Positions 1-58,001 of a stretch of 58,001 bases of DNA are shown here, one piece after another. The position numbers and the translations under genes were made by a program. Source of the stretch: an uncultured Pelagibacteraceae bacterium. GTDB lineage: Bacteria > Pseudomonadota > Alphaproteobacteria > Pelagibacterales > Pelagibacteraceae. The notes under the pieces were generated by a model that saw only the letters and a program-made list of their open reading frames with translations, was not told the DNA's origin and made no database searches. The stretch lies in the NCBI GenBank assembly GCA_902595725.1, contig CACJRJ010000005.1:1-58001 (forward strand), written 5' to 3'. Numbering within the stretch: position 1 is the first letter of the stretch; every line of letters starts with the position of its first letter.

Positions 1-184
1 TAGCTTCTAATTCATTAATATTATTGATTATTTTATTTTCTTCGTTTTTTAGAACTTCTAAAATATTTTTTTTTTCAAAATATGAAATCAAACCTCTCTC
101 TCCATCTAAAAGATTTAAAAAAAAATACAAAAATAAAATAGTAGATATTAGAATAAAATAATTTTTTTTTATTTTAGCTAACAT
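1..184 (-). CDS. ftsB: Septum formation initiator FtsB/DivIC-like protein (3' end cut by window edge)
   Basis: The first 61 codons are present and the C-terminus lies beyond position 1. Reading starts at the ATG that overlaps the eno stop codon (TAATG). There is a short cytoplasmic N-terminus, one membrane segment at about residues 7-22, then LLDGERGLISYFEKK, which is typical of alphaproteobacterial FtsB/DivIC proteins, followed by the start of a predicted coiled coil rich in Glu, Asn and Ile. The family acts in the divisome with FtsL and FtsQ. A place directly after eno is usual in alphaproteobacteria, where pdhA often follows. The identification rests on the short motif, topology and context. 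Confidence 0.75.
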   Translation of the reverse strand, partial: MLAKIKKNYFILISTILFLYFFLNLLDGERGLISYFEKKNILEVLKNEENKIINNINELEA

Positions 185-1443
185 TAATTGATTTTATTCA
201 TTTTTGCAGATTTTCCAAGTTTCTCTTCTATTCTTATTAGTTGATTATATTTAGCTACTCTTTCAGAACGCGCTAATGATCCAGTTTTTATCTGATTAGA
301 ATTAGTACCTACTGCTAAGTCTGAAATAAAAGTATCCTCACTTTCACCTGACCTATGAGATATTATTGTACTAAAACCAATTAATTGAGCAAATTTAATT
401 ACTTCTAAAGTTTCTGAAACTGTTCCTATTTGATTTAGTTTAATTAATATAGAATTAGATGATTTATTCAAAAAACCAATCTTTAATCTTTCTAAGTTTG
501 TTACATACAAATCATCTCCCACAATTTGAGTTTTTTTTGAAACTTTTTTCATAAATTTATTCCATGAAATCCAGTCATCTTCGGAAAATGGATCTTCGAT
601 TGATTTAATTTTATATTTTTTTATTAATTTTAAATATTTATCTATAGTTTTATCTGTAGATAAAAATTTTTTAGAATGAATAGAATATTTTTTATTTTTA
701 AACAGTTCATTAGCAGCTACATCTAAACATATTGATACATCTTTGCCATTTTTGAAACCTGCTTTTTCTATAGCTTTTACTATTAATTTTAAGGCATTCT
801 CATTGTCATTTATCATTGGAGCAAAACCTCCTTCGTCACCAACAGAAGTAGATTCTCCTCTTTTTTTAATTATATTTTTTAAATTATTAATTACTAAAAA
901 ACACATTCTTACAGCTTCTGTAATTGATTTAGCTTTATCAGGTCTAATCATAAACTCTTGAATTCTGAGACCATTATTTGCATGAGCACCTCCATTAATT
1001 ACATTCATTAATGGGTAAGGTAACTTAAAATTATTTTTAACTAAAAAAGTTTTATAAAGTGGAATCTTTTTAATTCTTGCAGATAGTTTTTTAACAGCCA
1101 TTGATACAGCTAAAAGTGAATTTGCTCCAAATTTTTTCTTTTGTTTCGTACCATCAGTTTTAATTAAAATATAATCAATTTTTTCTTGATTATGTATGTT
1201 TTGATTTCTTAATTTTTTCGAAATTATTTTATTAATTAACTTTACTGGTTTTAAAACACTTTTGCCTAAGTATTTCTTATTTTTTACATCTCTTTTTTCG
1301 TATGCTTCATGCGATCCTGTAGAGGCACCTGATGGACAAATCGCTCTTGCTTTCATATTATTTGCAAAAACTTCCGCTTCTATTGTGGGATTTCCTCTGC
1401 TATCATAAACTTGTCTTGCTATAACTTTTGTTATTTTGCTCAT
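184..1443 (-). CDS. eno: Enolase
   Basis: Phosphopyruvate hydratase, which interconverts 2-phosphoglycerate and phosphoenolpyruvate in glycolysis and gluconeogenesis and is also known as an RNA degradosome partner. The 419 residues match the usual enolase length. Visible family motifs are the N-terminal ARQVYDSRGNPTIEAEV, the catalytic-loop GDEGGFAP at about 202-208, the Mg-binding GDDLYVTN near 313, and the signature SHRSGESEDT near 365. The gene starts one base before the kdsA stop region and overlaps ftsB by TAATG, so kdsA, eno and ftsB look co-transcribed. Nothing is unusual except the Lys/Asn-rich composition of the low-GC genome. Confidence 0.98.
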   Translation of the reverse strand: MSKITKVIARQVYDSRGNPTIEAEVFANNMKARAICPSGASTGSHEAYEKRDVKNKKYLGKSVLKPVKLINKIISKKLRNQNIHNQEKIDYILIKTDGTKQKKKFGANSLLAVSMAVKKLSARIKKIPLYKTFLVKNNFKLPYPLMNVINGGAHANNGLRIQEFMIRPDKAKSITEAVRMCFLVINNLKNIIKKRGESTSVGDEGGFAPMINDNENALKLIVKAIEKAGFKNGKDVSICLDVAANELFKNKKYSIHSKKFLSTDKTIDKYLKLIKKYKIKSIEDPFSEDDWISWNKFMKKVSKKTQIVGDDLYVTNLERLKIGFLNKSSNSILIKLNQIGTVSETLEVIKFAQLIGFSTIISHRSGESEDTFISDLAVGTNSNQIKTGSLARSERVAKYNQLIRIEEKLGKSAKMNKIN

Positions 1444-2268
1444 TTATTTTTTAACAAGATTATCAATTTCAACTAATTGGGAAATTAGACTCTCTAATTT
1501 ATTTAACGGAACCATGTTTGGTCCGTCTGATGGAGCATTATCTGGATCTTGATGTGTTTCTAAAAAAATTGCAGCTATGCCAACTGCAGTTGCAGCTCGT
1601 GATAAATATTCAACAAATTCTCTCTGACCACCACTTTTTTCACCTAGACCGCCAGGTTGTTGTACTGAATGAGTTCCATCAAAAACTATTGGGTAACCAT
1701 TTTTTGCCATTATAGGTATTGATCTCATATCTGAAACCAATGTGTTATATCCGAAGCTAGCACCTCTTTCTGTTACAAGAATATTTTCATTTCCAGAATC
1801 TGAAATTTTTTTTGTTACATTTACCATATCCCATGGAGCTAAAAATTGTCCTTTTTTTACGTTAATAATTTTATTAGTTTTAGCTGCAGCAATTAATAAA
1901 TCAGTTTGACGACATAAGAAAGCTGGTATTTGCAATACATCAACATGTTCAGATACAATAGAACATTGTTCAACATTATGAATATCTGTTAATACAGGAA
2001 GTTTTAATTCTTTTCTTATCTTGTCAAAAACAGGTAATGATAAATCTAATCCAGCTCCTCTTTTTCCTTTTAAACTTGTTCGGTTAGCCTTATCAAATGA
2101 TGTTTTGTAAATTAATCCAATACCAAATTTTGATGCAATTTCTTTTATTTTACCTGCCATATCCATTGCATGCTGTTCGCTTTCAAGTTGGCACGGACCT
2201 GATATAAGGTTTATTTTATTATTATTAGATATTTTAATTCCGTTACAATTTACTACTTTATTTATCAT
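1444..2268 (-). CDS. kdsA: 3-deoxy-8-phosphooctulonate synthase (KDO-8-P synthase)
   Basis: Condenses arabinose-5-phosphate with phosphoenolpyruvate to KDO-8-phosphate for the inner core of lipopolysaccharide. The 274 residues show the DAHP/KDOPS barrel fold motifs: LISGPCQLES near residue 21, LPVLTDIHN near 93, FDGTHSVQQPGG near 195 and the C-terminal HQDPDNAPSDGPNM. Its start codon lies inside the end of pyrG (11-base overlap), and it ends just before the eno start. With the lpx genes elsewhere in this window it supports a cell that makes lipid A and KDO. The kdsA-pyrG-eno grouping is common in proteobacteria. Confidence 0.97.
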   Translation of the reverse strand: MINKVVNCNGIKISNNNKINLISGPCQLESEQHAMDMAGKIKEIASKFGIGLIYKTSFDKANRTSLKGKRGAGLDLSLPVFDKIRKELKLPVLTDIHNVEQCSIVSEHVDVLQIPAFLCRQTDLLIAAAKTNKIINVKKGQFLAPWDMVNVTKKISDSGNENILVTERGASFGYNTLVSDMRSIPIMAKNGYPIVFDGTHSVQQPGGLGEKSGGQREFVEYLSRAATAVGIAAIFLETHQDPDNAPSDGPNMVPLNKLESLISQLVEIDNLVKK

Positions 2269-3880
2269 TATAGAATTTTGCTGCCTTGATAAATGATGAG
2301 AATAAAGGATGTGGAGTCAAAGGTCTAGATTTAAATTCTGGATGAAACTGTACTCCTATAAACCATGGATGATTTTTAAGCTCAATAATCTCAGGTAATT
2401 TATTATCTGGAGACATTCCAGAAAAAATCAATCCTTTATTTTCAAATTTATTTTTTAAGTTATTATTCACCTCGTACCTATGTCTATGTCTTTCGAATAT
2501 AGATTTTGATTTGTATATTTTTTCTACCAATGAATTATGTCTTAATTTTGCTTCATATAAACCTAATCTCATTGTGCCACCCAAATCTTTATTTGTTCCT
2601 TTTAGTATTTTTCCATCTTTGTTCCACTCATTCAACAATCCTATTACAGAATAACATTTTTTATCAAGCTCACTAGATCCTGCATTTTTAATTTTTAAAG
2701 TATTTCTAGCAAATTCTATTACCGCCATTTGCATACCAAAACAGATACCTAAAAATGGAATTTTATTTCTTCTAGCAAAACTTATAGCTGAAATTTTTCC
2801 TTCTGTTCCCCTTTTTCCAAATCCTCCAGGTATTAAAATACCAGACACATTTTTTAACAATTTGTTAATGTGACTTGGTTTTAATTTATCAGATTCAATT
2901 CTGACTAAATTTACTTTTATGTTATTACTTATTCCCCCATGAATTAATGCTTCGTCTAGAGATTTATAGGCATCTTTTAGATTTACATATTTGCCTATAA
3001 TGGCAATATTTAATTTTTTTTTTGTGTTTAACAGAGTTTTTGTAATTTTTTTCCAAGGTAATAAATCGACTTTTTTTCTTGGTTTTAATTTAAAATATTT
3101 TAAAACCTGCTTATCCAATTTTTCATTATAAAAACTTATTGGAGCCTCATAAATCGTTCTTACATCTACTGTTTCTATAACATTTTCAATTGAGACATTA
3201 CAAAAAAGTGATATTTTTTTTCTTTGGTCTAATGGTATAGATTTTTGAGATCTGCAAATAATTATATCTGGCTGGATACCAAGACTCCTTAGTTCTTTAA
3301 CTGAATGTTGTGTTGGTTTAGTTTTAATTTCATCTGATGATTTTAAAAATGGAACAAAAGTTAAATGAATAAATAAACTTTTATTTTTTCCAACTTCATT
3401 AGCAAATTGTCTTATAGCTTCTACAAAAGGTAAGCTTTCTATATCTCCAACTGTTCCTCCAATTTCGCAAATTACAAAATCTTCATTGGATATATCGTCC
3501 TTTATAAATTCTCTAATTCTATCTGTAACATGAGGTATAACTTGAACTGTTTTCCCTAAGTATTTTCCTTTACGTTCTTTTTTAATTATATCACTATAAA
3601 TTTTACCAGTTGTAATATTGTCAGATTTTTTTGCTGATATATTTGTAAATCTTTCATAATGACCAAGATCTAAATCCGTTTCTGCTCCGTCATTGGTTAC
3701 AAAAACCTCACCGTGCTGAAAAGGACTCATCGTTCCTGGATCTACATTTAAATAAGGATCCATTTTTCTGATCCTAACTTTGTAACCTTGAGATTTTAAT
3801 AAATAAGCTAGTGATGCCGATGATAATCCCTTACCTAGTGATGAAACCACGCCGCCAGTGACAAATATATATCGCGCCAT
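2258..3880 (-). CDS. pyrG: CTP synthase
   Basis: Glutamine-dependent amination of UTP to CTP. The N-terminal synthetase domain (about 1-270) starts MARYIFVTGGVVSSLGKG with its ATP-binding loop; the C-terminal class I amidotransferase domain (about 290-540) has the nucleophile in LGICFGMQMA near residue 380 and the His-Glu pair in VQFHPEFKSRP near 514. Length 540 is normal. It lies 40 bases downstream of secG and overlaps kdsA by 11 bases. A perfect 6-bp inverted repeat ends two bases before the start codon (separate entry), so translation or early transcription may be controlled there. Confidence 0.98.
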   Translation of the reverse strand: MARYIFVTGGVVSSLGKGLSSASLAYLLKSQGYKVRIRKMDPYLNVDPGTMSPFQHGEVFVTNDGAETDLDLGHYERFTNISAKKSDNITTGKIYSDIIKKERKGKYLGKTVQVIPHVTDRIREFIKDDISNEDFVICEIGGTVGDIESLPFVEAIRQFANEVGKNKSLFIHLTFVPFLKSSDEIKTKPTQHSVKELRSLGIQPDIIICRSQKSIPLDQRKKISLFCNVSIENVIETVDVRTIYEAPISFYNEKLDKQVLKYFKLKPRKKVDLLPWKKITKTLLNTKKKLNIAIIGKYVNLKDAYKSLDEALIHGGISNNIKVNLVRIESDKLKPSHINKLLKNVSGILIPGGFGKRGTEGKISAISFARRNKIPFLGICFGMQMAVIEFARNTLKIKNAGSSELDKKCYSVIGLLNEWNKDGKILKGTNKDLGGTMRLGLYEAKLRHNSLVEKIYKSKSIFERHRHRYEVNNNLKNKFENKGLIFSGMSPDNKLPEIIELKNHPWFIGVQFHPEFKSRPLTPHPLFSSFIKAAKFYNDK

Positions 3881-3882
3881 GG

Positions 3883-3903
3883 AAGTACTTTATAGCCGTA
3901 CTT
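3883..3903 (-). promoter_or_regulatory. Hairpin immediately upstream of the pyrG start codon
   Basis: On the minus strand AAGTAC, a 9-base loop GGCTATAAA and GTACTT form a perfect 6-bp stem ending two bases before the pyrG ATG. No Shine-Dalgarno sequence is visible between it and the ATG. The TATAAA in the loop could instead be a -10 element, which would give an almost leaderless pyrG transcript. A 6-bp repeat can occur by chance in AT-rich DNA, so function is uncertain. Confidence 0.35.
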
Positions 3904-3920
3904 AATATAAAATGAAAGTA

Positions 3921-4223
3921 TTAATTATTATTTTCAGGAATTTCTGGTGCTTCATCAGAATTTTCTTCAATTTTATCTAAAACTGATGATGTTGGTGCAA
4001 TATCTCCCCTTGAAACTATTGTTAATGCAAGGCTACAAATGATAAACAACGTAGCTATAATCGCTGTTGCCTTAGTTAAAAAATTTCCTGAAGATCTTGA
4101 AAACATAAAATTTTCTTGCGAAACACCTATTCCTAAAGCTCCACCTTCAGATTTTTGAAATAGAACAAACATAACAAGTAAAATTGCAAGGATGATGTTT
4201 ATTATTAACAATATGTTTTCCAT
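3921..4223 (-). CDS. secG: Protein-export translocase subunit SecG
   Basis: Small membrane subunit of the SecYEG translocon. The 100 residues contain two membrane segments (about 2-22 and 52-71) joined by the conserved loop LFQKSEGGALGIG and FSRSSGNFLTKATA, which is the SecG signature. The tail is acidic and low complexity, as is common in this family. It begins five bases after the tpiA stop codon and is followed by pyrG, the common tpiA-secG-pyrG order of alphaproteobacteria. Confidence 0.95.
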   Translation of the reverse strand: MENILLIINIILAILLVMFVLFQKSEGGALGIGVSQENFMFSRSSGNFLTKATAIIATLFIICSLALTIVSRGDIAPTSSVLDKIEENSDEAPEIPENNN

Positions 4224-4228
4224 GATGA

Positions 4229-4978
4229 CTAATTAATAGTTTTTTTAATGATATCAATAAAATTTTTAGCTTTTTGTGATGCGCCACCAACCAAAAAACC
4301 TTTAATTGAACTAATTTTTCTTAAATCATTGATATTTTTTGGATTTACTGAACCACCATAAATTATTTTTGGATTATTTAATCTCCAAAATTTAGACAAT
4401 ATTTTTTTAATTACATTAATTTGAATCTTAAGATCTTTATTTTTAGGCACTAAACCTGTTCCAATTGACCAAACTGGTTCATAAGCAAAAATAATATTAT
4501 TATTTTTTTTTATATTTTTAAGACCTCGGATTATTTGAGAATTTAAAACTGAATTAGTTTTATTTTTTCTTTTTTCTTTTAAAGTTTCACCAATACAGAA
4601 AATAACTTTTAATTTTTTTTTAAGAGCAGATTTAATTTTAAGGTTTATATTATGATTGGTATCGCCAGATGATCTATTTTCTGAATGACCAATTATTACG
4701 TACTTTGCTCCAATAGATTTTATTAAATCAACATTTACTGAACCGGTAAAAGGTCCAGGATTTTGATAATGATGACAATTTTGAGCTCCTATTTCAATTT
4801 TACTATTTTTGGTTATTTTAAAAAATTTATCTAATAATGTATATGGTGGACAATATATGATTTTTGCTTTTTTATATTTTTTGTCTTTTGAAAGTTTGAT
4901 CACTTTTTTAATGGAATTTACTGACTTAAAATCACCAAACATTTTCCAATTTGCAATAAAAAACATATTATTTGTCAT
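4229..4978 (-). CDS. tpiA: Triosephosphate isomerase
   Basis: Interconverts dihydroxyacetone phosphate and glyceraldehyde-3-phosphate in central carbon metabolism. The 249 residues carry the full set of TIM active-site motifs: FIANWKM near residue 7 (Asn and Lys), VIIGHSENR near 94 (electrophilic His), FAYEPVWSIGTG near 163 (catalytic Glu), and the phosphate-binding IIYGGSVNP and FLVGGASQ near the C-terminus. It is the first gene of the minus-strand run tpiA-secG-pyrG-kdsA-eno-ftsB, and is divergent from the ppiD-trp operon across 56 bases. A second in-frame ATG four codons in could also be the start. Confidence 0.97.
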   Translation of the reverse strand: MTNNMFFIANWKMFGDFKSVNSIKKVIKLSKDKKYKKAKIIYCPPYTLLDKFFKITKNSKIEIGAQNCHHYQNPGPFTGSVNVDLIKSIGAKYVIIGHSENRSSGDTNHNINLKIKSALKKKLKVIFCIGETLKEKRKNKTNSVLNSQIIRGLKNIKKNNNIIFAYEPVWSIGTGLVPKNKDLKIQINVIKKILSKFWRLNNPKIIYGGSVNPKNINDLRKISSIKGFLVGGASQKAKNFIDIIKKTIN

Positions 4979-5034
4979 TAACTTAAATTTAATTTATAGG
5001 TTTGTTTTTTATAGATCAATAAAATTAAAACTAA
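4979..5034. promoter_or_regulatory. Divergent intergenic region between tpiA and ppiD
   Basis: These 56 A/T-rich bases must hold or overlap the 5' control regions of both divergent operons. On the minus strand TTGATC is followed after 15 bases by TATAAA, a plausible but short-spaced promoter for tpiA. On the plus strand TATAGA near 5011 could be a -10 for ppiD, without a convincing -35. No operator-like repeat stands out. Confidence 0.3.
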
Positions 5035-6456
5035 ATGCTAGATAAACTTAGAAATTTTTCAAAAGGAAAGCTTGCGGGGGTTCTTGTAGCTATAATAATT
5101 ATTCCATTTGTTTTTTGGGGTATGGGAAGTGTTTTTAGCGGAGGTAATACAAATAGTATTGCTAAAATAAATAATTACAATTTATCTGCTCAAGATTTTG
5201 CAGATTTCGTAAATAATTCAAAAATTAGCACTGAAGTAATAAAAGAAAATATTGATAATAATGTTCTCGAAGAACTTTTGACTCAATTAGTATCAACTAC
5301 TCTTATAGATATAGAAATTAATGAGTTAAAGATTTTAATTTCTGACGAAGCAATTGCAAATAGATTGAAAAATCAAAAAAATTTTCAAGATGAAAATAAT
5401 AATTTTTCAAGAATAAAATATGAGAAATTTTTACTTGAAAATAATATATCGTCTGTAGAATTTGAAAAAAATATTAGAAATAACGAATTAAAAAAAAATT
5501 TATTTAGTTATATAGGTGGTGGAATTAAGTCTCCTTATTTTCTAGTAAACAAAACGTATAAAGATGAGCTTAAAGAGGTTGAGGTTGATTATATAGATTT
5601 AATTTCAATATATACGAAAAAAAATGAAATAAAAATTGATGATATAAAAAAACATATTAACGAAAACAAAGAAAAATTTTTAATTGAAAAAATAGACATA
5701 TCGCTGATTAAAATAAATCCAAATAATTTAACGGGAGAAACCGAGTTTACTGAAAATTTCTTTTCAAAAATTGATGAAATTGAAGATTTAATAATAAATA
5801 ACAATAAAATAAATGAAATAGCAAAAAAATATAATTTAAAGGTTGAAACAATTAAAGAATATTATCCAAAAGAAAATAAAGATGATTTGCTTATCGAAAT
5901 TTATAAAAAAAGGAACTCAAGCACTTTAGAGCTGTTAGATAAAAATGATTTTTTTGTATTATATGAAATTAATAATTTTAAAAAATTGTTACCAAGTTTA
6001 GAAAATAAAGAATTTCTTGAAATAGCAAAAAACGACTTATATGAAATAAAAAAATACGAACTACATAGTGAATTGATGAAAAAAATTCAAAAAAAAGAAT
6101 TTGAAAATAAAGATTTTTCAAAGTTAGGGAAAGATGAAATTAAAAATTTAAAAATTAAAAATGTTAATGATACAGATAAATTTACTTTTGACTCTGTAAG
6201 CCTAATTTACTCTTTAAATCTAAATAATTTTTCACTAGTATCCGATAAAAATAACAATGTCTATTTAGTTAAAATAAAAAATATTTATGAAAATAATTTA
6301 GATAAAAATAGCGAGGATAATAAAATTTTTGCAAATAAGACAAATAAAAAATTAAGAGATAATCTATATAATTCATATGATTTTTTATTAAATGAAAAAT
6401 ATAAAATTGAAGTAAATCAAAAAACCCTTGATAGAATGAAAAATTATTTTAAATAA
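5035..6456 (+). CDS. ppiD: PpiD/SurA-type periplasmic folding chaperone (peptidyl-prolyl isomerase family)
   Basis: Membrane-anchored periplasmic chaperone that probably assists outer-membrane and secreted proteins. The 473-residue protein has a short basic N-terminus, one membrane anchor at about 13-34 (GVLVAIIIIPFVFWGMG), then a SurA N-like domain beginning IAKINNYNLSAQDFADFV. The central part probably corresponds to a parvulin domain, but I see no clear parvulin active-site motif and it is Lys/Glu/Asn rich, so isomerase activity is doubtful. The protein is shorter than enterobacterial PpiD (about 620). Its position just before trpE is typical for alphaproteobacteria. It is three bases from trpE and probably leads this operon. 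Confidence 0.85.
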   Translation: MLDKLRNFSKGKLAGVLVAIIIIPFVFWGMGSVFSGGNTNSIAKINNYNLSAQDFADFVNNSKISTEVIKENIDNNVLEELLTQLVSTTLIDIEINELKILISDEAIANRLKNQKNFQDENNNFSRIKYEKFLLENNISSVEFEKNIRNNELKKNLFSYIGGGIKSPYFLVNKTYKDELKEVEVDYIDLISIYTKKNEIKIDDIKKHINENKEKFLIEKIDISLIKINPNNLTGETEFTENFFSKIDEIEDLIINNNKINEIAKKYNLKVETIKEYYPKENKDDLLIEIYKKRNSSTLELLDKNDFFVLYEINNFKKLLPSLENKEFLEIAKNDLYEIKKYELHSELMKKIQKKEFENKDFSKLGKDEIKNLKIKNVNDTDKFTFDSVSLIYSLNLNNFSLVSDKNNNVYLVKIKNIYENNLDKNSEDNKIFANKTNKKLRDNLYNSYDFLLNEKYKIEVNQKTLDRMKNYFK

Positions 6457-6459
6457 ATA

Positions 6460-7914
6460 ATGTTAAATGTTGATCTCAAAAGTTTTAAAAAAAAACACAA
6501 AAAAAAAATTAATCAAATTATTTATTACTCTAAGGATACAAATGGATTAATTGAAATTGATAATTTAATTAATAATTTCCTAAATGAAAAAAATAGTTTT
6601 GTTTTCGAATCTGTTGAAAAAGGTGTTGTAAAAGGTAGATACACAATTTTTGGAAGAAATCCTGATAAAATATGGGAATTTAATAATAATAACTGTTTTG
6701 TTTATAAAAAGAATAAAAAGATTAAAATTAAAGGGACTCCAAAAAAAAATATAGAGGAGATCATTGAAAAGTTTAAATTTAAAATTCCAAAAAATCTACC
6801 TCCCATTAGCAGTTTGCTATCAGGTTATTTTTCTTATGATATAATAAGGTACATAGAAAAAATTTCAAATTCATGTAATGATGATCTTAAAATTCCAGAT
6901 GCTAGAATTTTAAGGCCAAGAACTTTAATAATTCATGATAATTATCAGCAGAAAATTTATTATATAATAAATTGTTTTGGCGATGAAAAAATAAATAATT
7001 ACAAAATAAAATTTAATTCTATAGAAAATCATATTAATAATTTAATTTTTATATCAAATTACAATCTAAATTTTACAACTGATAAATTTCAAAAAAAAAT
7101 TAAAGTTAAGTCAAATATTTCTAAAAATAATTTTTTAAAAAATGTCATAAAAGCTAAAAAATACATTAAAATTGGTGACATTTTTCAAGTTGTTTTAAGT
7201 CAAAGATTTGAAGCAAAACTTACTAAAAACCCTATCGAAATATATAAAAAACTTAGAATTAACAATCCTTCACCCTTTATGTATTTTTTTAATTTTGATG
7301 ATTTTCAAATAATCGGAGCGAGTCCAGAAATTTTAGTTAGATTGAGAAATAATAATATTACGATTAGGCCAATCGCAGGTACTAGACCTAGGGGTAGAAA
7401 TAAAAATGAAGATAAATATTTTCAGAAAGATTTATTAAAAGATAAAAAAGAACTTTCTGAACACTTAATGTTATTAGATTTAGGAAGAAATGATGCTGGA
7501 AAAGTATCAAAGATTAACACTGTAAAAGTAACTGAGAAATTTGTAATAGAAAAATACTCTCATGTTATGCATATTGTTTCCAATGTAATGGGTAAATTTA
7601 ATAAAAAGTTTACAAAATTTGATACTCTTCTTTCAGGCTTTCCTGCTGGAACTGTATCTGGAGCTCCCAAAATAAGGGCTATGGAAATTATAGATGAATT
7701 AGAGAGTACAAAAAGAAAAGTATACGCTGGTGGAATTGGTTATTTTTCAGCAAATGGAGATTTTGATACTTGTATAGCACTAAGAACTGCAGTTTCAAAA
7801 AATAATAAATTTTATGTGCAAGCAGGAGCTGGTATTGTTGCTGATAGCAAACCTATTAATGAATATAAAGAAACAGTAAATAAAGCTAAAGCTTTATTAA
7901 AATCATTAGAATAA
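6460..7914 (+). CDS. trpE: Anthranilate synthase component I
   Basis: Chorismate to anthranilate, the first committed step of tryptophan synthesis, with the TrpG subunit supplying ammonia. The 484 residues include an N-terminal domain with the feedback-site region FESVEKGVVKGRYTIFG near 47 and the C-terminal chorismate-binding domain with IGDIFQVVLSQRF near 236, PSPFMYFFNF, IIGASPEILVR, PIAGTRPRG near 303, LLDLGRNDAGKVS and FPAGTVSGAPKIRAMEII near 396. It lies between ppiD and trpG with gaps of only two or three bases. I see no tryptophan leader peptide ahead of it, so classical attenuation is unlikely here. Confidence 0.97.
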   Translation: MLNVDLKSFKKKHKKKINQIIYYSKDTNGLIEIDNLINNFLNEKNSFVFESVEKGVVKGRYTIFGRNPDKIWEFNNNNCFVYKKNKKIKIKGTPKKNIEEIIEKFKFKIPKNLPPISSLLSGYFSYDIIRYIEKISNSCNDDLKIPDARILRPRTLIIHDNYQQKIYYIINCFGDEKINNYKIKFNSIENHINNLIFISNYNLNFTTDKFQKKIKVKSNISKNNFLKNVIKAKKYIKIGDIFQVVLSQRFEAKLTKNPIEIYKKLRINNPSPFMYFFNFDDFQIIGASPEILVRLRNNNITIRPIAGTRPRGRNKNEDKYFQKDLLKDKKELSEHLMLLDLGRNDAGKVSKINTVKVTEKFVIEKYSHVMHIVSNVMGKFNKKFTKFDTLLSGFPAGTVSGAPKIRAMEIIDELESTKRKVYAGGIGYFSANGDFDTCIALRTAVSKNNKFYVQAGAGIVADSKPINEYKETVNKAKALLKSLE

Positions 7915-7916
7915 AA

Positions 7917-8489
7917 ATGAAAATATTATTAATTGATAATTACGATAGTTTTACTTTTAACCTTTATCATTACCTATCATCTTTAAAAGCAAATGTTGAA
8001 GTAATTAGAAATGACAAAGTTACAGAAAAAGAAATTATTAAAAAAAAATATAATAAGATTGTAATATCTCCTGGTCCAGGTAATCCAGATCAATCAGGAA
8101 ATTGTTTAAGAATTGTTAAAAAACTATATAAGAAAATTCCAATACTTGGTGTGTGTTTAGGTCATCAAATAATTGGACAAGTTTTTGGATCTAAAATTAT
8201 TCAAGCTAAAAAGTTAATGCATGGAAAAACAAGTAAAATTCAATCTTTTAAAATTGGTATTTTAAAAAATTTGCCCAAGAGGTTTGAAGCTACAAGATAT
8301 CATAGTTTAATAATTGATAAAAAAACATTATCAAAAAATCTTGTAATCACTGCTCAAACAAAAGATGGTATAATCATGGGGGTAATGCATAAAAAATATA
8401 ATATTCATGGATTACAATTTCATCCTGAAAGTATAAAAACTACCATTGGAATAAAAATTTTAAAAAACTTCATAAATCATAAAAACTAA
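7917..8489 (+). CDS. trpG: Anthranilate synthase component II (glutamine amidotransferase)
   Basis: Class I glutamine amidotransferase subunit that feeds ammonia to TrpE. The 190 residues show the start LLIDNYDSFTFNLYHYL, the oxyanion strand VISPGPGNP near 50, the nucleophile Cys80 in LGVCLGHQIIGQ, and the catalytic His-Glu in HGLQFHPESI near 170. Length and motifs match stand-alone TrpG/PabA; the location between trpE and trpD argues for tryptophan use, although in small genomes one subunit often also serves folate synthesis. The stop codon overlaps the trpD start (TAATG). Confidence 0.96.
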   Translation: MKILLIDNYDSFTFNLYHYLSSLKANVEVIRNDKVTEKEIIKKKYNKIVISPGPGNPDQSGNCLRIVKKLYKKIPILGVCLGHQIIGQVFGSKIIQAKKLMHGKTSKIQSFKIGILKNLPKRFEATRYHSLIIDKKTLSKNLVITAQTKDGIIMGVMHKKYNIHGLQFHPESIKTTIGIKILKNFINHKN

Positions 8490-9481
8490 TGAAAGAATTT
8501 TTAGAAAAACTCAAAAAAAAACAAGATTTATCTTTTGAAGAAAGTAAGTCAGCTTTCAATATATTAATGGATGGTGAAGCTACTGAAGATGAGATATATG
8601 ATTTTCTTACCCTTTTATCCATCAAAGGTGAGGTCTCTGATGAAATAGCCGGTGGCGTATATGTGTTAAGAGAAAAATCAAATAGAGTAAATATTCAAAA
8701 TTGTGTTGATACATGCGGTACTGGAGGTGATGGAATGAATACATTAAATATATCAACGGCTTCGGCACTTTTATTGTCTAGCATGGAAATCAAGGTAGCA
8801 AAACATGGTAATAAAGCTGTCTCCTCAAAATGTGGCTCTGGAGATGTTTTGGAAGCATTAAATATTAATATTAACTTAGAACCTACAGAAATAGAAGATC
8901 AAATAAATAAAAATTATTTTGGTTTTATGTTTGCACCCAATTATCATAATGCTATGAAATTTGTTGGTCCTACAAGAAAAAAAATTGGAAAAAGAACAAT
9001 ATTTAATATGATTGGACCGTTAAGCAGCCCTGCTCTAGTTGAAAGACAAGTTATTGGTGTATTTGATAAAAAATTATTAAAAATTTTTGCAGTGGCGCTA
9101 AGTAATCTTAATATTAAATTTGCTTGGATTGTTAACAGTGAAGATGGATTAGATGAAATTTCTCCTTATGCAAAAACTAATGTGGTTCAACTAAAATATA
9201 ATAATATTTCTGAAATAACAATTGATCCAAAAGAATTAAAAATAAACGCTAATAAGTTTGAAGATTTAGTCGGTGATGATGCACTGTTTAATTCAAATAA
9301 AATAATAGAAATATTTAAAGGTGAAGATAATGATTTTTCTAAAGCTGTTTGCTTAAATGCTGCAGCTGGATTAATCGTTTCAGAAAAATATAAAGATTTT
9401 AATTTAGCTTATAATTATGCTAGAGATTTTATAAAATCTGGAAGGGCATTTAAACATTTAAAAAATATTCAAAGTGGCTGA
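8489..9481 (+). CDS. trpD: Anthranilate phosphoribosyltransferase
   Basis: Transfers phosphoribose from PRPP to anthranilate, the second tryptophan step. The 330 residues have the N-terminal helical domain and the PRPP-binding loops: DTCGTGGDGMNTLNIST near 77, VAKHGNKAVSSKCGSGDVLE near 105, and the anthranilate-site region FNMIGPLSSPA near 170. It overlaps trpG by TAATG at its start and trpC by eight bases at its end, which suggests translational coupling through the trp genes. Confidence 0.97.
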   Translation: MKEFLEKLKKKQDLSFEESKSAFNILMDGEATEDEIYDFLTLLSIKGEVSDEIAGGVYVLREKSNRVNIQNCVDTCGTGGDGMNTLNISTASALLLSSMEIKVAKHGNKAVSSKCGSGDVLEALNININLEPTEIEDQINKNYFGFMFAPNYHNAMKFVGPTRKKIGKRTIFNMIGPLSSPALVERQVIGVFDKKLLKIFAVALSNLNIKFAWIVNSEDGLDEISPYAKTNVVQLKYNNISEITIDPKELKINANKFEDLVGDDALFNSNKIIEIFKGEDNDFSKAVCLNAAAGLIVSEKYKDFNLAYNYARDFIKSGRAFKHLKNIQSG

Positions 9482-10265
9482 AAATATATTAGAAAAAATA
9501 ATTGAAAATAAAAAAAAGAAGATAGATTTGTTAAAAAAATCTGTATCTCTTGAAATTCTGAAATTAAAAATAAATGAAAATAAGTCTTTTATAAATTTCA
9601 AACAAACGATTGAAAATAATGAAAGCAAAAATAAAATTTCAATTATTGCAGAAATAAAAAAAGCTAGTCCATCAGCTGGTATAATAGTAGAAAACTATAA
9701 TCCAGTTAATATTGCAGAAATATATTATAAAAATAAAATTACATGTTTATCTGTTTTAACAGAAGAAGATTTTTTTTTAGGAAATTTGTTACATATAAGT
9801 AAAATAAAACAAGCTGTTAGGCTTCCAATATTATGTAAAGATTTTTTTATTGATAAATTTCAAGTTTACCTTGCAAAAAGCTATGGTGCAGATGCAATAT
9901 TAATCATATTAGCTGGTGTTTCTGATGAAGTTGCAAATATTTTGTATGAAGAAGCGACAAAATTAAATATGTCAGTTATAGTTGAAGTTCATAATGTTGA
10001 GGAAGCTAAAAGAGCTTTAAAATTTAATGAAGCTTTAATTGGTATTAATAATAGAAACCTTAAAACTTTAAAAACAGAAATTAACACAACCTATGATATT
10101 CATAATGTTTTAGAAAAACATAGTGGTCCATTAATTTCTGAGAGTGGAATTAAAAATAAAGATGAACTCTTAGAAATTAAAAATAAAACAAATATTAAAA
10201 CTTTTTTAATTGGTGAATCACTTCTAAAAAATCTTGAAAAAAATTCTATTTTTTCAGTTCTATAG
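9474..10265 (+). CDS. trpC: Indole-3-glycerol phosphate synthase
   Basis: Ring closure of CdRP to indole-3-glycerol phosphate. The 263-residue monofunctional barrel starts with GTG inside trpD. Visible motifs: IIAEIKKASPSAG near 58 (catalytic Lys), ILCKDFFID near 121, the glutamate in VIVEVHN near 171, IGINNRNLKTL near 190 and LISESGIK near 223. It is not fused to trpF. trpF, trpB and trpA are not in this window and would have to be elsewhere for a complete pathway. It is the last gene of the trp run, 85 bases before lexA. Confidence 0.96.
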   Translation: MAENILEKIIENKKKKIDLLKKSVSLEILKLKINENKSFINFKQTIENNESKNKISIIAEIKKASPSAGIIVENYNPVNIAEIYYKNKITCLSVLTEEDFFLGNLLHISKIKQAVRLPILCKDFFIDKFQVYLAKSYGADAILIILAGVSDEVANILYEEATKLNMSVIVEVHNVEEAKRALKFNEALIGINNRNLKTLKTEINTTYDIHNVLEKHSGPLISESGIKNKDELLEIKNKTNIKTFLIGESLLKNLEKNSIFSVL

Positions 10266-10298
10266 CCAAAAAGCCCATGTTTTATTGGTTTTTAAGCT
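10264..10298 (+). terminator. Weak stem-loop after trpC, possible terminator
   Basis: Starting at the trpC stop codon, AGCCAAAAAGCC can pair with GGTTTTTAAGCT across an 11-base loop, with two internal mismatches and one G-T pair. The T-run is inside the 3' arm rather than after it, so this is not a textbook intrinsic terminator. It is the only stem-like structure between trpC and the lexA operator. Confidence 0.2.
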
Positions 10299-10313
10299 GT
10301 TGTTAATTTAAAA

Positions 10314-10328
10314 GAACTTTTATAGAAC
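10314..10328 (+). promoter_or_regulatory. LexA (SOS) operator upstream of lexA
   Basis: GAAC, seven bases, GAAC is an exact match to the alphaproteobacterial LexA box (GTTC-N7-GTTC on the other strand). It lies 23 bases upstream of the lexA ATG at 10351. A possible -10 hexamer TATAGA (10321-10326), with TTGTTA at 10300-10305 as a short-spaced -35, overlaps the operator, as expected for autorepression. The site and its place are seen directly; the repression is inferred from the family. Confidence 0.85.
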
Positions 10329-10350
10329 ATAGATGTACTTAATTTGTTCT

Positions 10351-11031
10351 ATGTTAACTAAAAAACAAAAAAACCTGCTTTTATTTATCAACAAGAAGTT
10401 GAGATCTACAGGTGTGTCTCCTTCTTATGAAGAAATGAAACACTCATTAAATCTTAAATCGAAGTCAGGTATACACAGATTAATAAGCGCTTTAGAAGAA
10501 AGAGGCTTTATTAAAAGATTAGCTCACAAAGCAAGAGCTTTGGAAGTTATTAAGCTTCCTGAAACAGCATCGGCAAATGATATTTATAATTCATTTTCTC
10601 CAAGTGTTATAAAAGGAGGACTTGATGAGACTAATTCCTTAAATGATGATAAAGATATTCCGGTTCTTGGTAGCATTGCTGCGGGAACACCTATTGAAGC
10701 TATTCAAAATGAAGTAACTAGAATTCCACTACCTGAAAATATTGAAAAAAATGGTGAATTTTTTGGTTTAAAAGTAAGTGGAGATTCGATGATTGAAGCT
10801 GGTATAAACGATGGTGATACTGTTATAATAAAAAAAACAGATACAGCTGAAAATGGAAAAATTGTTGTTGCTTTAATTGATGATCATGAAGCAATGTTAA
10901 AAAGATTGAGAAGAAAAGGTAAAACGGTTGCCCTTGAAAGTGCTAACAGAAATTATGAAACTAAAATTTTTGGGCCAGATAGAGTAAAAGTACAAGGTAT
11001 TCTGGTATCTTTATATAGAAACTTTCATTAA
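10351..11031 (+). CDS. lexA: LexA SOS repressor
   Basis: Transcriptional repressor of the DNA damage response that self-cleaves when RecA is active. The ATG at 10351 is preferred because [10 protein letters not shown] matches the family start, although an in-frame ATG exists at 10333. The winged helix-turn-helix covers about 1-65; the cleavage bond is Ala111-Gly112 in [11 protein letters not shown]; the catalytic dyad is Ser146 ([14 protein letters not shown]) and Lys184 (AMLKRLRR). The hinge between domains is longer than in E. coli LexA, giving 226 residues, as is usual in alphaproteobacteria. An exact SOS box precedes it. gltX follows after 19 bases. Confidence 0.97.
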
Positions 11032-11050
11032 AATAGTCTAAACATCATTA

Positions 11051-12448
11051 ATGTCAAAAGTAGCAACAAGATTTGCTCCATCTCCAACTGGACCTCTGCA
11101 TATAGGAGGGGTAAGAACTGCACTATTTAATTGGTTATTTTCAAAGAATCAAAAAGGTTCTTTTTTTTTAAGAATTGAAGATACAGATAAAGAAAGATCA
11201 AAGGAAGAATACAAAAATCAAATAATACAATCTCTTAAATGGATAGGTATTGAACATGATGGTAATGAATACATACAATCCAAAAAAATAGATGATCATA
11301 TTAAAATTGCTAATGAGCTATTAAAAAATGATCATGCTTACAAATGTTATTGTTCAAATGAAGAAATAGAAGAGCAGAAAAATAGAGCAAAACAAAAAAA
11401 AATTCCTTACATTTATGATAGAAAATGGAGAGATAAAAGTGAAGCTGATGCTCCAAAAGATATAAAACCTACAATAAGATTTAAAAGTAAAATTGATGGA
11501 TCTACTATATTAAAAGATTTAGTTCAAGGTGATATTCAAATAGAAAATAACACTATAGAAGATTTCATAATATTGAGAAATGATGGATCTCCAACTTATA
11601 ATTTATCAGCATCAGTTGACGATCATCAAATGAATATTACTCATATAATCCGAGGAGATGATCATAAAATTAATACCTTTAAACAAATGCAGATTTATTT
11701 GGCCATGAAATGGCAAATCCCATCATTTGCACATATACCTTTAATACATACAACCGAAGGTAAAAAGCTTTCTAAGAGAGACAAAGCATCAACTTTGGAT
11801 GATTATTCAAAGGTTGGAATAATGCCGGAAGCATTAAGAAATTACCTTCTAAGATTAGGGTGGTCCTTTAAAGATAAGGAAATATTTACTGAGGAAGAAA
11901 GTATTCAACACTTTAATTTGGAAGGAATAGGAAAATCTCCATCAAAACTTGATATGAGCAGAATATTATCAATGAATGAACATTATATTAAAAATATTGA
12001 TAAAAATGAACTTTTCAATCAATTAGTTAAATACTGCGAAATTTATAAAGAAAAAATACCTAATGAAAAAGAGGATAAAATTAAATCTTCATTAACATTT
12101 CTTAAAAACAAGGCTAAAACTCTAGAGGATATATACAAAAATTCTAAATACATAATTCAAGATATTGTTACTTTTAACCAAGATGACATCAAACTAATAG
12201 ATGATAATGCAAAAAAAATAGCATCCGAATTTTCAAATAGTATCTCAAAAATAGAAAAATTAAACAAAGAAAACTTAGAACCAATTATTAATGGTCTTAT
12301 AAAAACAAACAATACAAACTTCAAAGGGGTTGGTCAGCCACTAAGAATATTTTTAACAGGATCAAAATTTGGTCCTGGAATTTACGATATAATTAGTTCA
12401 CTTGGTAAAGACGAGGTCTTAAAAAGATTAGGAAATAAGATAACTTGA
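11051..12448 (+). CDS. gltX: Glutamyl-tRNA synthetase
   Basis: Class I aminoacyl-tRNA synthetase that charges tRNA-Glu, and in most alphaproteobacteria also misacylates tRNA-Gln for later amidation. The 465 residues include the HIGH-type motif PSPTGPLHIGG at about 11-20, RIEDTDKERS near 42, a Cys pair in the CYCSNEE segment near 100, the tRNA-acceptor region IEDFIILRNDGSPTYN, and the KMSKS-type loop GKKLSKRDKA near 240. It is the last plus-strand gene here and its final 21 bases overlap the end of lpxB on the other strand. Confidence 0.97.
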   Translation: MSKVATRFAPSPTGPLHIGGVRTALFNWLFSKNQKGSFFLRIEDTDKERSKEEYKNQIIQSLKWIGIEHDGNEYIQSKKIDDHIKIANELLKNDHAYKCYCSNEEIEEQKNRAKQKKIPYIYDRKWRDKSEADAPKDIKPTIRFKSKIDGSTILKDLVQGDIQIENNTIEDFIILRNDGSPTYNLSASVDDHQMNITHIIRGDDHKINTFKQMQIYLAMKWQIPSFAHIPLIHTTEGKKLSKRDKASTLDDYSKVGIMPEALRNYLLRLGWSFKDKEIFTEEESIQHFNLEGIGKSPSKLDMSRILSMNEHYIKNIDKNELFNQLVKYCEIYKEKIPNEKEDKIKSSLTFLKNKAKTLEDIYKNSKYIIQDIVTFNQDDIKLIDDNAKKIASEFSNSISKIEKLNKENLEPIINGLIKTNNTNFKGVGQPLRIFLTGSKFGPGIYDIISSLGKDEVLKRLGNKIT

Positions 12449-13564
12449 TAAAACAGACGATGCTTCATCTGCAGACGAAGTTTTAGATCTAATTTCATCT
12501 AAAGTATTAGTAAAATCATTGATTTGTTTATCCATAAGTGCTGGATTTTTTAAAAAATAAACAACTGTTTTAAAAATTTCTTTAGGGTTGCATTCATTTT
12601 GAATAAGTTCTGGAATAACTTCTTTGTTGTTAATTATATTAATAATATTGGCATATTTAATTTTTACCAAGAATTTAACAATCATAAAATTTAAAAAATT
12701 CATTTTATAAATAATAATTGATGGGATTTTTGCATTACAAATTTCTAGTGAAACCGTACCAGATTTAGAAACTGCAAATACAGATCTTGATAATATTTGT
12801 AATTTAATATTTTCATCAGAAATTACCTGAATATTATCTAGTTTTGCTATTTTAATATTATCATTAATATAATTTTTATTTTCTTCAGTTGTATGAAATA
12901 CAAATAAATAATCATTAAATTTTTCATTCATAAGTTTTATAAAATCTATTAAAATTGGTAATAGTATTGATGTTTCAGATGATCTGCTTCCTGCAAATAG
13001 AGATATAATTTTTTTACCTTTTGGAATTAAATTTGATAAATCAATTTTTGATTTAATTTTTTTTTCAAGTAACGGATGTCCTACAAATGTATTATTAATA
13101 TTTTCTTTATCAAAATATTTCTTTTCAAAATTAAATAATAAAAGAATATGGTCTAAAAATTTTTTAAATTTCTTTACTCTACCCTCTCTCCAGACCCACA
13201 CTTGAGGAGCAACATAATGTATTGTTTTTATATTAGGGTTGATTTTCCTAACTTTTTTAGTAACTCTTAAAGTAAAATCAGGGCTATCGACGCTAAACAA
13301 AATATCGGGTTTAAATTCAATTATCTTATCTACTGTATAGTCAATTTTTTTTTTTATTTTTAATATATTTAGCAAAACACTTGTGAAACCTATGTAGGTT
13401 ATTTCTTTAAGGTCATATATTGATTTTATTCCTAAAGAATTTAAATGTGTCCCACCGACACAAGAATATTCAATATTTGGATTATTTTCTTTTAATTTAG
13501 AAATAACAGTTGAGGCCAATTTATCTCCAGATGGTTCACCGGTAAGTACAAATATTTTTTTCAT
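12428..13564 (-). CDS. lpxB: Lipid-A-disaccharide synthase
   Basis: Joins UDP-2,3-diacylglucosamine and lipid X (2,3-diacylglucosamine-1-phosphate) to the lipid A disaccharide at the inner membrane. The 378 residues show the GT19 family motifs FVLTGEPSGDKLAS at 5-18, VDSPDFTLRV near 93, VAPQVWVWREGR near 118, FVGHPLLE near 160, LFAGSRSSE near 189, and AVSKSGTVSLE near 264. Its start overlaps the end of lpxI by four bases. The gene ends inside gltX, tail to tail, so any terminator for either operon must lie within coding sequence. Confidence 0.96.
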   Translation of the reverse strand: MKKIFVLTGEPSGDKLASTVISKLKENNPNIEYSCVGGTHLNSLGIKSIYDLKEITYIGFTSVLLNILKIKKKIDYTVDKIIEFKPDILFSVDSPDFTLRVTKKVRKINPNIKTIHYVAPQVWVWREGRVKKFKKFLDHILLLFNFEKKYFDKENINNTFVGHPLLEKKIKSKIDLSNLIPKGKKIISLFAGSRSSETSILLPILIDFIKLMNEKFNDYLFVFHTTEENKNYINDNIKIAKLDNIQVISDENIKLQILSRSVFAVSKSGTVSLEICNAKIPSIIIYKMNFLNFMIVKFLVKIKYANIINIINNKEVIPELIQNECNPKEIFKTVVYFLKNPALMDKQINDFTNTLDEIRSKTSSADEASSVLSSYLIS

Positions 13565-14355
13565 ATAACTGTAATAAACATTTTATTTCTGTTAGCTAAA
13601 TTTATACATTTGCTTTTATCTAATAATACATTTTGTTTGCTCTTCAGTACTATTCCTTTAAGACCAGCTAATTTACATTGAATTAATGTTTTTAAACCTA
13701 CTGTAGGAAGATCAATTCTAAGATCTTGTTTTTTTTTTGGAAACTTTACTAAAACACCATTGTTTCTAAACTTTTTACTTCTACATTTTTTAAGCATTTT
13801 TTCTGTTCCATCTCTTCCTTCAATTGCTATTACTTTTTTGTTTCTAACAACTGTTCCTTGACTAAAGTTATACTTTCCTAATTTATTCAATGTAATTATG
13901 GCTTTTTTAATATCTTTTTTATCTTCTTTGTTAGGTTTAATTTTAGAATAATTTCCTCTTTTAAGTGATAATTCGGTATTAAATTTTATTGAACTTATTG
14001 TTTTAATTGACTGTTGTTTAAATATATTAATAATTTCTTTTAATATAGCTACATCACCAATTTTTGAAGCTTTTATTATTCTTGGCATATAATAAATACC
14101 TTTTAAATCTAATTTAAGTTTTGAAAACTTTGGTTTTGATACTTTTCCGGCAAAAAGTACTTTTTTACATTTATTATTTTTTAAAATATTAATAATTTTA
14201 CCAAATTCTCCAATTGAAACTGAATATGATTTTCTATCATTTTTAAATTTTTTTGATTTAGATAAATCAATTATTAAATAATTTAATCTCTCTTTCTTTA
14301 TTTTTTTTAGAATTTCAATTGGAAAATTAGTTTCTCCAAATATCAAGCCAATCAT
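13561..14355 (-). CDS. lpxI: UDP-2,3-diacylglucosamine pyrophosphatase LpxI (DUF1009)
   Basis: Hydrolyses UDP-2,3-diacylglucosamine to lipid X; LpxI is the alphaproteobacterial replacement for LpxH. The 264 residues show the LpxI layout: an N-terminal domain starting IGLIFGETNFPIEILKK, with VLFAGKVSKPKFSKLKLD near 65, and a C-terminal domain with FSQGTVVRNKKVIAIEGRDG near 160, followed by LVKFPKKKQDLRIDLPTVG. It lies between lpxA and lpxB, with one or no spacer bases, which supports the call over other DUF1009 roles. Confidence 0.93.
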   Translation of the reverse strand: MIGLIFGETNFPIEILKKIKKERLNYLIIDLSKSKKFKNDRKSYSVSIGEFGKIINILKNNKCKKVLFAGKVSKPKFSKLKLDLKGIYYMPRIIKASKIGDVAILKEIINIFKQQSIKTISSIKFNTELSLKRGNYSKIKPNKEDKKDIKKAIITLNKLGKYNFSQGTVVRNKKVIAIEGRDGTEKMLKKCRSKKFRNNGVLVKFPKKKQDLRIDLPTVGLKTLIQCKLAGLKGIVLKSKQNVLLDKSKCINLANRNKMFITVI

Positions 14356-14356
14356 C

Positions 14357-15142
14357 TTATTCCTTAGAAAAGGGTGTGCAAATAGATCTTTTTTTATCCT
14401 TTGTTATAAATTCAATAACATTTTTTACTAATGGATTTTCTTTAAACTCACCATTTAATTTGCTAAGATTGTCTGTAAGATTTTTTGTAGCAAAAATTTT
14501 CTTATATGCTTCTGTAAGACCTAAAATGTCTTTATTTTCAATATTAGCTCTTCTTAATCCAATTAGATTAAGTCCTTGTAAATAATTTCTGTTACCAATT
14601 GATAAGCCGTATGGAATTACATCATGTAAAACACCGGTCATTCCTCCAATCATTGCCATTTGTCCTATTCTTGTAAATTGTTGCACAGCAGAATTTCCAC
14701 CTATAACTACGTTATCCTCGATAGTTACATGACCACCTAAAGGAACATTGTTTGCTATAATAACATTATTTCCAACATTACAATCATGAGCTACATGAGA
14801 CGAAATCATAAATAAGCAATTATTTCCAATTTTAGTTAAACCACCACCTCCTATAGTACCAGGATGAATTGTTACATATTCTCTAATTTTATTATTATCT
14901 CCAATTACAAGTTTAGTTTCTTCACTGGCATACTTCAAATCTTGAGGATCATTACCAATTGCTGCAAATGGATAGATTTTATTTCCATTTCCAATCTTTG
15001 TATTTCCCGAAATGTTTACCTGCGAATGAATTATTGTATCATCACCAATTTCAACTTTGGGACCAATTATAGAATATGCTCCTATTTTTGCTGAACTTGA
15101 AACTTTGGCTTTAGTATCTACTATTGCAGTTTTATGTATCAT
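14357..15142 (-). CDS. lpxA: UDP-N-acetylglucosamine acyltransferase
   Basis: First lipid A step: O-acylation of UDP-GlcNAc by hydroxyacyl-ACP. The 261 residues form a left-handed beta-helix of hexapeptide repeats (for example IGPKVEIGDDTIIHSQVNI), with the catalytic His119 in SSHVAHDCNVGNN, the substrate-specificity region GHVTIEDNVVIGG near 141, and a helical C-terminal domain with the conserved NLIGLRRANI near 196. It overlaps the end of lpxD by four bases and precedes lpxI by one base. Confidence 0.97.
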   Translation of the reverse strand: MIHKTAIVDTKAKVSSSAKIGAYSIIGPKVEIGDDTIIHSQVNISGNTKIGNGNKIYPFAAIGNDPQDLKYASEETKLVIGDNNKIREYVTIHPGTIGGGGLTKIGNNCLFMISSHVAHDCNVGNNVIIANNVPLGGHVTIEDNVVIGGNSAVQQFTRIGQMAMIGGMTGVLHDVIPYGLSIGNRNYLQGLNLIGLRRANIENKDILGLTEAYKKIFATKNLTDNLSKLNGEFKENPLVKNVIEFITKDKKRSICTPFSKE

Positions 15143-16119
15143 TTATTTTCTCTTATAAAATTTTTTAAACTTTTTGCGGGGTAACCCATAACTTTAGAAT
15201 TATTTGGTATATCTTTAATCACACCGCTTCCACCACCTATTTGAACATTGTTACCAATTTTTAAATGACCTGATACTCCTGCCTGACCACCAATCATAAC
15301 ATGGTTTCCTAATTCAGAACTTCCAGCAAATCCAACTTGGCCAGCTATTATACAATTATCACCAATTTTAACATTATGTGCAATATGTACTTGATTATCT
15401 AAGTAAGTATTCTTTCCAATTACAGTATTAGACATGGATCCACGATCAATAGTAGAGCCACAACCTATTTCTGCATTATCATTAATAATAACAACACCAA
15501 CTTGAGGATATCTAAAATTTGATTCTTTATCTGGAAAAAAACCAAAGCCTTTTTTTCCAATTACACATCCATCTAAAATATGAACATTATTATGTATTAT
15601 TGTATTTCTTATAATTACATTAGAACCGATGGAACAATTATTACCTATAACTACATTTTTTTCTACAATAGAGTTATGACCAATAGAACAATTTTTTCCT
15701 ATTTTTACATTTTTGCCAATTAATACATTTTTTCCAAATTTAACTTTTTTCTTAAATAAAGTTTTGTTTATATCTTTTGATGTTGTATCAAAATCATCAG
15801 TTGCGGAGTCAGGATAAAATATTTTTGTAATTTTAGCAGTAGAAACTAAAACATTATCAACAATAATTTTTTTACACTTTTTTGGTAAATAATTTTTTAA
15901 ATTTTCTGTAGTAATACAAAATAAAGCTTTTGTGTTACTCGCAATGTTAGAATATTTCTTTGAATGAAAGAAAGTAATATCTTTTGATGTTGATGAAGAT
16001 AAATCTTTAATATCAAAAATTTTTTCATTTTTAAAATTATTGATATTTTCTAAACCAGAAAGATTAAATAATTTTTCAATTTTAAAAGGTCCTATATTTT
16101 TAAAAAATGGATTGCTCAT
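15139..16119 (-). CDS. lpxD: UDP-3-O-acylglucosamine N-acyltransferase
   Basis: Third lipid A step: N-acylation of UDP-3-O-acylglucosamine. The ATG at 16119 (MSNPFFKNIGPF) is preferred to an upstream in-frame TTG at 16137. An N-terminal uridine-binding domain contains SSTSKDITFFHSKKY near 42, then hexapeptide repeats from about 120 form the beta-helix. The catalytic His is in VHIAHNVKIGDN near 235, and GFAGSSELGNHVMIGGQAG follows. Here lpxD lies after fabZ, while the commonest proteobacterial order is lpxD then fabZ. Confidence 0.96.
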   Translation of the reverse strand: MSNPFFKNIGPFKIEKLFNLSGLENINNFKNEKIFDIKDLSSSTSKDITFFHSKKYSNIASNTKALFCITTENLKNYLPKKCKKIIVDNVLVSTAKITKIFYPDSATDDFDTTSKDINKTLFKKKVKFGKNVLIGKNVKIGKNCSIGHNSIVEKNVVIGNNCSIGSNVIIRNTIIHNNVHILDGCVIGKKGFGFFPDKESNFRYPQVGVVIINDNAEIGCGSTIDRGSMSNTVIGKNTYLDNQVHIAHNVKIGDNCIIAGQVGFAGSSELGNHVMIGGQAGVSGHLKIGNNVQIGGGSGVIKDIPNNSKVMGYPAKSLKNFIRENK

Positions 16120-16173
16120 TAATAAGTTTAATATCAAAACTTAAATTAAATACTTATCAAGATTTATTGCTAA

Positions 16174-16623
16174 TTATTTCCTATCAACTATAGTTGCAGA
16201 CCATTGGGCATCTGCCATTTTTTTTCCTTGAACAAAAGCTTCTCCTTTATATTTCCAGACTCTACCGTGAGATCTTATGGCCTCTATATTTAATTCTAGT
16301 TTACAATCAGGTATGACAGGATTTCTGAATCTGGCTTTTTCAACGCTCATCAAAAAAACTAATTTATTCTCGTATTCATTCTTGTCAATTCCTGCGGCTG
16401 TTAAGGCAGCAGCTGCTTGACCGAAAGCTTCTACTATAAGTACTCCGGGCATAACTGGGTTGCCTGGAAAATGGCCTTGTACAAAAAAACTGTCTTTTTT
16501 TACATTTACAATTGCTGTTGCGGAAAATAACTTTTTAATATTTTTTAGTTCATCGATTAATAACATTGGCTCTCTGTGTGGTAACAATTCTACAATTTGT
16601 TTTTTATTTAGTTTATCTGTCAT
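16174..16623 (-). CDS. fabZ: 3-hydroxyacyl-[acyl-carrier-protein] dehydratase FabZ
   Basis: Dehydrates 3-hydroxyacyl-ACP in fatty acid elongation, which also sets the pool of hydroxyacyl-ACP used by LpxA and LpxD. The 149-residue hot-dog-fold protein has LLPHREPMLLIDEL at 13-26 and the active-site helix QGHFPGNPVMPGVLIVEA, with His51 and Glu65 as the catalytic pair. Its start overlaps the skp stop codon (TAATG). A 54-base gap separates it from the chosen lpxD start. Confidence 0.97.
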   Translation of the reverse strand: MTDKLNKKQIVELLPHREPMLLIDELKNIKKLFSATAIVNVKKDSFFVQGHFPGNPVMPGVLIVEAFGQAAAALTAAGIDKNEYENKLVFLMSVEKARFRNPVIPDCKLELNIEAIRSHGRVWKYKGEAFVQGKKMADAQWSATIVDRK

Positions 16624-17138
16624 TATTGTAACTCAATTTTTTTAATTTTTTTATTTAACAGGGTTAAAACCTCTGATGTAACATCTAAATCAGTTTTGCC
16701 AATAACTACATTTTTTTTTTCAATTATTAAAGAAATAGATTTATTTTGTGAATAATTTGTTAAAATTTCATTTATATGTTTTAATATTTGATTTCCTGCA
16801 TTATTTCTTAATTGATTTAGCTCAGCATTTTTTTTCTTTCTTTCTTCTTGATATGATTGAAACTTTTTTTGCAAATCTAAAACTTTTTTTTCATAATCTT
16901 CTTTTTTTAAAATATTTTTTTGTTTCAAAAGATTTTCTTCACCTGATTTAATGCTAAGTTCTAGTTTTTTAAATTCTTCAATATTTTTATCATTAATTAC
17001 TTTTAGCTTTGAGTTAACATATTTTCCAACTTCTGATTGTGAAAGCAAATAATTAGTATCTAAGTATACAATTTTTTCCTGTGCATATGAATTATACGAG
17101 AATATTATAAAAAAAAATGCTAGTAAAATTTTTTTCAT
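16623..17138 (-). CDS. skp: OmpH/Skp-family periplasmic chaperone
   Basis: Periplasmic holdase that carries unfolded outer-membrane proteins to the Bam complex. The 171 residues start with a signal peptide (MKKILLAFFFIIFSYNSYAQ, cleavage about residue 19-20), then KIVYLDTNYLLSQSEVGKYV and a long Lys/Glu-rich coiled coil (about 40-120), the tentacle part of Skp, and a short beta C-terminus. It lies between bamA and fabZ with TAATG overlaps at both ends, the classic bamA-skp position. Confidence 0.92.
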   Translation of the reverse strand: MKKILLAFFFIIFSYNSYAQEKIVYLDTNYLLSQSEVGKYVNSKLKVINDKNIEEFKKLELSIKSGEENLLKQKNILKKEDYEKKVLDLQKKFQSYQEERKKKNAELNQLRNNAGNQILKHINEILTNYSQNKSISLIIEKKNVVIGKTDLDVTSEVLTLLNKKIKKIELQ

Positions 17139-19372
17139 TAAAAAGTTGTACCAATATCTATTCTTAAATTTTCAGTTTTATCTGAATCAGCTTTTGTAAT
17201 TGGTTGAGAATATGAAAAACTTAAAGGGCCAATTGGTGTAAACCAATCTACAGCTAAGCCTGTTGATGATCTTATTTTACTATTATCACTAATTAAATCA
17301 CTATAATCAACACCCCAAACATTTCCTGCATCAATAAAAAAACTAAAATCAAAATTTTCTAAGTTAGTAAATAAACGTGGAAGTGTGGTTGTAAAATTTA
17401 ATGATGTTGCATAATTACCACCAATATAATCATCTCCATCTTTTGGACCGATTTTACCATACTCAAATCCTTTTAATCTTTTATTTGGTAAAAATAATCT
17501 TTTTGAAATTCTAACATCGTCTCCTGCTAAAGAATTAATTGAATTTGCTAAAAATCTTAATGAAATAATTGCATTGTCGTTAGGTGAGTAATACTTAGAA
17601 AAAGTATATTTATTTTCAATACTATAATCGTCGGAATAAATAGGAATAACTTGACTAAATTTGCTCAAAAAACCAGAAGATGGTTGAAAATTTTGATTTA
17701 ATTTATTTAAAGTTAAACCATAACTAAAACTACTATCAAAGTAGTCACCTTTTTGCTTTTTCTTTGCGTCAGATGCTGATGATGATGTTTTTAATGTTTC
17801 AAAATAATTATTTAATGTTGGTGAAAAATAAACATCTGCATACTGTTCAAATGATGTACCTAATGAAAAACCAGTTTTAGATGATTTATATCCAAATTTT
17901 TTCATTTGATCTACTTGGGTAGCTTCTAATCTTGTAAATAATCCTTTGTCACTATTTTTATAATTTGGATTATTTGTACTGAAAATACCACTAATACCAG
18001 TATCGCTTATTGCTAATTGAGTATTAAGTTTAACGCCAGTTCCCATGTAATTATTTTCTTTAATTGCAAATGAAAGAGTAGATCCACTTGTTCCTGTTCC
18101 AGCGCCAGCAGATATTTCACCTGTGGCTTGTTCTTCAACAGTAATATCAATTGTTTTTAGTTTATCTGTAGATCCACTATTAATTTTTTTTGTTACTTTT
18201 TTAAATATTCTTTTTCCTTTTACTTCATTTATAGATTTATTTACAAGTATTTCATTAAATGCATCGCCTTCGTCAACTACCAATGCATTTCTAATTACAT
18301 TTTCTTGCGTGATATAATTTCCAAAAATATTTATTCTTTCAATATAAAATTTTTCTGATTCTTCTAATTTTAAAACTAAATTAATTTTATTATTGTCTAT
18401 GGTTTCATCATATTTTGCATTAATAAACTCAAATTCTTTTGTTAAAGCAATCTCGTCAATTTTATTAAGTACTTTTTTTACTTTATCTAAAGAATAAACT
18501 TCGCCTTCCAATTTATTCATCGTTTCAATAATTTTATTAAAACTTTCTATGGAATAATCACTAGGTATTGATAGATCAATATTGCCAAAATAATATTTTT
18601 TTCCAGCATTTATATTGAAAATTAATTCAAAATCAGTTTGATTAATTATTTTTGCAGATGAACTTTCAATAGAAACATTATAATAGCCTTTATTTCTATA
18701 ATAATTATATAATAAATTTTGATCAAGTTTTACTCTATTAATATCAAGAAATTTCTTGTTGCTAATAAATTTCCAAAATTTTGCTTCTTCGGAAACAATG
18801 ATTTTTCTTAGCTTATTTTCTTTAATTTTTTTATCTCCAATAAAGGAGATTTTTTTTATAAAGGCTTTTTCTCCTAAATCAATTTCATAAATAAGATCTA
18901 TTGTATTATTATTATTATTTTTTAATTTAGATGAAACTTTTGAAAAATAAAAACCATTACTTCTCAAAATATTAGAAATTTTATTTTCGTCTTTTTTTAC
19001 TTTATTTTTTATAAAAGAATTTTTTTCCCGAAGTTCTATTTGTTCATTTAGTACTTTAAGAATTCTTTTATTTTTTATACCTTTGAATTCAATTGATTGA
19101 ATAATTGGATTCTCTTCAACATAAATATATAAAATATTATTTTGAACATTAATATTTACATCTTTAAAATATTCTGTTGAATAAAGGTTTTTAATAACAT
19201 CATTTAATTGATTTATATTTAGGTCAGAATTTAATTCAACTTCAGTAAAAATTTTAACTGTTTCACTTGAGATTCTCTTATTACCTTCAACTTTTATTTC
19301 TTTGATAATTTCAGAATTACCAGGAATTGCAATAAATAGAATTATTATTAACGATTTAAAAAATATTTTCAT
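17138..19372 (-). CDS. bamA: Outer membrane protein assembly factor BamA
   Basis: Core beta-barrel of the outer-membrane protein insertion machine. The ATG at 19372, which overlaps the dxr stop (TAATG), is chosen because it gives a clean signal peptide, MKIFFKSLIIILFIAIPGNS; an in-frame start seven codons upstream is possible. The 744 residues contain POTRA repeats from about 20 to 400 (first one IKEIKVEGNKRISSETVKIF) and an Omp85 barrel with GEISAGAGTGTSGSTLSFAI, the VRGF-like loop RLKGFEYGKIGP near 635, and a terminal beta-signal ending in Phe (LRIDIGTTF). rseP, usually between dxr and bamA, is absent. Confidence 0.96.
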   Translation of the reverse strand: MKIFFKSLIIILFIAIPGNSEIIKEIKVEGNKRISSETVKIFTEVELNSDLNINQLNDVIKNLYSTEYFKDVNINVQNNILYIYVEENPIIQSIEFKGIKNKRILKVLNEQIELREKNSFIKNKVKKDENKISNILRSNGFYFSKVSSKLKNNNNNTIDLIYEIDLGEKAFIKKISFIGDKKIKENKLRKIIVSEEAKFWKFISNKKFLDINRVKLDQNLLYNYYRNKGYYNVSIESSSAKIINQTDFELIFNINAGKKYYFGNIDLSIPSDYSIESFNKIIETMNKLEGEVYSLDKVKKVLNKIDEIALTKEFEFINAKYDETIDNNKINLVLKLEESEKFYIERINIFGNYITQENVIRNALVVDEGDAFNEILVNKSINEVKGKRIFKKVTKKINSGSTDKLKTIDITVEEQATGEISAGAGTGTSGSTLSFAIKENNYMGTGVKLNTQLAISDTGISGIFSTNNPNYKNSDKGLFTRLEATQVDQMKKFGYKSSKTGFSLGTSFEQYADVYFSPTLNNYFETLKTSSSASDAKKKQKGDYFDSSFSYGLTLNKLNQNFQPSSGFLSKFSQVIPIYSDDYSIENKYTFSKYYSPNDNAIISLRFLANSINSLAGDDVRISKRLFLPNKRLKGFEYGKIGPKDGDDYIGGNYATSLNFTTTLPRLFTNLENFDFSFFIDAGNVWGVDYSDLISDNSKIRSSTGLAVDWFTPIGPLSFSYSQPITKADSDKTENLRIDIGTTF

Positions 19373-20550
19373 TATTTTCTTAACTGTATACATAGATTTC
19401 TTGTTTTCAACCTTACTTCTTTAGATAAATTTATAATATCAGATATTTTTTTAGGCTTTTTCTTAATTAGATTCGAATATTTTTTGTTATTTAAAATTTT
19501 TAATAAAATTTTATTAATTTGCAAAAATTTGATTTTATTATGAATATATAGTTCAACCAACTCATCATTTGCTGAGATTAATACAGTTTCAAATAAACTG
19601 TTTATGTTGTTAATTTTTTTTAAAATTTTAATAGATGGATATTTATATAAATTAATTTTTATTAAATTCAAATTATTGAGCAAATTAATATTAACTTTTT
19701 TTGTATTAATTTTTTTAAAATTTTCTTGATATATTGAATTAAAAATTGGAATTTTCATGTCAGTATCATGTGCTAAAATTTTGATCTGACCATTATTAAA
19801 TTTAACTATGGAATGAATATATGAACTAGGATGAATTAGAATTTCAAATTTATTAATATCAATTTTAAATATTCTTTGTGCTTCTATTACCTCAAAAACT
19901 TTATTCATTAATGTTGCTGAATCTATAGAAATTTTTTTCCCCATGCTCCAGTTTGGATGCTTTATTGCATCTTTTGGTTTAACATTTTTTAATTTATTTA
20001 ATTTATAATTTAAAAAAGGACCACCTGAGGCTGTTATAAATACTTTTTCTACATTATAAATCGACTCATGCTGTAATAAAGACCAAATCGAAAAATGTTC
20101 AGAATCAACTGGAATAAATTTAGTTTTATTTTTTATTAATTTTTTTTCTATAAGACCCCAAGCACAAATGATCGATTCTTTGTTTGCAATTGCAACACTC
20201 TTTGTTTTATCGATACAATCCATTGTTGAATCTAGTCCAGCTAAACCTGTTATAGCACACATAATGTAATCTATTTTTTTTGTAAGTGATTTTTTTTTTA
20301 GTTCGTTAAATGAATTAAATACTTTTATTTTTTTATTTATAAATTTTTTTTTATTTTTTATATATTTTTTATAATCAAAGATAATTACTGACTTCGGCTT
20401 TAAGATAATTGATTGTTTAAGTAATTTTTTAACATTTTTATTAGTAGATAAAAAGTATACATCAAAATCTTTTATATTATTTTTAATTATCGATACTGTA
20501 TTTTCCCCAATAGATCCTGTTGAACCAAGTATTCCTATTTTTTTTTTCAT
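19372..20550 (-). CDS. dxr: 1-deoxy-D-xylulose 5-phosphate reductoisomerase
   Basis: Second step of the MEP isoprenoid pathway, NADPH-dependent conversion of DXP to MEP. The 392 residues have the NADPH-binding GILGSTGSIGENT at 5-17, ANKESIICAWG near 122, PVDSEHFSIWSLLQ near 147 (metal ligands Asp and Glu), ITASGGPF near 172, HPNWSMGKKISIDSATLMNK near 196 and the helical C-terminal domain. It lies three bases after cdsA and overlaps bamA. With uppS in the same operon it links isoprenoid supply to undecaprenyl carrier lipid synthesis. Confidence 0.97.
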   Translation of the reverse strand: MKKKIGILGSTGSIGENTVSIIKNNIKDFDVYFLSTNKNVKKLLKQSIILKPKSVIIFDYKKYIKNKKKFINKKIKVFNSFNELKKKSLTKKIDYIMCAITGLAGLDSTMDCIDKTKSVAIANKESIICAWGLIEKKLIKNKTKFIPVDSEHFSIWSLLQHESIYNVEKVFITASGGPFLNYKLNKLKNVKPKDAIKHPNWSMGKKISIDSATLMNKVFEVIEAQRIFKIDINKFEILIHPSSYIHSIVKFNNGQIKILAHDTDMKIPIFNSIYQENFKKINTKKVNINLLNNLNLIKINLYKYPSIKILKKINNINSLFETVLISANDELVELYIHNKIKFLQINKILLKILNNKKYSNLIKKKPKKISDIINLSKEVRLKTRNLCIQLRK

Positions 20551-20553
20551 AAA

Positions 20554-21201
20554 TTAATAAAATATTTTATCTAGTATAAAAGCTGCAGGGACTACAAAAA
20601 TTATCCCATCAATTCTATCTAGTAGTCCGCCATGACCTGGCAATAATTTTCCTGTATCTTTAATTTTAGATTTTCTTTTAAAATAAGAAATAAACAAATC
20701 TCCTACCTGGGATATAAAAGATAAAATTAATGTTAAAAAAACAATTTTATAAAGATTAGCAATAGATATCTCAAATAAAAAAATCAAAAAACAAGGAATT
20801 AATGAAAATAAAAATGATCCAATGCTACCTGATATTGTTTTATTTGGACTAATTTTAGTTAACTTTTTACCTCCTATTGTTTTGCCTACTGCATAACCTC
20901 CTATATCAGAAAATATACATACCAATAAAATATATAACATAGCTTCTTTGGATTTAGAAAAATCAAAAGCAGAATAAGTAAAAAAAATTAAATAAAAAAA
21001 ACTTATTAAATTCACAAAAATAATTGTTACTTTTTTTCTTTTCCATATTTTTTTTACTATATCTTTAAATTCAATGAAGCTAATTGTTGAAGCAATTATT
21101 AATAATAACAACCATGAATATTTATGAAAAAAGAGAGAGAACAATAAGACTAATAATAAAATGATAGAAGTATATATTCTTTTTAATAAGTTTTTATTCA
21201 T
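20554..21201 (-). CDS. cdsA: Phosphatidate cytidylyltransferase
   Basis: Makes CDP-diacylglycerol from CTP and phosphatidic acid, the branch point for phospholipids. The 215 residues form about six membrane segments. The C-terminal signature is clear: SDIGGYAVGKTIGGKKLTKI near 99 and SQVGDLFISYFKRKSKIKD near 165, followed by LLPGHGGLLDRIDGI. The protein is shorter than enterobacterial CdsA (about 285) because the N-terminal membrane part is reduced, which is common in small alphaproteobacterial genomes. It overlaps uppS by one base. Confidence 0.95.
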   Translation of the reverse strand: MNKNLLKRIYTSIILLLVLLFSLFFHKYSWLLLLIIASTISFIEFKDIVKKIWKRKKVTIIFVNLISFFYLIFFTYSAFDFSKSKEAMLYILLVCIFSDIGGYAVGKTIGGKKLTKISPNKTISGSIGSFLFSLIPCFLIFLFEISIANLYKIVFLTLILSFISQVGDLFISYFKRKSKIKDTGKLLPGHGGLLDRIDGIIFVVPAAFILDKIFY

Positions 21202-21875
21202 TAAATATTACCGTAATTTCTTTTTATTTTTTTAAATTTTTCTAATATTTTTTTATAATCTCTTTCATTAAAATCTGGCCATAATTTCTTTTCAAAAAAT
21301 ATTTCAGAGTATGCCAGTTGCCAAAGTAAAAAGTTGCTTAATCTTTGCGTATTTCCTGTTCTGATTAAAAGATCAGGATCTGGAATATTTTGTGTATATA
21401 AATGTTTTGAAATATCATTTTCATTAATTTTTTTTTTATCTTTGTTTATTTCATTAAATGAATGAACTAGTTCACTTTTTGAACCATAATTTAAAGCTAA
21501 ATTAATTTGTAATCTATTATTCTTAGAAGTTTTTTTTTCACTAATATCTAAAAGCTTATGCATTTTTTTTGAAAAATTTTTTTTTCCAATAATTTTTAAT
21601 TTAATATTTTGCTTATTAAGAGATGAAATTTTTCTCAAAAGAAAATTTTCTAAGAGACTGAATAAAAAATTTACTTCTTTTTTGGGCCTTTTCCAATTTT
21701 CTGTAGAAAAAGCGAATAAAGTTAAATATTTAATTTTGTTTTTAATTGATGATTTGATAATTTTTTCAACAGTTTTAAGACCTTCTTTGTGACCGAAATT
21801 TCTAGATTTTTTATGTTTTATACCCCAACGACCGTTACCATCCATAATGATAGCGACATGTTTAATATGGTTCAT
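21201..21875 (-). CDS. uppS: Undecaprenyl diphosphate synthase
   Basis: Cis-prenyltransferase that elongates farnesyl diphosphate to the C55 carrier lipid for peptidoglycan and LPS. The 224 residues show the family start HVAIIMDGNGRWG with catalytic Asp12, FGHKEGLKTVEKII near 28, LTLFAFSTENWKRP near 52, INLALNYGSKSELV near 124, and the C-terminal DPDLLIRTGNTQRLSNFLLW near 172. It overlaps frr by four bases (ATGA) and cdsA by one. Confidence 0.97.
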   Translation of the reverse strand: MNHIKHVAIIMDGNGRWGIKHKKSRNFGHKEGLKTVEKIIKSSIKNKIKYLTLFAFSTENWKRPKKEVNFLFSLLENFLLRKISSLNKQNIKLKIIGKKNFSKKMHKLLDISEKKTSKNNRLQINLALNYGSKSELVHSFNEINKDKKKINENDISKHLYTQNIPDPDLLIRTGNTQRLSNFLLWQLAYSEIFFEKKLWPDFNERDYKKILEKFKKIKRNYGNI

Positions 21876-22423
21876 ATTTTCATTATTTCTGTTTCTTTAG
21901 AAATAACTTTTTCATCAATTTTTTTTATCTGGTCGTCTGTTATTGTTTGAATTTTTTTTTCAAACTTTTTTTCATCATCTTCACTAATATCTTTAGATTT
22001 TAATAATTTCTTCAATTCATCATTAGCTTCTCTTCTTATGTTTCTTACTGAAATTTTAGATTTTTCTCCCATAGATTTAATAAGTTTTTTAATTTCAGTT
22101 CTTCTTTCTTCACTTAAATCAGGTATTGGAAGTCTTATGAGCTGTCCATCTATTTGTGGATTTAAACCTAATTCAGATTTTCTAATTGATGAGTCTATTA
22201 AGGAAACATTATTTTGATCCCAAACTTGTATATTTATCATTCTTGGTTCTGGAGTAGTTATGCTTCCAAGTTGATTGATTGGCATTTTTTGACCATAAAC
22301 ATCAACTTTAACAATATCTAACATGTTAGAATTAGCTCTACCTGTTCTCAATGAAGATAATTCTTTAGTAAACACTTCAAAAGTTTTACTCATTTTTTGT
22401 AAATAATTATTTTCGTTAAACAT
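21872..22423 (-). CDS. frr: Ribosome recycling factor
   Basis: Splits the post-termination ribosome together with EF-G. The 183 residues match the family length and contain LSSLRTGRANSNMLDIVKVD near 22, QLGSITTPEPRMINIQVWD near 52, GLNPQIDGQLIRLPIPDLSE near 86 and RRTEIKKLIKSMGE. The start codon overlaps the tsf stop (TAATG). In most bacteria pyrH lies between tsf and frr; here the two abut, so UMP kinase is not encoded at this locus. Confidence 0.97.
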   Translation of the reverse strand: MFNENNYLQKMSKTFEVFTKELSSLRTGRANSNMLDIVKVDVYGQKMPINQLGSITTPEPRMINIQVWDQNNVSLIDSSIRKSELGLNPQIDGQLIRLPIPDLSEERRTEIKKLIKSMGEKSKISVRNIRREANDELKKLLKSKDISEDDEKKFEKKIQTITDDQIKKIDEKVISKETEIMKI

Positions 22424-23274
22424 TAGTCACCAATCTTGATTCTATAGAAATCAATAATTTTTAAATCTTTAAGATCTAATTCTTTTATAATATCCATAAC
22501 TTTTTTTTTTGGTTCCATAACCCATTGTTGTGTCATTAAACTACTTTCCTCTTTGAACTTATTCATTTTACCAGAACTAATTTTTTTTGCTATATCTTCT
22601 GATTTCCCAGAATTTTTGAGTTCTTCGGTAATTAACTCTTGTTCTTTATCCAAAATTTCTTTTTTAATATCACCACTATTTATAGCTATTGGATTCGATG
22701 CAGCAATATGCATGGATAATTGCTTTCCAAATGTATCAATTTTCTCAGATTTTTCATCACTGCTTAATGACGATATAACAGCCAGTTTAGATAAATTATC
22801 TTTTACTACAGTATGCAAATAATAATAATTTTTTGAGTTTTGATGTTGTAAGGTTTTAGACCTTCCTAATGTTATTTTCTCACCAATTTTTGCTATCATA
22901 GAAACCACGTTTTCTTCAACAGTTTTTTCATTTTTCATTTTAGATTTTGTCAATTTTTTTAAATCAGAATTAACTGCATTGTTAATTTCACTCAACTCTT
23001 TAACAAAATTGATAAAATTTTCATTTTTTGCAACAAAATCGGTTTCACAATTTACTTCTAAAACAGAAGTTTTGGCATGATCACCACTTATTGCAATTAC
23101 ACCTTCTTTTGCTTCACGTGACATTTTTTTTGAAGCTTTAGAAATTCCTTTAACTCTAAGAACTTCAATAGCTTTATCAAGATCACCGCCTGACTCATTA
23201 AGTGCTGAACTGCAGTCTTTAAATCCTGCACCAGTCGACTGTCTTAATTGTTTAATTTTTTCTAAATCACTCAT
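22423..23274 (-). CDS. tsf: Translation elongation factor Ts
   Basis: Guanine nucleotide exchange factor for EF-Tu. The 283 residues have the N-terminal UBA-like domain [40 protein letters not shown] near 38, and the core signature [20 protein letters not shown] near 71, followed by the coiled-coil dimerisation region and the C-terminal part with [12 protein letters not shown]. It lies 17 bases after rpsB, the universal rpsB-tsf pairing. Confidence 0.97.
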
Positions 23275-23291
23275 TTCATTATAGAGTTAAT

Positions 23292-24021
23292 TCAAATGTT
23301 CTTTTCTTTAGTGGTTTTTTCTTTTTTTAAATCCAATGTTTCTTTTTTTTGTTCTTTAGCATCATTTTTTTTAGTCGATGCTTCTACAGTTACTGGAATT
23401 TCTTTTTTTGCACTTTCAATTGTTTCTTTAATTAAATTACAATAAAGATCGATCGACCTTCTAGCATCATCATTTCCTGGAATAGGAAAGTTGATACCCT
23501 CAGGATCAGAATTTGTATCTAAAATAGCAATAATAGGTATATTAAGCTTTATTGCCTCTTTGATGGCTAATGATTCATAATTTGTATCAATTACAAATAT
23601 TAGGTCAGGAATTTTTTTCATTTTTGCAATTCCACCTAAGGATTTTTGAAACTAAATCCAAATCTAATTTTTCTAATTTTTTGATTGAATTAGAAATAGT
23701 TCCCCAGTTTGTTAACATACCTCCTAACCAACGATAGTTAACATAATACTGATCGGTTTCTTTAGCAATTTCTGCAATAGCATCAGATGCTTGTTTTTTA
23801 GTTGATATAAAAAGAATTTTGCCATTCTGGCTTATCACTTTATAAATTTCTTCAAGTGCAACATTAATCAATTCTAAAGTTTGAGTTAAATCAATAATAT
23901 GAATTGAATCTCTTTTTCCAAAAATATATTTTTTCATTTTTGGATTCCATCTCAGAGTTTTATGTCCTAAATGGACACCCGCCTCTAATAATTGTTGAAT
24001 AGTTATACTAGGTATTTTCAT
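23292..24021 (-). pseudogene. rpsB: Small ribosomal subunit protein S2, interrupted by a frameshifting internal deletion
   Basis: S2 binds the 30S back side near S1 and is needed for initiation. The first part starts at the ATG at 24021 ([21 protein letters not shown]) and runs well to [25 protein letters not shown], then goes out of frame at about 23646 and stops at 23605. The second part continues in another frame with [28 protein letters not shown] and [16 protein letters not shown] to 23292. Compared with E. coli S2, about 20 residues of the helical hairpin between the two parts are absent and the join is off by a non-multiple of three. The conserved parts are otherwise intact, and S2 is essential, so assembly or sequencing error is likelier than true loss. 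The C-terminal tail is Lys/Glu rich. Confidence 0.85.
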
Positions 24022-24083
24022 ATATATTTCCCGGTTATGCCACCACAATTATTTCCAATTAAGGACCGGAGGGTTATAAAACC
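24022..24083 (-). promoter_or_regulatory. Structured 5' leader of rpsB, candidate S2 autoregulatory element
   Basis: On the minus strand, directly before the rpsB ATG, an outer stem CCGGT/ACCGG (24065-24069 with 24031-24035) encloses an inner stem CCTTAATT/AATTGTGG (24057-24064 with 24043-24050, one mismatch and one G-T pair) with a six-base loop. A small hairpin GGTT-TTAT-AACC lies just upstream (24072-24083). The outer stem ends nine bases before the ATG and would cover the ribosome landing site. rpsB leaders with S2 feedback are known in other bacteria; homology to them is not shown here. Confidence 0.5.
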
Positions 24084-24151
24084 AAAAATTGTGTGCGTAT
24101 TAATTTATGCAGCTATTTACAAACTAATTTAAAATTAAACAAGGGTTATTT

Positions 24152-27100
24152 TCAATTAATTTGTATAAGAATTCCTTCTTTTTTTAGCAAATTTATTGAA
24201 TTTCTATCAACTTTTCTACTTTTTTTAAGTTTGAAAGTTAATAATTTTTGATCATCCTTTACATTTAAAATAACTTCTGTATTACCATCATGATTAAAAT
24301 TTTCCAAAGTGTTAATTTGCTCAATCTTATTTAAAGTTAATTCTAATTTAGAAATTGGTTTATTATATAGATCTCTTATCAAAACAATTTTATTTACATT
24401 AATTCTTCTAAATCTATTTTCATCATTAGAAAAATTTTTATTTAAAGTGATTAATAATGAATTCCCCTCTATTAAAATATTCCTATTTGATTCTAAAACT
24501 TCTGAAAATATAAAAAGTTCAAACACACCAGAAAGATCAGTGAGTTTGATAACCGCATAAGAATTTCCTTTTGAGGTTTTTCTTTCTTGTATTTTTAAAA
24601 GTGTTGCAGCAATATTTGATTGGTTATTTGATTTACTTTTTAAAAAATCATTATAATTTAAAATTTTATAATCGTTAAAAATTTCCTTATACTGATTTAT
24701 TGGATGATCAGACATAAAAAATCCTATTGATTCAAATTCTTTGGATAATCTTTCTTCAAATTTCCAATCATCAATATTAAATATTATATTACTATTTTTT
24801 GCTGATTCTGATTCATCCATTTCAAACAAATCAATTTGGTTTGCTATTTTATTTTCGAATATGTTTTTAGATTTCAATATTAAATTTGGTATTGAATTGT
24901 ATATAGATTGTCTATTATTATTTAAATTATCAAAAGCACCAGCTTTAACTAATCCTTCTAACTGAAGTTTGTTTATATCTTTAGGGTTCACTCTATTTAT
25001 AAAGTCATTAATTGTTTTAAATTTTCCGTTTTTCTCTCTTTCATTAACAATGTTTGAGATTGCATCAAAACCAACACTTTTGATAGCTCCCATTGCATAG
25101 TAAAAGTTATCTTTGATTGATCTAAAATCAGCATAACATTCATTTATATCTGGCCTAATAATTTTAATATTTAACCTTCTAAGCTCTTCGTAAAATTCAC
25201 TTAGTTTGTTCTGGTTAGAAATATCCATTGTCATTGAAGCTGCAAAAAATTCATTTGGAAAATAAGTTTTTAAATATGCGGTCTGATATGCAATTATTGC
25301 ATATGCAGCTGCATGACTTTTGTTAAAACCATATTCGGCAAATGGTTCTATTTTTAAAAATATACTTGCAGCTATTTCTTTATTTATTCCGTTTCTTACC
25401 GCACCTTCTATAAATCTTTGTTTTTGTTTTTCTAGTTCTGCTCTCTTTTTTTTTCCCATAGCTCTTCTTAAAATGTCAGCCTCACTTGCTGTAAAACCTG
25501 AAAGTTTTTGAGCTATCTGCATTACTTGTTCTTGATAAATTATAACTCCATATGTTGGCTTTAATATTTCTTCTAATTTTGGATGCAAATAATCAGGTTC
25601 AAGTTTGCCGTGTTTACAGTCGTTGTATGTTGGTATGTTGCTCATTGGTCCAGGTCTATAAAGTGCAACTAAGGCAATAATATCTTCAAGATGATTGGGT
25701 TTCATATTCATTAGTGCGTCTCTCATTCCTGAGCTTTCTAATTGAAACAATCCAACAGTATTTCCAGATGAAAGTAGGTCAAAGACTTTATTATCATCAT
25801 ATTTAATATTTTCTATTTTAAATGATTTTTCTTTTTTATTTATTAATTTTTGTGTTTTATTAATTACTGTTAAAGTTTTTAGGCCTAAAAAATCAAATTT
25901 AATTAACCCTGCACTTTCTGCTGAGTACATATCAAATTGAGTTGAGGGAAGTAATAATTCTGAAGATTGATCCTTATATAAAGGAACTGAATCGGTTAAT
26001 TTTTTATCTGCAATAACAACACCTGCAGCATGTGTTGCCACATTTCTATTTAAACCTTCGAGCTTAAGAGATAATTCAATTAATTTTTTTACCTTAGTAT
26101 CTTCTTTTATTAATTTTTGAAGACGAGGCTCATTGCTTATACATTCACTTAAACTTTGAGGTCTTGATGGATCAAAAGGTATCATTTTTGATATACTATC
26201 AACATAACCATAAGATAATCCAATTACTCTTCCTACATCTCTAATTACCATTCTGGCTTTAAGTTTTCCGAAAGTTATTATGTGTGCTACACTATCCTTA
26301 TATCTTTTACTTAAATAATCAAAAACCAAATCTCTTTTTTCTTCACAAAAATCAATATCAAAGTCAGGCATAGATATACGATCGGGATTTAAGAATCTTT
26401 CAAAAATTAAATTAAATTTGATTGGATCTAAATCAGTAATAGATAAACACCAAGCAACCAAAGAGCCTGCTCCTGATCCTCTTCCTGGGCCTACGGGAAT
26501 ATCATTATTCTTTGCCCACTTTATATAATCAGAAACAATTAGAAAATAACTAGAATATTTCATTTCTATAATTATTTTTAATTCATGATCTAATCTCTCT
26601 TTATAAATTAAATACTTCGGATGAGATTTTATATTTTCTTCTTTTATATTAAAATTATTTATAAATTTAGAAATTAAACCTGCTTCACTATCAGAAATTA
26701 ATGAATCATCTGCCTTCATACTTTTATCAGAACTTATATTTGGAAGTATTGGCTTAGAAGTTGTCGGTCTAAAAGAACATCTTAACGGTAATTTAAAATT
26801 ATTTTCTAAAGCCTCGGGAAGATCAGAAAATAATTCACACATTTCCTTTGATGATTTAAAATAATGTTGATCAGAAAATGATATTCTATTTTTATCATTA
26901 AGATATGTTTTATTACCGATGCATATTAAAGCTTCATGAGCATTATGCATAGATTTATCCAAATAATAAACTTCATGGGTTGCGATAATCGGTAGATTAA
27001 ATTTGTTCGATAAATTTAAATTATAATTTTCAAAAGATTTTTCATTCAGATCATTATGTCTTTGAATCTCAATATAGAAATTGTCTTTGTAAGTTTCTTT

Positions 27101-27574
27101 AATAGTTTTATATATTTCTTCAATTTCAGAAAATTTACCTTTGTTAAATAATTTTCCTATTAGTCCATTAATAGAACCTGATAACAATATTATATCATTT
27201 GGTTTATCAAGAAGATCTTTAAAGCTACATTGGGGTTCAAGATTTTTATCATTATCAAGATATGATTTGGAAGATAGTTCCATAATTCTTTTATACCCAC
27301 TTTCTGATTTCGCAATTAAAGATAATAAGCCAACATCATTTTTGAAGTTAAATAATATCTGTGTTCCAATAATTGGTTGAGTACCTGATTTTGATAAGTT
27401 TTCTGAAAATTCTAATGAACCACACAAATTAGATGTGTCAGACAAACCAGCAGATTTAATATTATTTTCACGACAGTACTCTTTTAAATCGCTGATTTTA
27501 ACAGCTCCTTCACATATAGAATACTGGGTATGAATTTTAAGATGATTAAAATTATTTTTATTTGATTCTTGCAT
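24152..27574 (-). CDS. dnaE: DNA polymerase III subunit alpha
   Basis: Catalytic subunit of the replicative polymerase. The 1140 residues are in order: PHP domain (about 10-270), polymerase palm/thumb/fingers (about 290-810), then the helix-hairpin-helix, OB-fold and C-terminal parts. The palm Asp residues are Asp404 and Asp406 in MPDFDIDFCE, and Asp561 in IKFDFLGLKT; GPGRGSGAGSLVAWCL is near 362. The PHP domain has lost metal ligands (Lys13 where a His is usual, Ser-Asp-Thr at 45-47 where Thr-Asp-His is usual), so PHP exonuclease activity is not expected. The start lies inside lolD by 17 bases. rpsB, transcribed next, has its own 130-base upstream region. Confidence 0.98.
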   Translation of the reverse strand: MQESNKNNFNHLKIHTQYSICEGAVKISDLKEYCRENNIKSAGLSDTSNLCGSLEFSENLSKSGTQPIIGTQILFNFKNDVGLLSLIAKSESGYKRIMELSSKSYLDNDKNLEPQCSFKDLLDKPNDIILLSGSINGLIGKLFNKGKFSEIEEIYKTIKETYKDNFYIEIQRHNDLNEKSFENYNLNLSNKFNLPIIATHEVYYLDKSMHNAHEALICIGNKTYLNDKNRISFSDQHYFKSSKEMCELFSDLPEALENNFKLPLRCSFRPTTSKPILPNISSDKSMKADDSLISDSEAGLISKFINNFNIKEENIKSHPKYLIYKERLDHELKIIIEMKYSSYFLIVSDYIKWAKNNDIPVGPGRGSGAGSLVAWCLSITDLDPIKFNLIFERFLNPDRISMPDFDIDFCEEKRDLVFDYLSKRYKDSVAHIITFGKLKARMVIRDVGRVIGLSYGYVDSISKMIPFDPSRPQSLSECISNEPRLQKLIKEDTKVKKLIELSLKLEGLNRNVATHAAGVVIADKKLTDSVPLYKDQSSELLLPSTQFDMYSAESAGLIKFDFLGLKTLTVINKTQKLINKKEKSFKIENIKYDDNKVFDLLSSGNTVGLFQLESSGMRDALMNMKPNHLEDIIALVALYRPGPMSNIPTYNDCKHGKLEPDYLHPKLEEILKPTYGVIIYQEQVMQIAQKLSGFTASEADILRRAMGKKKRAELEKQKQRFIEGAVRNGINKEIAASIFLKIEPFAEYGFNKSHAAAYAIIAYQTAYLKTYFPNEFFAASMTMDISNQNKLSEFYEELRRLNIKIIRPDINECYADFRSIKDNFYYAMGAIKSVGFDAISNIVNEREKNGKFKTINDFINRVNPKDINKLQLEGLVKAGAFDNLNNNRQSIYNSIPNLILKSKNIFENKIANQIDLFEMDESESAKNSNIIFNIDDWKFEERLSKEFESIGFFMSDHPINQYKEIFNDYKILNYNDFLKSKSNNQSNIAATLLKIQERKTSKGNSYAVIKLTDLSGVFELFIFSEVLESNRNILIEGNSLLITLNKNFSNDENRFRRINVNKIVLIRDLYNKPISKLELTLNKIEQINTLENFNHDGNTEVILNVKDDQKLLTFKLKKSRKVDRNSINLLKKEGILIQIN

Positions 27575-28247
27575 TAGTGGCTCTTTTTATTTTACCACTA
27601 TTTAACTCAATTTTACAATCCGCCATATTTGCAAAATATCTATTATGAGTTGCAAAAATAATTAGTCTATTTTTATTTTTTAATCTTAGTAAAATTTTAA
27701 AAACTTCCTTTGCATTTGTAGTATCCAAACTACCCGTAGGTTCGTCAGCTAATATAATGTCAGGTGAATTAATTAATGCTCTAGCTATAGACACTCTTTG
27801 CATTTCTCCACCTGAAAGTTCTGATGATAAATGATTAGATCTATTTGATAATCCTAAATTATTAATTAATTTTTTAGCATCCTCCATGGCTTTTTTTTTA
27901 TTTTCTTCAATAGATAATCTAGCTAAATAAACATTTTCCATGGCAGTAAAATCAGGTAAAAGATTATTATCTTGATAAATAATCCCAATTTTTTTAGCTC
28001 TTATTTTGTCGTTGTCTGACTTTGAATTAAAATCTATATTTCGATTAGAGATTCTTAAATTACCTGATGTTGGAATATCAATTAAAGAAAGTAAATTTAA
28101 AAGGGTTGACTTTCCTGAGCCCGAAGGTCCGACTAATGAATATATTTTTCCAGCTTTAAAAGAAAAACTTAATCTATTAAGTACCTTAATTTTTTTTTTT
28201 GAATTATAAATTTTTATAATATTTTTTAATTCAATCATATTATTCAT
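27558..28247 (-). CDS. lolD: Lipoprotein-releasing ABC transporter ATP-binding protein LolD
   Basis: ATPase that powers release of outer-membrane lipoproteins from the inner membrane to LolA. The 229 residues contain Walker [10 protein letters not shown] at 40-48, the Q-loop region [20 protein letters not shown] near 88, the signature [15 protein letters not shown] near 143, Walker [14 protein letters not shown] near 162, and the switch His in IFATHN near 196. It overlaps the end of lolC by eight bases and the start of dnaE. The LolD assignment over the related MacB/FtsE ATPases rests on the adjacent lolC. Confidence 0.94.
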
Positions 28248-29469
28248 ATTTTAATGCATTAATTGTATTCATTTTTGAAGCTTTTATAGCAGGGTAAATA
28301 GAAACAATAGTAGTTACAAAAATTGAAATAATTGAAATAATTAAAATAGATTGAAAATTAATTTCAGAAGGTAGATTGCTTAAAAAATATATTTCTTCTG
28401 GAAAAAGACTAATATTAAAAGTACTACTTAAAAACTGACGAATATTTTCGATATATAATGAAAATAAAATTCCTAAAACAATACCAGTTAGTGTAGCTAA
28501 TGTTCCAATAAAAAAACCAACCATAAAAAAAATTTTTGCTATTGATTTATTTTGGACTCCAATTGATTTAAGTATAGCAATTTCTCGTGTTTTATTTTTT
28601 ACCAGTATAGTTAAACCAGATATGATGTTAAAAGCTGCTACAATTATTATCAACGAAAGAATGATAAACATTACATTCCTTTCAACTTTAAGCGCAGAAA
28701 ATAGTGACTTATTTAAGTCAGACCAAGTGTAGATATAATAATTTTCAAAAATATTTTCTAATTTTTTTTTTGCTGATTCAATATTTTTTGGATTTTTTAA
28801 ATAAATTTCTAAATTTCTTTTAGAACTTTTTAAATCAAAGAGACTTTCTAAATCATTTAAATTAATAAATGCAACATTTTGATCAAAGTCTGCAATTTCA
28901 CTATCAAAAATTGAATCAACTATGTAAGTTTCTTGTCTAGGCAAATTACCAATGATTGTCTGAACGCCAGTTGGAGACATAATTAAAATCTTATCACCTA
29001 TTTTAATATCATAATTAAAGCTCAATTCTTTACCAATAGAAATAAAATTTGAAATTATTTTTTTATTACCTTTAAATTTATCACTTGCCACGACGGATAA
29101 TTTTTTAAAATCATCAGGTAAGTAACCCCTTAATAATAGTCCTTTTGTGTAACTTCTATTAATTAAAACTCCTTCCCCGCTGTTACTGTAAACAAATGTT
29201 TTGGATAGAATTTTTAGATCTTTATTATTAAACAAATTTTTATTAATTGGTTGATCGTAAGGTTTAATAACTGCATGTGGGTTAAATCCTATAATTTTTT
29301 CTGTTAATTCAGTTCTAAATCCATTCATAACAGACATAACAATAATTAGAACTGCAACTCCCAAGCTTATTCCTATAAAGGAAAAAATAGAAATTATATT
29401 TAAGAATCCATCTTTTTTTCTTGTATTCAAATATCTTAGAGTTACTTCTTTTTCTAGTTGTGAAATCAA
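28240..29469 (-). CDS. lolC: Lipoprotein-releasing system permease LolC/LolE
   Basis: Membrane subunit of the Lol lipoprotein-sorting transporter. The 409 residues begin with a TTG codon that overlaps the proS stop (TTGA); no early ATG exists, and LEKEVTLRYLNTRKKDGFL is the normal family N-terminus. There is one membrane segment at about 24-47 followed by VMSVMNGFRTEL, a large periplasmic domain, and three C-terminal membrane segments of the FtsX/MacB fold (about 270-400). Only one such gene is present, so the transporter is probably a homodimer of one LolC/E-type protein, as described for LolF systems. Confidence 0.93.
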   Translation of the reverse strand: MISQLEKEVTLRYLNTRKKDGFLNIISIFSFIGISLGVAVLIIVMSVMNGFRTELTEKIIGFNPHAVIKPYDQPINKNLFNNKDLKILSKTFVYSNSGEGVLINRSYTKGLLLRGYLPDDFKKLSVVASDKFKGNKKIISNFISIGKELSFNYDIKIGDKILIMSPTGVQTIIGNLPRQETYIVDSIFDSEIADFDQNVAFINLNDLESLFDLKSSKRNLEIYLKNPKNIESAKKKLENIFENYYIYTWSDLNKSLFSALKVERNVMFIILSLIIIVAAFNIISGLTILVKNKTREIAILKSIGVQNKSIAKIFFMVGFFIGTLATLTGIVLGILFSLYIENIRQFLSSTFNISLFPEEIYFLSNLPSEINFQSILIISIISIFVTTIVSIYPAIKASKMNTINALKYE

Positions 29470-30797
29470 TTTATTTTTTTTTTATTAATTATAATTTTTA
29501 CAATGTCCTCGACTGATAAATTTTTTGTTTCCTCGCCAATTTCACTAAATTCATACAAATTTCCTTCAGATTTTTTACCGATTTTAATTTGGAAAGGTAT
29601 ACCAATTAAATTAAATTTTTTTATTTTTGAAGAAAAATTTTCCTCTGTATCATCAATTATAGTATCAATATTCATTTCATTTAAATATTTATAAATATTA
29701 AGTGCCTTTTCTAAATTTGAATTATCATTTTTATTAATAAGTGGAATTATTGCACATTCATATGGTGATATAGAAATTGGCCAGTTCATAATCTCATTTT
29801 TATCATCATATTTGGCTTCTATAATAGCACCAACCAATCTGGACACTCCAACTCCGTAAGATCCCATTTTAACAAATTCTTTTTTTCCTTTATAATCAAC
29901 AGAGGCATTCATTGGTTTTGAATATTTATCTCCAAAATAAAAAATATGTCCGACCTCAATTCCTTTTGTACTAAGTCTAAACTCTTCAGGTACATTTGTC
30001 TCAAAGTCATTTTTATTAAATTTTTCATCTGTTACTGCATAGTATTTTTCATATTTTTCTCTAAGATTAATTAATGATTTTTTATTTAATTCTGTTTTTT
30101 CACTGTTAACTTCAAAAATTCTTTTATCAGTATAAATTTTGCTCTCTCCTGTTTCAGCTAAGATAATAAACTCATGTGATAAATTTCCTCCAATAGGTCC
30201 AGTGTCTGCAGCCATTGGTATTGCTGATAGTTTCAATCTTTTAAAAGTTCTTAGATAAGATAAAAAAAATTTGTTATATGAAAATTTTGCATCATCATCT
30301 GATAGGTCAAATGAGTACGCATCTTTCATAAAAAATTCTCTACATCTCATTATTCCAAATCTAGGTCTCAGCTCATCTCTAAACTTCCATTGAATATGAT
30401 AAAGTAACTGAGGTAAAGATTTATAAGATTTTATGCTAGATCTAAATATATCTGTTATTAATTCTTCATTAGTTGGTCCGTATAACATTTCCCTGCTTTG
30501 CCTATCTTTAATTCTTAACATTTCTTCACCATAATCTTCGTACCTTCCACTTTCTTTCCAAATTTCGCTAGACTGAATAGTTGGCATTAATATTTCTTGG
30601 ACACCAATTCTGTTTTGTTCCTCTCTTACAATTTGCTCAATCTTTTTCATAATTTTAAAGCCGAGTGGTAACCATGAGTATATACCTGCAGAAGATTGTT
30701 TTATCATTCCTACTCTAAGCATTAGTTGGTGGGATTTAATGACAGCTTCCGAAGGATTATTTTTTAAAATTGGTATAAATGATTTTGAAAAGAGCAT
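29466..30797 (-). CDS. proS: Prolyl-tRNA synthetase (short alphaproteobacterial type)
   Basis: Class II synthetase that charges tRNA-Pro. The 443 residues show class II motif 1 GIYSWLPLGFKIMKKIEQIV near 38, motif 2 FRDELRPRFGIMRCREFFMK near 138, motif 3 GSYGVGVSRLVGAIIEA near 325, and a C-terminal anticodon-binding domain. The editing insertion found between motifs 2 and 3 in the ~570-residue E. coli enzyme is absent, as in the usual alphaproteobacterial form. It lies three bases after rnj and shares its stop with the lolC start. Confidence 0.96.
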   Translation of the reverse strand: MLFSKSFIPILKNNPSEAVIKSHQLMLRVGMIKQSSAGIYSWLPLGFKIMKKIEQIVREEQNRIGVQEILMPTIQSSEIWKESGRYEDYGEEMLRIKDRQSREMLYGPTNEELITDIFRSSIKSYKSLPQLLYHIQWKFRDELRPRFGIMRCREFFMKDAYSFDLSDDDAKFSYNKFFLSYLRTFKRLKLSAIPMAADTGPIGGNLSHEFIILAETGESKIYTDKRIFEVNSEKTELNKKSLINLREKYEKYYAVTDEKFNKNDFETNVPEEFRLSTKGIEVGHIFYFGDKYSKPMNASVDYKGKKEFVKMGSYGVGVSRLVGAIIEAKYDDKNEIMNWPISISPYECAIIPLINKNDNSNLEKALNIYKYLNEMNIDTIIDDTEENFSSKIKKFNLIGIPFQIKIGKKSEGNLYEFSEIGEETKNLSVEDIVKIIINKKKIN

Positions 30798-30800
30798 TTC

Positions 30801-32459
30801 TTATATTCTTATCACATTAATATTAGTTATAGGTTTTTTTCCAGTTTTTTCTTTTGCATATTTTCTGCATGTTTTTTTTAATCCATCTATTAAATTTTCA
30901 TTTTGTTTAGTGTTTTTTAAAGAAAATGTTTTTGCAAGTTTGCCTATTTCTTCTTCTAAACCATCAAAAAATTCTTCTTTATCAAAAATTGGCAATCCTT
31001 TTATATTTAACAATGGTTTATTATATAAAGAGCCTTTATTTGAAATAATTAATGTTAAGTCAATATAACCATTGTTTGCTAAATTTTTTCTTTCTTTAAT
31101 AAATGCTGAATCCTCCTCAATAGAAATATCTCCATCTACACAAAGTCTTCCACTTGGTGCTTTATCATAGACTTCTGGTTTTTCTCCTGGATGAATTTTA
31201 ACAATATCTCCATTTTCTACTTGTACTGGATATGGGATTTTCATTTCTTTAGCAAAATGGATTTGTTCTTTCATATGCCTATGTTCACCATGAACAGGTA
31301 TAAGAGATTTAGGCTTAATCCAATTATACATATCTTTTAAATCATCTCTATTTGGATGTCCTGAAACATGAACAAATTCTGTTTCTTCGGTAACTACGTT
31401 TATACCATCTTTTAACAATTTATTATGAACGTTATAATGTTTTCTAACATTTCCTGGGATTATTTTTGAAGAAAATATAACTGTATCATCTTTTTCTACA
31501 AATACATCAGGGTGAGTATAATTTGAAATTCTATTTAATGCTCCCATTGGTTCACCTTGACTGCCAGTGCAAAGATAAACAATTTTATCTCTAGGAATCT
31601 TTTTTGCATCTCTTGGATCTAAAGGTTCAATTACATTTTGAAGATAACCGCATTGTTTAGCAGCCTTATATATTCTTTGCATTGATCTACCAACTAGAGA
31701 TATATGTCTGTCTATTTTTTCTGAACAATAAAAAACTGTTTCCATTCTAGCAACATTTGAAGCAAAAGATGTAACTAATATTTTTTTATTTTGTCTTTCC
31801 ATTACTTTAAGAATATTTTTTCTAACATCTGCCTCTGAGCCAGCTCTACCTAAACTGAAAACATTTGTAGAGTCACAAACCATTGCTAAGACACCATCGT
31901 TACCTATTTTTTTTAATTTATCTTCATTAATTTTTTTTCCTACTAGTGGATTAGGATCAACTTTCCAATCTCCAGTATGAAATATTGTACCAACTGGAGT
32001 CGTAATTTTTAAACCATTCGGTTCAATAATTGAGTGAGTTAAAGTTACAAAATCTATTTTAAATGGATCAAGATTTATTGTTCCATTTAACTCAATTATT
32101 TTTAAATAAGGAATGATATCAATTTTTTTTTCTTTAAACTTTTCTGTTACTAGTGCTGCAGTAAATGGTGTTGCATAAATTTTGCATTTTAAACTTTTCC
32201 AAACATAAGTTATTGCGCCTATATGATCTTCATGGGCATGTGTTAAAACAATACCTAACAATTCATCTTTTTTATCAACAATAAAACCAGGATCAGCATA
32301 GATAAGATCAACACCAGGAAGGGTATCGTCAGCAAATGTAACACCTGCATCTACAATAATCCATTTATGAAAACCAGGTTTGCCATAAGCATATAAATTC
32401 ATGTTCATGCCTATTTCACCAGATCCTCCCAAAGGACAAAATATCAGTTCATCTTTCAT
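30801..32459 (-). CDS. rnj: Ribonuclease J
   Basis: Metallo-beta-lactamase/beta-CASP nuclease that acts as 5'-to-3' exonuclease and endonuclease in rRNA maturation and mRNA decay. The 552 residues carry the zinc motif THAHEDHIGA near 73-82, the later ligand in FHTGDWKVDPNPL near 165, VCDSTNVFSLGRAGSE near 196, the beta-CASP part with YLCTGSQGEPMGAL near 315, and VHVSGHPNRDDLKDM and PVHGEHRHM in the C-terminal half of the nuclease domain. It overlaps the end of coaX by 11 bases. Confidence 0.96.
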   Translation of the reverse strand: MKDELIFCPLGGSGEIGMNMNLYAYGKPGFHKWIIVDAGVTFADDTLPGVDLIYADPGFIVDKKDELLGIVLTHAHEDHIGAITYVWKSLKCKIYATPFTAALVTEKFKEKKIDIIPYLKIIELNGTINLDPFKIDFVTLTHSIIEPNGLKITTPVGTIFHTGDWKVDPNPLVGKKINEDKLKKIGNDGVLAMVCDSTNVFSLGRAGSEADVRKNILKVMERQNKKILVTSFASNVARMETVFYCSEKIDRHISLVGRSMQRIYKAAKQCGYLQNVIEPLDPRDAKKIPRDKIVYLCTGSQGEPMGALNRISNYTHPDVFVEKDDTVIFSSKIIPGNVRKHYNVHNKLLKDGINVVTEETEFVHVSGHPNRDDLKDMYNWIKPKSLIPVHGEHRHMKEQIHFAKEMKIPYPVQVENGDIVKIHPGEKPEVYDKAPSGRLCVDGDISIEEDSAFIKERKNLANNGYIDLTLIISNKGSLYNKPLLNIKGLPIFDKEEFFDGLEEEIGKLAKTFSLKNTKQNENLIDGLKKTCRKYAKEKTGKKPITNINVIRI

Positions 32460-33198
32460 AATATTTAGCGATTTTTAAAAGTCCTTTAATTGTTATATCT
32501 TTATCTATATGAGCTTTCTGTTTAATAGATTTAATAAATAAATGTGAATAACCACCTGTTAAAATTAATTTATATTTTTTATTAGTATGTTTAAAAATTT
32601 TATCAATTATATTTTCTACTAATCCAATATAACCCCAATAAAAACCTGACCTTACAGCAGAAACAGTGGTTTTCCCTAAAATATTTTTAACTTTTTTTAA
32701 TTTCAACGATGGTATAAGTGTAGCTTTTGACACTAATGTATTAAGAGAAAGAGAGACACCTGGTGCAATAATACCTCCTAAGTATTTGTTTTTAATTACA
32801 ACATCAAAAGTAGTAGCAGTGCCAAAGTCTACAATTATATAATTATTTTTATTATCATTAACTCCAATTGCATTACAAAGTCTATCAGAGCCAATTTGTT
32901 TTTTGTTAACTGATATTTTAATTAATTTTTTTATATTAAGATCTTTTATTTCAAAAGATTTTAACTTAAGGTTTTTTAATATAAAAGCTTTTATTAACTT
33001 AAATTTTTTTGGAACAACACTACTAAAAATAACTTTTTTTATAACATTTTTCTTTTTTAAAATAAAAAATAATTTTTTTTTCAGATAATTATTATTTATT
33101 AAATTAGACTTTAAAATTATTTTTTTTATAATTTTTTTTTGTGATGAATATACACAAACTTTTGTCTCGGTATTTCCTATATCTCCAATAACGTACAT
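32449..33198 (-). CDS. coaX: Type III pantothenate kinase
   Basis: Phosphorylates pantothenate, the first step of coenzyme A synthesis. The 249 residues show the ASKHA-fold motifs of CoaX: VIGDIGNTETKVCVY at 3-17, the substrate/ATP segment IGSDRLCNAIG near 97, VDFGTATTFDVV near 118, the GGIIAPGVSLSLNTL segment near 136, and LILTGGYS near 221. Type III enzymes are not inhibited by CoA. It starts 26 bases after birA, the usual birA-coaX-rnj order. Confidence 0.93.
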   Translation of the reverse strand: MYVIGDIGNTETKVCVYSSQKKIIKKIILKSNLINNNYLKKKLFFILKKKNVIKKVIFSSVVPKKFKLIKAFILKNLKLKSFEIKDLNIKKLIKISVNKKQIGSDRLCNAIGVNDNKNNYIIVDFGTATTFDVVIKNKYLGGIIAPGVSLSLNTLVSKATLIPSLKLKKVKNILGKTTVSAVRSGFYWGYIGLVENIIDKIFKHTNKKYKLILTGGYSHLFIKSIKQKAHIDKDITIKGLLKIAKYYER

Positions 33199-33224
33199 TA
33201 TATATTCTTAATCAATTCAATTAT

Positions 33225-33746
33225 TTATGCAAACAATTTTAAATTTTTAATATAGTTTTTTTCAATCTTTTTAATCAGATTTAGCCTTCTAACTTTAAAG
33301 CCAGTTTCTTTTAAAATATTAGTAGTTGGATAATTTTTTATTATCGGATTTTTTATTAAATTAATTCCAATTCCTACTATTATAAATTTATGTTTCTGGT
33401 TAAATTTTACCTCTTGAAGAATTCCACATATTTTTTTTTTATCAACTAATAGATCGTTTGGGGGTTTGATTGTAATTGTCTTTTTAATATATTGAAATAA
33501 TACTTTTTTTATTATTTTGCAATTTAAAATAGTAATTCTTTTTATATTTATATTCTCTTTTATTTTAAAAAAAATAGTCATAAATATGTTTCCCTTGAAG
33601 GATAACCATTTTTTTCCTTGTTGACCTCTACCTTTTTTTTGATAATCGGCGATAACAATGCCTTTGGTAATTCCTGCTTTGATTTTTTTAATTGCTAAAT
33701 CATTTGTACTATTTACTTTTTTATAAAAAAATTTTTTGAAACTCAT
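33225..33746 (-). CDS. birA: Biotin-[acetyl-CoA-carboxylase] ligase, unusually short
   Basis: Attaches biotin to the biotin carboxyl carrier protein of acetyl-CoA carboxylase. The 173 residues include the substrate segment KVNSTNDLAIKK near 10, the biotinyl-AMP loop KKGRGQQGKKW near 37-47, NIFMTIFFK near 53, IKPPNDLLVDKKKICGILQE near 92 and VGIGINLIKNP near 125. There is no N-terminal DNA-binding domain, so it is not a repressor. The C-terminal SH3-like domain is missing or reduced to a short tail, making it shorter than most monofunctional ligases (about 220-270). The stop is clean and the start overlaps the nuoN stop by TAATG. Confidence 0.9.
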   Translation of the reverse strand: MSFKKFFYKKVNSTNDLAIKKIKAGITKGIVIADYQKKGRGQQGKKWLSFKGNIFMTIFFKIKENINIKRITILNCKIIKKVLFQYIKKTITIKPPNDLLVDKKKICGILQEVKFNQKHKFIIVGIGINLIKNPIIKNYPTTNILKETGFKVRRLNLIKKIEKNYIKNLKLFA

Positions 33747-35161
33747 TAAATAATATTAATTTTTTCTATTATTTCAATTAACGGACTTGGATATATGAAA
33801 TAAAAAAGAATAAATATTGTTGAAAATGCCAATGATATTTTTAGTCCAATACTATGACTTTTTTCATATTTTTCTTTTTCTGGATCAAAATAAATTACCT
33901 TTATTATTCTTAAATAATAAAATGCTGCTATAACAGTAGAAAGTAAACCAATTATAGCTAAAGAATACATTGATTGTTCTACTACAGATGTAAAAATATA
34001 GAATTTTGCAAAAAAACCAACCAGTGGAGGTATGCCTGCTAATGAAAATAGTACAATCAAAAGTGAAAACGACAATATTGGATGATTTTTTGACAAACCT
34101 GACAAATCTTCAATATTTTCAAAATATTTTTCATCTCTTCTCAACATAAAAAGGCAACAAAAAAATGCTAAATTCATAAATAAATAAATTGAAATGTAAG
34201 TTATAGAGCTTTGTATTCCTAGGTTAGTTCCAGTTGATAAACCAGCTAATGCATAACCCATATGACTTATGGAGCTATATGCAATTAGTCTTTTAAGATT
34301 TTTTTGTCCAATAGCAGCAATTGCTCCAAATAGCATTGAGGCTATTGAAAGAAAAACAATTATAATTTGCCATTGATCTATAATATTTAGGAATGGAACA
34401 TACAAAATTCGTATAAATACTGTTAAAGCTGCAATTTTCGGGAGTATTGCAAAAAAAATAGTTACTGAAGTTGGTGATCCTTCATAAACATCTGGAGCCC
34501 ACATATGAAATGGAACGGCAGATATCTTGAAAGCTAAACCAGTAATTATAAAAACTATCCCAAAAGTTAATCCATAACTATCTTGATTCATATTTTCTGA
34601 AATTAAATTAAAATTTGTTGAACCTGAAAATCCATAAATTAAAGAACAACCATAGAGCAGAAGCCCAGATGATAATGCACTTAAAACAAAATATTTTAAA
34701 CCAGATTCTGAAGATAATATATTATCTCTGTTAAATGATGCTAATACATATAAGGACAAAGATTGTAATTCTAAACCAATATAAAATAAAATTAAATCAT
34801 TTGAACTTATCATTACCATCATTCCTACTATTGATGACATAATTAAGATTGGGTATTCAATTTTATTTATTTTAATTATTTGAATGTATTTGCTAGAAGA
34901 AACTAATACAAAAATTCCCGATAGAATTAACAAAATTTTCATATACGTAGATAAGTAATCAATTTTGTAACTATTATTAAATAATTCTACATTAGTATTA
35001 ATCGGAAAGCTAAAAATCAAAGCCAAACAAGCAAATAAAGACAAAATACTTAAATTATAAATTAAGTATGAGCTATCTTTTTTAAATACTCCAATTAACA
35101 ATAAGATCATAATAGATAAACAAAGAAATATTTCAGAATAAATAAAATTTAAATTAATCAT
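33746..35161 (-). CDS. nuoN: NADH-quinone oxidoreductase subunit N
   Basis: Antiporter-like proton-pumping membrane subunit of complex I. The 471 residues are almost wholly membrane segments (about 14). Family motifs are IGLELQSLSLYVLASFNRD near 128, ESGLKYFVLSALSSGLLLYG near 152, and HMWAPDVYEGSPTSVTIFFA near 219; the Glu and Lys residues of these helices are the expected proton-path charges. Last gene of the nuoA-N operon, overlapping nuoM by four bases. Confidence 0.97.
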   Translation of the reverse strand: MINLNFIYSEIFLCLSIMILLLIGVFKKDSSYLIYNLSILSLFACLALIFSFPINTNVELFNNSYKIDYLSTYMKILLILSGIFVLVSSSKYIQIIKINKIEYPILIMSSIVGMMVMISSNDLILFYIGLELQSLSLYVLASFNRDNILSSESGLKYFVLSALSSGLLLYGCSLIYGFSGSTNFNLISENMNQDSYGLTFGIVFIITGLAFKISAVPFHMWAPDVYEGSPTSVTIFFAILPKIAALTVFIRILYVPFLNIIDQWQIIIVFLSIASMLFGAIAAIGQKNLKRLIAYSSISHMGYALAGLSTGTNLGIQSSITYISIYLFMNLAFFCCLFMLRRDEKYFENIEDLSGLSKNHPILSFSLLIVLFSLAGIPPLVGFFAKFYIFTSVVEQSMYSLAIIGLLSTVIAAFYYLRIIKVIYFDPEKEKYEKSHSIGLKISLAFSTIFILFYFIYPSPLIEIIEKINII

Positions 35162-36654
35162 TTATTTTCTACTAAATTTGAATTTATATTAATATTGTAC
35201 ATTTCAATTAAATTTTCTATAGAGGTTTCTGTTGTGTTCAACAATGGTTCTGGATAAAAACCAAAGAAAACGATTGGTAAAACAAGAAAAGAAAGAATTA
35301 AAACTTCCGCTCTATTTAAGTCAGGCATTTTTTTAATTTCATTCTTCTTAATTTCACCAAACACAACTCTTTTATAAAGCCAAAGCATGTAAGCTGCGGA
35401 TAAAATTACTCCTATACTTGCTATAGCTGCAACTAAAAAACTTTTTTTAAATGCTCCAATCAAAATCAAAAACTCGCCTATAAATCCACTTGTTCCTGGA
35501 AGACCTACTGCGCCAAGAGTAAATACCATTAAAACAATAGCGTATTTAGGCATTACAGAAACCAATCCACCATAATTTGATATTAGTCTTGTGTGCATTC
35601 TCTCATAGATTACACCAACTGATAAGAAAAGTGCGGCCGAAACTAAGCCATGACTAATCATTTGAAATATGCTCCCTTCTAATCCTTGTTGTGTGAATGT
35701 AAATATTCCTAAAGTTACAAATCCCATATGTGCTACAGACGAGTAGGCAATCAATTTTTTCATATCTTCTTGCATTAATGCAACTAGTGAAGTGTAAATA
35801 ATTGCGATTAAACTTAAAATATAGATCAAGGGAATAAAATACTCAGAAGCTACAGGAAAAAGACCAACTGAAAATCTAATAAAACCATATCCAGCCATTT
35901 TTAATAAAATTGCAGCTAATAAGACCGAGCCAGCTGTTGGAGCTTCTACGTGAGCATCAGGCAACCATGTATGAACAGGCCACATTGGAGTTTTAACAGC
36001 AAACGAACTGAAAAAAGCCAACCATAATAAATATTGATACTTCTCATCAATTCCAAGGTTATATAAATAAGTTATATCTGTACTTCCTGTAAACCAGTAT
36101 ATTGAAATAATTGCAACAAGCATAAGAACAGATCCAAGAAGTGTATACAGAAAAAATTTAAAAGCAGAATAAACTCTTCTTTCACCACCCCAAATACCAA
36201 TTATTAAAAACATTGGAATTAAACCACCTTCAAAAAAAAGATAAAATATAACTAGGTCTAATGAGCAAAAAACGCCAATCATTAAAGATTCCATAACAAG
36301 TATAGCAACAAGAAAATCTTTTAATCTGTATTTAACCGTGCTATTTACTGAAACAACACATAATGGTGTGATGAAAGCTGTTAGTATAATAAATAAAATC
36401 GAAATACCATCTATACCTACTTTATAGTTTATAAAACCTTTGATCCAAGATTGTTCTTCTAAAAATTGAAACTCAGCAGTAGATGGGTCAAATAAGTACC
36501 AAAGATATAAAGATAAAATAAAATTAGTAAATGAAACAAAGAGTGCCAAGTATTTACTAGTTAGATGAGTATTTGATTTTGATTTTGAAAAAAATATAAA
36601 TAAAGCACCTAATAATGGTAATAAGATTAATGATGATAAAATAGGAAAATTCAT
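35158..36654 (-). CDS. nuoM: NADH-quinone oxidoreductase subunit M
   Basis: Second antiporter-like proton-pumping subunit of complex I. The 498 residues show the conserved LFFEGGLIPMFLIIGIWGG near 139, KFFLYTLLGSVLMLVAII near 166, TPMWPVHTWLPDAHVEAPTA near 222, and KKLIAYSSVAHMGFVTLGIF near 299, with the Glu and Lys of the proton channel in the expected helices. It shares a start/stop overlap with nuoL and overlaps nuoN by four bases. Confidence 0.98.
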   Translation of the reverse strand: MNFPILSSLILLPLLGALFIFFSKSKSNTHLTSKYLALFVSFTNFILSLYLWYLFDPSTAEFQFLEEQSWIKGFINYKVGIDGISILFIILTAFITPLCVVSVNSTVKYRLKDFLVAILVMESLMIGVFCSLDLVIFYLFFEGGLIPMFLIIGIWGGERRVYSAFKFFLYTLLGSVLMLVAIISIYWFTGSTDITYLYNLGIDEKYQYLLWLAFFSSFAVKTPMWPVHTWLPDAHVEAPTAGSVLLAAILLKMAGYGFIRFSVGLFPVASEYFIPLIYILSLIAIIYTSLVALMQEDMKKLIAYSSVAHMGFVTLGIFTFTQQGLEGSIFQMISHGLVSAALFLSVGVIYERMHTRLISNYGGLVSVMPKYAIVLMVFTLGAVGLPGTSGFIGEFLILIGAFKKSFLVAAIASIGVILSAAYMLWLYKRVVFGEIKKNEIKKMPDLNRAEVLILSFLVLPIVFFGFYPEPLLNTTETSIENLIEMYNININSNLVENK

Positions 36655-38573
36655 TAGTTAAGTATTAAGAAAGTTAATAAAGCGGAAAATCCTAACAACA
36701 TTATAAATGCATAATGATAAATAAATCCATTTTGGAACTTTACTGCAAATAAAGAAATATTTTTTATTAAATTAGAAATACCATCAGGGCCAAATCTATC
36801 AATAAAACTTAAATCTATTTTTTTCCAAAAATATAAGCCTATCTTTTTAGAAGGATTTACAAATAAATAGTCATATAATTCATCAAAATACCATTTATTT
36901 TTTAGAAAATTATATAAAGGTAAGTTTCCATTGACTATTTCATCCGTAATTTTAATATTTTTAACAAAGATGTAATAAGCTAAAGGTATAGATAAAATTA
37001 CTAATATTGGCGTTAAAAGTACAAACCATGACGGTGGATGATCTTGGCTCAATGGTTCCAAAAAGAAAATTGAATTTTTCCAGAAATTACTTGATGATTC
37101 AATACCAATAAATAAATCTTTAAATAAAAACCCAGAAAATATTGCACCAATTGCAAGAATTATTAACGGAATTATCATGACCATCGGTGACTCATGCATG
37201 CTTGATATATTTAATTTTTTATTATTGTAGTCGCCATGAAAAGTTTTAAACATCAGCCTCCAAGAGTAAATTGAAGTTAATAGAGCTGTAAATACACCTA
37301 TTCCGGCAGCAAAATAACCTGCTGTATTACCTTTCAAATAAGCAAACTCTATGATTGCGTCTTTTGAATAGAAACCAGATAAAAATGGAAATCCAGTGAG
37401 AGCAAGAGTTCCTATCACCATTAATATCCATGTGTATGGAAGTTTTTTCCAAACACCTCCCATTAAATTTATATCTTGCTCATCTTTAAATGAATGAATT
37501 ACTGAACCAGATCCTAAAAATAGTAGAGCTTTAAAAAAAGCATGTGTAAATAAATGAAACATAGCAACATTATAAGCACCAACTCCTGTGGCAAAGAACA
37601 TATATCCTAATTGGCTACAAGTTGAATAAGCTATTATTTTTTTAATATCATCTTGAGCTAAGGCTACTGTGGCTGCAAAGAATGCTGTAGACATACCAAC
37701 AATAGTAATGAGATTTAATGCAAGTGGAGAGTATTCATATATTGGAGAACATCTAACAACTAAAAACACACCAGCTGTAACCATTGTTGCTGCATGTATA
37801 AGAGCTGATACAGGAGTAGGACCTTCCATTGCATCAGGCAACCAAGTATGTAAAAATAATTGTGCAGATTTTCCCATTGCTCCTATAAATAAAAGAATAC
37901 AAATTAAATTAATTGCATTAAAACTTAACCCTAAGAAGTTTAAATTTATATCTAAAGACTGTGGTATTAATTCAAATACTTCTGCATAATTAACTGTTCC
38001 AAATAAATAAAATATTAAAAATATTCCTAGTGCAAATCCAAAATCTCCTACACGATTAACAACAAAAGCCTTTATTGCAGCGGCATTAGCACTTTCTTTT
38101 TTAAACCAAAAACCTATTAAAAAATATGAACATAGACCAACTCCTTCCCAGCCAAAAAACAGCTGTAAAAAATTATCCGAGGTTACAAGCATTAACATGG
38201 AGAATGTAAATAATGACAAATAAGACATGAATCTTTGTTTATGTGGATCATGAGACATATATCCAATTGAGTATACGTGAACAATTGAAGAAACTAATGT
38301 TACAACAACTAACATTACAGATGAAAGAGCGTCTATTTTTATGGACCAATTAACATTGAATGTTCCTGAATTTATCCAAGTAAATATATCTAAATTATTT
38401 GTATAACCATCATTAAATACTTTATAAAAAATCAAAAAAGAAAAAATTGACGAAATTGAAATAAATAAACTAGTTAAAATTTCTGAATTTCTTGAGCCTA
38501 GAGATTTACCAAAAAATCCTGAAATAATAGCACCTGCTAACGGCAGAAAAATAATTAGATATTCAAATTCCAT
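36654..38573 (-). CDS. nuoL: NADH-quinone oxidoreductase subunit L
   Basis: Distal antiporter-like subunit of complex I. The 639 residues include about 15 membrane segments, LQLFFGWEGVGLCSYFLIGF near 137, NAAAIKAFVVNRVGDFGFAL near 163, AQLFLHTWLPDAMEGPTPVS near 237, and KKIIAYSTCSQLGYMFFATG near 317. The C-terminal part (about 530-639) corresponds to the lateral helix and final membrane segment that brace NuoM and NuoN. One base separates it from nuoK. Confidence 0.98.
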   Translation of the reverse strand: MEFEYLIIFLPLAGAIISGFFGKSLGSRNSEILTSLFISISSIFSFLIFYKVFNDGYTNNLDIFTWINSGTFNVNWSIKIDALSSVMLVVVTLVSSIVHVYSIGYMSHDPHKQRFMSYLSLFTFSMLMLVTSDNFLQLFFGWEGVGLCSYFLIGFWFKKESANAAAIKAFVVNRVGDFGFALGIFLIFYLFGTVNYAEVFELIPQSLDINLNFLGLSFNAINLICILLFIGAMGKSAQLFLHTWLPDAMEGPTPVSALIHAATMVTAGVFLVVRCSPIYEYSPLALNLITIVGMSTAFFAATVALAQDDIKKIIAYSTCSQLGYMFFATGVGAYNVAMFHLFTHAFFKALLFLGSGSVIHSFKDEQDINLMGGVWKKLPYTWILMVIGTLALTGFPFLSGFYSKDAIIEFAYLKGNTAGYFAAGIGVFTALLTSIYSWRLMFKTFHGDYNNKKLNISSMHESPMVMIIPLIILAIGAIFSGFLFKDLFIGIESSSNFWKNSIFFLEPLSQDHPPSWFVLLTPILVILSIPLAYYIFVKNIKITDEIVNGNLPLYNFLKNKWYFDELYDYLFVNPSKKIGLYFWKKIDLSFIDRFGPDGISNLIKNISLFAVKFQNGFIYHYAFIMLLGFSALLTFLILN

Positions 38574-38574
38574 T

Positions 38575-38886
38575 TTAGCCTTTTAATTTATCAATTTCTT
38601 GAACTCTAATTGTTCCAGAATTTCTATAGTAAATTACAATTATTGCTAAACCTATTGCTGCTTCTGCCGCTGCGACTGTTAGAATAAATAAAGTGAATAT
38701 CTGACCAACTAAATCATTCATATAAATTGAAAATGAAACTAAATTAATATTAACAGCAAGAAGTATCAATTCAATACTCATAAGAATTACTATAATGTTT
38801 TTTCTATTTAAAAATATTCCAACAACACCAATAGTAAAAATAGTTGCTGCAAGAACTAAGTAATGACCTAAAGTTATTTCAAACAT
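38575..38886 (-). CDS. nuoK: NADH-quinone oxidoreductase subunit K
   Basis: Small membrane subunit of complex I with three helices that carries essential Glu residues of the proton path. The 103 residues show [20 protein letters not shown] at 3-22, [18 protein letters not shown] near 36 (first key Glu), and [20 protein letters not shown] near 64 (second key Glu). It overlaps nuoJ by eight bases. Confidence 0.98.
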
Positions 38887-39514
38887 CTATTTTTACTCCT
38901 TCATTATTCTTTGGATCTGCTAGCTCAACACCTTCATTTCGCTCTCTTGATATTTGTTTAAAATAACTTTGGCGCTTAATTCCTTCTCTTTGCCTAAATG
39001 TTAAAACTATAGCTCCAATCATGGCTACCAAAAGAACCATTCCACTTAACTGGAAGAGATGAATATAATCTGTATATAAAACTTTACCTATTTCATGTGT
39101 ATTTGTAGTGCTTAAGTCTATGCCAATCGAAGAAAATGTCTTTAATAACTCAGGTTTATATTTCCATCCGCCCACGACAATAATTAATTCAAAAAATATA
39201 ACTCCACTTATTAACAAACCTATCGGGATGTGATTTGAATTTTTTTCACCACCAAGCCATTCATTCTTTTGCTTAGAAACATTAAGCATCATTACAACAA
39301 ATAAAAATAGAACTGCCACTGCACCGACATAAACTATTAGCATTATCATTCCTATGAATTCAGCACCTATCATTATAAATAGACAAGAAATAGTTATGAA
39401 ATCTAATATTAAAAAAAAAACTGAATGAACTGTATTTCTTGAAACCGTAACCATGATTGCAGAAAAAACAGCAATAATAGAAAAAATATAAAAAAATATA
39501 GAATGAATTATCAT
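38879..39514 (-). CDS. nuoJ: NADH-quinone oxidoreductase subunit J
   Basis: Five-helix membrane subunit of complex I. The 211 residues contain [20 protein letters not shown] near 22, [20 protein letters not shown] near 54 (the conserved pi-bulge helix), and [20 protein letters not shown] near 155. The C-terminal tail after the last helix (about 175-211) is charged and extends a little beyond the core. It lies two bases after nuoI. Confidence 0.96.
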
Positions 39515-39516
39515 AT

Positions 39517-40002
39517 TTATCTGTAAGGATTATCTGCTTTAATATTTGCTGCTAATAAACTTTCCCATCTATCACCATTATCTAATAATTTTTCTTTATT
39601 GTAATAAAGTTCTTCTCTAGTTTCTGTCGAAAATTCAAAATTAGGTCCTTGAACGATTGCATCTACTGGGCAAGACTCTTCACATAATCCACAATATATG
39701 CATTTAAGCATATCAATATCATATCGTGTGGTTTTTCTACTTCCATCTTCTCTTTCTGTTGATTCAATTGTAATTGCCTGAGCGGGACAAACTGCTTCAC
39801 ACAATTTGCAAGCTATGCACCTTTCTTCTCCATTGGGATATCTTCTTAGTGCATGTTCGCCACGGAATCTTGGGCTAATTTTACCCTTTTCAAATGGATA
39901 GTTTAAAGTTTTTTTAGATTTAAAAGATTCTTTAATAGCAATAATTAAGCCGCTCATGAAATCAACTAATAAAACAGTTTTTAAAATTCTTGATAATTTC
40001 AT
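39517..40002 (-). CDS. nuoI: NADH-quinone oxidoreductase subunit I
   Basis: Iron-sulfur subunit of the complex I quinone-reducing arm, holding two [4Fe-4S] clusters (N6a and N6b). The 161 residues show the two ferredoxin-type motifs [16 protein letters not shown] near 62 and [16 protein letters not shown] near 101, plus the amphipathic N-terminal helix that anchors the subunit and the segment [20 protein letters not shown]. It is two bases from both nuoH and nuoJ. Confidence 0.98.
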
Positions 40003-40004
40003 AA

Positions 40005-41009
40005 TTAATTTACCGGTAAAAGATTAAAATAAAATAAATAACTTGCTGTTAAAACTACCCAAGTTAATGATAGAGGAAGAAAAATTTTCCATCCTAATTT
40101 CATTAATTGATCATATCTATATCTTGGAACAATTGCTTTCACTAGCGCGAATAAAATAAATAATAATAGTATTTTAAGTATTAACCAAAGTGGTGCTGGT
40201 ACAAGCGTGAAAGGATAAAGATCTATTGGTGATAACCAACCACCTAAAAACAAAATAGATCCCATGCTACACATCAGTAAAATATTTGCATATTCACCTA
40301 ACCAGAACATTGCATACATCATTCCTGAATACTCTGTTTGATACCCAGCTACTAATTCAGCCTCTGCTTCAGGTAAATCAAATGGAGGTCTATTAGTTTC
40401 TGCAAGAGCAGAGATAAAAAAAATGACAAACATTGGAAATAAAGGAACTATGAACCATAAATTTTCTTGAGCTAAGACAATATCTGTCAAATTTAATGAT
40501 CCAACACACAACAAAACATTTATTATTATTACTCCAATAGAAACTTCATACGATACCATTTGTGCTGCAGATCTTATTGCACCTAAAAAAGGATATTTTG
40601 AATTTGAAGCCCAGCCACCCATTATAATCCCATAAACTCCTAGAGAAGAGACTGCAAAAAGATATAGTATACCAACATTTATATTTGCTAGGACAATTTC
40701 CTCACTAAATGGAATAACGGCCCAAGAAATTAAAGCTAATGTCATTGTTACTATTGGTGCAAGAATAAATATTATTTTATTAGCACTTGCAGGAATGATT
40801 ATTTCTTTAAAAATGTATTTTAAAGCATCAGCTAAAGATTGAAATAAACCAAAGGGACCAACTACATTTGGACCCCTCCTTTTTTGAACGAATGCCCATA
40901 CTCGTCTATCAAGCCAGACTATCATTGCTACTGCAGTTAAAATTGGAATAAGCAAAAGAAAAACTTTATAAATTTCAGTAATCAAAATATTTAAATTTTC
41001 AATCATCAT
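40005..41009 (-). CDS. nuoH: NADH-quinone oxidoreductase subunit H
   Basis: Membrane subunit that forms part of the quinone channel and links the redox arm to the proton pumps. The 334 residues have about eight helices and the highly conserved loops [20 protein letters not shown] near 31, [20 protein letters not shown] near 120, and [20 protein letters not shown] near 201 followed by GYQTEYSGM. It starts four bases inside the end of nuoG. Confidence 0.98.
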
Positions 41010-43036
41010 CCGTCTGTTCCTGTGTTTTTTAATTTTAATTTTTCATTGTGGCAATCAGTCATAGTTTTTGAAGCCCTTGCAATAACGTTTGAAAAATAAT
41101 AATCAAAATTGTCTAATATAATTTTTTCATCAAAAAAAGTTGCTTCGGTTGAATTGTTATTATTATTTTCTGATTTCAAATTTAAATAATTAAACATGCT
41201 ATCTAGCAATTCTTCTTTATTCTTAAATATTTTTTTTCTTTTTAATAATTCTGATAAATTATTAATAATTTCCCAATCTTCTTTTGCCACGCCAGGAGGG
41301 TAAGATGCTTTGTAAGCTTTTTGAATTTTTCCTTCTAAATTAACAAAATAACCATCTTGCTCTGCATAAGTTGCTCCTGGCAAAATAATATCAGCACATT
41401 CAGCTCCATAATCGCCATGACTCCCTATATATATTACAAACTCATTTTCCTTTTTAAATTTAAGATTATCCTGACCAATTAAAAACAAAACCTCAAATTC
41501 ATTATTTAAAGTTTTTGTTAAAGCTACATTTTGTGAATCTGTTGAACTTATAATATCTAAATCATTAGAACCTACTGTAGAGGCATCTTTTGATAAAATG
41601 TTTAATGAGTTCCATTCATTTGAAATTTTATTTTTTGAAGTTAAATATTTTTTCATTTCTTCAAATACATATTTTCCTGATTTTAAATTAAGTACTGAAT
41701 TTCCAATAATTATTATAGGTTTTTTTGAATTTTCAATTTTAGAAGATAAATTATGCTTACCTTCTATTATGTCCTTAATAACTTTTGTATTATTTGGAAG
41801 AATTTCGTATGGATAAGTTAAATCACCAACATCACCGATTGAATAAATTTCTAAATTATTTTTTAGGTAACTTTTTCTTATTCTTAAATTTACAATAGTT
41901 GCTTCAATTCTTGGATTTGTTCCTATGAGTAGAATTAGATCAGAATCTTCAATACCATTAATTTTTGAATTAAAAATATAATTTTCTTTATTACTTGTAT
42001 TCGTATAGGTGTTGTTAACTCTTGAGTCTAAATATTTAGATTTTATAGTTTTGTTAAAAAACTCTTTTGCAACATATAGGGTTTCCATATTAGTAAGATC
42101 TCCTGTAAATCCTGCAATTTTGTCTGGTGATGTTTCGTTGATTTTTTTGACAATTATTTTATTAGCCTCTTCCCAAGATACTTTTTCAAAACCTTTTTTG
42201 CTTTTAAAATAAGGTACATCTATTCTTTGATTTTTAATTCCATCACATGCGTATCTGGTTTTATCAGAAATCCACTCTTCATTGATATCTTCGTTTATTA
42301 TAGGTAAAACTCTCTTTACCTCCCATCCATAGGTATCAATTCTTATATTGGAACCAACTGCATCCATTACGTCAATTGATTCAGTTTTTTTAAGCTCCCA
42401 TGGTCTTGCTTCGAACACGTAAGGTTTTGATGTTAATGCTCCAACTGGGCATAAATCAATAACATTTGCTGAAAGTTCTGACTCCATTGATTTTTCTAAA
42501 TACGTTGTAATTTGCATATCTTCACCTCTACCAATAGCACCTAATTCCGGAACACCCGCAACCTCTGTAGCAAATCTAATACATCTTGTGCAGTGAATAC
42601 ATCTTGTCATTTGAGTTTTGATTAAAGGACCCATATATTTATCTGGAACTTCTCTCTTATTTTCTTTGTATCTAGATTTATCTATTCCATAAAACATCGA
42701 CTGATCTTGTAAATCACATTCACCACCTTGATCACAAACAGGACAGTCTAATGGGTGATTTGCTAATAAAAATTCCATTACTCCTTTTCTTGCTTTCTCA
42801 ACTTTTTCAGTATTAGTTTTTATATTCATTCCTTCCGATATTGGCATTGCACATGAGGCTATTGGTTTGGGAGATTTTTCAATTTCTACTAAACACATTC
42901 TACAGTTACCAGCTATAGAAAGTTTTTCGTGATAACAAAACCTAGGAATTTCTGCTCCTGCTTTTTCGCATGCCTGAAGTACTGTTAAACCTTCTTCAAC
43001 TTCAATATCTGTATCGTTAACTTTTAATTTAATCAT
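41006..43036 (-). CDS. nuoG: NADH-quinone oxidoreductase subunit G
   Basis: Largest subunit of the NADH arm, carrying clusters N1b, N4 and N5 that pass electrons towards quinone. The 676 residues start with a plant-type ferredoxin domain ([20 protein letters not shown] near 31, CAMPIS near 63), then the N5 His-Cys site [18 protein letters not shown] near 94, the N4 site [16 protein letters not shown] near 143, and a molybdopterin-oxidoreductase-like domain (about 215-650) that in this family lacks cofactor. The extra N7 cluster Cys set seen in some species is not evident. It ends overlapping nuoH and abuts nuoF. Confidence 0.97.
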
Positions 43037-44358
43037 TATTTTTCCAACAAATGTTGATCCACCAAATAAGGTATTTTTTTATTTTTATTAATTAATGGAT
43101 TAAAATTATTTCTTTTAGCCACTTCTTTTTTAAAATGTCTAAGCAAACCTTGTACAGGCCATGCAGATCCTTCTCCAAAAGCACAAATTGTATGTCCTTC
43201 TATTTGTTGTGTAACATCCATTAACATATCAACTTCATCTCTTGATGCTTCACCTTTTGCCATTCTCTCAAGCATTCTCCACATCCATCCAGATCCTTCT
43301 CTACAAGGTGTACATTGTCCACAGCTTTCATGTTTGTAAAATCTTGCTATTCTTGCCATACACTTAATTATATCTTGGTCTTTATTTATAACGACAATGC
43401 CTGCTGTACCTAATCCACTTTTTTGTTCTACTAAAGAGTCAAAATCCATATTAATTGTTTCACAAATTTTTTTAGGTAGTAATGGCATTGAAGAGCCACC
43501 AGGTATTACTGCCTGGAGATTTTCCCATCCTCCGATAACACCGCCTGCATGTTTTTCGATTAATTCTTTTAAAGGGATTCCCATTTCCTCTTCGACATTA
43601 CATGGATTGTTTACATTTCCAGAAATACAATAAATTTTTGTTCCTGTATTTTTTGGTTTACCGATATTTGAAAACCATTTTGCTCCTCTTTTTAGTATAG
43701 TAGGAACTACTGCAATTGTTTCAACATTATTTATAATTGTTGGACATCCATAAAGACCTATTAAAGCTGGAAAAGGAGGTTTTAATCTAGGTTGGCCTTT
43801 ATTTCCTTCAAGACTTTCCAATAAAGCAGTTTCCTCTCCACAAATATAAGCTCCTGCACCATAATGAATATATATGTCAAAATCCCATCCACTATCACAA
43901 GCATTAGCACCAATTAATTTTTTTTCATAAGCTTCGTTAATTGCTTTTTGAAGTTTATTACCTTCGGTTATATATTCTCCTCTTATATAAATATAACATT
44001 TATTTGCATTAACAGCGTATGCAGCTAGTAAACAACCTTCGATTAACTTATGAGGTTCAAATCTTAAAATATCTCTATCTTTACAAGTTCCAGGTTCTGA
44101 CTCATCTGCATTGATAACAAGATAATGGGGTCTTGAACCAACTTCTTTAGGAGCGAATGACCACTTAAGTCCAGTAGGAAAACCTGCGCCACCTCTACCT
44201 CTAAGTTCAGAAGACTTAATTTCATTAATTATCCATTCTTTACCTTTTTTTATAATTTCATTAGTATTTTGCCAATCTCCTCTTTTTTGCGCAGATAAAA
44301 TATCTGGTCCAAGGTCATTATATAAATTCGTAAAAATTCTATCTTCGTCTTTAAGCAT
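43036..44358 (-). CDS. nuoF: NADH-quinone oxidoreductase subunit F
   Basis: NADH-binding flavoprotein of complex I, with FMN and cluster N3. The 440 residues show the NADH/FMN site [17 protein letters not shown] near 53, [16 protein letters not shown] near 82, [13 protein letters not shown] near 125, [16 protein letters not shown] near 170, and the cluster Cys residues in [16 protein letters not shown] near 345 with the fourth in [19 protein letters not shown] near 388. It overlaps the end of nuoE by eight bases. Confidence 0.98.
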
Positions 44359-44959
44359 TTTTTATATTTAATAAAGTTTTTCTATTATTTTCTGGTTCAG
44401 AGTTTTTTCTACCTCTATATGAGCCGGGTGCTGGTTTTTCTCCATTTTGTATTTGGTTTATAATTTTTTCTGTTTTCTCTATATTTAAATCTTCATAATA
44501 ATCATCGTTGATTTGCATCATAGGGGCATTAATACATGCACCAAGGCACTCAACTTCAATCCATGAACAATTACTGTCTTTCGAAAGTTGATTTTCTTTA
44601 TCTGATATTTTTTTTTTACATATATTTACAATATCATAAGCTCCTCTGATCATGCATGGTGTAGTTGTGCAAATTTGAAAAAAATATTTTCCAACTGGTG
44701 ACAAATTATACATTGTATAAAATGTAGCTACTTCATAAACTTTGATGTATGGAATATTGATAAATTTTGCAATATATTTCATGGCAGCTAAAGGTATCCA
44801 ATTATCATTCTGTTTTTGCGCTAAGTAAAGTAAAGGCATAACTGCACTTTTTTGTTTTCCTTCTGGATAATTTTTTATTATTTTTTGCGCTTCCTCTAAA
44901 TTTTTTTTATTAAATTCAAAGCTAGATGGTTGTTCCTTAGAAATTTTTTTTATGCTCAT
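44351..44959 (-). CDS. nuoE: NADH-quinone oxidoreductase subunit E
   Basis: Thioredoxin-fold [2Fe-2S] subunit (cluster N1a) beside NuoF. The 202 residues have the N-terminal helical part with [20 protein letters not shown] near 37, [20 protein letters not shown] near 75, and the four cluster Cys residues in [15 protein letters not shown] near 97 and [20 protein letters not shown] near 139. The C-terminal tail after about 170 ([19 protein letters not shown]) is an extension usual in alphaproteobacterial NuoE. Confidence 0.97.
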
Positions 44960-46131
44960 CTATCGATTTCTCCAAAAACTACATCCATAGATCCTAATAC
45001 AGCTGGAACATCTGCTAACATATGGCCCTTAATTAAATAGTCCATTGCTTGTAGATGAGAAAATCCTGGCGCTCTAATTTTGCATTTATAGGGTTTGCTC
45101 GAGCCATCTGATATTAAATAAACTCCAAATTCACCTTTAGGAGCTTCTACAGCAACATAAATTTCATCTTTTTTAACTCTATAACCCTCTGTAAAAAGTT
45201 TAAAATGATGAATTAAAGCCTCCATTGACTCCTTAAGTTCCTTTTTTGGAGGAGGGCTTATTTTTCCATCTAAAGATTTTATTGGTCCTGATGGCATTTT
45301 TACCAAACATTGATTTATAATATTTACGCTCTCTTTCATTTCTTCAATTCTACATAAATATCTATCGTAGCAGTCTCCATTTTTACCAATTGGAATTTTA
45401 AAATCTAATTGTTCATAGCATTCGTATGGTTGAGATTTTCTTAAATCCCATGGAACTCCCGAGCCTCTTAGCATTACTCCAGAAAATGAATAATCAAGTG
45501 CATCTTGTTTCGATACAATACCAATATCAACATTTCTTTGTTTGAATATTCTATTGTCGGTTAAAAGAGTTTCTAAATCGTTAATAACCTTTGGAAAATT
45601 TTGACAAAATTTTGCAATATCTTCATTTAATCCTCTGGGTAGATCTTGATGTACACCGCCAGTTCTAAAATAATTTGCATGAAGTCTTGAGCCAGAAACT
45701 CTTTCATAAAAAGTCATTAAAGTTTCTCTCTCTTCAAATCCCCATAATGAAGGTGTTAATGCACCAACATCAAGTGCTTGGGTAGTTATATTTAAAATAT
45801 GACTTAATATTCTTCCAATTTCACAAAACATTACTCTTATAAACTGTGCTCTTATAGGAACCTCAATATTTAGAATTTTTTCAACTGCAAGAGCAAATGC
45901 ATGTTCTTGATTCATTGGAGCAACATAGTCAAGCCTATCAAAATAAGGTAATGCTTGCAGATAAGTTTTGTTTTCTATTAACTTTTCTGTTCCTCTATGT
46001 AAAAGCCCAATATGGGGATCTGCATGTTCTACAACTTCACCGTCAAGTTCTAAAATAAGTCTTAATACACCATGCGCTGCAGGATGCTGAGGTCCAAAAT
46101 TTAAATTTAAAGTTTTTTTTTCTTTAGTCAT
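44956..46131 (-). CDS. nuoD: NADH-quinone oxidoreductase subunit D
   Basis: Forms the quinone-reducing pocket with NuoB. The 391 residues start [17 protein letters not shown], then [20 protein letters not shown] near 41, [20 protein letters not shown] near 62, GARLH-type segment [20 protein letters not shown] near 150, and at the C-terminus SFSHLQ-type region [20 protein letters not shown] followed by [13 protein letters not shown]. NuoC and NuoD are separate genes, as in most alphaproteobacteria; they overlap by eight bases. Confidence 0.98.
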
Positions 46132-46723
46132 TTTTTTTTTTATTTTGACTCCTTATATATTCTGTTCCTTCCCACGGGCTTTTGTAATCAAAATTTCTAT
46201 AATTCTGTTCCAATTTTACAGGTTCATAAATAACTTTTTTTTCATCTTCGCTATATCTAACTTCATTATGACCAGTTAAAGGGAAGTCTTTTCTTAAAGG
46301 ATGACCTACAAATCCATAATCAGTTAAAATTCTTCTTAAATCTGGATGGTCTTTGAATTTTATTCCATACATATCAAAAACTTCTCTTTCCATCCAATTT
46401 GACGAGGGAAACACTGAAGTTAATGAAGTAACAATTTCATTTTCATTAATAAAAAAATCTATAAGTACTCTAGAATTAAATTCATGGCTTAATAATAAGT
46501 AAACAAGTTTAAAACGGTTCTCTTTTTCCGGATAATCTACAGCAGTAATGTCAATTAATTGTTTAAATTTAGTTTCGTTATTATTTTTTAAAAAAGCAAT
46601 TACTTCTAATAAGTTTTCATTTTCGATACTAATATAGATATTTTTATGTTTAACTTTGGTGTTCCTAATTTTTGTAGTTAATTCGGAATTAATTTTTTTT
46701 TCTAAATTAGACAAATTTTTCAT
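46124..46723 (-). CDS. nuoC: NADH-quinone oxidoreductase subunit C
   Basis: 30-kDa subunit of the complex I peripheral arm. The 199 residues show [20 protein letters not shown] near 53, the signature [20 protein letters not shown] near 112, and [19 protein letters not shown] near 133, and end with the conserved basic EGTEYIRSQ region. It is three bases after nuoB and overlaps nuoD by eight bases. Confidence 0.97.
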
Positions 46724-46726
46724 AAT

Positions 46727-47248
46727 TTATCTTTCTAAAGATCCTTTATTTCTTATTTTTTTCTGAAGTTGTAATACTCCATATAGAAGTGCTTCAGCAG
46801 AGGGAGGGCAGCCAGGGACGTAAACATCAACTGGAACAATACGATCGCAACCTCTAACAACCGAGTAAGAGTAATGATAATAACCACCACCGTTTGCACA
46901 ACTACCCATCGATATAACATATCGTGGCTCAGGCATCTGGTCGTATACTTTTCTTAAGGCAGGAGCCATTTTATTAGTTAAAGTCCCTGCTACAATCATT
47001 ACATCAGATTGTCTTGGTGAGCCTCTTGGTGCTGCACCAAATCTTTCCAAATCATATCTTGGCATTGAAGTATGCATCATTTCAACAGCACAACAGGCCA
47101 AACCAAAAGTCATCCAATGCAATGATCCTGTCCGTGCCCAATTAACTAAATTATCAAATGATGTTGTAATAAATCCATTTTCACTGAAATCTTTTGCTAA
47201 TTGTTTAAATTCATCAGGTATTTGTTTTTCTTTTTCAGAAATTACCAT
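46727..47248 (-). CDS. nuoB: NADH-quinone oxidoreductase subunit B
   Basis: Holds cluster N2, the last electron donor to quinone. The 173 residues include the tandem-Cys motif [20 protein letters not shown] near 48, [20 protein letters not shown] near 70, [20 protein letters not shown] near 109, and [17 protein letters not shown] near 142, which contain all four cluster Cys residues. It lies three bases after nuoA. Confidence 0.98.
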
Positions 47249-47251
47249 TTT

Positions 47252-47620
47252 TTATTCCCAATCTAATGCTCCTTTTTTCCATTCATAAACGAAACCTACT
47301 GTTAAAATAAACAGAAATATCATCATTGATACAAAGCCTAAGAGTCCAATATTGCCCAATGAAATTGCCCAAGGAAATAAAAAAGCAATTTCTAAATCAA
47401 AAATAATAAATAAAATAGCTACTAAATAAAATCTAATATCAAACTCCATTCTTGAGTCATTAAAAGGTTCAAATCCACACTCATAAGCAGAAAGTTTTTC
47501 AGGATCAGGATTTTTTGGTGATACTATAAAATTAAGTAGAATAAAGGCGCAGCTCAGACCTAGTGCAATTATTAAAAAAATAATAATTGAAAAATAATCT
47601 TTTAAAAAATCCGCAAGCAT
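47252..47620 (-). CDS. nuoA: NADH-quinone oxidoreductase subunit A
   Basis: Three-helix membrane subunit next to NuoH and first gene of the 14-gene complex I operon. The ATG at 47620 ([15 protein letters not shown]) is preferred to a TTG one codon upstream. The 122 residues show [20 protein letters not shown] near 43 with the conserved Cys, [20 protein letters not shown] near 65, and the C-terminal [12 protein letters not shown] 95-base region separates it from tRNA-Asp; TATATA about 15 bases upstream of the ATG may be a -10 element, without a good -35. Confidence 0.97.
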
Positions 47621-47695
47621 CAATTTCTATATATAATCTTTTGAACTAATTGAAAGTGCAGTTAAAGTCACATTTTGTTGAATATTTGTAATTAA

Positions 47696-47710
47696 TGATA
47701 ACAATTATCA
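47696..47710. promoter_or_regulatory. Fur-box-like palindrome upstream of nuoA
   Basis: TGATAATTGTTATCA (minus strand) has perfect 6-base arms and matches the 7-1-7 Fur consensus TGATAATnATTATCA with one mismatch. It lies 76-90 bases upstream of the nuoA ATG and five bases after the 3' end of tRNA-Asp. It could be an iron-responsive operator, or a weak AU hairpin marking the tRNA 3' end. No T-run follows, so it is not a standard terminator. Confidence 0.35.
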
Positions 47711-47715
47711 AATTA

Positions 47716-47792
47716 TGGCGGGAGTGAAGGGACTCGAACCCTCGACCTATCGCGTGACAGGCGATCGCTCTAACCAACTGAGCTACACCCCC
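47716..47792 (-). tRNA. tRNA-Asp (GTC)
   Basis: A 77-base cloverleaf on the minus strand. The acceptor GGGGGTG pairs with CACTCCC (one G-T pair), the D-arm has AGCTCAGTTGGTTAGAGC, the anticodon loop CTGTCAC between ATCGC and GCGAT gives anticodon GTC, and the T-arm has GAGGGTTCGAGTCCCTTC. Discriminator G and CCA are encoded. It follows tRNA-Val by six bases and both may be processed from one transcript. Confidence 0.98.
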
Positions 47793-47798
47793 GTGTTT

Positions 47799-47874
47799 TG
47801 GTGGGCAGTAAAGGACTCGAACCTTTGACCCCCTCGGTGTAAACGAGATGCTCTACCAACTGAGCTAACCGCCC
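47799..47874 (-). tRNA. tRNA-Val (TAC)
   Basis: A 76-base cloverleaf on the minus strand. The acceptor GGGCGGT pairs with ACTGCCC (one G-T pair), the D-arm is AGCTCAGTTGGTAGAGC, the anticodon loop TTTACAC between TCTCG and CGAGG gives anticodon TAC, and the T-arm is AAAGGTTCGAGTCCTTT. Discriminator A and CCA are encoded. It has a likely promoter just upstream (separate entry). Confidence 0.98.
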
Positions 47875-47887
47875 GAAAAACAGGCTA

Positions 47888-47916
47888 CTAATACATCAAG
47901 GTAGAGATAATGTAAA
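47888..47916 (-). promoter_or_regulatory. Probable promoter of the tRNA-Val/tRNA-Asp pair
   Basis: On the minus strand TTTACA (47911-47916, five of six to the -35 consensus) and TATTAG (47888-47893, four of six to -10) are 17 bases apart. Initiation would fall about seven bases before the tRNA-Val 5' end, a normal geometry for a tRNA gene. Transcription could continue into nuoA. Confidence 0.45.
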
Positions 47917-47923
47917 TTGTTAA

Positions 47924-50311
47924 TTATTGAATACTAGCTTGTGATTTTTGATCTTTGTCACCTTTTGAAATATTTTCTACTTCAGTCCACTCAACTCTTT
48001 TTAGTTCATTCTTAAGAGCTATTTTTAATACTTCGTCAACATTTTCAACAATTGTAATTTTTATATCTTCACGAACTTTTTTTGGAATATCGACTAAGTC
48101 TTTTTCATTTTCTTTTGGTATAACAACTTGTTTAATTCCTGCTCTATGTGCAGCTAATAATTTTTCTTTTAAACCACCAATTGGCAAAACTTGACCTGTA
48201 ATTGTAACCTCCCCAGTCATTGCAATATGTTTATGAACTGGGTTATTTGTAATTGATGAAACAATTGACGTAACCATTGCTATACCTGCTGAAGGACCAT
48301 CTTTTGGTGTTGCTCCTTCTGGCACGTGAATATGAAAATCCTTTTTTTCAAAAGTTGGTGGTATAATTCCGTATTCAAGACTTTTTGATCTTACAAAAGA
48401 TTTTGCTGCTTTTACAGACTCTTGCATAACGTCACCTAATTTACCCGTTATTTGCATTCTACCTTTGCCTGGCATATGAACTGTTTCTATTTTTAAAATT
48501 TCTCCTCCAAATTCTGTCCAAGCTAATCCAGTAACTATCCCTACTTTATCTTCAGATTCAACCTCTCCATATTTGAACTTTTTAACTCCTAAGAAATCAT
48601 GAACATTTTTTTCATTAACTATTACTTTTTTCTCCTCACCGTTCACTACTTTTTTAACTACTTTTCTTGCAACTTTGGATATTTCTCTTTCTAAATTTCT
48701 TACTCCAGACTCTCTTGTATAGCTTCTAATTATTTCTTTTATTGTTCCATCGACCAAATCTAATTCATCTTTATTAACACCATTTTCTTTTATTTGTTTT
48801 GGCAGTAAATATTTATTTGCTATGTTTATTTTTTCATCTTCAGTATATCCAGGTATTCTTATTACTTCCATTCGATCTAATAATGGAGGCAAAATATTTA
48901 ATGTGTTAGCGGTAGTAACAAACATTACATCTGAAAGATCATAATCAACTTCTAAATAATGATCGTTAAAAGTAGTATTCTGCTCAGGATCTAAAGCTTC
49001 AAGCAAAGCTGATGATGGATCACCTCTATAATCATTTCCAACTTTATCTACTTCATCAAGTAATATTAAAGGGTTTTTTGTTCCTGCCTTTTTCATCATT
49101 TGAATAATTTTTCCTGGCAAAGATCCTATATAAGTCCTTCTATGTCCTCTTATTTCAGCTTCATCTCTTACTCCACCTAATGACATTCTAACAAATTGTC
49201 TGTTTGTTGCTTTAGCAATTGATTTACCAAGTGACGTTTTTCCAACTCCTGGTGGACCAATCAAACATAAAATTGGACCTTTTATTTTTTCCATTCTTTT
49301 TTGTACGGCTAAAAATTCAATAATTCTCTCTTTTACTTTTTCTAATCCGTAATGGTCTTCGTCCAAAGTTTTTAAAGCTTTATTTAAATCTATATCAACT
49401 TTATCTTTTTTGTACCAAGGTATATCTATCATCCAATCAAGATAATTTCTTACCACGGTTGCCTCGGCTGACATTGGGCTCATATTTTTTAATTTTTTAA
49501 GTTCTGACATGCACTTTTTTTGGACTTCTTTTGGCATTTTTGCTTTTTGTATTGCTTTATTTAAATTTGAAGTTTCATCTTTTCCATCTTCAATTTCACC
49601 TAATTCTTTTTGAATAGCTTTTAATTGTTCATTTAAGTAATATTCTCTTTGTGTTTTTTCCATTTGAGTTTTAACTCTTCCTCTAATTCTTTTTTCAACA
49701 CCTATAATACTCGTTTCGTTTTCCATTATTTTAATAACTCCGTTTAATCTTTTTTTAACATCTACCGTTTCGAAAATTTGTTGTTTTTCCGAAATTGTAG
49801 AATTTAAATGAGAAGCTATATTATCTGAAATTTTTGCTGGGTCTTTTAACTCTTTAATATTTGATATTGTTTCAGATGAAATTTTTTTATTTATTGAAGT
49901 TAATTTTTCTAATCTTCTAACAGCTGTAATAGCTAGAGGCATCAAATCTTCGCCTTGAGGAATTATATCATTATTAAATTCGTATGAGCATGTGATAAAT
50001 TTTTCATCATCTTTAAAATCAACTATTTTTACTCTTTTCAAACCTTCCACTAATACTTTAACTGTTCCATCTGGTAATTTCAAAAGTTGAAGAATTGAAC
50101 TTTCACAACCATACATAAAAATATCTGTTTTTTTTGGATCGTCTACTTCAGAATTCTTTTGGGTAACTAAAATTATTTTTTTATTATTTTTCATTACCTC
50201 ATTAAGAGCTGTTATAGACTTATCTCTTCCTACAAACAGAGGAATTACCATGCTTGGAAATACAACTATATCTCTAAGAGGTAATAATGGTGATGTATGT
50301 TTAACTTCCAT
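47924..50311 (-). CDS. lon: ATP-dependent protease Lon
   Basis: Cytosolic AAA+ serine protease that degrades misfolded and regulatory proteins. The 795 residues show the LonA order: N-terminal substrate domain starting SPLLPLRDIVVFPSMVIPLF, central coiled coil (about 190-300), AAA+ module with Walker A GPPGVGKTSLGKS near 353 and Walker B LILLDEVDKVG near 418, and the protease domain with the catalytic Ser in TPKDGPSAGIAMV near 676 and the Lys in IGGLKEKLLAAHRAG near 722. It follows clpX by 62 bases, the common clpP-clpX-lon order. Confidence 0.98.
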   Translation of the reverse strand: MEVKHTSPLLPLRDIVVFPSMVIPLFVGRDKSITALNEVMKNNKKIILVTQKNSEVDDPKKTDIFMYGCESSILQLLKLPDGTVKVLVEGLKRVKIVDFKDDEKFITCSYEFNNDIIPQGEDLMPLAITAVRRLEKLTSINKKISSETISNIKELKDPAKISDNIASHLNSTISEKQQIFETVDVKKRLNGVIKIMENETSIIGVEKRIRGRVKTQMEKTQREYYLNEQLKAIQKELGEIEDGKDETSNLNKAIQKAKMPKEVQKKCMSELKKLKNMSPMSAEATVVRNYLDWMIDIPWYKKDKVDIDLNKALKTLDEDHYGLEKVKERIIEFLAVQKRMEKIKGPILCLIGPPGVGKTSLGKSIAKATNRQFVRMSLGGVRDEAEIRGHRRTYIGSLPGKIIQMMKKAGTKNPLILLDEVDKVGNDYRGDPSSALLEALDPEQNTTFNDHYLEVDYDLSDVMFVTTANTLNILPPLLDRMEVIRIPGYTEDEKINIANKYLLPKQIKENGVNKDELDLVDGTIKEIIRSYTRESGVRNLEREISKVARKVVKKVVNGEEKKVIVNEKNVHDFLGVKKFKYGEVESEDKVGIVTGLAWTEFGGEILKIETVHMPGKGRMQITGKLGDVMQESVKAAKSFVRSKSLEYGIIPPTFEKKDFHIHVPEGATPKDGPSAGIAMVTSIVSSITNNPVHKHIAMTGEVTITGQVLPIGGLKEKLLAAHRAGIKQVVIPKENEKDLVDIPKKVREDIKITIVENVDEVLKIALKNELKRVEWTEVENISKGDKDQKSQASIQ

Positions 50312-50373
50312 TGCCTAAATATGGATATTATATTTGATTTTGCAATAGTAAAATATGCTTTATTAACTTTTAT

Positions 50374-51639
50374 TTATGCCGCAGATGTTTTTTCTGACTT
50401 GCTTTTGGCATTTTTTGAATGAATTATTAATGGATCATTTTGATCTTTAACGGTACCCACATCTATAATTACCTCTTCTATATTATCTTGACCTGGCAAC
50501 TCAAACATTGTTTTTAAAAGAATATTTTCCAAAATTGATCTTAGTCCTCTTGCTCCAGTCTTTTTTGAAATAGCTTTTTGTGCTATTTCTTTTACAGCGT
50601 TATCTTTAAAAGTAAGTTTAACACCTTCTAATTTAAATAATTCTTGATACTGTTTTACCAACGAATTTTTTGGCTCAAGTAATATTTTAACTAAAGATTT
50701 TTCGTCTAAGTCCTCTAAAGTTGCTGTTATTGGAAGCCTTCCAATAAATTCTGGAATTAAACCATATTTTAATAAATCTTCTGGCTCAAGTCCTTTCATC
50801 CATTCACCTATTTTTTTGTCTGCAACACTTTTAACTTCTGCTCCAAATCCTATTGACGATCCTTTGTTTCTTTGTGAGATAATCTTGTCCAAGCCTGCAA
50901 ATGCTCCTCCGCATAAAAATAATATATTTGTCGTGTCAACTTGCAAAAATTCTTGTTGAGGGTGTTTTCTTCCTCCTTGAGGTGGTACGCTCGCAATTGT
51001 TCCTTCCATTATTTTTAAAAGTGCCTGCTGTACACCTTCTCCAGATACATCTCTTGTAATTGATGGATTTTCTGACTTTCTACTAATTTTATCAACCTCA
51101 TCAATATACACAATTCCTCTTTGAGCTTTTTCTACATTATAGTCTGCTGCCTGTAAAAGTTTTAAGATTATATTTTCTACGTCCTCACCAACGTAACCTG
51201 CTTCGGTTAAAGTAGTGGCATCAGCCATTGTAAATGGCACATCTAAAATTCTTGCTAATGTTTGCGCTAACAAAGTTTTTCCACAACCAGTTGGTCCTAG
51301 TAATAAAATATTTGATTTTGCTAACTCAACTGCTCTACTTGTTTTTTTTTCATAATTAAGTCTTTTGTAATGATTATGAACCGCGACAGACAAAACTTTT
51401 TTTGCATAATTTTGTCCAATTACATAGTCGTCAAGAACTTTACAAATTTCTTTGGGTGATGGCAAACCATCTTGATGTTTAACAAAAGTATCTTTATTTT
51501 CTTCTTTAATGATATCCATGCATAATTCAACACATTCATCACAAATAAATACTGTTGGCCCAGCAATTAATTTTCTAACTTCATGCTGACTTTTGCCGCA
51601 GAAAGAACAGTAAAGAATATTTTTATTATTAGCGCTCAT
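50374..51639 (-). CDS. clpX: ATP-dependent Clp protease ATP-binding subunit ClpX
   Basis: AAA+ unfoldase that feeds ssrA-tagged and other substrates to ClpP. The 421 residues have the N-terminal zinc-binding domain (Cys11, Cys14, Cys33, Cys36), Walker [18 protein letters not shown] near 115, Walker [12 protein letters not shown] near 180, the pore loop [10 protein letters not shown] near 149, the ClpP-docking IGF loop in [10 protein letters not shown] near 265, and sensor-2 [10 protein letters not shown] near 367. It follows clpP after 91 bases and probably has its own promoter there. Confidence 0.98.
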
Positions 51640-51730
51640 ATTTTTTATTTCGAATCAATTCACTCACCTTATTACATTTGAGTCATTCTAATCAAGTATA
51701 GGTTGTGGAAAATCTATATATAGTAATTTA

Positions 51731-52336
51731 TTATCTATTAACTACTACTTTATCTATAAGACCAAAATCTTTTGCATTGTCCGGTGTCATAAAATTATCT
51801 CTTTCAAGAGCAGACTTTATTTCATCAACAGATTTATTTGTATGCTTTGAGTAAATTTCGTTTAATCTTTTTTTTAATGACAAAACTTCGTTGGCATGAA
51901 TTTCAATATCAGTAGCCTGTCCTTGAAAACCTGCTGAAGGTTGATGAACCATTATTCTTGAATTTGGAAGAGAAAGTCTTTTTCCTTTAGTTCCTGCTGC
52001 TAATAAAAAAGATCCCATACTAGCTGCTTGACCAATGCATAAAGTTGAAACATCAGGTTTTATATATTGCATAGTATCGTAAATTCCTAAACCTGCAGTA
52101 ACCAATCCTCCAGGACTATTTATATAAAGGGAAATTTCTTTTTTTGGATCTTCAGATTCTAAAAATAAAAGTTGCGCAGTAACCAATGATGCAACATTGT
52201 CATTTATTGGGCCAACTACAAAAACAATTCTTTCTTTTAATAATCTTGAATAGATATCATAGGCTCTTTCGCCTCTGCTTGATTGCTCAACAACCATCGG
52301 TATTAGTGTGTTTAAATGTTCAGGTATTTTATTCAT
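51731..52336 (-). CDS. clpP: ATP-dependent Clp protease proteolytic subunit ClpP
   Basis: Serine peptidase of the ClpXP and ClpAP machines. The 201 residues carry the catalytic Ser106 in [16 protein letters not shown], His131 in [13 protein letters not shown], and an Asp near 180 ([17 protein letters not shown]). It lies 32 bases after tig and 91 bases before clpX; a possible hairpin abuts its start codon (separate entry). Confidence 0.98.
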
Positions 52337-52364
52337 AAGTTGATTCGATATACTTATACAACTT
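52337..52364 (-). promoter_or_regulatory. Inverted repeat abutting the clpP start codon
   Basis: On the minus strand AAGTTG and CAACTT, 16 bases apart, form a perfect 6-bp stem whose 3' arm touches the clpP ATG. The loop contains TATAAG, which may instead be a -10 element. A repeat of this length is not rare by chance in AT-rich DNA, so the call is weak. Confidence 0.2.
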
Positions 52365-52368
52365 GTGA

Positions 52369-53802
52369 TTACTTTTTGCTAACTTTTTTTGCTTTAGCTG
52401 TTTTCTTTACTGTAGTTTTAGTTTTTTCAGGGCTTGCTTTTTTTTGCGGTGAAGCACTTTTTTTATCTGATGAATGATCATGATCATCGGAATGATGTTC
52501 TCTCATGTGTTTCTCATTCTCATCTTTTAAAATCTTTTCAGCCTGTTCTTTTGTAATCTCTTTTAAATTTGCTTTGGCTTTCAATTTAATTTCTTTTAAA
52601 ATTTTTTCTTCGTAGAGCTGGCCTCTTAGATTAGCTAAAACACTAGGGTTATTTTGATAATATTCTTGCAACATCTTTTCTTGGCCCGGCATCATTCTAA
52701 GTTGCTTTTGTATTTCATTTTGCATTTCTTGTTCGCTTACATTGATTTTATTTTGTTCCCCAAATTCATTTAGTATTAAACCTGTTTTAATTCTTTTTAA
52801 TGCTTTGTTTTCAAGATTTTTTTTATTTTTATTTAATTCTTCTTCTTTCATGCCTTGTGAAAGAATTTTAATTTCTTGTTCTTTCAAATTTTCTGGGATT
52901 TCATCTATTTTAATTTTATCTATTTCATCTAATATTTGTTTGCTACTAATTGTATCTAAAGAATTTTTAAATTCATCATTGATTTGTTTGGTAATTAAAT
53001 CTTTCAAATTTTTTAAATCTTTTGCTCCAAGATTTTTTGCAAATTCATCATCAATTTTAACCTGTTTAGGTTTTTTTACAGCTGTAATCTTGCATAAAAA
53101 AATTGCTTCTTTGCCTATCAATTCTTTTTCCGGAAAATTATTTGGTAAATTGACTTCTACTTTTATTTCTTCATCTTTTTTAACTTTTAGTAATTGTTTA
53201 TCAAAACCTTTGATGAATAAATCTTTTCCAATTTCAAGCTGAGTATTTTTTCCTTCATTTCCTTTAAATTCTTTACCATCAACTGTTGCTTTATAATCAA
53301 AAACAACAAGGTCGCCTTCATTAGCTACTTTTGCAGGATCTACATCTTCAAAATTCTTCTGTGAATTTGCTATTTCTTGAATTCTTTTTTCTGTTTCTTT
53401 TGCATCTATTTTAACTTTAAATTCATCAAATTTAATATTTTCTAAACTTTTAATATTAATCTTTGGTAATTCAGTTACTGAAATAACATATTCTAAATCT
53501 TTATCTTCTCCATAAGTTTTTAAATCAATTTTGGGTTGTCCGGCGGGTTTTATTTTATTTTCTTCTAGAGCTTTAGTGCTGGTATCTTTTAAAACTTTAT
53601 CCAAGACTTCACCGAATATGGCTTGACCAAATTGTTTTTTTAAAATTTCTTTTGGAACTTTTCCTGGTCTAAAACCTTTAAGTGTTATTGTATTTTTTAC
53701 CTCCTCATATTTTTCATCCATATATGAAGAAATAGTTTTTTTATCTATAAAAACCTTTAAATCTTTATTTAAACCTTTTTTATTTTCTACAGTAACTTTC
53801 AT
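52369..53802 (-). CDS. tig: Trigger factor
   Basis: Ribosome-bound chaperone and peptidyl-prolyl isomerase. The 477 residues have the ribosome-binding domain with the signature segment [19 protein letters not shown] near 39-57, an FKBP-type PPIase domain (about 155-240, with [16 protein letters not shown]), and the helical C-terminal chaperone domain to about 430. The last ~45 residues are a low-complexity tail with a His/Asp patch ([15 protein letters not shown]) followed by Lys/Ala/Ser/Pro, longer than the E. coli protein (432). First gene of the tig-clpP-clpX-lon cluster, nine bases after tRNA-Leu. Confidence 0.96.
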
Positions 53803-53811
53803 AAAATATTA

Positions 53812-53896
53812 TGGTAGGCGAGAAAGGACTCGAACCTTCACAGCTTGCACTATTGGTTCCTAAGACCAACGCGTCTACCAATTCCGCCACTCGCCC
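53812..53896 (-). tRNA. tRNA-Leu (TAG)
   Basis: An 85-base class II tRNA on the minus strand. The acceptor GGGCGAG pairs with CTCGCCT (one G-T pair), the D-arm has TGGCGGAATTGGTAGACGC, the anticodon loop CTTAGGA between TTGGT and ACCAA gives anticodon TAG, a long variable arm follows, and the T-arm is AAGGTTCGAGTCCTT. Discriminator A and CCA are encoded. It may be co-transcribed with tig. Confidence 0.98.
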
Positions 53897-53908
53897 AATT
53901 TAAAAGGT

Positions 53909-53936
53909 TTTATATATTATAGATCTCATTTGTCCA
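53909..53936 (-). promoter_or_regulatory. Probable promoter of tRNA-Leu (and tig)
   Basis: On the minus strand TGGACA (53931-53936, five of six to -35) and TATAAA (53909-53914, five of six to -10) are 16 bases apart and lie 13 bases before the tRNA-Leu 5' end. A second TATAAT overlaps upstream. The region 53897-53976 is shared with the divergent DUF1289 gene. Confidence 0.45.
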
Positions 53937-53976
53937 ATTAGAATAATAGTGTAAAACATGATAAATATTAAAAAAA

Positions 53977-54225
53977 ATGATTGTTTCACCTTGTATAAGT
54001 ATTTGTAAGACAGACCCTGTTACCGGTTACTGTTATGGTTGTGGAAGAAGTAATGAAGACAAAAAATTGTGGAAGGATGAAAAAACTACCGATGAATGGA
54101 AAAAAAATAATCTTTTAGAAATTGAAAGTAGATTAAAGGGTTGGCAACTAGAAAGTTTTAAAGAATCTTATAATCATAAAGTTAAAAGTGGTATTTCGTT
54201 ATTCAAAAAAAAGAATTTTAAATAA
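53977..54225 (+). CDS. DUF1289 family small Cys-rich protein
   Basis: A protein of 82 residues with the DUF1289 pattern: SPCISICKTDPVTGYCYGCG places Cys6, Cys10, Cys19 and Cys22, followed by RSNEDKKLWKDEKTTDEW. The four Cys residues suggest a metal or Fe-S site. The function of DUF1289 proteins is not established. It is divergent from tRNA-Leu/tig and three bases before the uracil-DNA glycosylase gene, so the two are probably co-transcribed. No Shine-Dalgarno sequence is visible; an A-run precedes the ATG. Confidence 0.85.
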   Translation: MIVSPCISICKTDPVTGYCYGCGRSNEDKKLWKDEKTTDEWKKNNLLEIESRLKGWQLESFKESYNHKVKSGISLFKKKNFK

Positions 54226-54228
54226 AAA

Positions 54229-54912
54229 ATGAATTTAAGTAGTCAATTCTCAAATCTAAATAAAAAAATTATTGCGTGTAAAAAATGTAAAAGATTAAAA
54301 AATTTTAGAGAAAAAATTGCTAAAGAAAAAAGGAAACAATATATAAATGAAAAGTACTGGGGAAAGCCTATAACTGGATTTGGTGATCTAAGCGGTAAAA
54401 TAGCTTTGATTGGTCTTGCACCAGCTGCTCATGGAGGAAATAGAACTGGCAGAGTGTTTACAGGAGATAGATCAGCAGAATTTTTATATAAATGTTTATA
54501 TAAAGCTAAAATGTCTAATCAATCTACCTCTGAAAATAAAAATGATGGTTTAAAACTATACAATTCATACATTACAACAGCATTAAAATGTGTGCCACCT
54601 GGTGATAAGCCTACCTACTTGGAACTCAAAACATGTTTTGATTATTTTAAAGAAGAAATAGATTTACTAAAAGAACTTAAAGTAATTATTGCTCTAGGAA
54701 AAATAGCTTTTGATGCTTGTGTTCAATTTTATAAAGAAAATTATTTTTTGAGAAATAAAGATTATGTATTTGGTCATGGAAAAAAATATCATTTACCAGA
54801 TAAAAAAATTTTAGTAGGATGTTATCATCCAAGTCCTAGAAATGTTAATACAGGCAGAATAGATGAAAAAAAAATGACTTATCTATTTAAAAAAGTTTTA
54901 AAATTAACTTAA
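54229..54912 (+). CDS. Uracil-DNA glycosylase, family 5 (UDGb type)
   Basis: Removes uracil and related deaminated bases from DNA to start base excision repair. The 227 residues show family 5 features: four cluster Cys residues (Cys17, Cys20, Cys121, Cys136) for [4Fe-4S], motif GLAPAAHGGNRTGRVFTGDR at about 62-81, with Ala rather than the Asp/Asn activating residue of families 1 and 4, and the C-terminal motif CYHPSPRNVNTGR near 198. This motif set separates it from family 4 (GEAPG) enzymes. It lies between the DUF1289 gene and a 46-residue membrane protein gene. Confidence 0.92.
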   Translation: MNLSSQFSNLNKKIIACKKCKRLKNFREKIAKEKRKQYINEKYWGKPITGFGDLSGKIALIGLAPAAHGGNRTGRVFTGDRSAEFLYKCLYKAKMSNQSTSENKNDGLKLYNSYITTALKCVPPGDKPTYLELKTCFDYFKEEIDLLKELKVIIALGKIAFDACVQFYKENYFLRNKDYVFGHGKKYHLPDKKILVGCYHPSPRNVNTGRIDEKKMTYLFKKVLKLT

Positions 54913-54931
54913 TAAATAATAGAGTACTTTC

Positions 54932-55072
54932 ATGAAAGTTTACATTATTTGGCTAGTCGGAGTGATTCTGTGGAATTATGGTTATCCGGAAGCTAAACCT
55001 CTTTGGGATGTTTTAGCTGCAATAATTCTATCTTTTATAAGTATTGGTTTAAAAAAATATTTCAAATTTTAG
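54932..55072 (+). CDS. Small hydrophobic protein, two predicted membrane segments
   Basis: An ORF of 46 codons too short for usual gene finding. It begins at the ATG at 54932, 19 bases after the glycosylase gene, and ends exactly at the base before the DUF3047 stop codon on the other strand. The first half, VYIIWLVGVILWNYGYP, and the second, WDVLAAIILSFISIGLKKY, look like a two-helix membrane hairpin with a Pro/Glu/Lys turn and a basic C-terminus. Gap size, strand and Trp-containing hydrophobic pattern support a real gene. I recognise no family. Confidence 0.6.
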   Translation: MKVYIIWLVGVILWNYGYPEAKPLWDVLAAIILSFISIGLKKYFKF

Positions 55073-55726
55073 TTAGTTAGAAGAAAAATAAATATTTTGG
55101 TAATAAGATACAGAATTTAATTTTGAATTATCTGTATCAGCCATTATGGCAACTCCATTAATTTCTTCTAAATCTAAATCGTGAAACTTTTTAAAATGTT
55201 CTTTTACATTTACTTTAACAGTAACCCATTCATTTAAATGTTCTTTTGTTGTAGATAGAACATAATCTATCGATTTTTTAGTAAATGGACTTGGGTGATA
55301 TGAATTTATATCTTTATTGCTTGAAAAAACATAATTCATTGCTCTATTTGAAAGTGGTGTAGCTCCAGTTTTTTTTACTACAAACACTCTAGCAGCATAA
55401 TCATGACCTTTTTTACTTTCTTCATCTATTCCACGTAAATCTTTTTCGACTTTCCAAGTAATGTTAAGAAATGGTGTTTTATTTAAATTAATTTTAATCT
55501 CTTTGCCTAGACCTGAGGCTGAATTGTTTGCATTTGCACGTATAAATTTACCATTTTCATTATTTCCTAATGTATATTCAGTTTTTTTATCAGCGCCTCT
55601 AACTTTTCTAACTTTTAATTCAGATAGCTCATTTTCAGTGAATTCAAATACATTAATTTTTTCAGCAAAAGCGACATTAAAAATAAATAAAAAAATTACA
55701 AAAAAATAATTAAAAATTCTCAACAT
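55073..55726 (-). CDS. DUF3047 family exported protein
   Basis: A protein of 217 residues with a signal peptide (RIFNYFFVIFLFIFNVAFAE, cleavage near residue 21) and the DUF3047 pattern LNITWKVEKDLRGIDEESK near 90, then DYAARVFVVKKTG, MNYVFSS near 133 and VNGVAIMADTDN-type ending near 190. The family looks like a beta-sandwich of unknown function found in the periplasm. It is 13 bases downstream of the dehydrogenase gene and probably the last gene of the NCS1 permease operon. Its 3' end meets the small plus-strand ORF with no spacer. Confidence 0.85.
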   Translation of the reverse strand: MLRIFNYFFVIFLFIFNVAFAEKINVFEFTENELSELKVRKVRGADKKTEYTLGNNENGKFIRANANNSASGLGKEIKINLNKTPFLNITWKVEKDLRGIDEESKKGHDYAARVFVVKKTGATPLSNRAMNYVFSSNKDINSYHPSPFTKKSIDYVLSTTKEHLNEWVTVKVNVKEHFKKFHDLDLEEINGVAIMADTDNSKLNSVSYYQNIYFSSN

Positions 55727-55739
55727 ATAATTTGTTAAT

Positions 55740-56486
55740 TTAGTAAGTGGATCTTCCCCCGCTTATATCGAATACAGCCGCAGTTGAAAAAGAATTTTCT
55801 TCAGATGATAGCCAACAAACCATTGATGAAAGTTCATTAATTTCTAAAAAACGACCTCTGGGAACTTTTGAAAGCATCCATTGTACATGTTCTTTTGACA
55901 TTTGATCTAAAATTTTTGTTTTTGCACCAGCAGGTGTAATTGCGTTTACAGCTATATTATATTTTGCTAATTCTTTACCTAAAGATTTAGTAAGACCTAT
56001 AACACCAGCTTTTGCAGAACTATATGCGCTAGCGTTTGCATTACCATCTTTACCAGCAACAGAGGCTATATTTACAATTCTTCCATAATTATTTTTAATC
56101 ATATGTGGAACTATTGATTTACAACAATAGAAAGTACCATGTAGATTAATATTAATTATAGAGTTCCACTCTTTGATATTATAATTCCAAAGTTCAGCTG
56201 TTGGACCAGTAATGCCTGCATTATTAATCAATATATCAATTTTATTTTTTAATATTATGTCATTAACAGTTTTTTGAACTTGTTCAAAATTAGATACATC
56301 AACAACATTATAATTTAAATTAGAATTATTAACCTCTTTAGTAGCCTTTAATAATTCTTTTTCGTCTATATCCCATATAAAAACTTTAGATCCTGAAGAT
56401 AAAAATTTTTTTGCTATATCAAGTCCAAAACCTTGAGCTCCGCCAGTGATGACTGCAGTTTTATTTTTAAGGTCAAATTGATGCAT
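55740..56486 (-). CDS. Short-chain dehydrogenase/reductase
   Basis: A classical SDR of 248 residues. The Rossmann motif is TGGAQGFGLDIA near 14-25, Asp39 after the second strand (FIWDID) favours NAD(H) over NADP(H), ILINNAGITG is near 85, and the catalytic residues are Ser142, Tyr155 and Lys159 (SAYSSAKAG). The C-terminus DISGGRSTY resembles sugar-acid and polyol dehydrogenases more than housekeeping FabG, but substrate cannot be told from sequence. It is seven bases from the upstream permease gene, suggesting it acts on the imported compound or a product of it. Confidence 0.88.
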   Translation of the reverse strand: MHQFDLKNKTAVITGGAQGFGLDIAKKFLSSGSKVFIWDIDEKELLKATKEVNNSNLNYNVVDVSNFEQVQKTVNDIILKNKIDILINNAGITGPTAELWNYNIKEWNSIININLHGTFYCCKSIVPHMIKNNYGRIVNIASVAGKDGNANASAYSSAKAGVIGLTKSLGKELAKYNIAVNAITPAGAKTKILDQMSKEHVQWMLSKVPRGRFLEINELSSMVCWLSSEENSFSTAAVFDISGGRSTY

Positions 56487-56493
56487 ATAAATA

Positions 56494-57921
56494 TTATTTA
56501 CTTGCTAATAGATAATAAGTCATTGAAGAAAAAACTGCACCTATAATCCAAGAAAAAGATTGTAAAAATCTCAACTCAATATTCCATATGGTTGCTGAAG
56601 CAAAGATAAAACCAATAAATAAAGAGTATATTGCTTTAATCTGCCATCCATTAGAATAATGATAAGCTCCATCTTTGTTAGAAGAAAATATGTCTTTATT
56701 AATAACTTTTCTATTTTTTATAACATAGTAATCGACAATCATAATTCCAGCTATTGGCCCAAAAAATGAACCTAGAGTATCTATAAATGATAAAATTCCT
56801 ATTTTACTAAGAACAGGATCCCAAAAAAATGCAAATATAAGTCCTAAAAAAATAATTATTATTCCTGAGTTTCTTGGACTAGATTTATTAGGGAAAAGAT
56901 TAATAATTGAATTTTGAGAAGGAATATAGTTTGCAATTAAATTAGTTGATGCTGAAGAAACTAGTATGAACAATAGCGCTATGAATGTTAAAAGAGTATT
57001 ATCAAACTTTCCAATAATATCTGTTGGATTTGTTAATAATCTATCAATGGAAATTAGATTTTTTTCAAAAACAATACTAGAACCCAATACTAAAGAGATA
57101 GCTAAAAATGAAAAAATTAACAAATTTAAAAACAAACTTAAATTACCTTTATTTACATCGCTTTCACTTTTTGCGTACCTAGAAAAATCTCCATAATTTA
57201 CAATAATAATTGAAAAATATGCAAAAAAAGTACCGGCAACAGAAACTAGTGCTATTAAATTTTCTTTACTATAAATAATATTATTTTCAAACAAAGTGCT
57301 ATATGCATTTATTATTTCATTATAGTTGTCTCTGATTAAAATAATTAAAAAAATAACCAATCCGATATAGACAAATAAAGCTGAAAAATTAATTATTCTT
57401 TTAATAAATCTTTGGCCATTGCTAAATAGTAAATATTGAATCCAAATAGCAAATATTAATGCGAAACCATCAATAATATTTAGTCCCATGAAAAAAAGTA
57501 AAAAAATATCTTTATCTAAAATTGTGCTATCTATCGAAAATAAACTAATTCTTATTAAGTATCCTAATGATTTTGAAATAAAATATGTTTGAACTCCAAA
57601 CATAAAAATTCCAACTAGTCCTCTTAACATAGCTACATATCTTGCTCCATATACTCCCATTGAAAGTCTCAAAAAAACTGGAAATGGAATTCCATGCTTC
57701 TGTGAAGGTTTTCCAATTAAGTTTGAAAATATATATACTAGTATTGAACCAATTATACATCCGATCAGTACAATAAAAAAATTAAGTTGATAAACCAAAT
57801 ACAAAGATGCAATTAATGAAAAACCAATTATACTTTGAATGTTTGATCCCCAAAAACAAAATAGATCTTTCCAGTTCCAAATTTTATTATTTGGGTTTAC
57901 CGAGACTAGCTCCCAATTCAT
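56494..57921 (-). CDS. NCS1 family nucleobase/cation symporter-type permease
   Basis: Inner-membrane transporter of the cytosine/purine/uracil/thiamine/allantoin family. About 12 membrane segments are visible. Family features are the early WNWKDLFCFWGSNIQSIIGF near 20-40, LSMGVYGARYVAMLRGLVGI near 82-101, FFAYFSIIIVNYGDFSRYAK near 228-247, and GPIAGIMIVDYYVIKNRK near 385. The ATG at 57921 is chosen because the likely -10 ends at 57958, leaving almost no leader for the alternative GTG at 57951. Substrate is not predictable; nucleobases, hydantoins, allantoin and vitamin precursors are all possible. First gene of the operon with the SDR and DUF3047 genes. Confidence 0.88.
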   Translation of the reverse strand: MNWELVSVNPNNKIWNWKDLFCFWGSNIQSIIGFSLIASLYLVYQLNFFIVLIGCIIGSILVYIFSNLIGKPSQKHGIPFPVFLRLSMGVYGARYVAMLRGLVGIFMFGVQTYFISKSLGYLIRISLFSIDSTILDKDIFLLFFMGLNIIDGFALIFAIWIQYLLFSNGQRFIKRIINFSALFVYIGLVIFLIILIRDNYNEIINAYSTLFENNIIYSKENLIALVSVAGTFFAYFSIIIVNYGDFSRYAKSESDVNKGNLSLFLNLLIFSFLAISLVLGSSIVFEKNLISIDRLLTNPTDIIGKFDNTLLTFIALLFILVSSASTNLIANYIPSQNSIINLFPNKSSPRNSGIIIIFLGLIFAFFWDPVLSKIGILSFIDTLGSFFGPIAGIMIVDYYVIKNRKVINKDIFSSNKDGAYHYSNGWQIKAIYSLFIGFIFASATIWNIELRFLQSFSWIIGAVFSSMTYYLLASK

Positions 57922-57957
57922 TAGTTTAGAAGTTTCTTTTTGTTGAATCACTACCTT

Positions 57958-57996
57958 ATATTAAACAAATATAAATTACTGTCCATACAAGACAGT
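57958..57996 (-). promoter_or_regulatory. Promoter and overlapping inverted repeat of the permease operon
   Basis: On the minus strand TGGACA (57980-57985, five of six to -35) and TAATAT (57958-57963, four of six to -10) are 16 bases apart. ACTGTC (57978-57983) and GACAGT (57991-57996) form a perfect inverted repeat with a seven-base spacer that overlaps the -35. This is a typical place for a repressor operator. The regulator is not in the window. Confidence 0.45.
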
Positions 57997-58001
57997 TGGT
58001 A

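Follow-up and report, generated by a model that had tools for sequence, protein, structure and literature searches.

The rpsB gene in the window, by which we mean the whole stretch of DNA that was analysed (58,001 bases, the complete contig C5 of a SAR11 (Pelagibacter) assembly), is split by a frameshifting deletion, and this lesion is most likely not a real biological feature. We consider it probable that the deletion is an artefact of whole-genome amplification or of assembly and that the living lineage does not carry it. The initial annotation had offered an assembly or base-calling artefact as one alternative, and this is the explanation that the evidence now supports best: the lesion is absent from the relatives measured, it is isolated within the part of the assembly that was tested, and the two halves of the gene show no decay.

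The break in rpsB

The broken gene and its intact neighbours lie on the minus strand, in the following arrangement.

22423..23274, minus strand: ORF of 283 aa that we take to be tsf (EF-Ts), intact and next to rpsB in the usual rpsB-tsf order; two relatives align with it over its whole length
23292..23648, minus strand: 3' part of rpsB, from the end of the second hairpin helix (Ser-Leu-Gly-Gly onward) to the stop, in the other frame; PF00318 positions 136-215, E 2.6e-31
23640..23652, minus strand: deletion junction GTTTCAAAAATCC, with 62 nt of the relatives absent and the break placed to within about 1-4 nt
23649..24021, minus strand: 5' part of rpsB, the N-terminal half of S2, ending at Val-Ser within the first coiled-coil helix; PF00318 positions 1-113, E 1.0e-47
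24152..27574, minus strand: ORF of 1140 aa, presumably a dnaE-like gene (DNA polymerase III alpha subunit), the intact upstream neighbour, with residues 1-1139 aligned with a relative

The 5' part begins with an ATG at 24021 and its frame stays open as far as 23605, whereas the stop codon of the 3' part is at 23292-23294; the junction as written above is the complement of 23640-23652. In its own frame the 5' part is 84% and 87% identical to two relatives, and across relatives its identity to them reaches up to 88%. The PF00318 profile matches the gene in two pieces, in frames -3 and -1, with about 22 profile positions between them, which confirms the proposal of the initial annotation that the two parts of S2 are in different frames. 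Both pieces score above the curated cut-off of 26.1 bits (161.2 and 107.8 bits) and the gene stands before tsf, so in family membership and in position it resembles the rpsB of other SAR11/Pelagibacter genomes; it differs from them in that, instead of one uninterrupted frame with a full coiled-coil hairpin, it has two frames and is 62 nt short within the hairpin.

The size of the loss was measured between two conserved motifs of the hairpin region, LTNW and LGG. This stretch is 85 nt long in the window gene (84 nt as printed, the third base of the closing Gly codon being omitted) and 147 nt long in all 91 measurable loci of relatives. By this comparison, the deletion is 62 nt (3x20+2) and lies within the coiled-coil hairpin, in agreement with the earlier proposal of a frameshifting loss of 3n+2 bases that took about 20 residues from the hairpin. 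In the alignment, the S2 coiled coil loses its tip and the greater part of its second helix.

The initial annotation had further proposed that a CAAAAA microhomology was present at both flanks of the deletion, and this part of it is unsupported. On the left side, the residue that follows Ser/Ala is Glu in all 84 loci that matched the pattern (the other 28 of the 112 loci were unmatched and were dropped); because of this, a CAAAAA there would imply Lys in place of Glu, which 0 of the 84 show, and the six-base form of the slip was rejected. On the right side, 90 of 91 loci have Arg ahead of Ser/Ala-Leu-Gly-Gly and one has Lys, so that Gln-Lys-Ser there requires the Arg-to-Lys change alone. A six-base repeat at the junction is thus unlikely. 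On the most economical reading of the codons, GTTTC(A) would be sequence of the left flank, and CAAAAATCC sequence of the right flank in which Lys has replaced Arg. Since the left flank encodes Glu, about 1 to 4 bases would remain common to both flanks (from C up to TTCA), depending on the codons of the unbroken form.

S2 genes of related genomes

The comparison of hairpin lengths drew on 112 loci, 91 of which have the LTNW and LGG motifs, although some of the 91 are possibly the same genome under two handles. By our reading, the 21 loci that fall outside the measurement are both copies of the window gene, one frame-broken locus (L070), and 18 loci from another family of the order, whose motif differs from LTNW...LGG. 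The initial annotation had called for a comparison with the rpsB of close relatives; as none of the 91 measurable loci falls short of 147 nt, a natural short hairpin in relatives is ruled out.

Genome surveys gave the same picture. In the first, an S2 match was found in 45 of 61 genomes, and each of the 44 other than the window genome is full-length and uninterrupted; one of them, G007, has a small extra piece at a contig end in addition to its full-length match. In the second, which covered the family and was judged from match counts and best E-values per genome, with outliers then examined, S2 was matched in 289 of 397 genomes and in 127 of the 140 of good quality. Among the 289 S2-bearing genomes, the window genome alone has two adjacent S2 pieces in two frames. 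Two S2 matches were found in four family genomes (G000, G120, G222, and G245): G120, with 6% contamination, is the only one of the 289 with two whole copies, the second match in G222 is under the cut-off, and the two pieces in G245 come from different parts of S2 and lie on separate contigs. Besides G000, the best S2 match was unusually weak in G246, G083, G195, G323, and G245. The S2 genes of G195, G083, and G245 looked short because their matches extend to contig ends. In G246 (L161), rpsB joins, in inverted orientation, sequence equivalent to window positions 20593-20705, about 3 kb away, and in G323 (L164) it joins, in direct orientation, sequence equivalent to 19207-18776, about 4.5 kb away; both look like chimeric contig ends of the type produced by multiple displacement amplification (MDA).

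As a separate observation, 13 of the 140 good-quality family genomes have no S2 match (e.g., G208, G224, and G248), and some of these are 94-96% complete. Assembly gaps may take in rpsB more often than expected.

Both halves of the window gene are under purifying selection and show no neutral decay, although they have evolved faster than those of most relatives. Compared with 50 relatives, the window gene has a median pN/pS of 0.146 in the 5' part and 0.157 in the 3' part, whereas relatives compared with one another give 0.078 and 0.099. The 50 were the usable loci, those with a differing part length or without the motif having been dropped, and the comparison of relatives with one another was restricted to pairs with pS above 0.4. 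By median pN, the window gene ranks 6 of 51 for the 5' part and 2 of 51 for the 3' part, and other fast-evolving S2 loci include L035, L026, L081, and L102. Because both halves are far from neutral, the deletion is either very young or not biological. The absence of sequence decay is what an artefact would leave; a very young real mutation would look alike.

Assembly quality and amplification chemistry

The assembly comprises 1,081,352 bases in 43 contigs and is 84.36% complete and 0.04% contaminated. Its genes were compared with those of a complete relative, G012 (861 ORFs from 900 kb of its 1.34 Mb), and a clear counterpart was defined by a best match with E at most 1e-20 and identity of at least 45%, the remaining ORFs being dropped. 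On 454 kb of the assembly, 272 G012 proteins could be tested in this way: 264 are whole, 7 are partial, and 1, rpsB, is frame-broken. Four of the partial genes are at the end of a stretch or contig, and the three internal ones have open frames without a piece in another frame. Generally low assembly quality is thus ruled out as the source of the break. For comparison, the rates per 100 kb in a benchmark of the GORG-Tropics single-cell workflow are 1.5 for misassemblies, 3.0 for indels, and 5.0 for mismatches (PMC11247762), and by these figures the present assembly looks cleaner.

When the ORFs of the window itself were compared with those of G012 and G009, rpsB was the sole gene matched in two frames, apart from 53811-54201, where a 138-aa ORF of a relative matches in three frames. 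A tRNA at 53815-53896 on the minus strand lies under part of this match, and we rejected the region as a second broken gene; the relative's ORF is probably spurious, at least in its first part.

The genome is probably a single-amplified genome. The nearest named relatives are SAR11 (Pelagibacteraceae), and 73 of the 80 named loci that were kept bear AG- or AH- isolate names, which we take to be single-cell names, some such titles being prefixed 'MAG:'. If this is so, a normal single-copy SAR11 rpsB would have acquired the 62-nt deletion in the test tube or in the assembler. In amplification, the deletion would come from a join within one strand, a 3' end annealing again to its own sequence only a short distance further on; an assembler error would have the same appearance. 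A single event of this kind, hitting rpsB in one out of hundreds of genomes, calls for no biological explanation, and it is from rates that we argue for an artefact.

Direct chimeric joins of MDA (phi29) and indels of single-cell assemblies resemble the window deletion as same-strand joins that delete the intervening sequence, with few shared bases also likely at the window junction. However, the span is very short here (62 nt, with probably 1-4 shared bases), and most MDA chimeras are inverted. In the MDA of one E. coli cell, 475 chimeras were described, 406 of them inverted and 69 direct (PMC1855051), and in one sample of another study direct chimeras were about a tenth as frequent as inverted ones (585,997 versus 6,363,739; PMC6515389). 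Given these published figures, a direct join that spans 62 nt and shares few bases is uncommon within the class described.

Several points count against the artefact. Direct joins of less than 10 kb are rare (11 of the 475 chimeras, although 90.9% of direct joins of less than 10 kb shared bases; PMC1855051), and the probable overlap of 1-4 nt at the junction is shorter than the overlaps reported for inverted chimeras, which mostly measure 5-8 nt, 6 being the commonest length (PMC4595205). In the benchmark of the WGA-X method paper, the small genome, that of P. marinus, had the fewest assembly errors (PMC5519541). The single frame-broken gene among 272 is itself below what the published benchmark suggests, and the window S2 has evolved faster than that of most relatives compared (ranks 6 and 2 of 51). 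A long near-perfect inverted repeat of the kind typical of MDA was looked for in the window and none was found; the four pairs listed are of 24-39 nt with 77-88% identity. Apart from these points, a phage source of the junction was rejected, with one record giving a 50-nt match.

Alternative readings and the function of S2

Short of an artefact, the deletion could be real and very recent, carried by the cell that was sampled or by a minority of its population. We consider this unlikely, although it is the least strained of the alternatives to an artefact: the lethal or nearly lethal mutant would live on inherited ribosomes, or the deletion would be in one genome copy of a dividing cell, and the clean junction, the two undecayed halves, and the position of rpsB as the sole frame-broken gene of 272 would all be expected. 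S2 is held to be essential. The gene is present in 127 of the 140 good-quality family genomes, and the part that is hit here, the coiled-coil domain (residues 110-150 in E. coli), is enough to recruit S1 to the ribosome (PMC3296737). It also seems to us improbable, compared with the published rate of artefacts, that a new lethal event would be caught in the one cell that was picked. The 84% completeness of the assembly leaves room for another explanation, an intact second rpsB in the unsequenced part of the genome, which would make the window copy a dispensable duplicate. The initial annotation had suggested a search for such a copy: a PF00318 profile search of the 84%-complete assembly gave the window gene alone, with no intact second copy, and a DNA search with the intact hairpin region of a relative gave the window site and 43 short weak matches (best E 1.1e-4), which we take to be chance. 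In addition, the window copy is in the usual place before tsf, and two full-length copies occur in only one contaminated genome of the 289 S2-bearing genomes of the family (G120). A second rpsB is therefore very unlikely.

Lower still do we rate a working S2 with a shortened hairpin, made by +1 frameshifting on the CAAAAA run or by translating the 3' part separately from ATG 23621. On the one hand, both halves are under purifying selection, and ATG 23621 is preceded by a Shine-Dalgarno-like AGGTGG that ends 10 nt before it. On the other hand, AGGTGG belongs to the conserved Leu-Gly-Gly codons and is thus no special signal, and the run offers five A's only, a weak slip site. Neither a short hairpin in the relatives measured nor another such split in the genomes surveyed was seen, and we regard this reading as highly improbable.

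The most novel claim that could be made, that some SAR11 lineage manages with an S2 missing half of the coiled-coil hairpin, made either as two polypeptides or by frameshifting, is one to which we give next to no credence. If it were true, S1 would be held to the SAR11 ribosome differently or not at all, and a deletion that is real and tolerated would call into question whether S1 needs the S2 coiled coil to stay on the ribosome. In the literature on frameshifts and pseudogenes in SAR11, rpsB appears in no title among the matches listed.

Caution is called for in such cases: essential genes can appear broken in single-cell and draft assemblies, and without the reads a break does not support an inference of gene loss. 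Damage that resembles artefacts occurs in this operon in related assemblies too, which favours an artefact in the window. Besides the chimeric joins of G246 and G323, a frame break of rpsB is seen in another SAR11 assembly, AG-365-N15 (L070), although there the gene (about 246-1062) has one extra base in a run of A, as opposed to the 62-nt loss in the window. The adjoining tsf of the same assembly (about 1065-1912) is also frame-broken, and both breaks are probably sequencing or assembly errors. Across 80 named SAR11 loci, rpsB and its neighbouring genes were frame-broken in 3 of 400 instances, two of which are these genes of AG-365-N15. The third is a dnaE-like gene of AG-899-G03 (L093, about 2-2846), which changes frame near its end.
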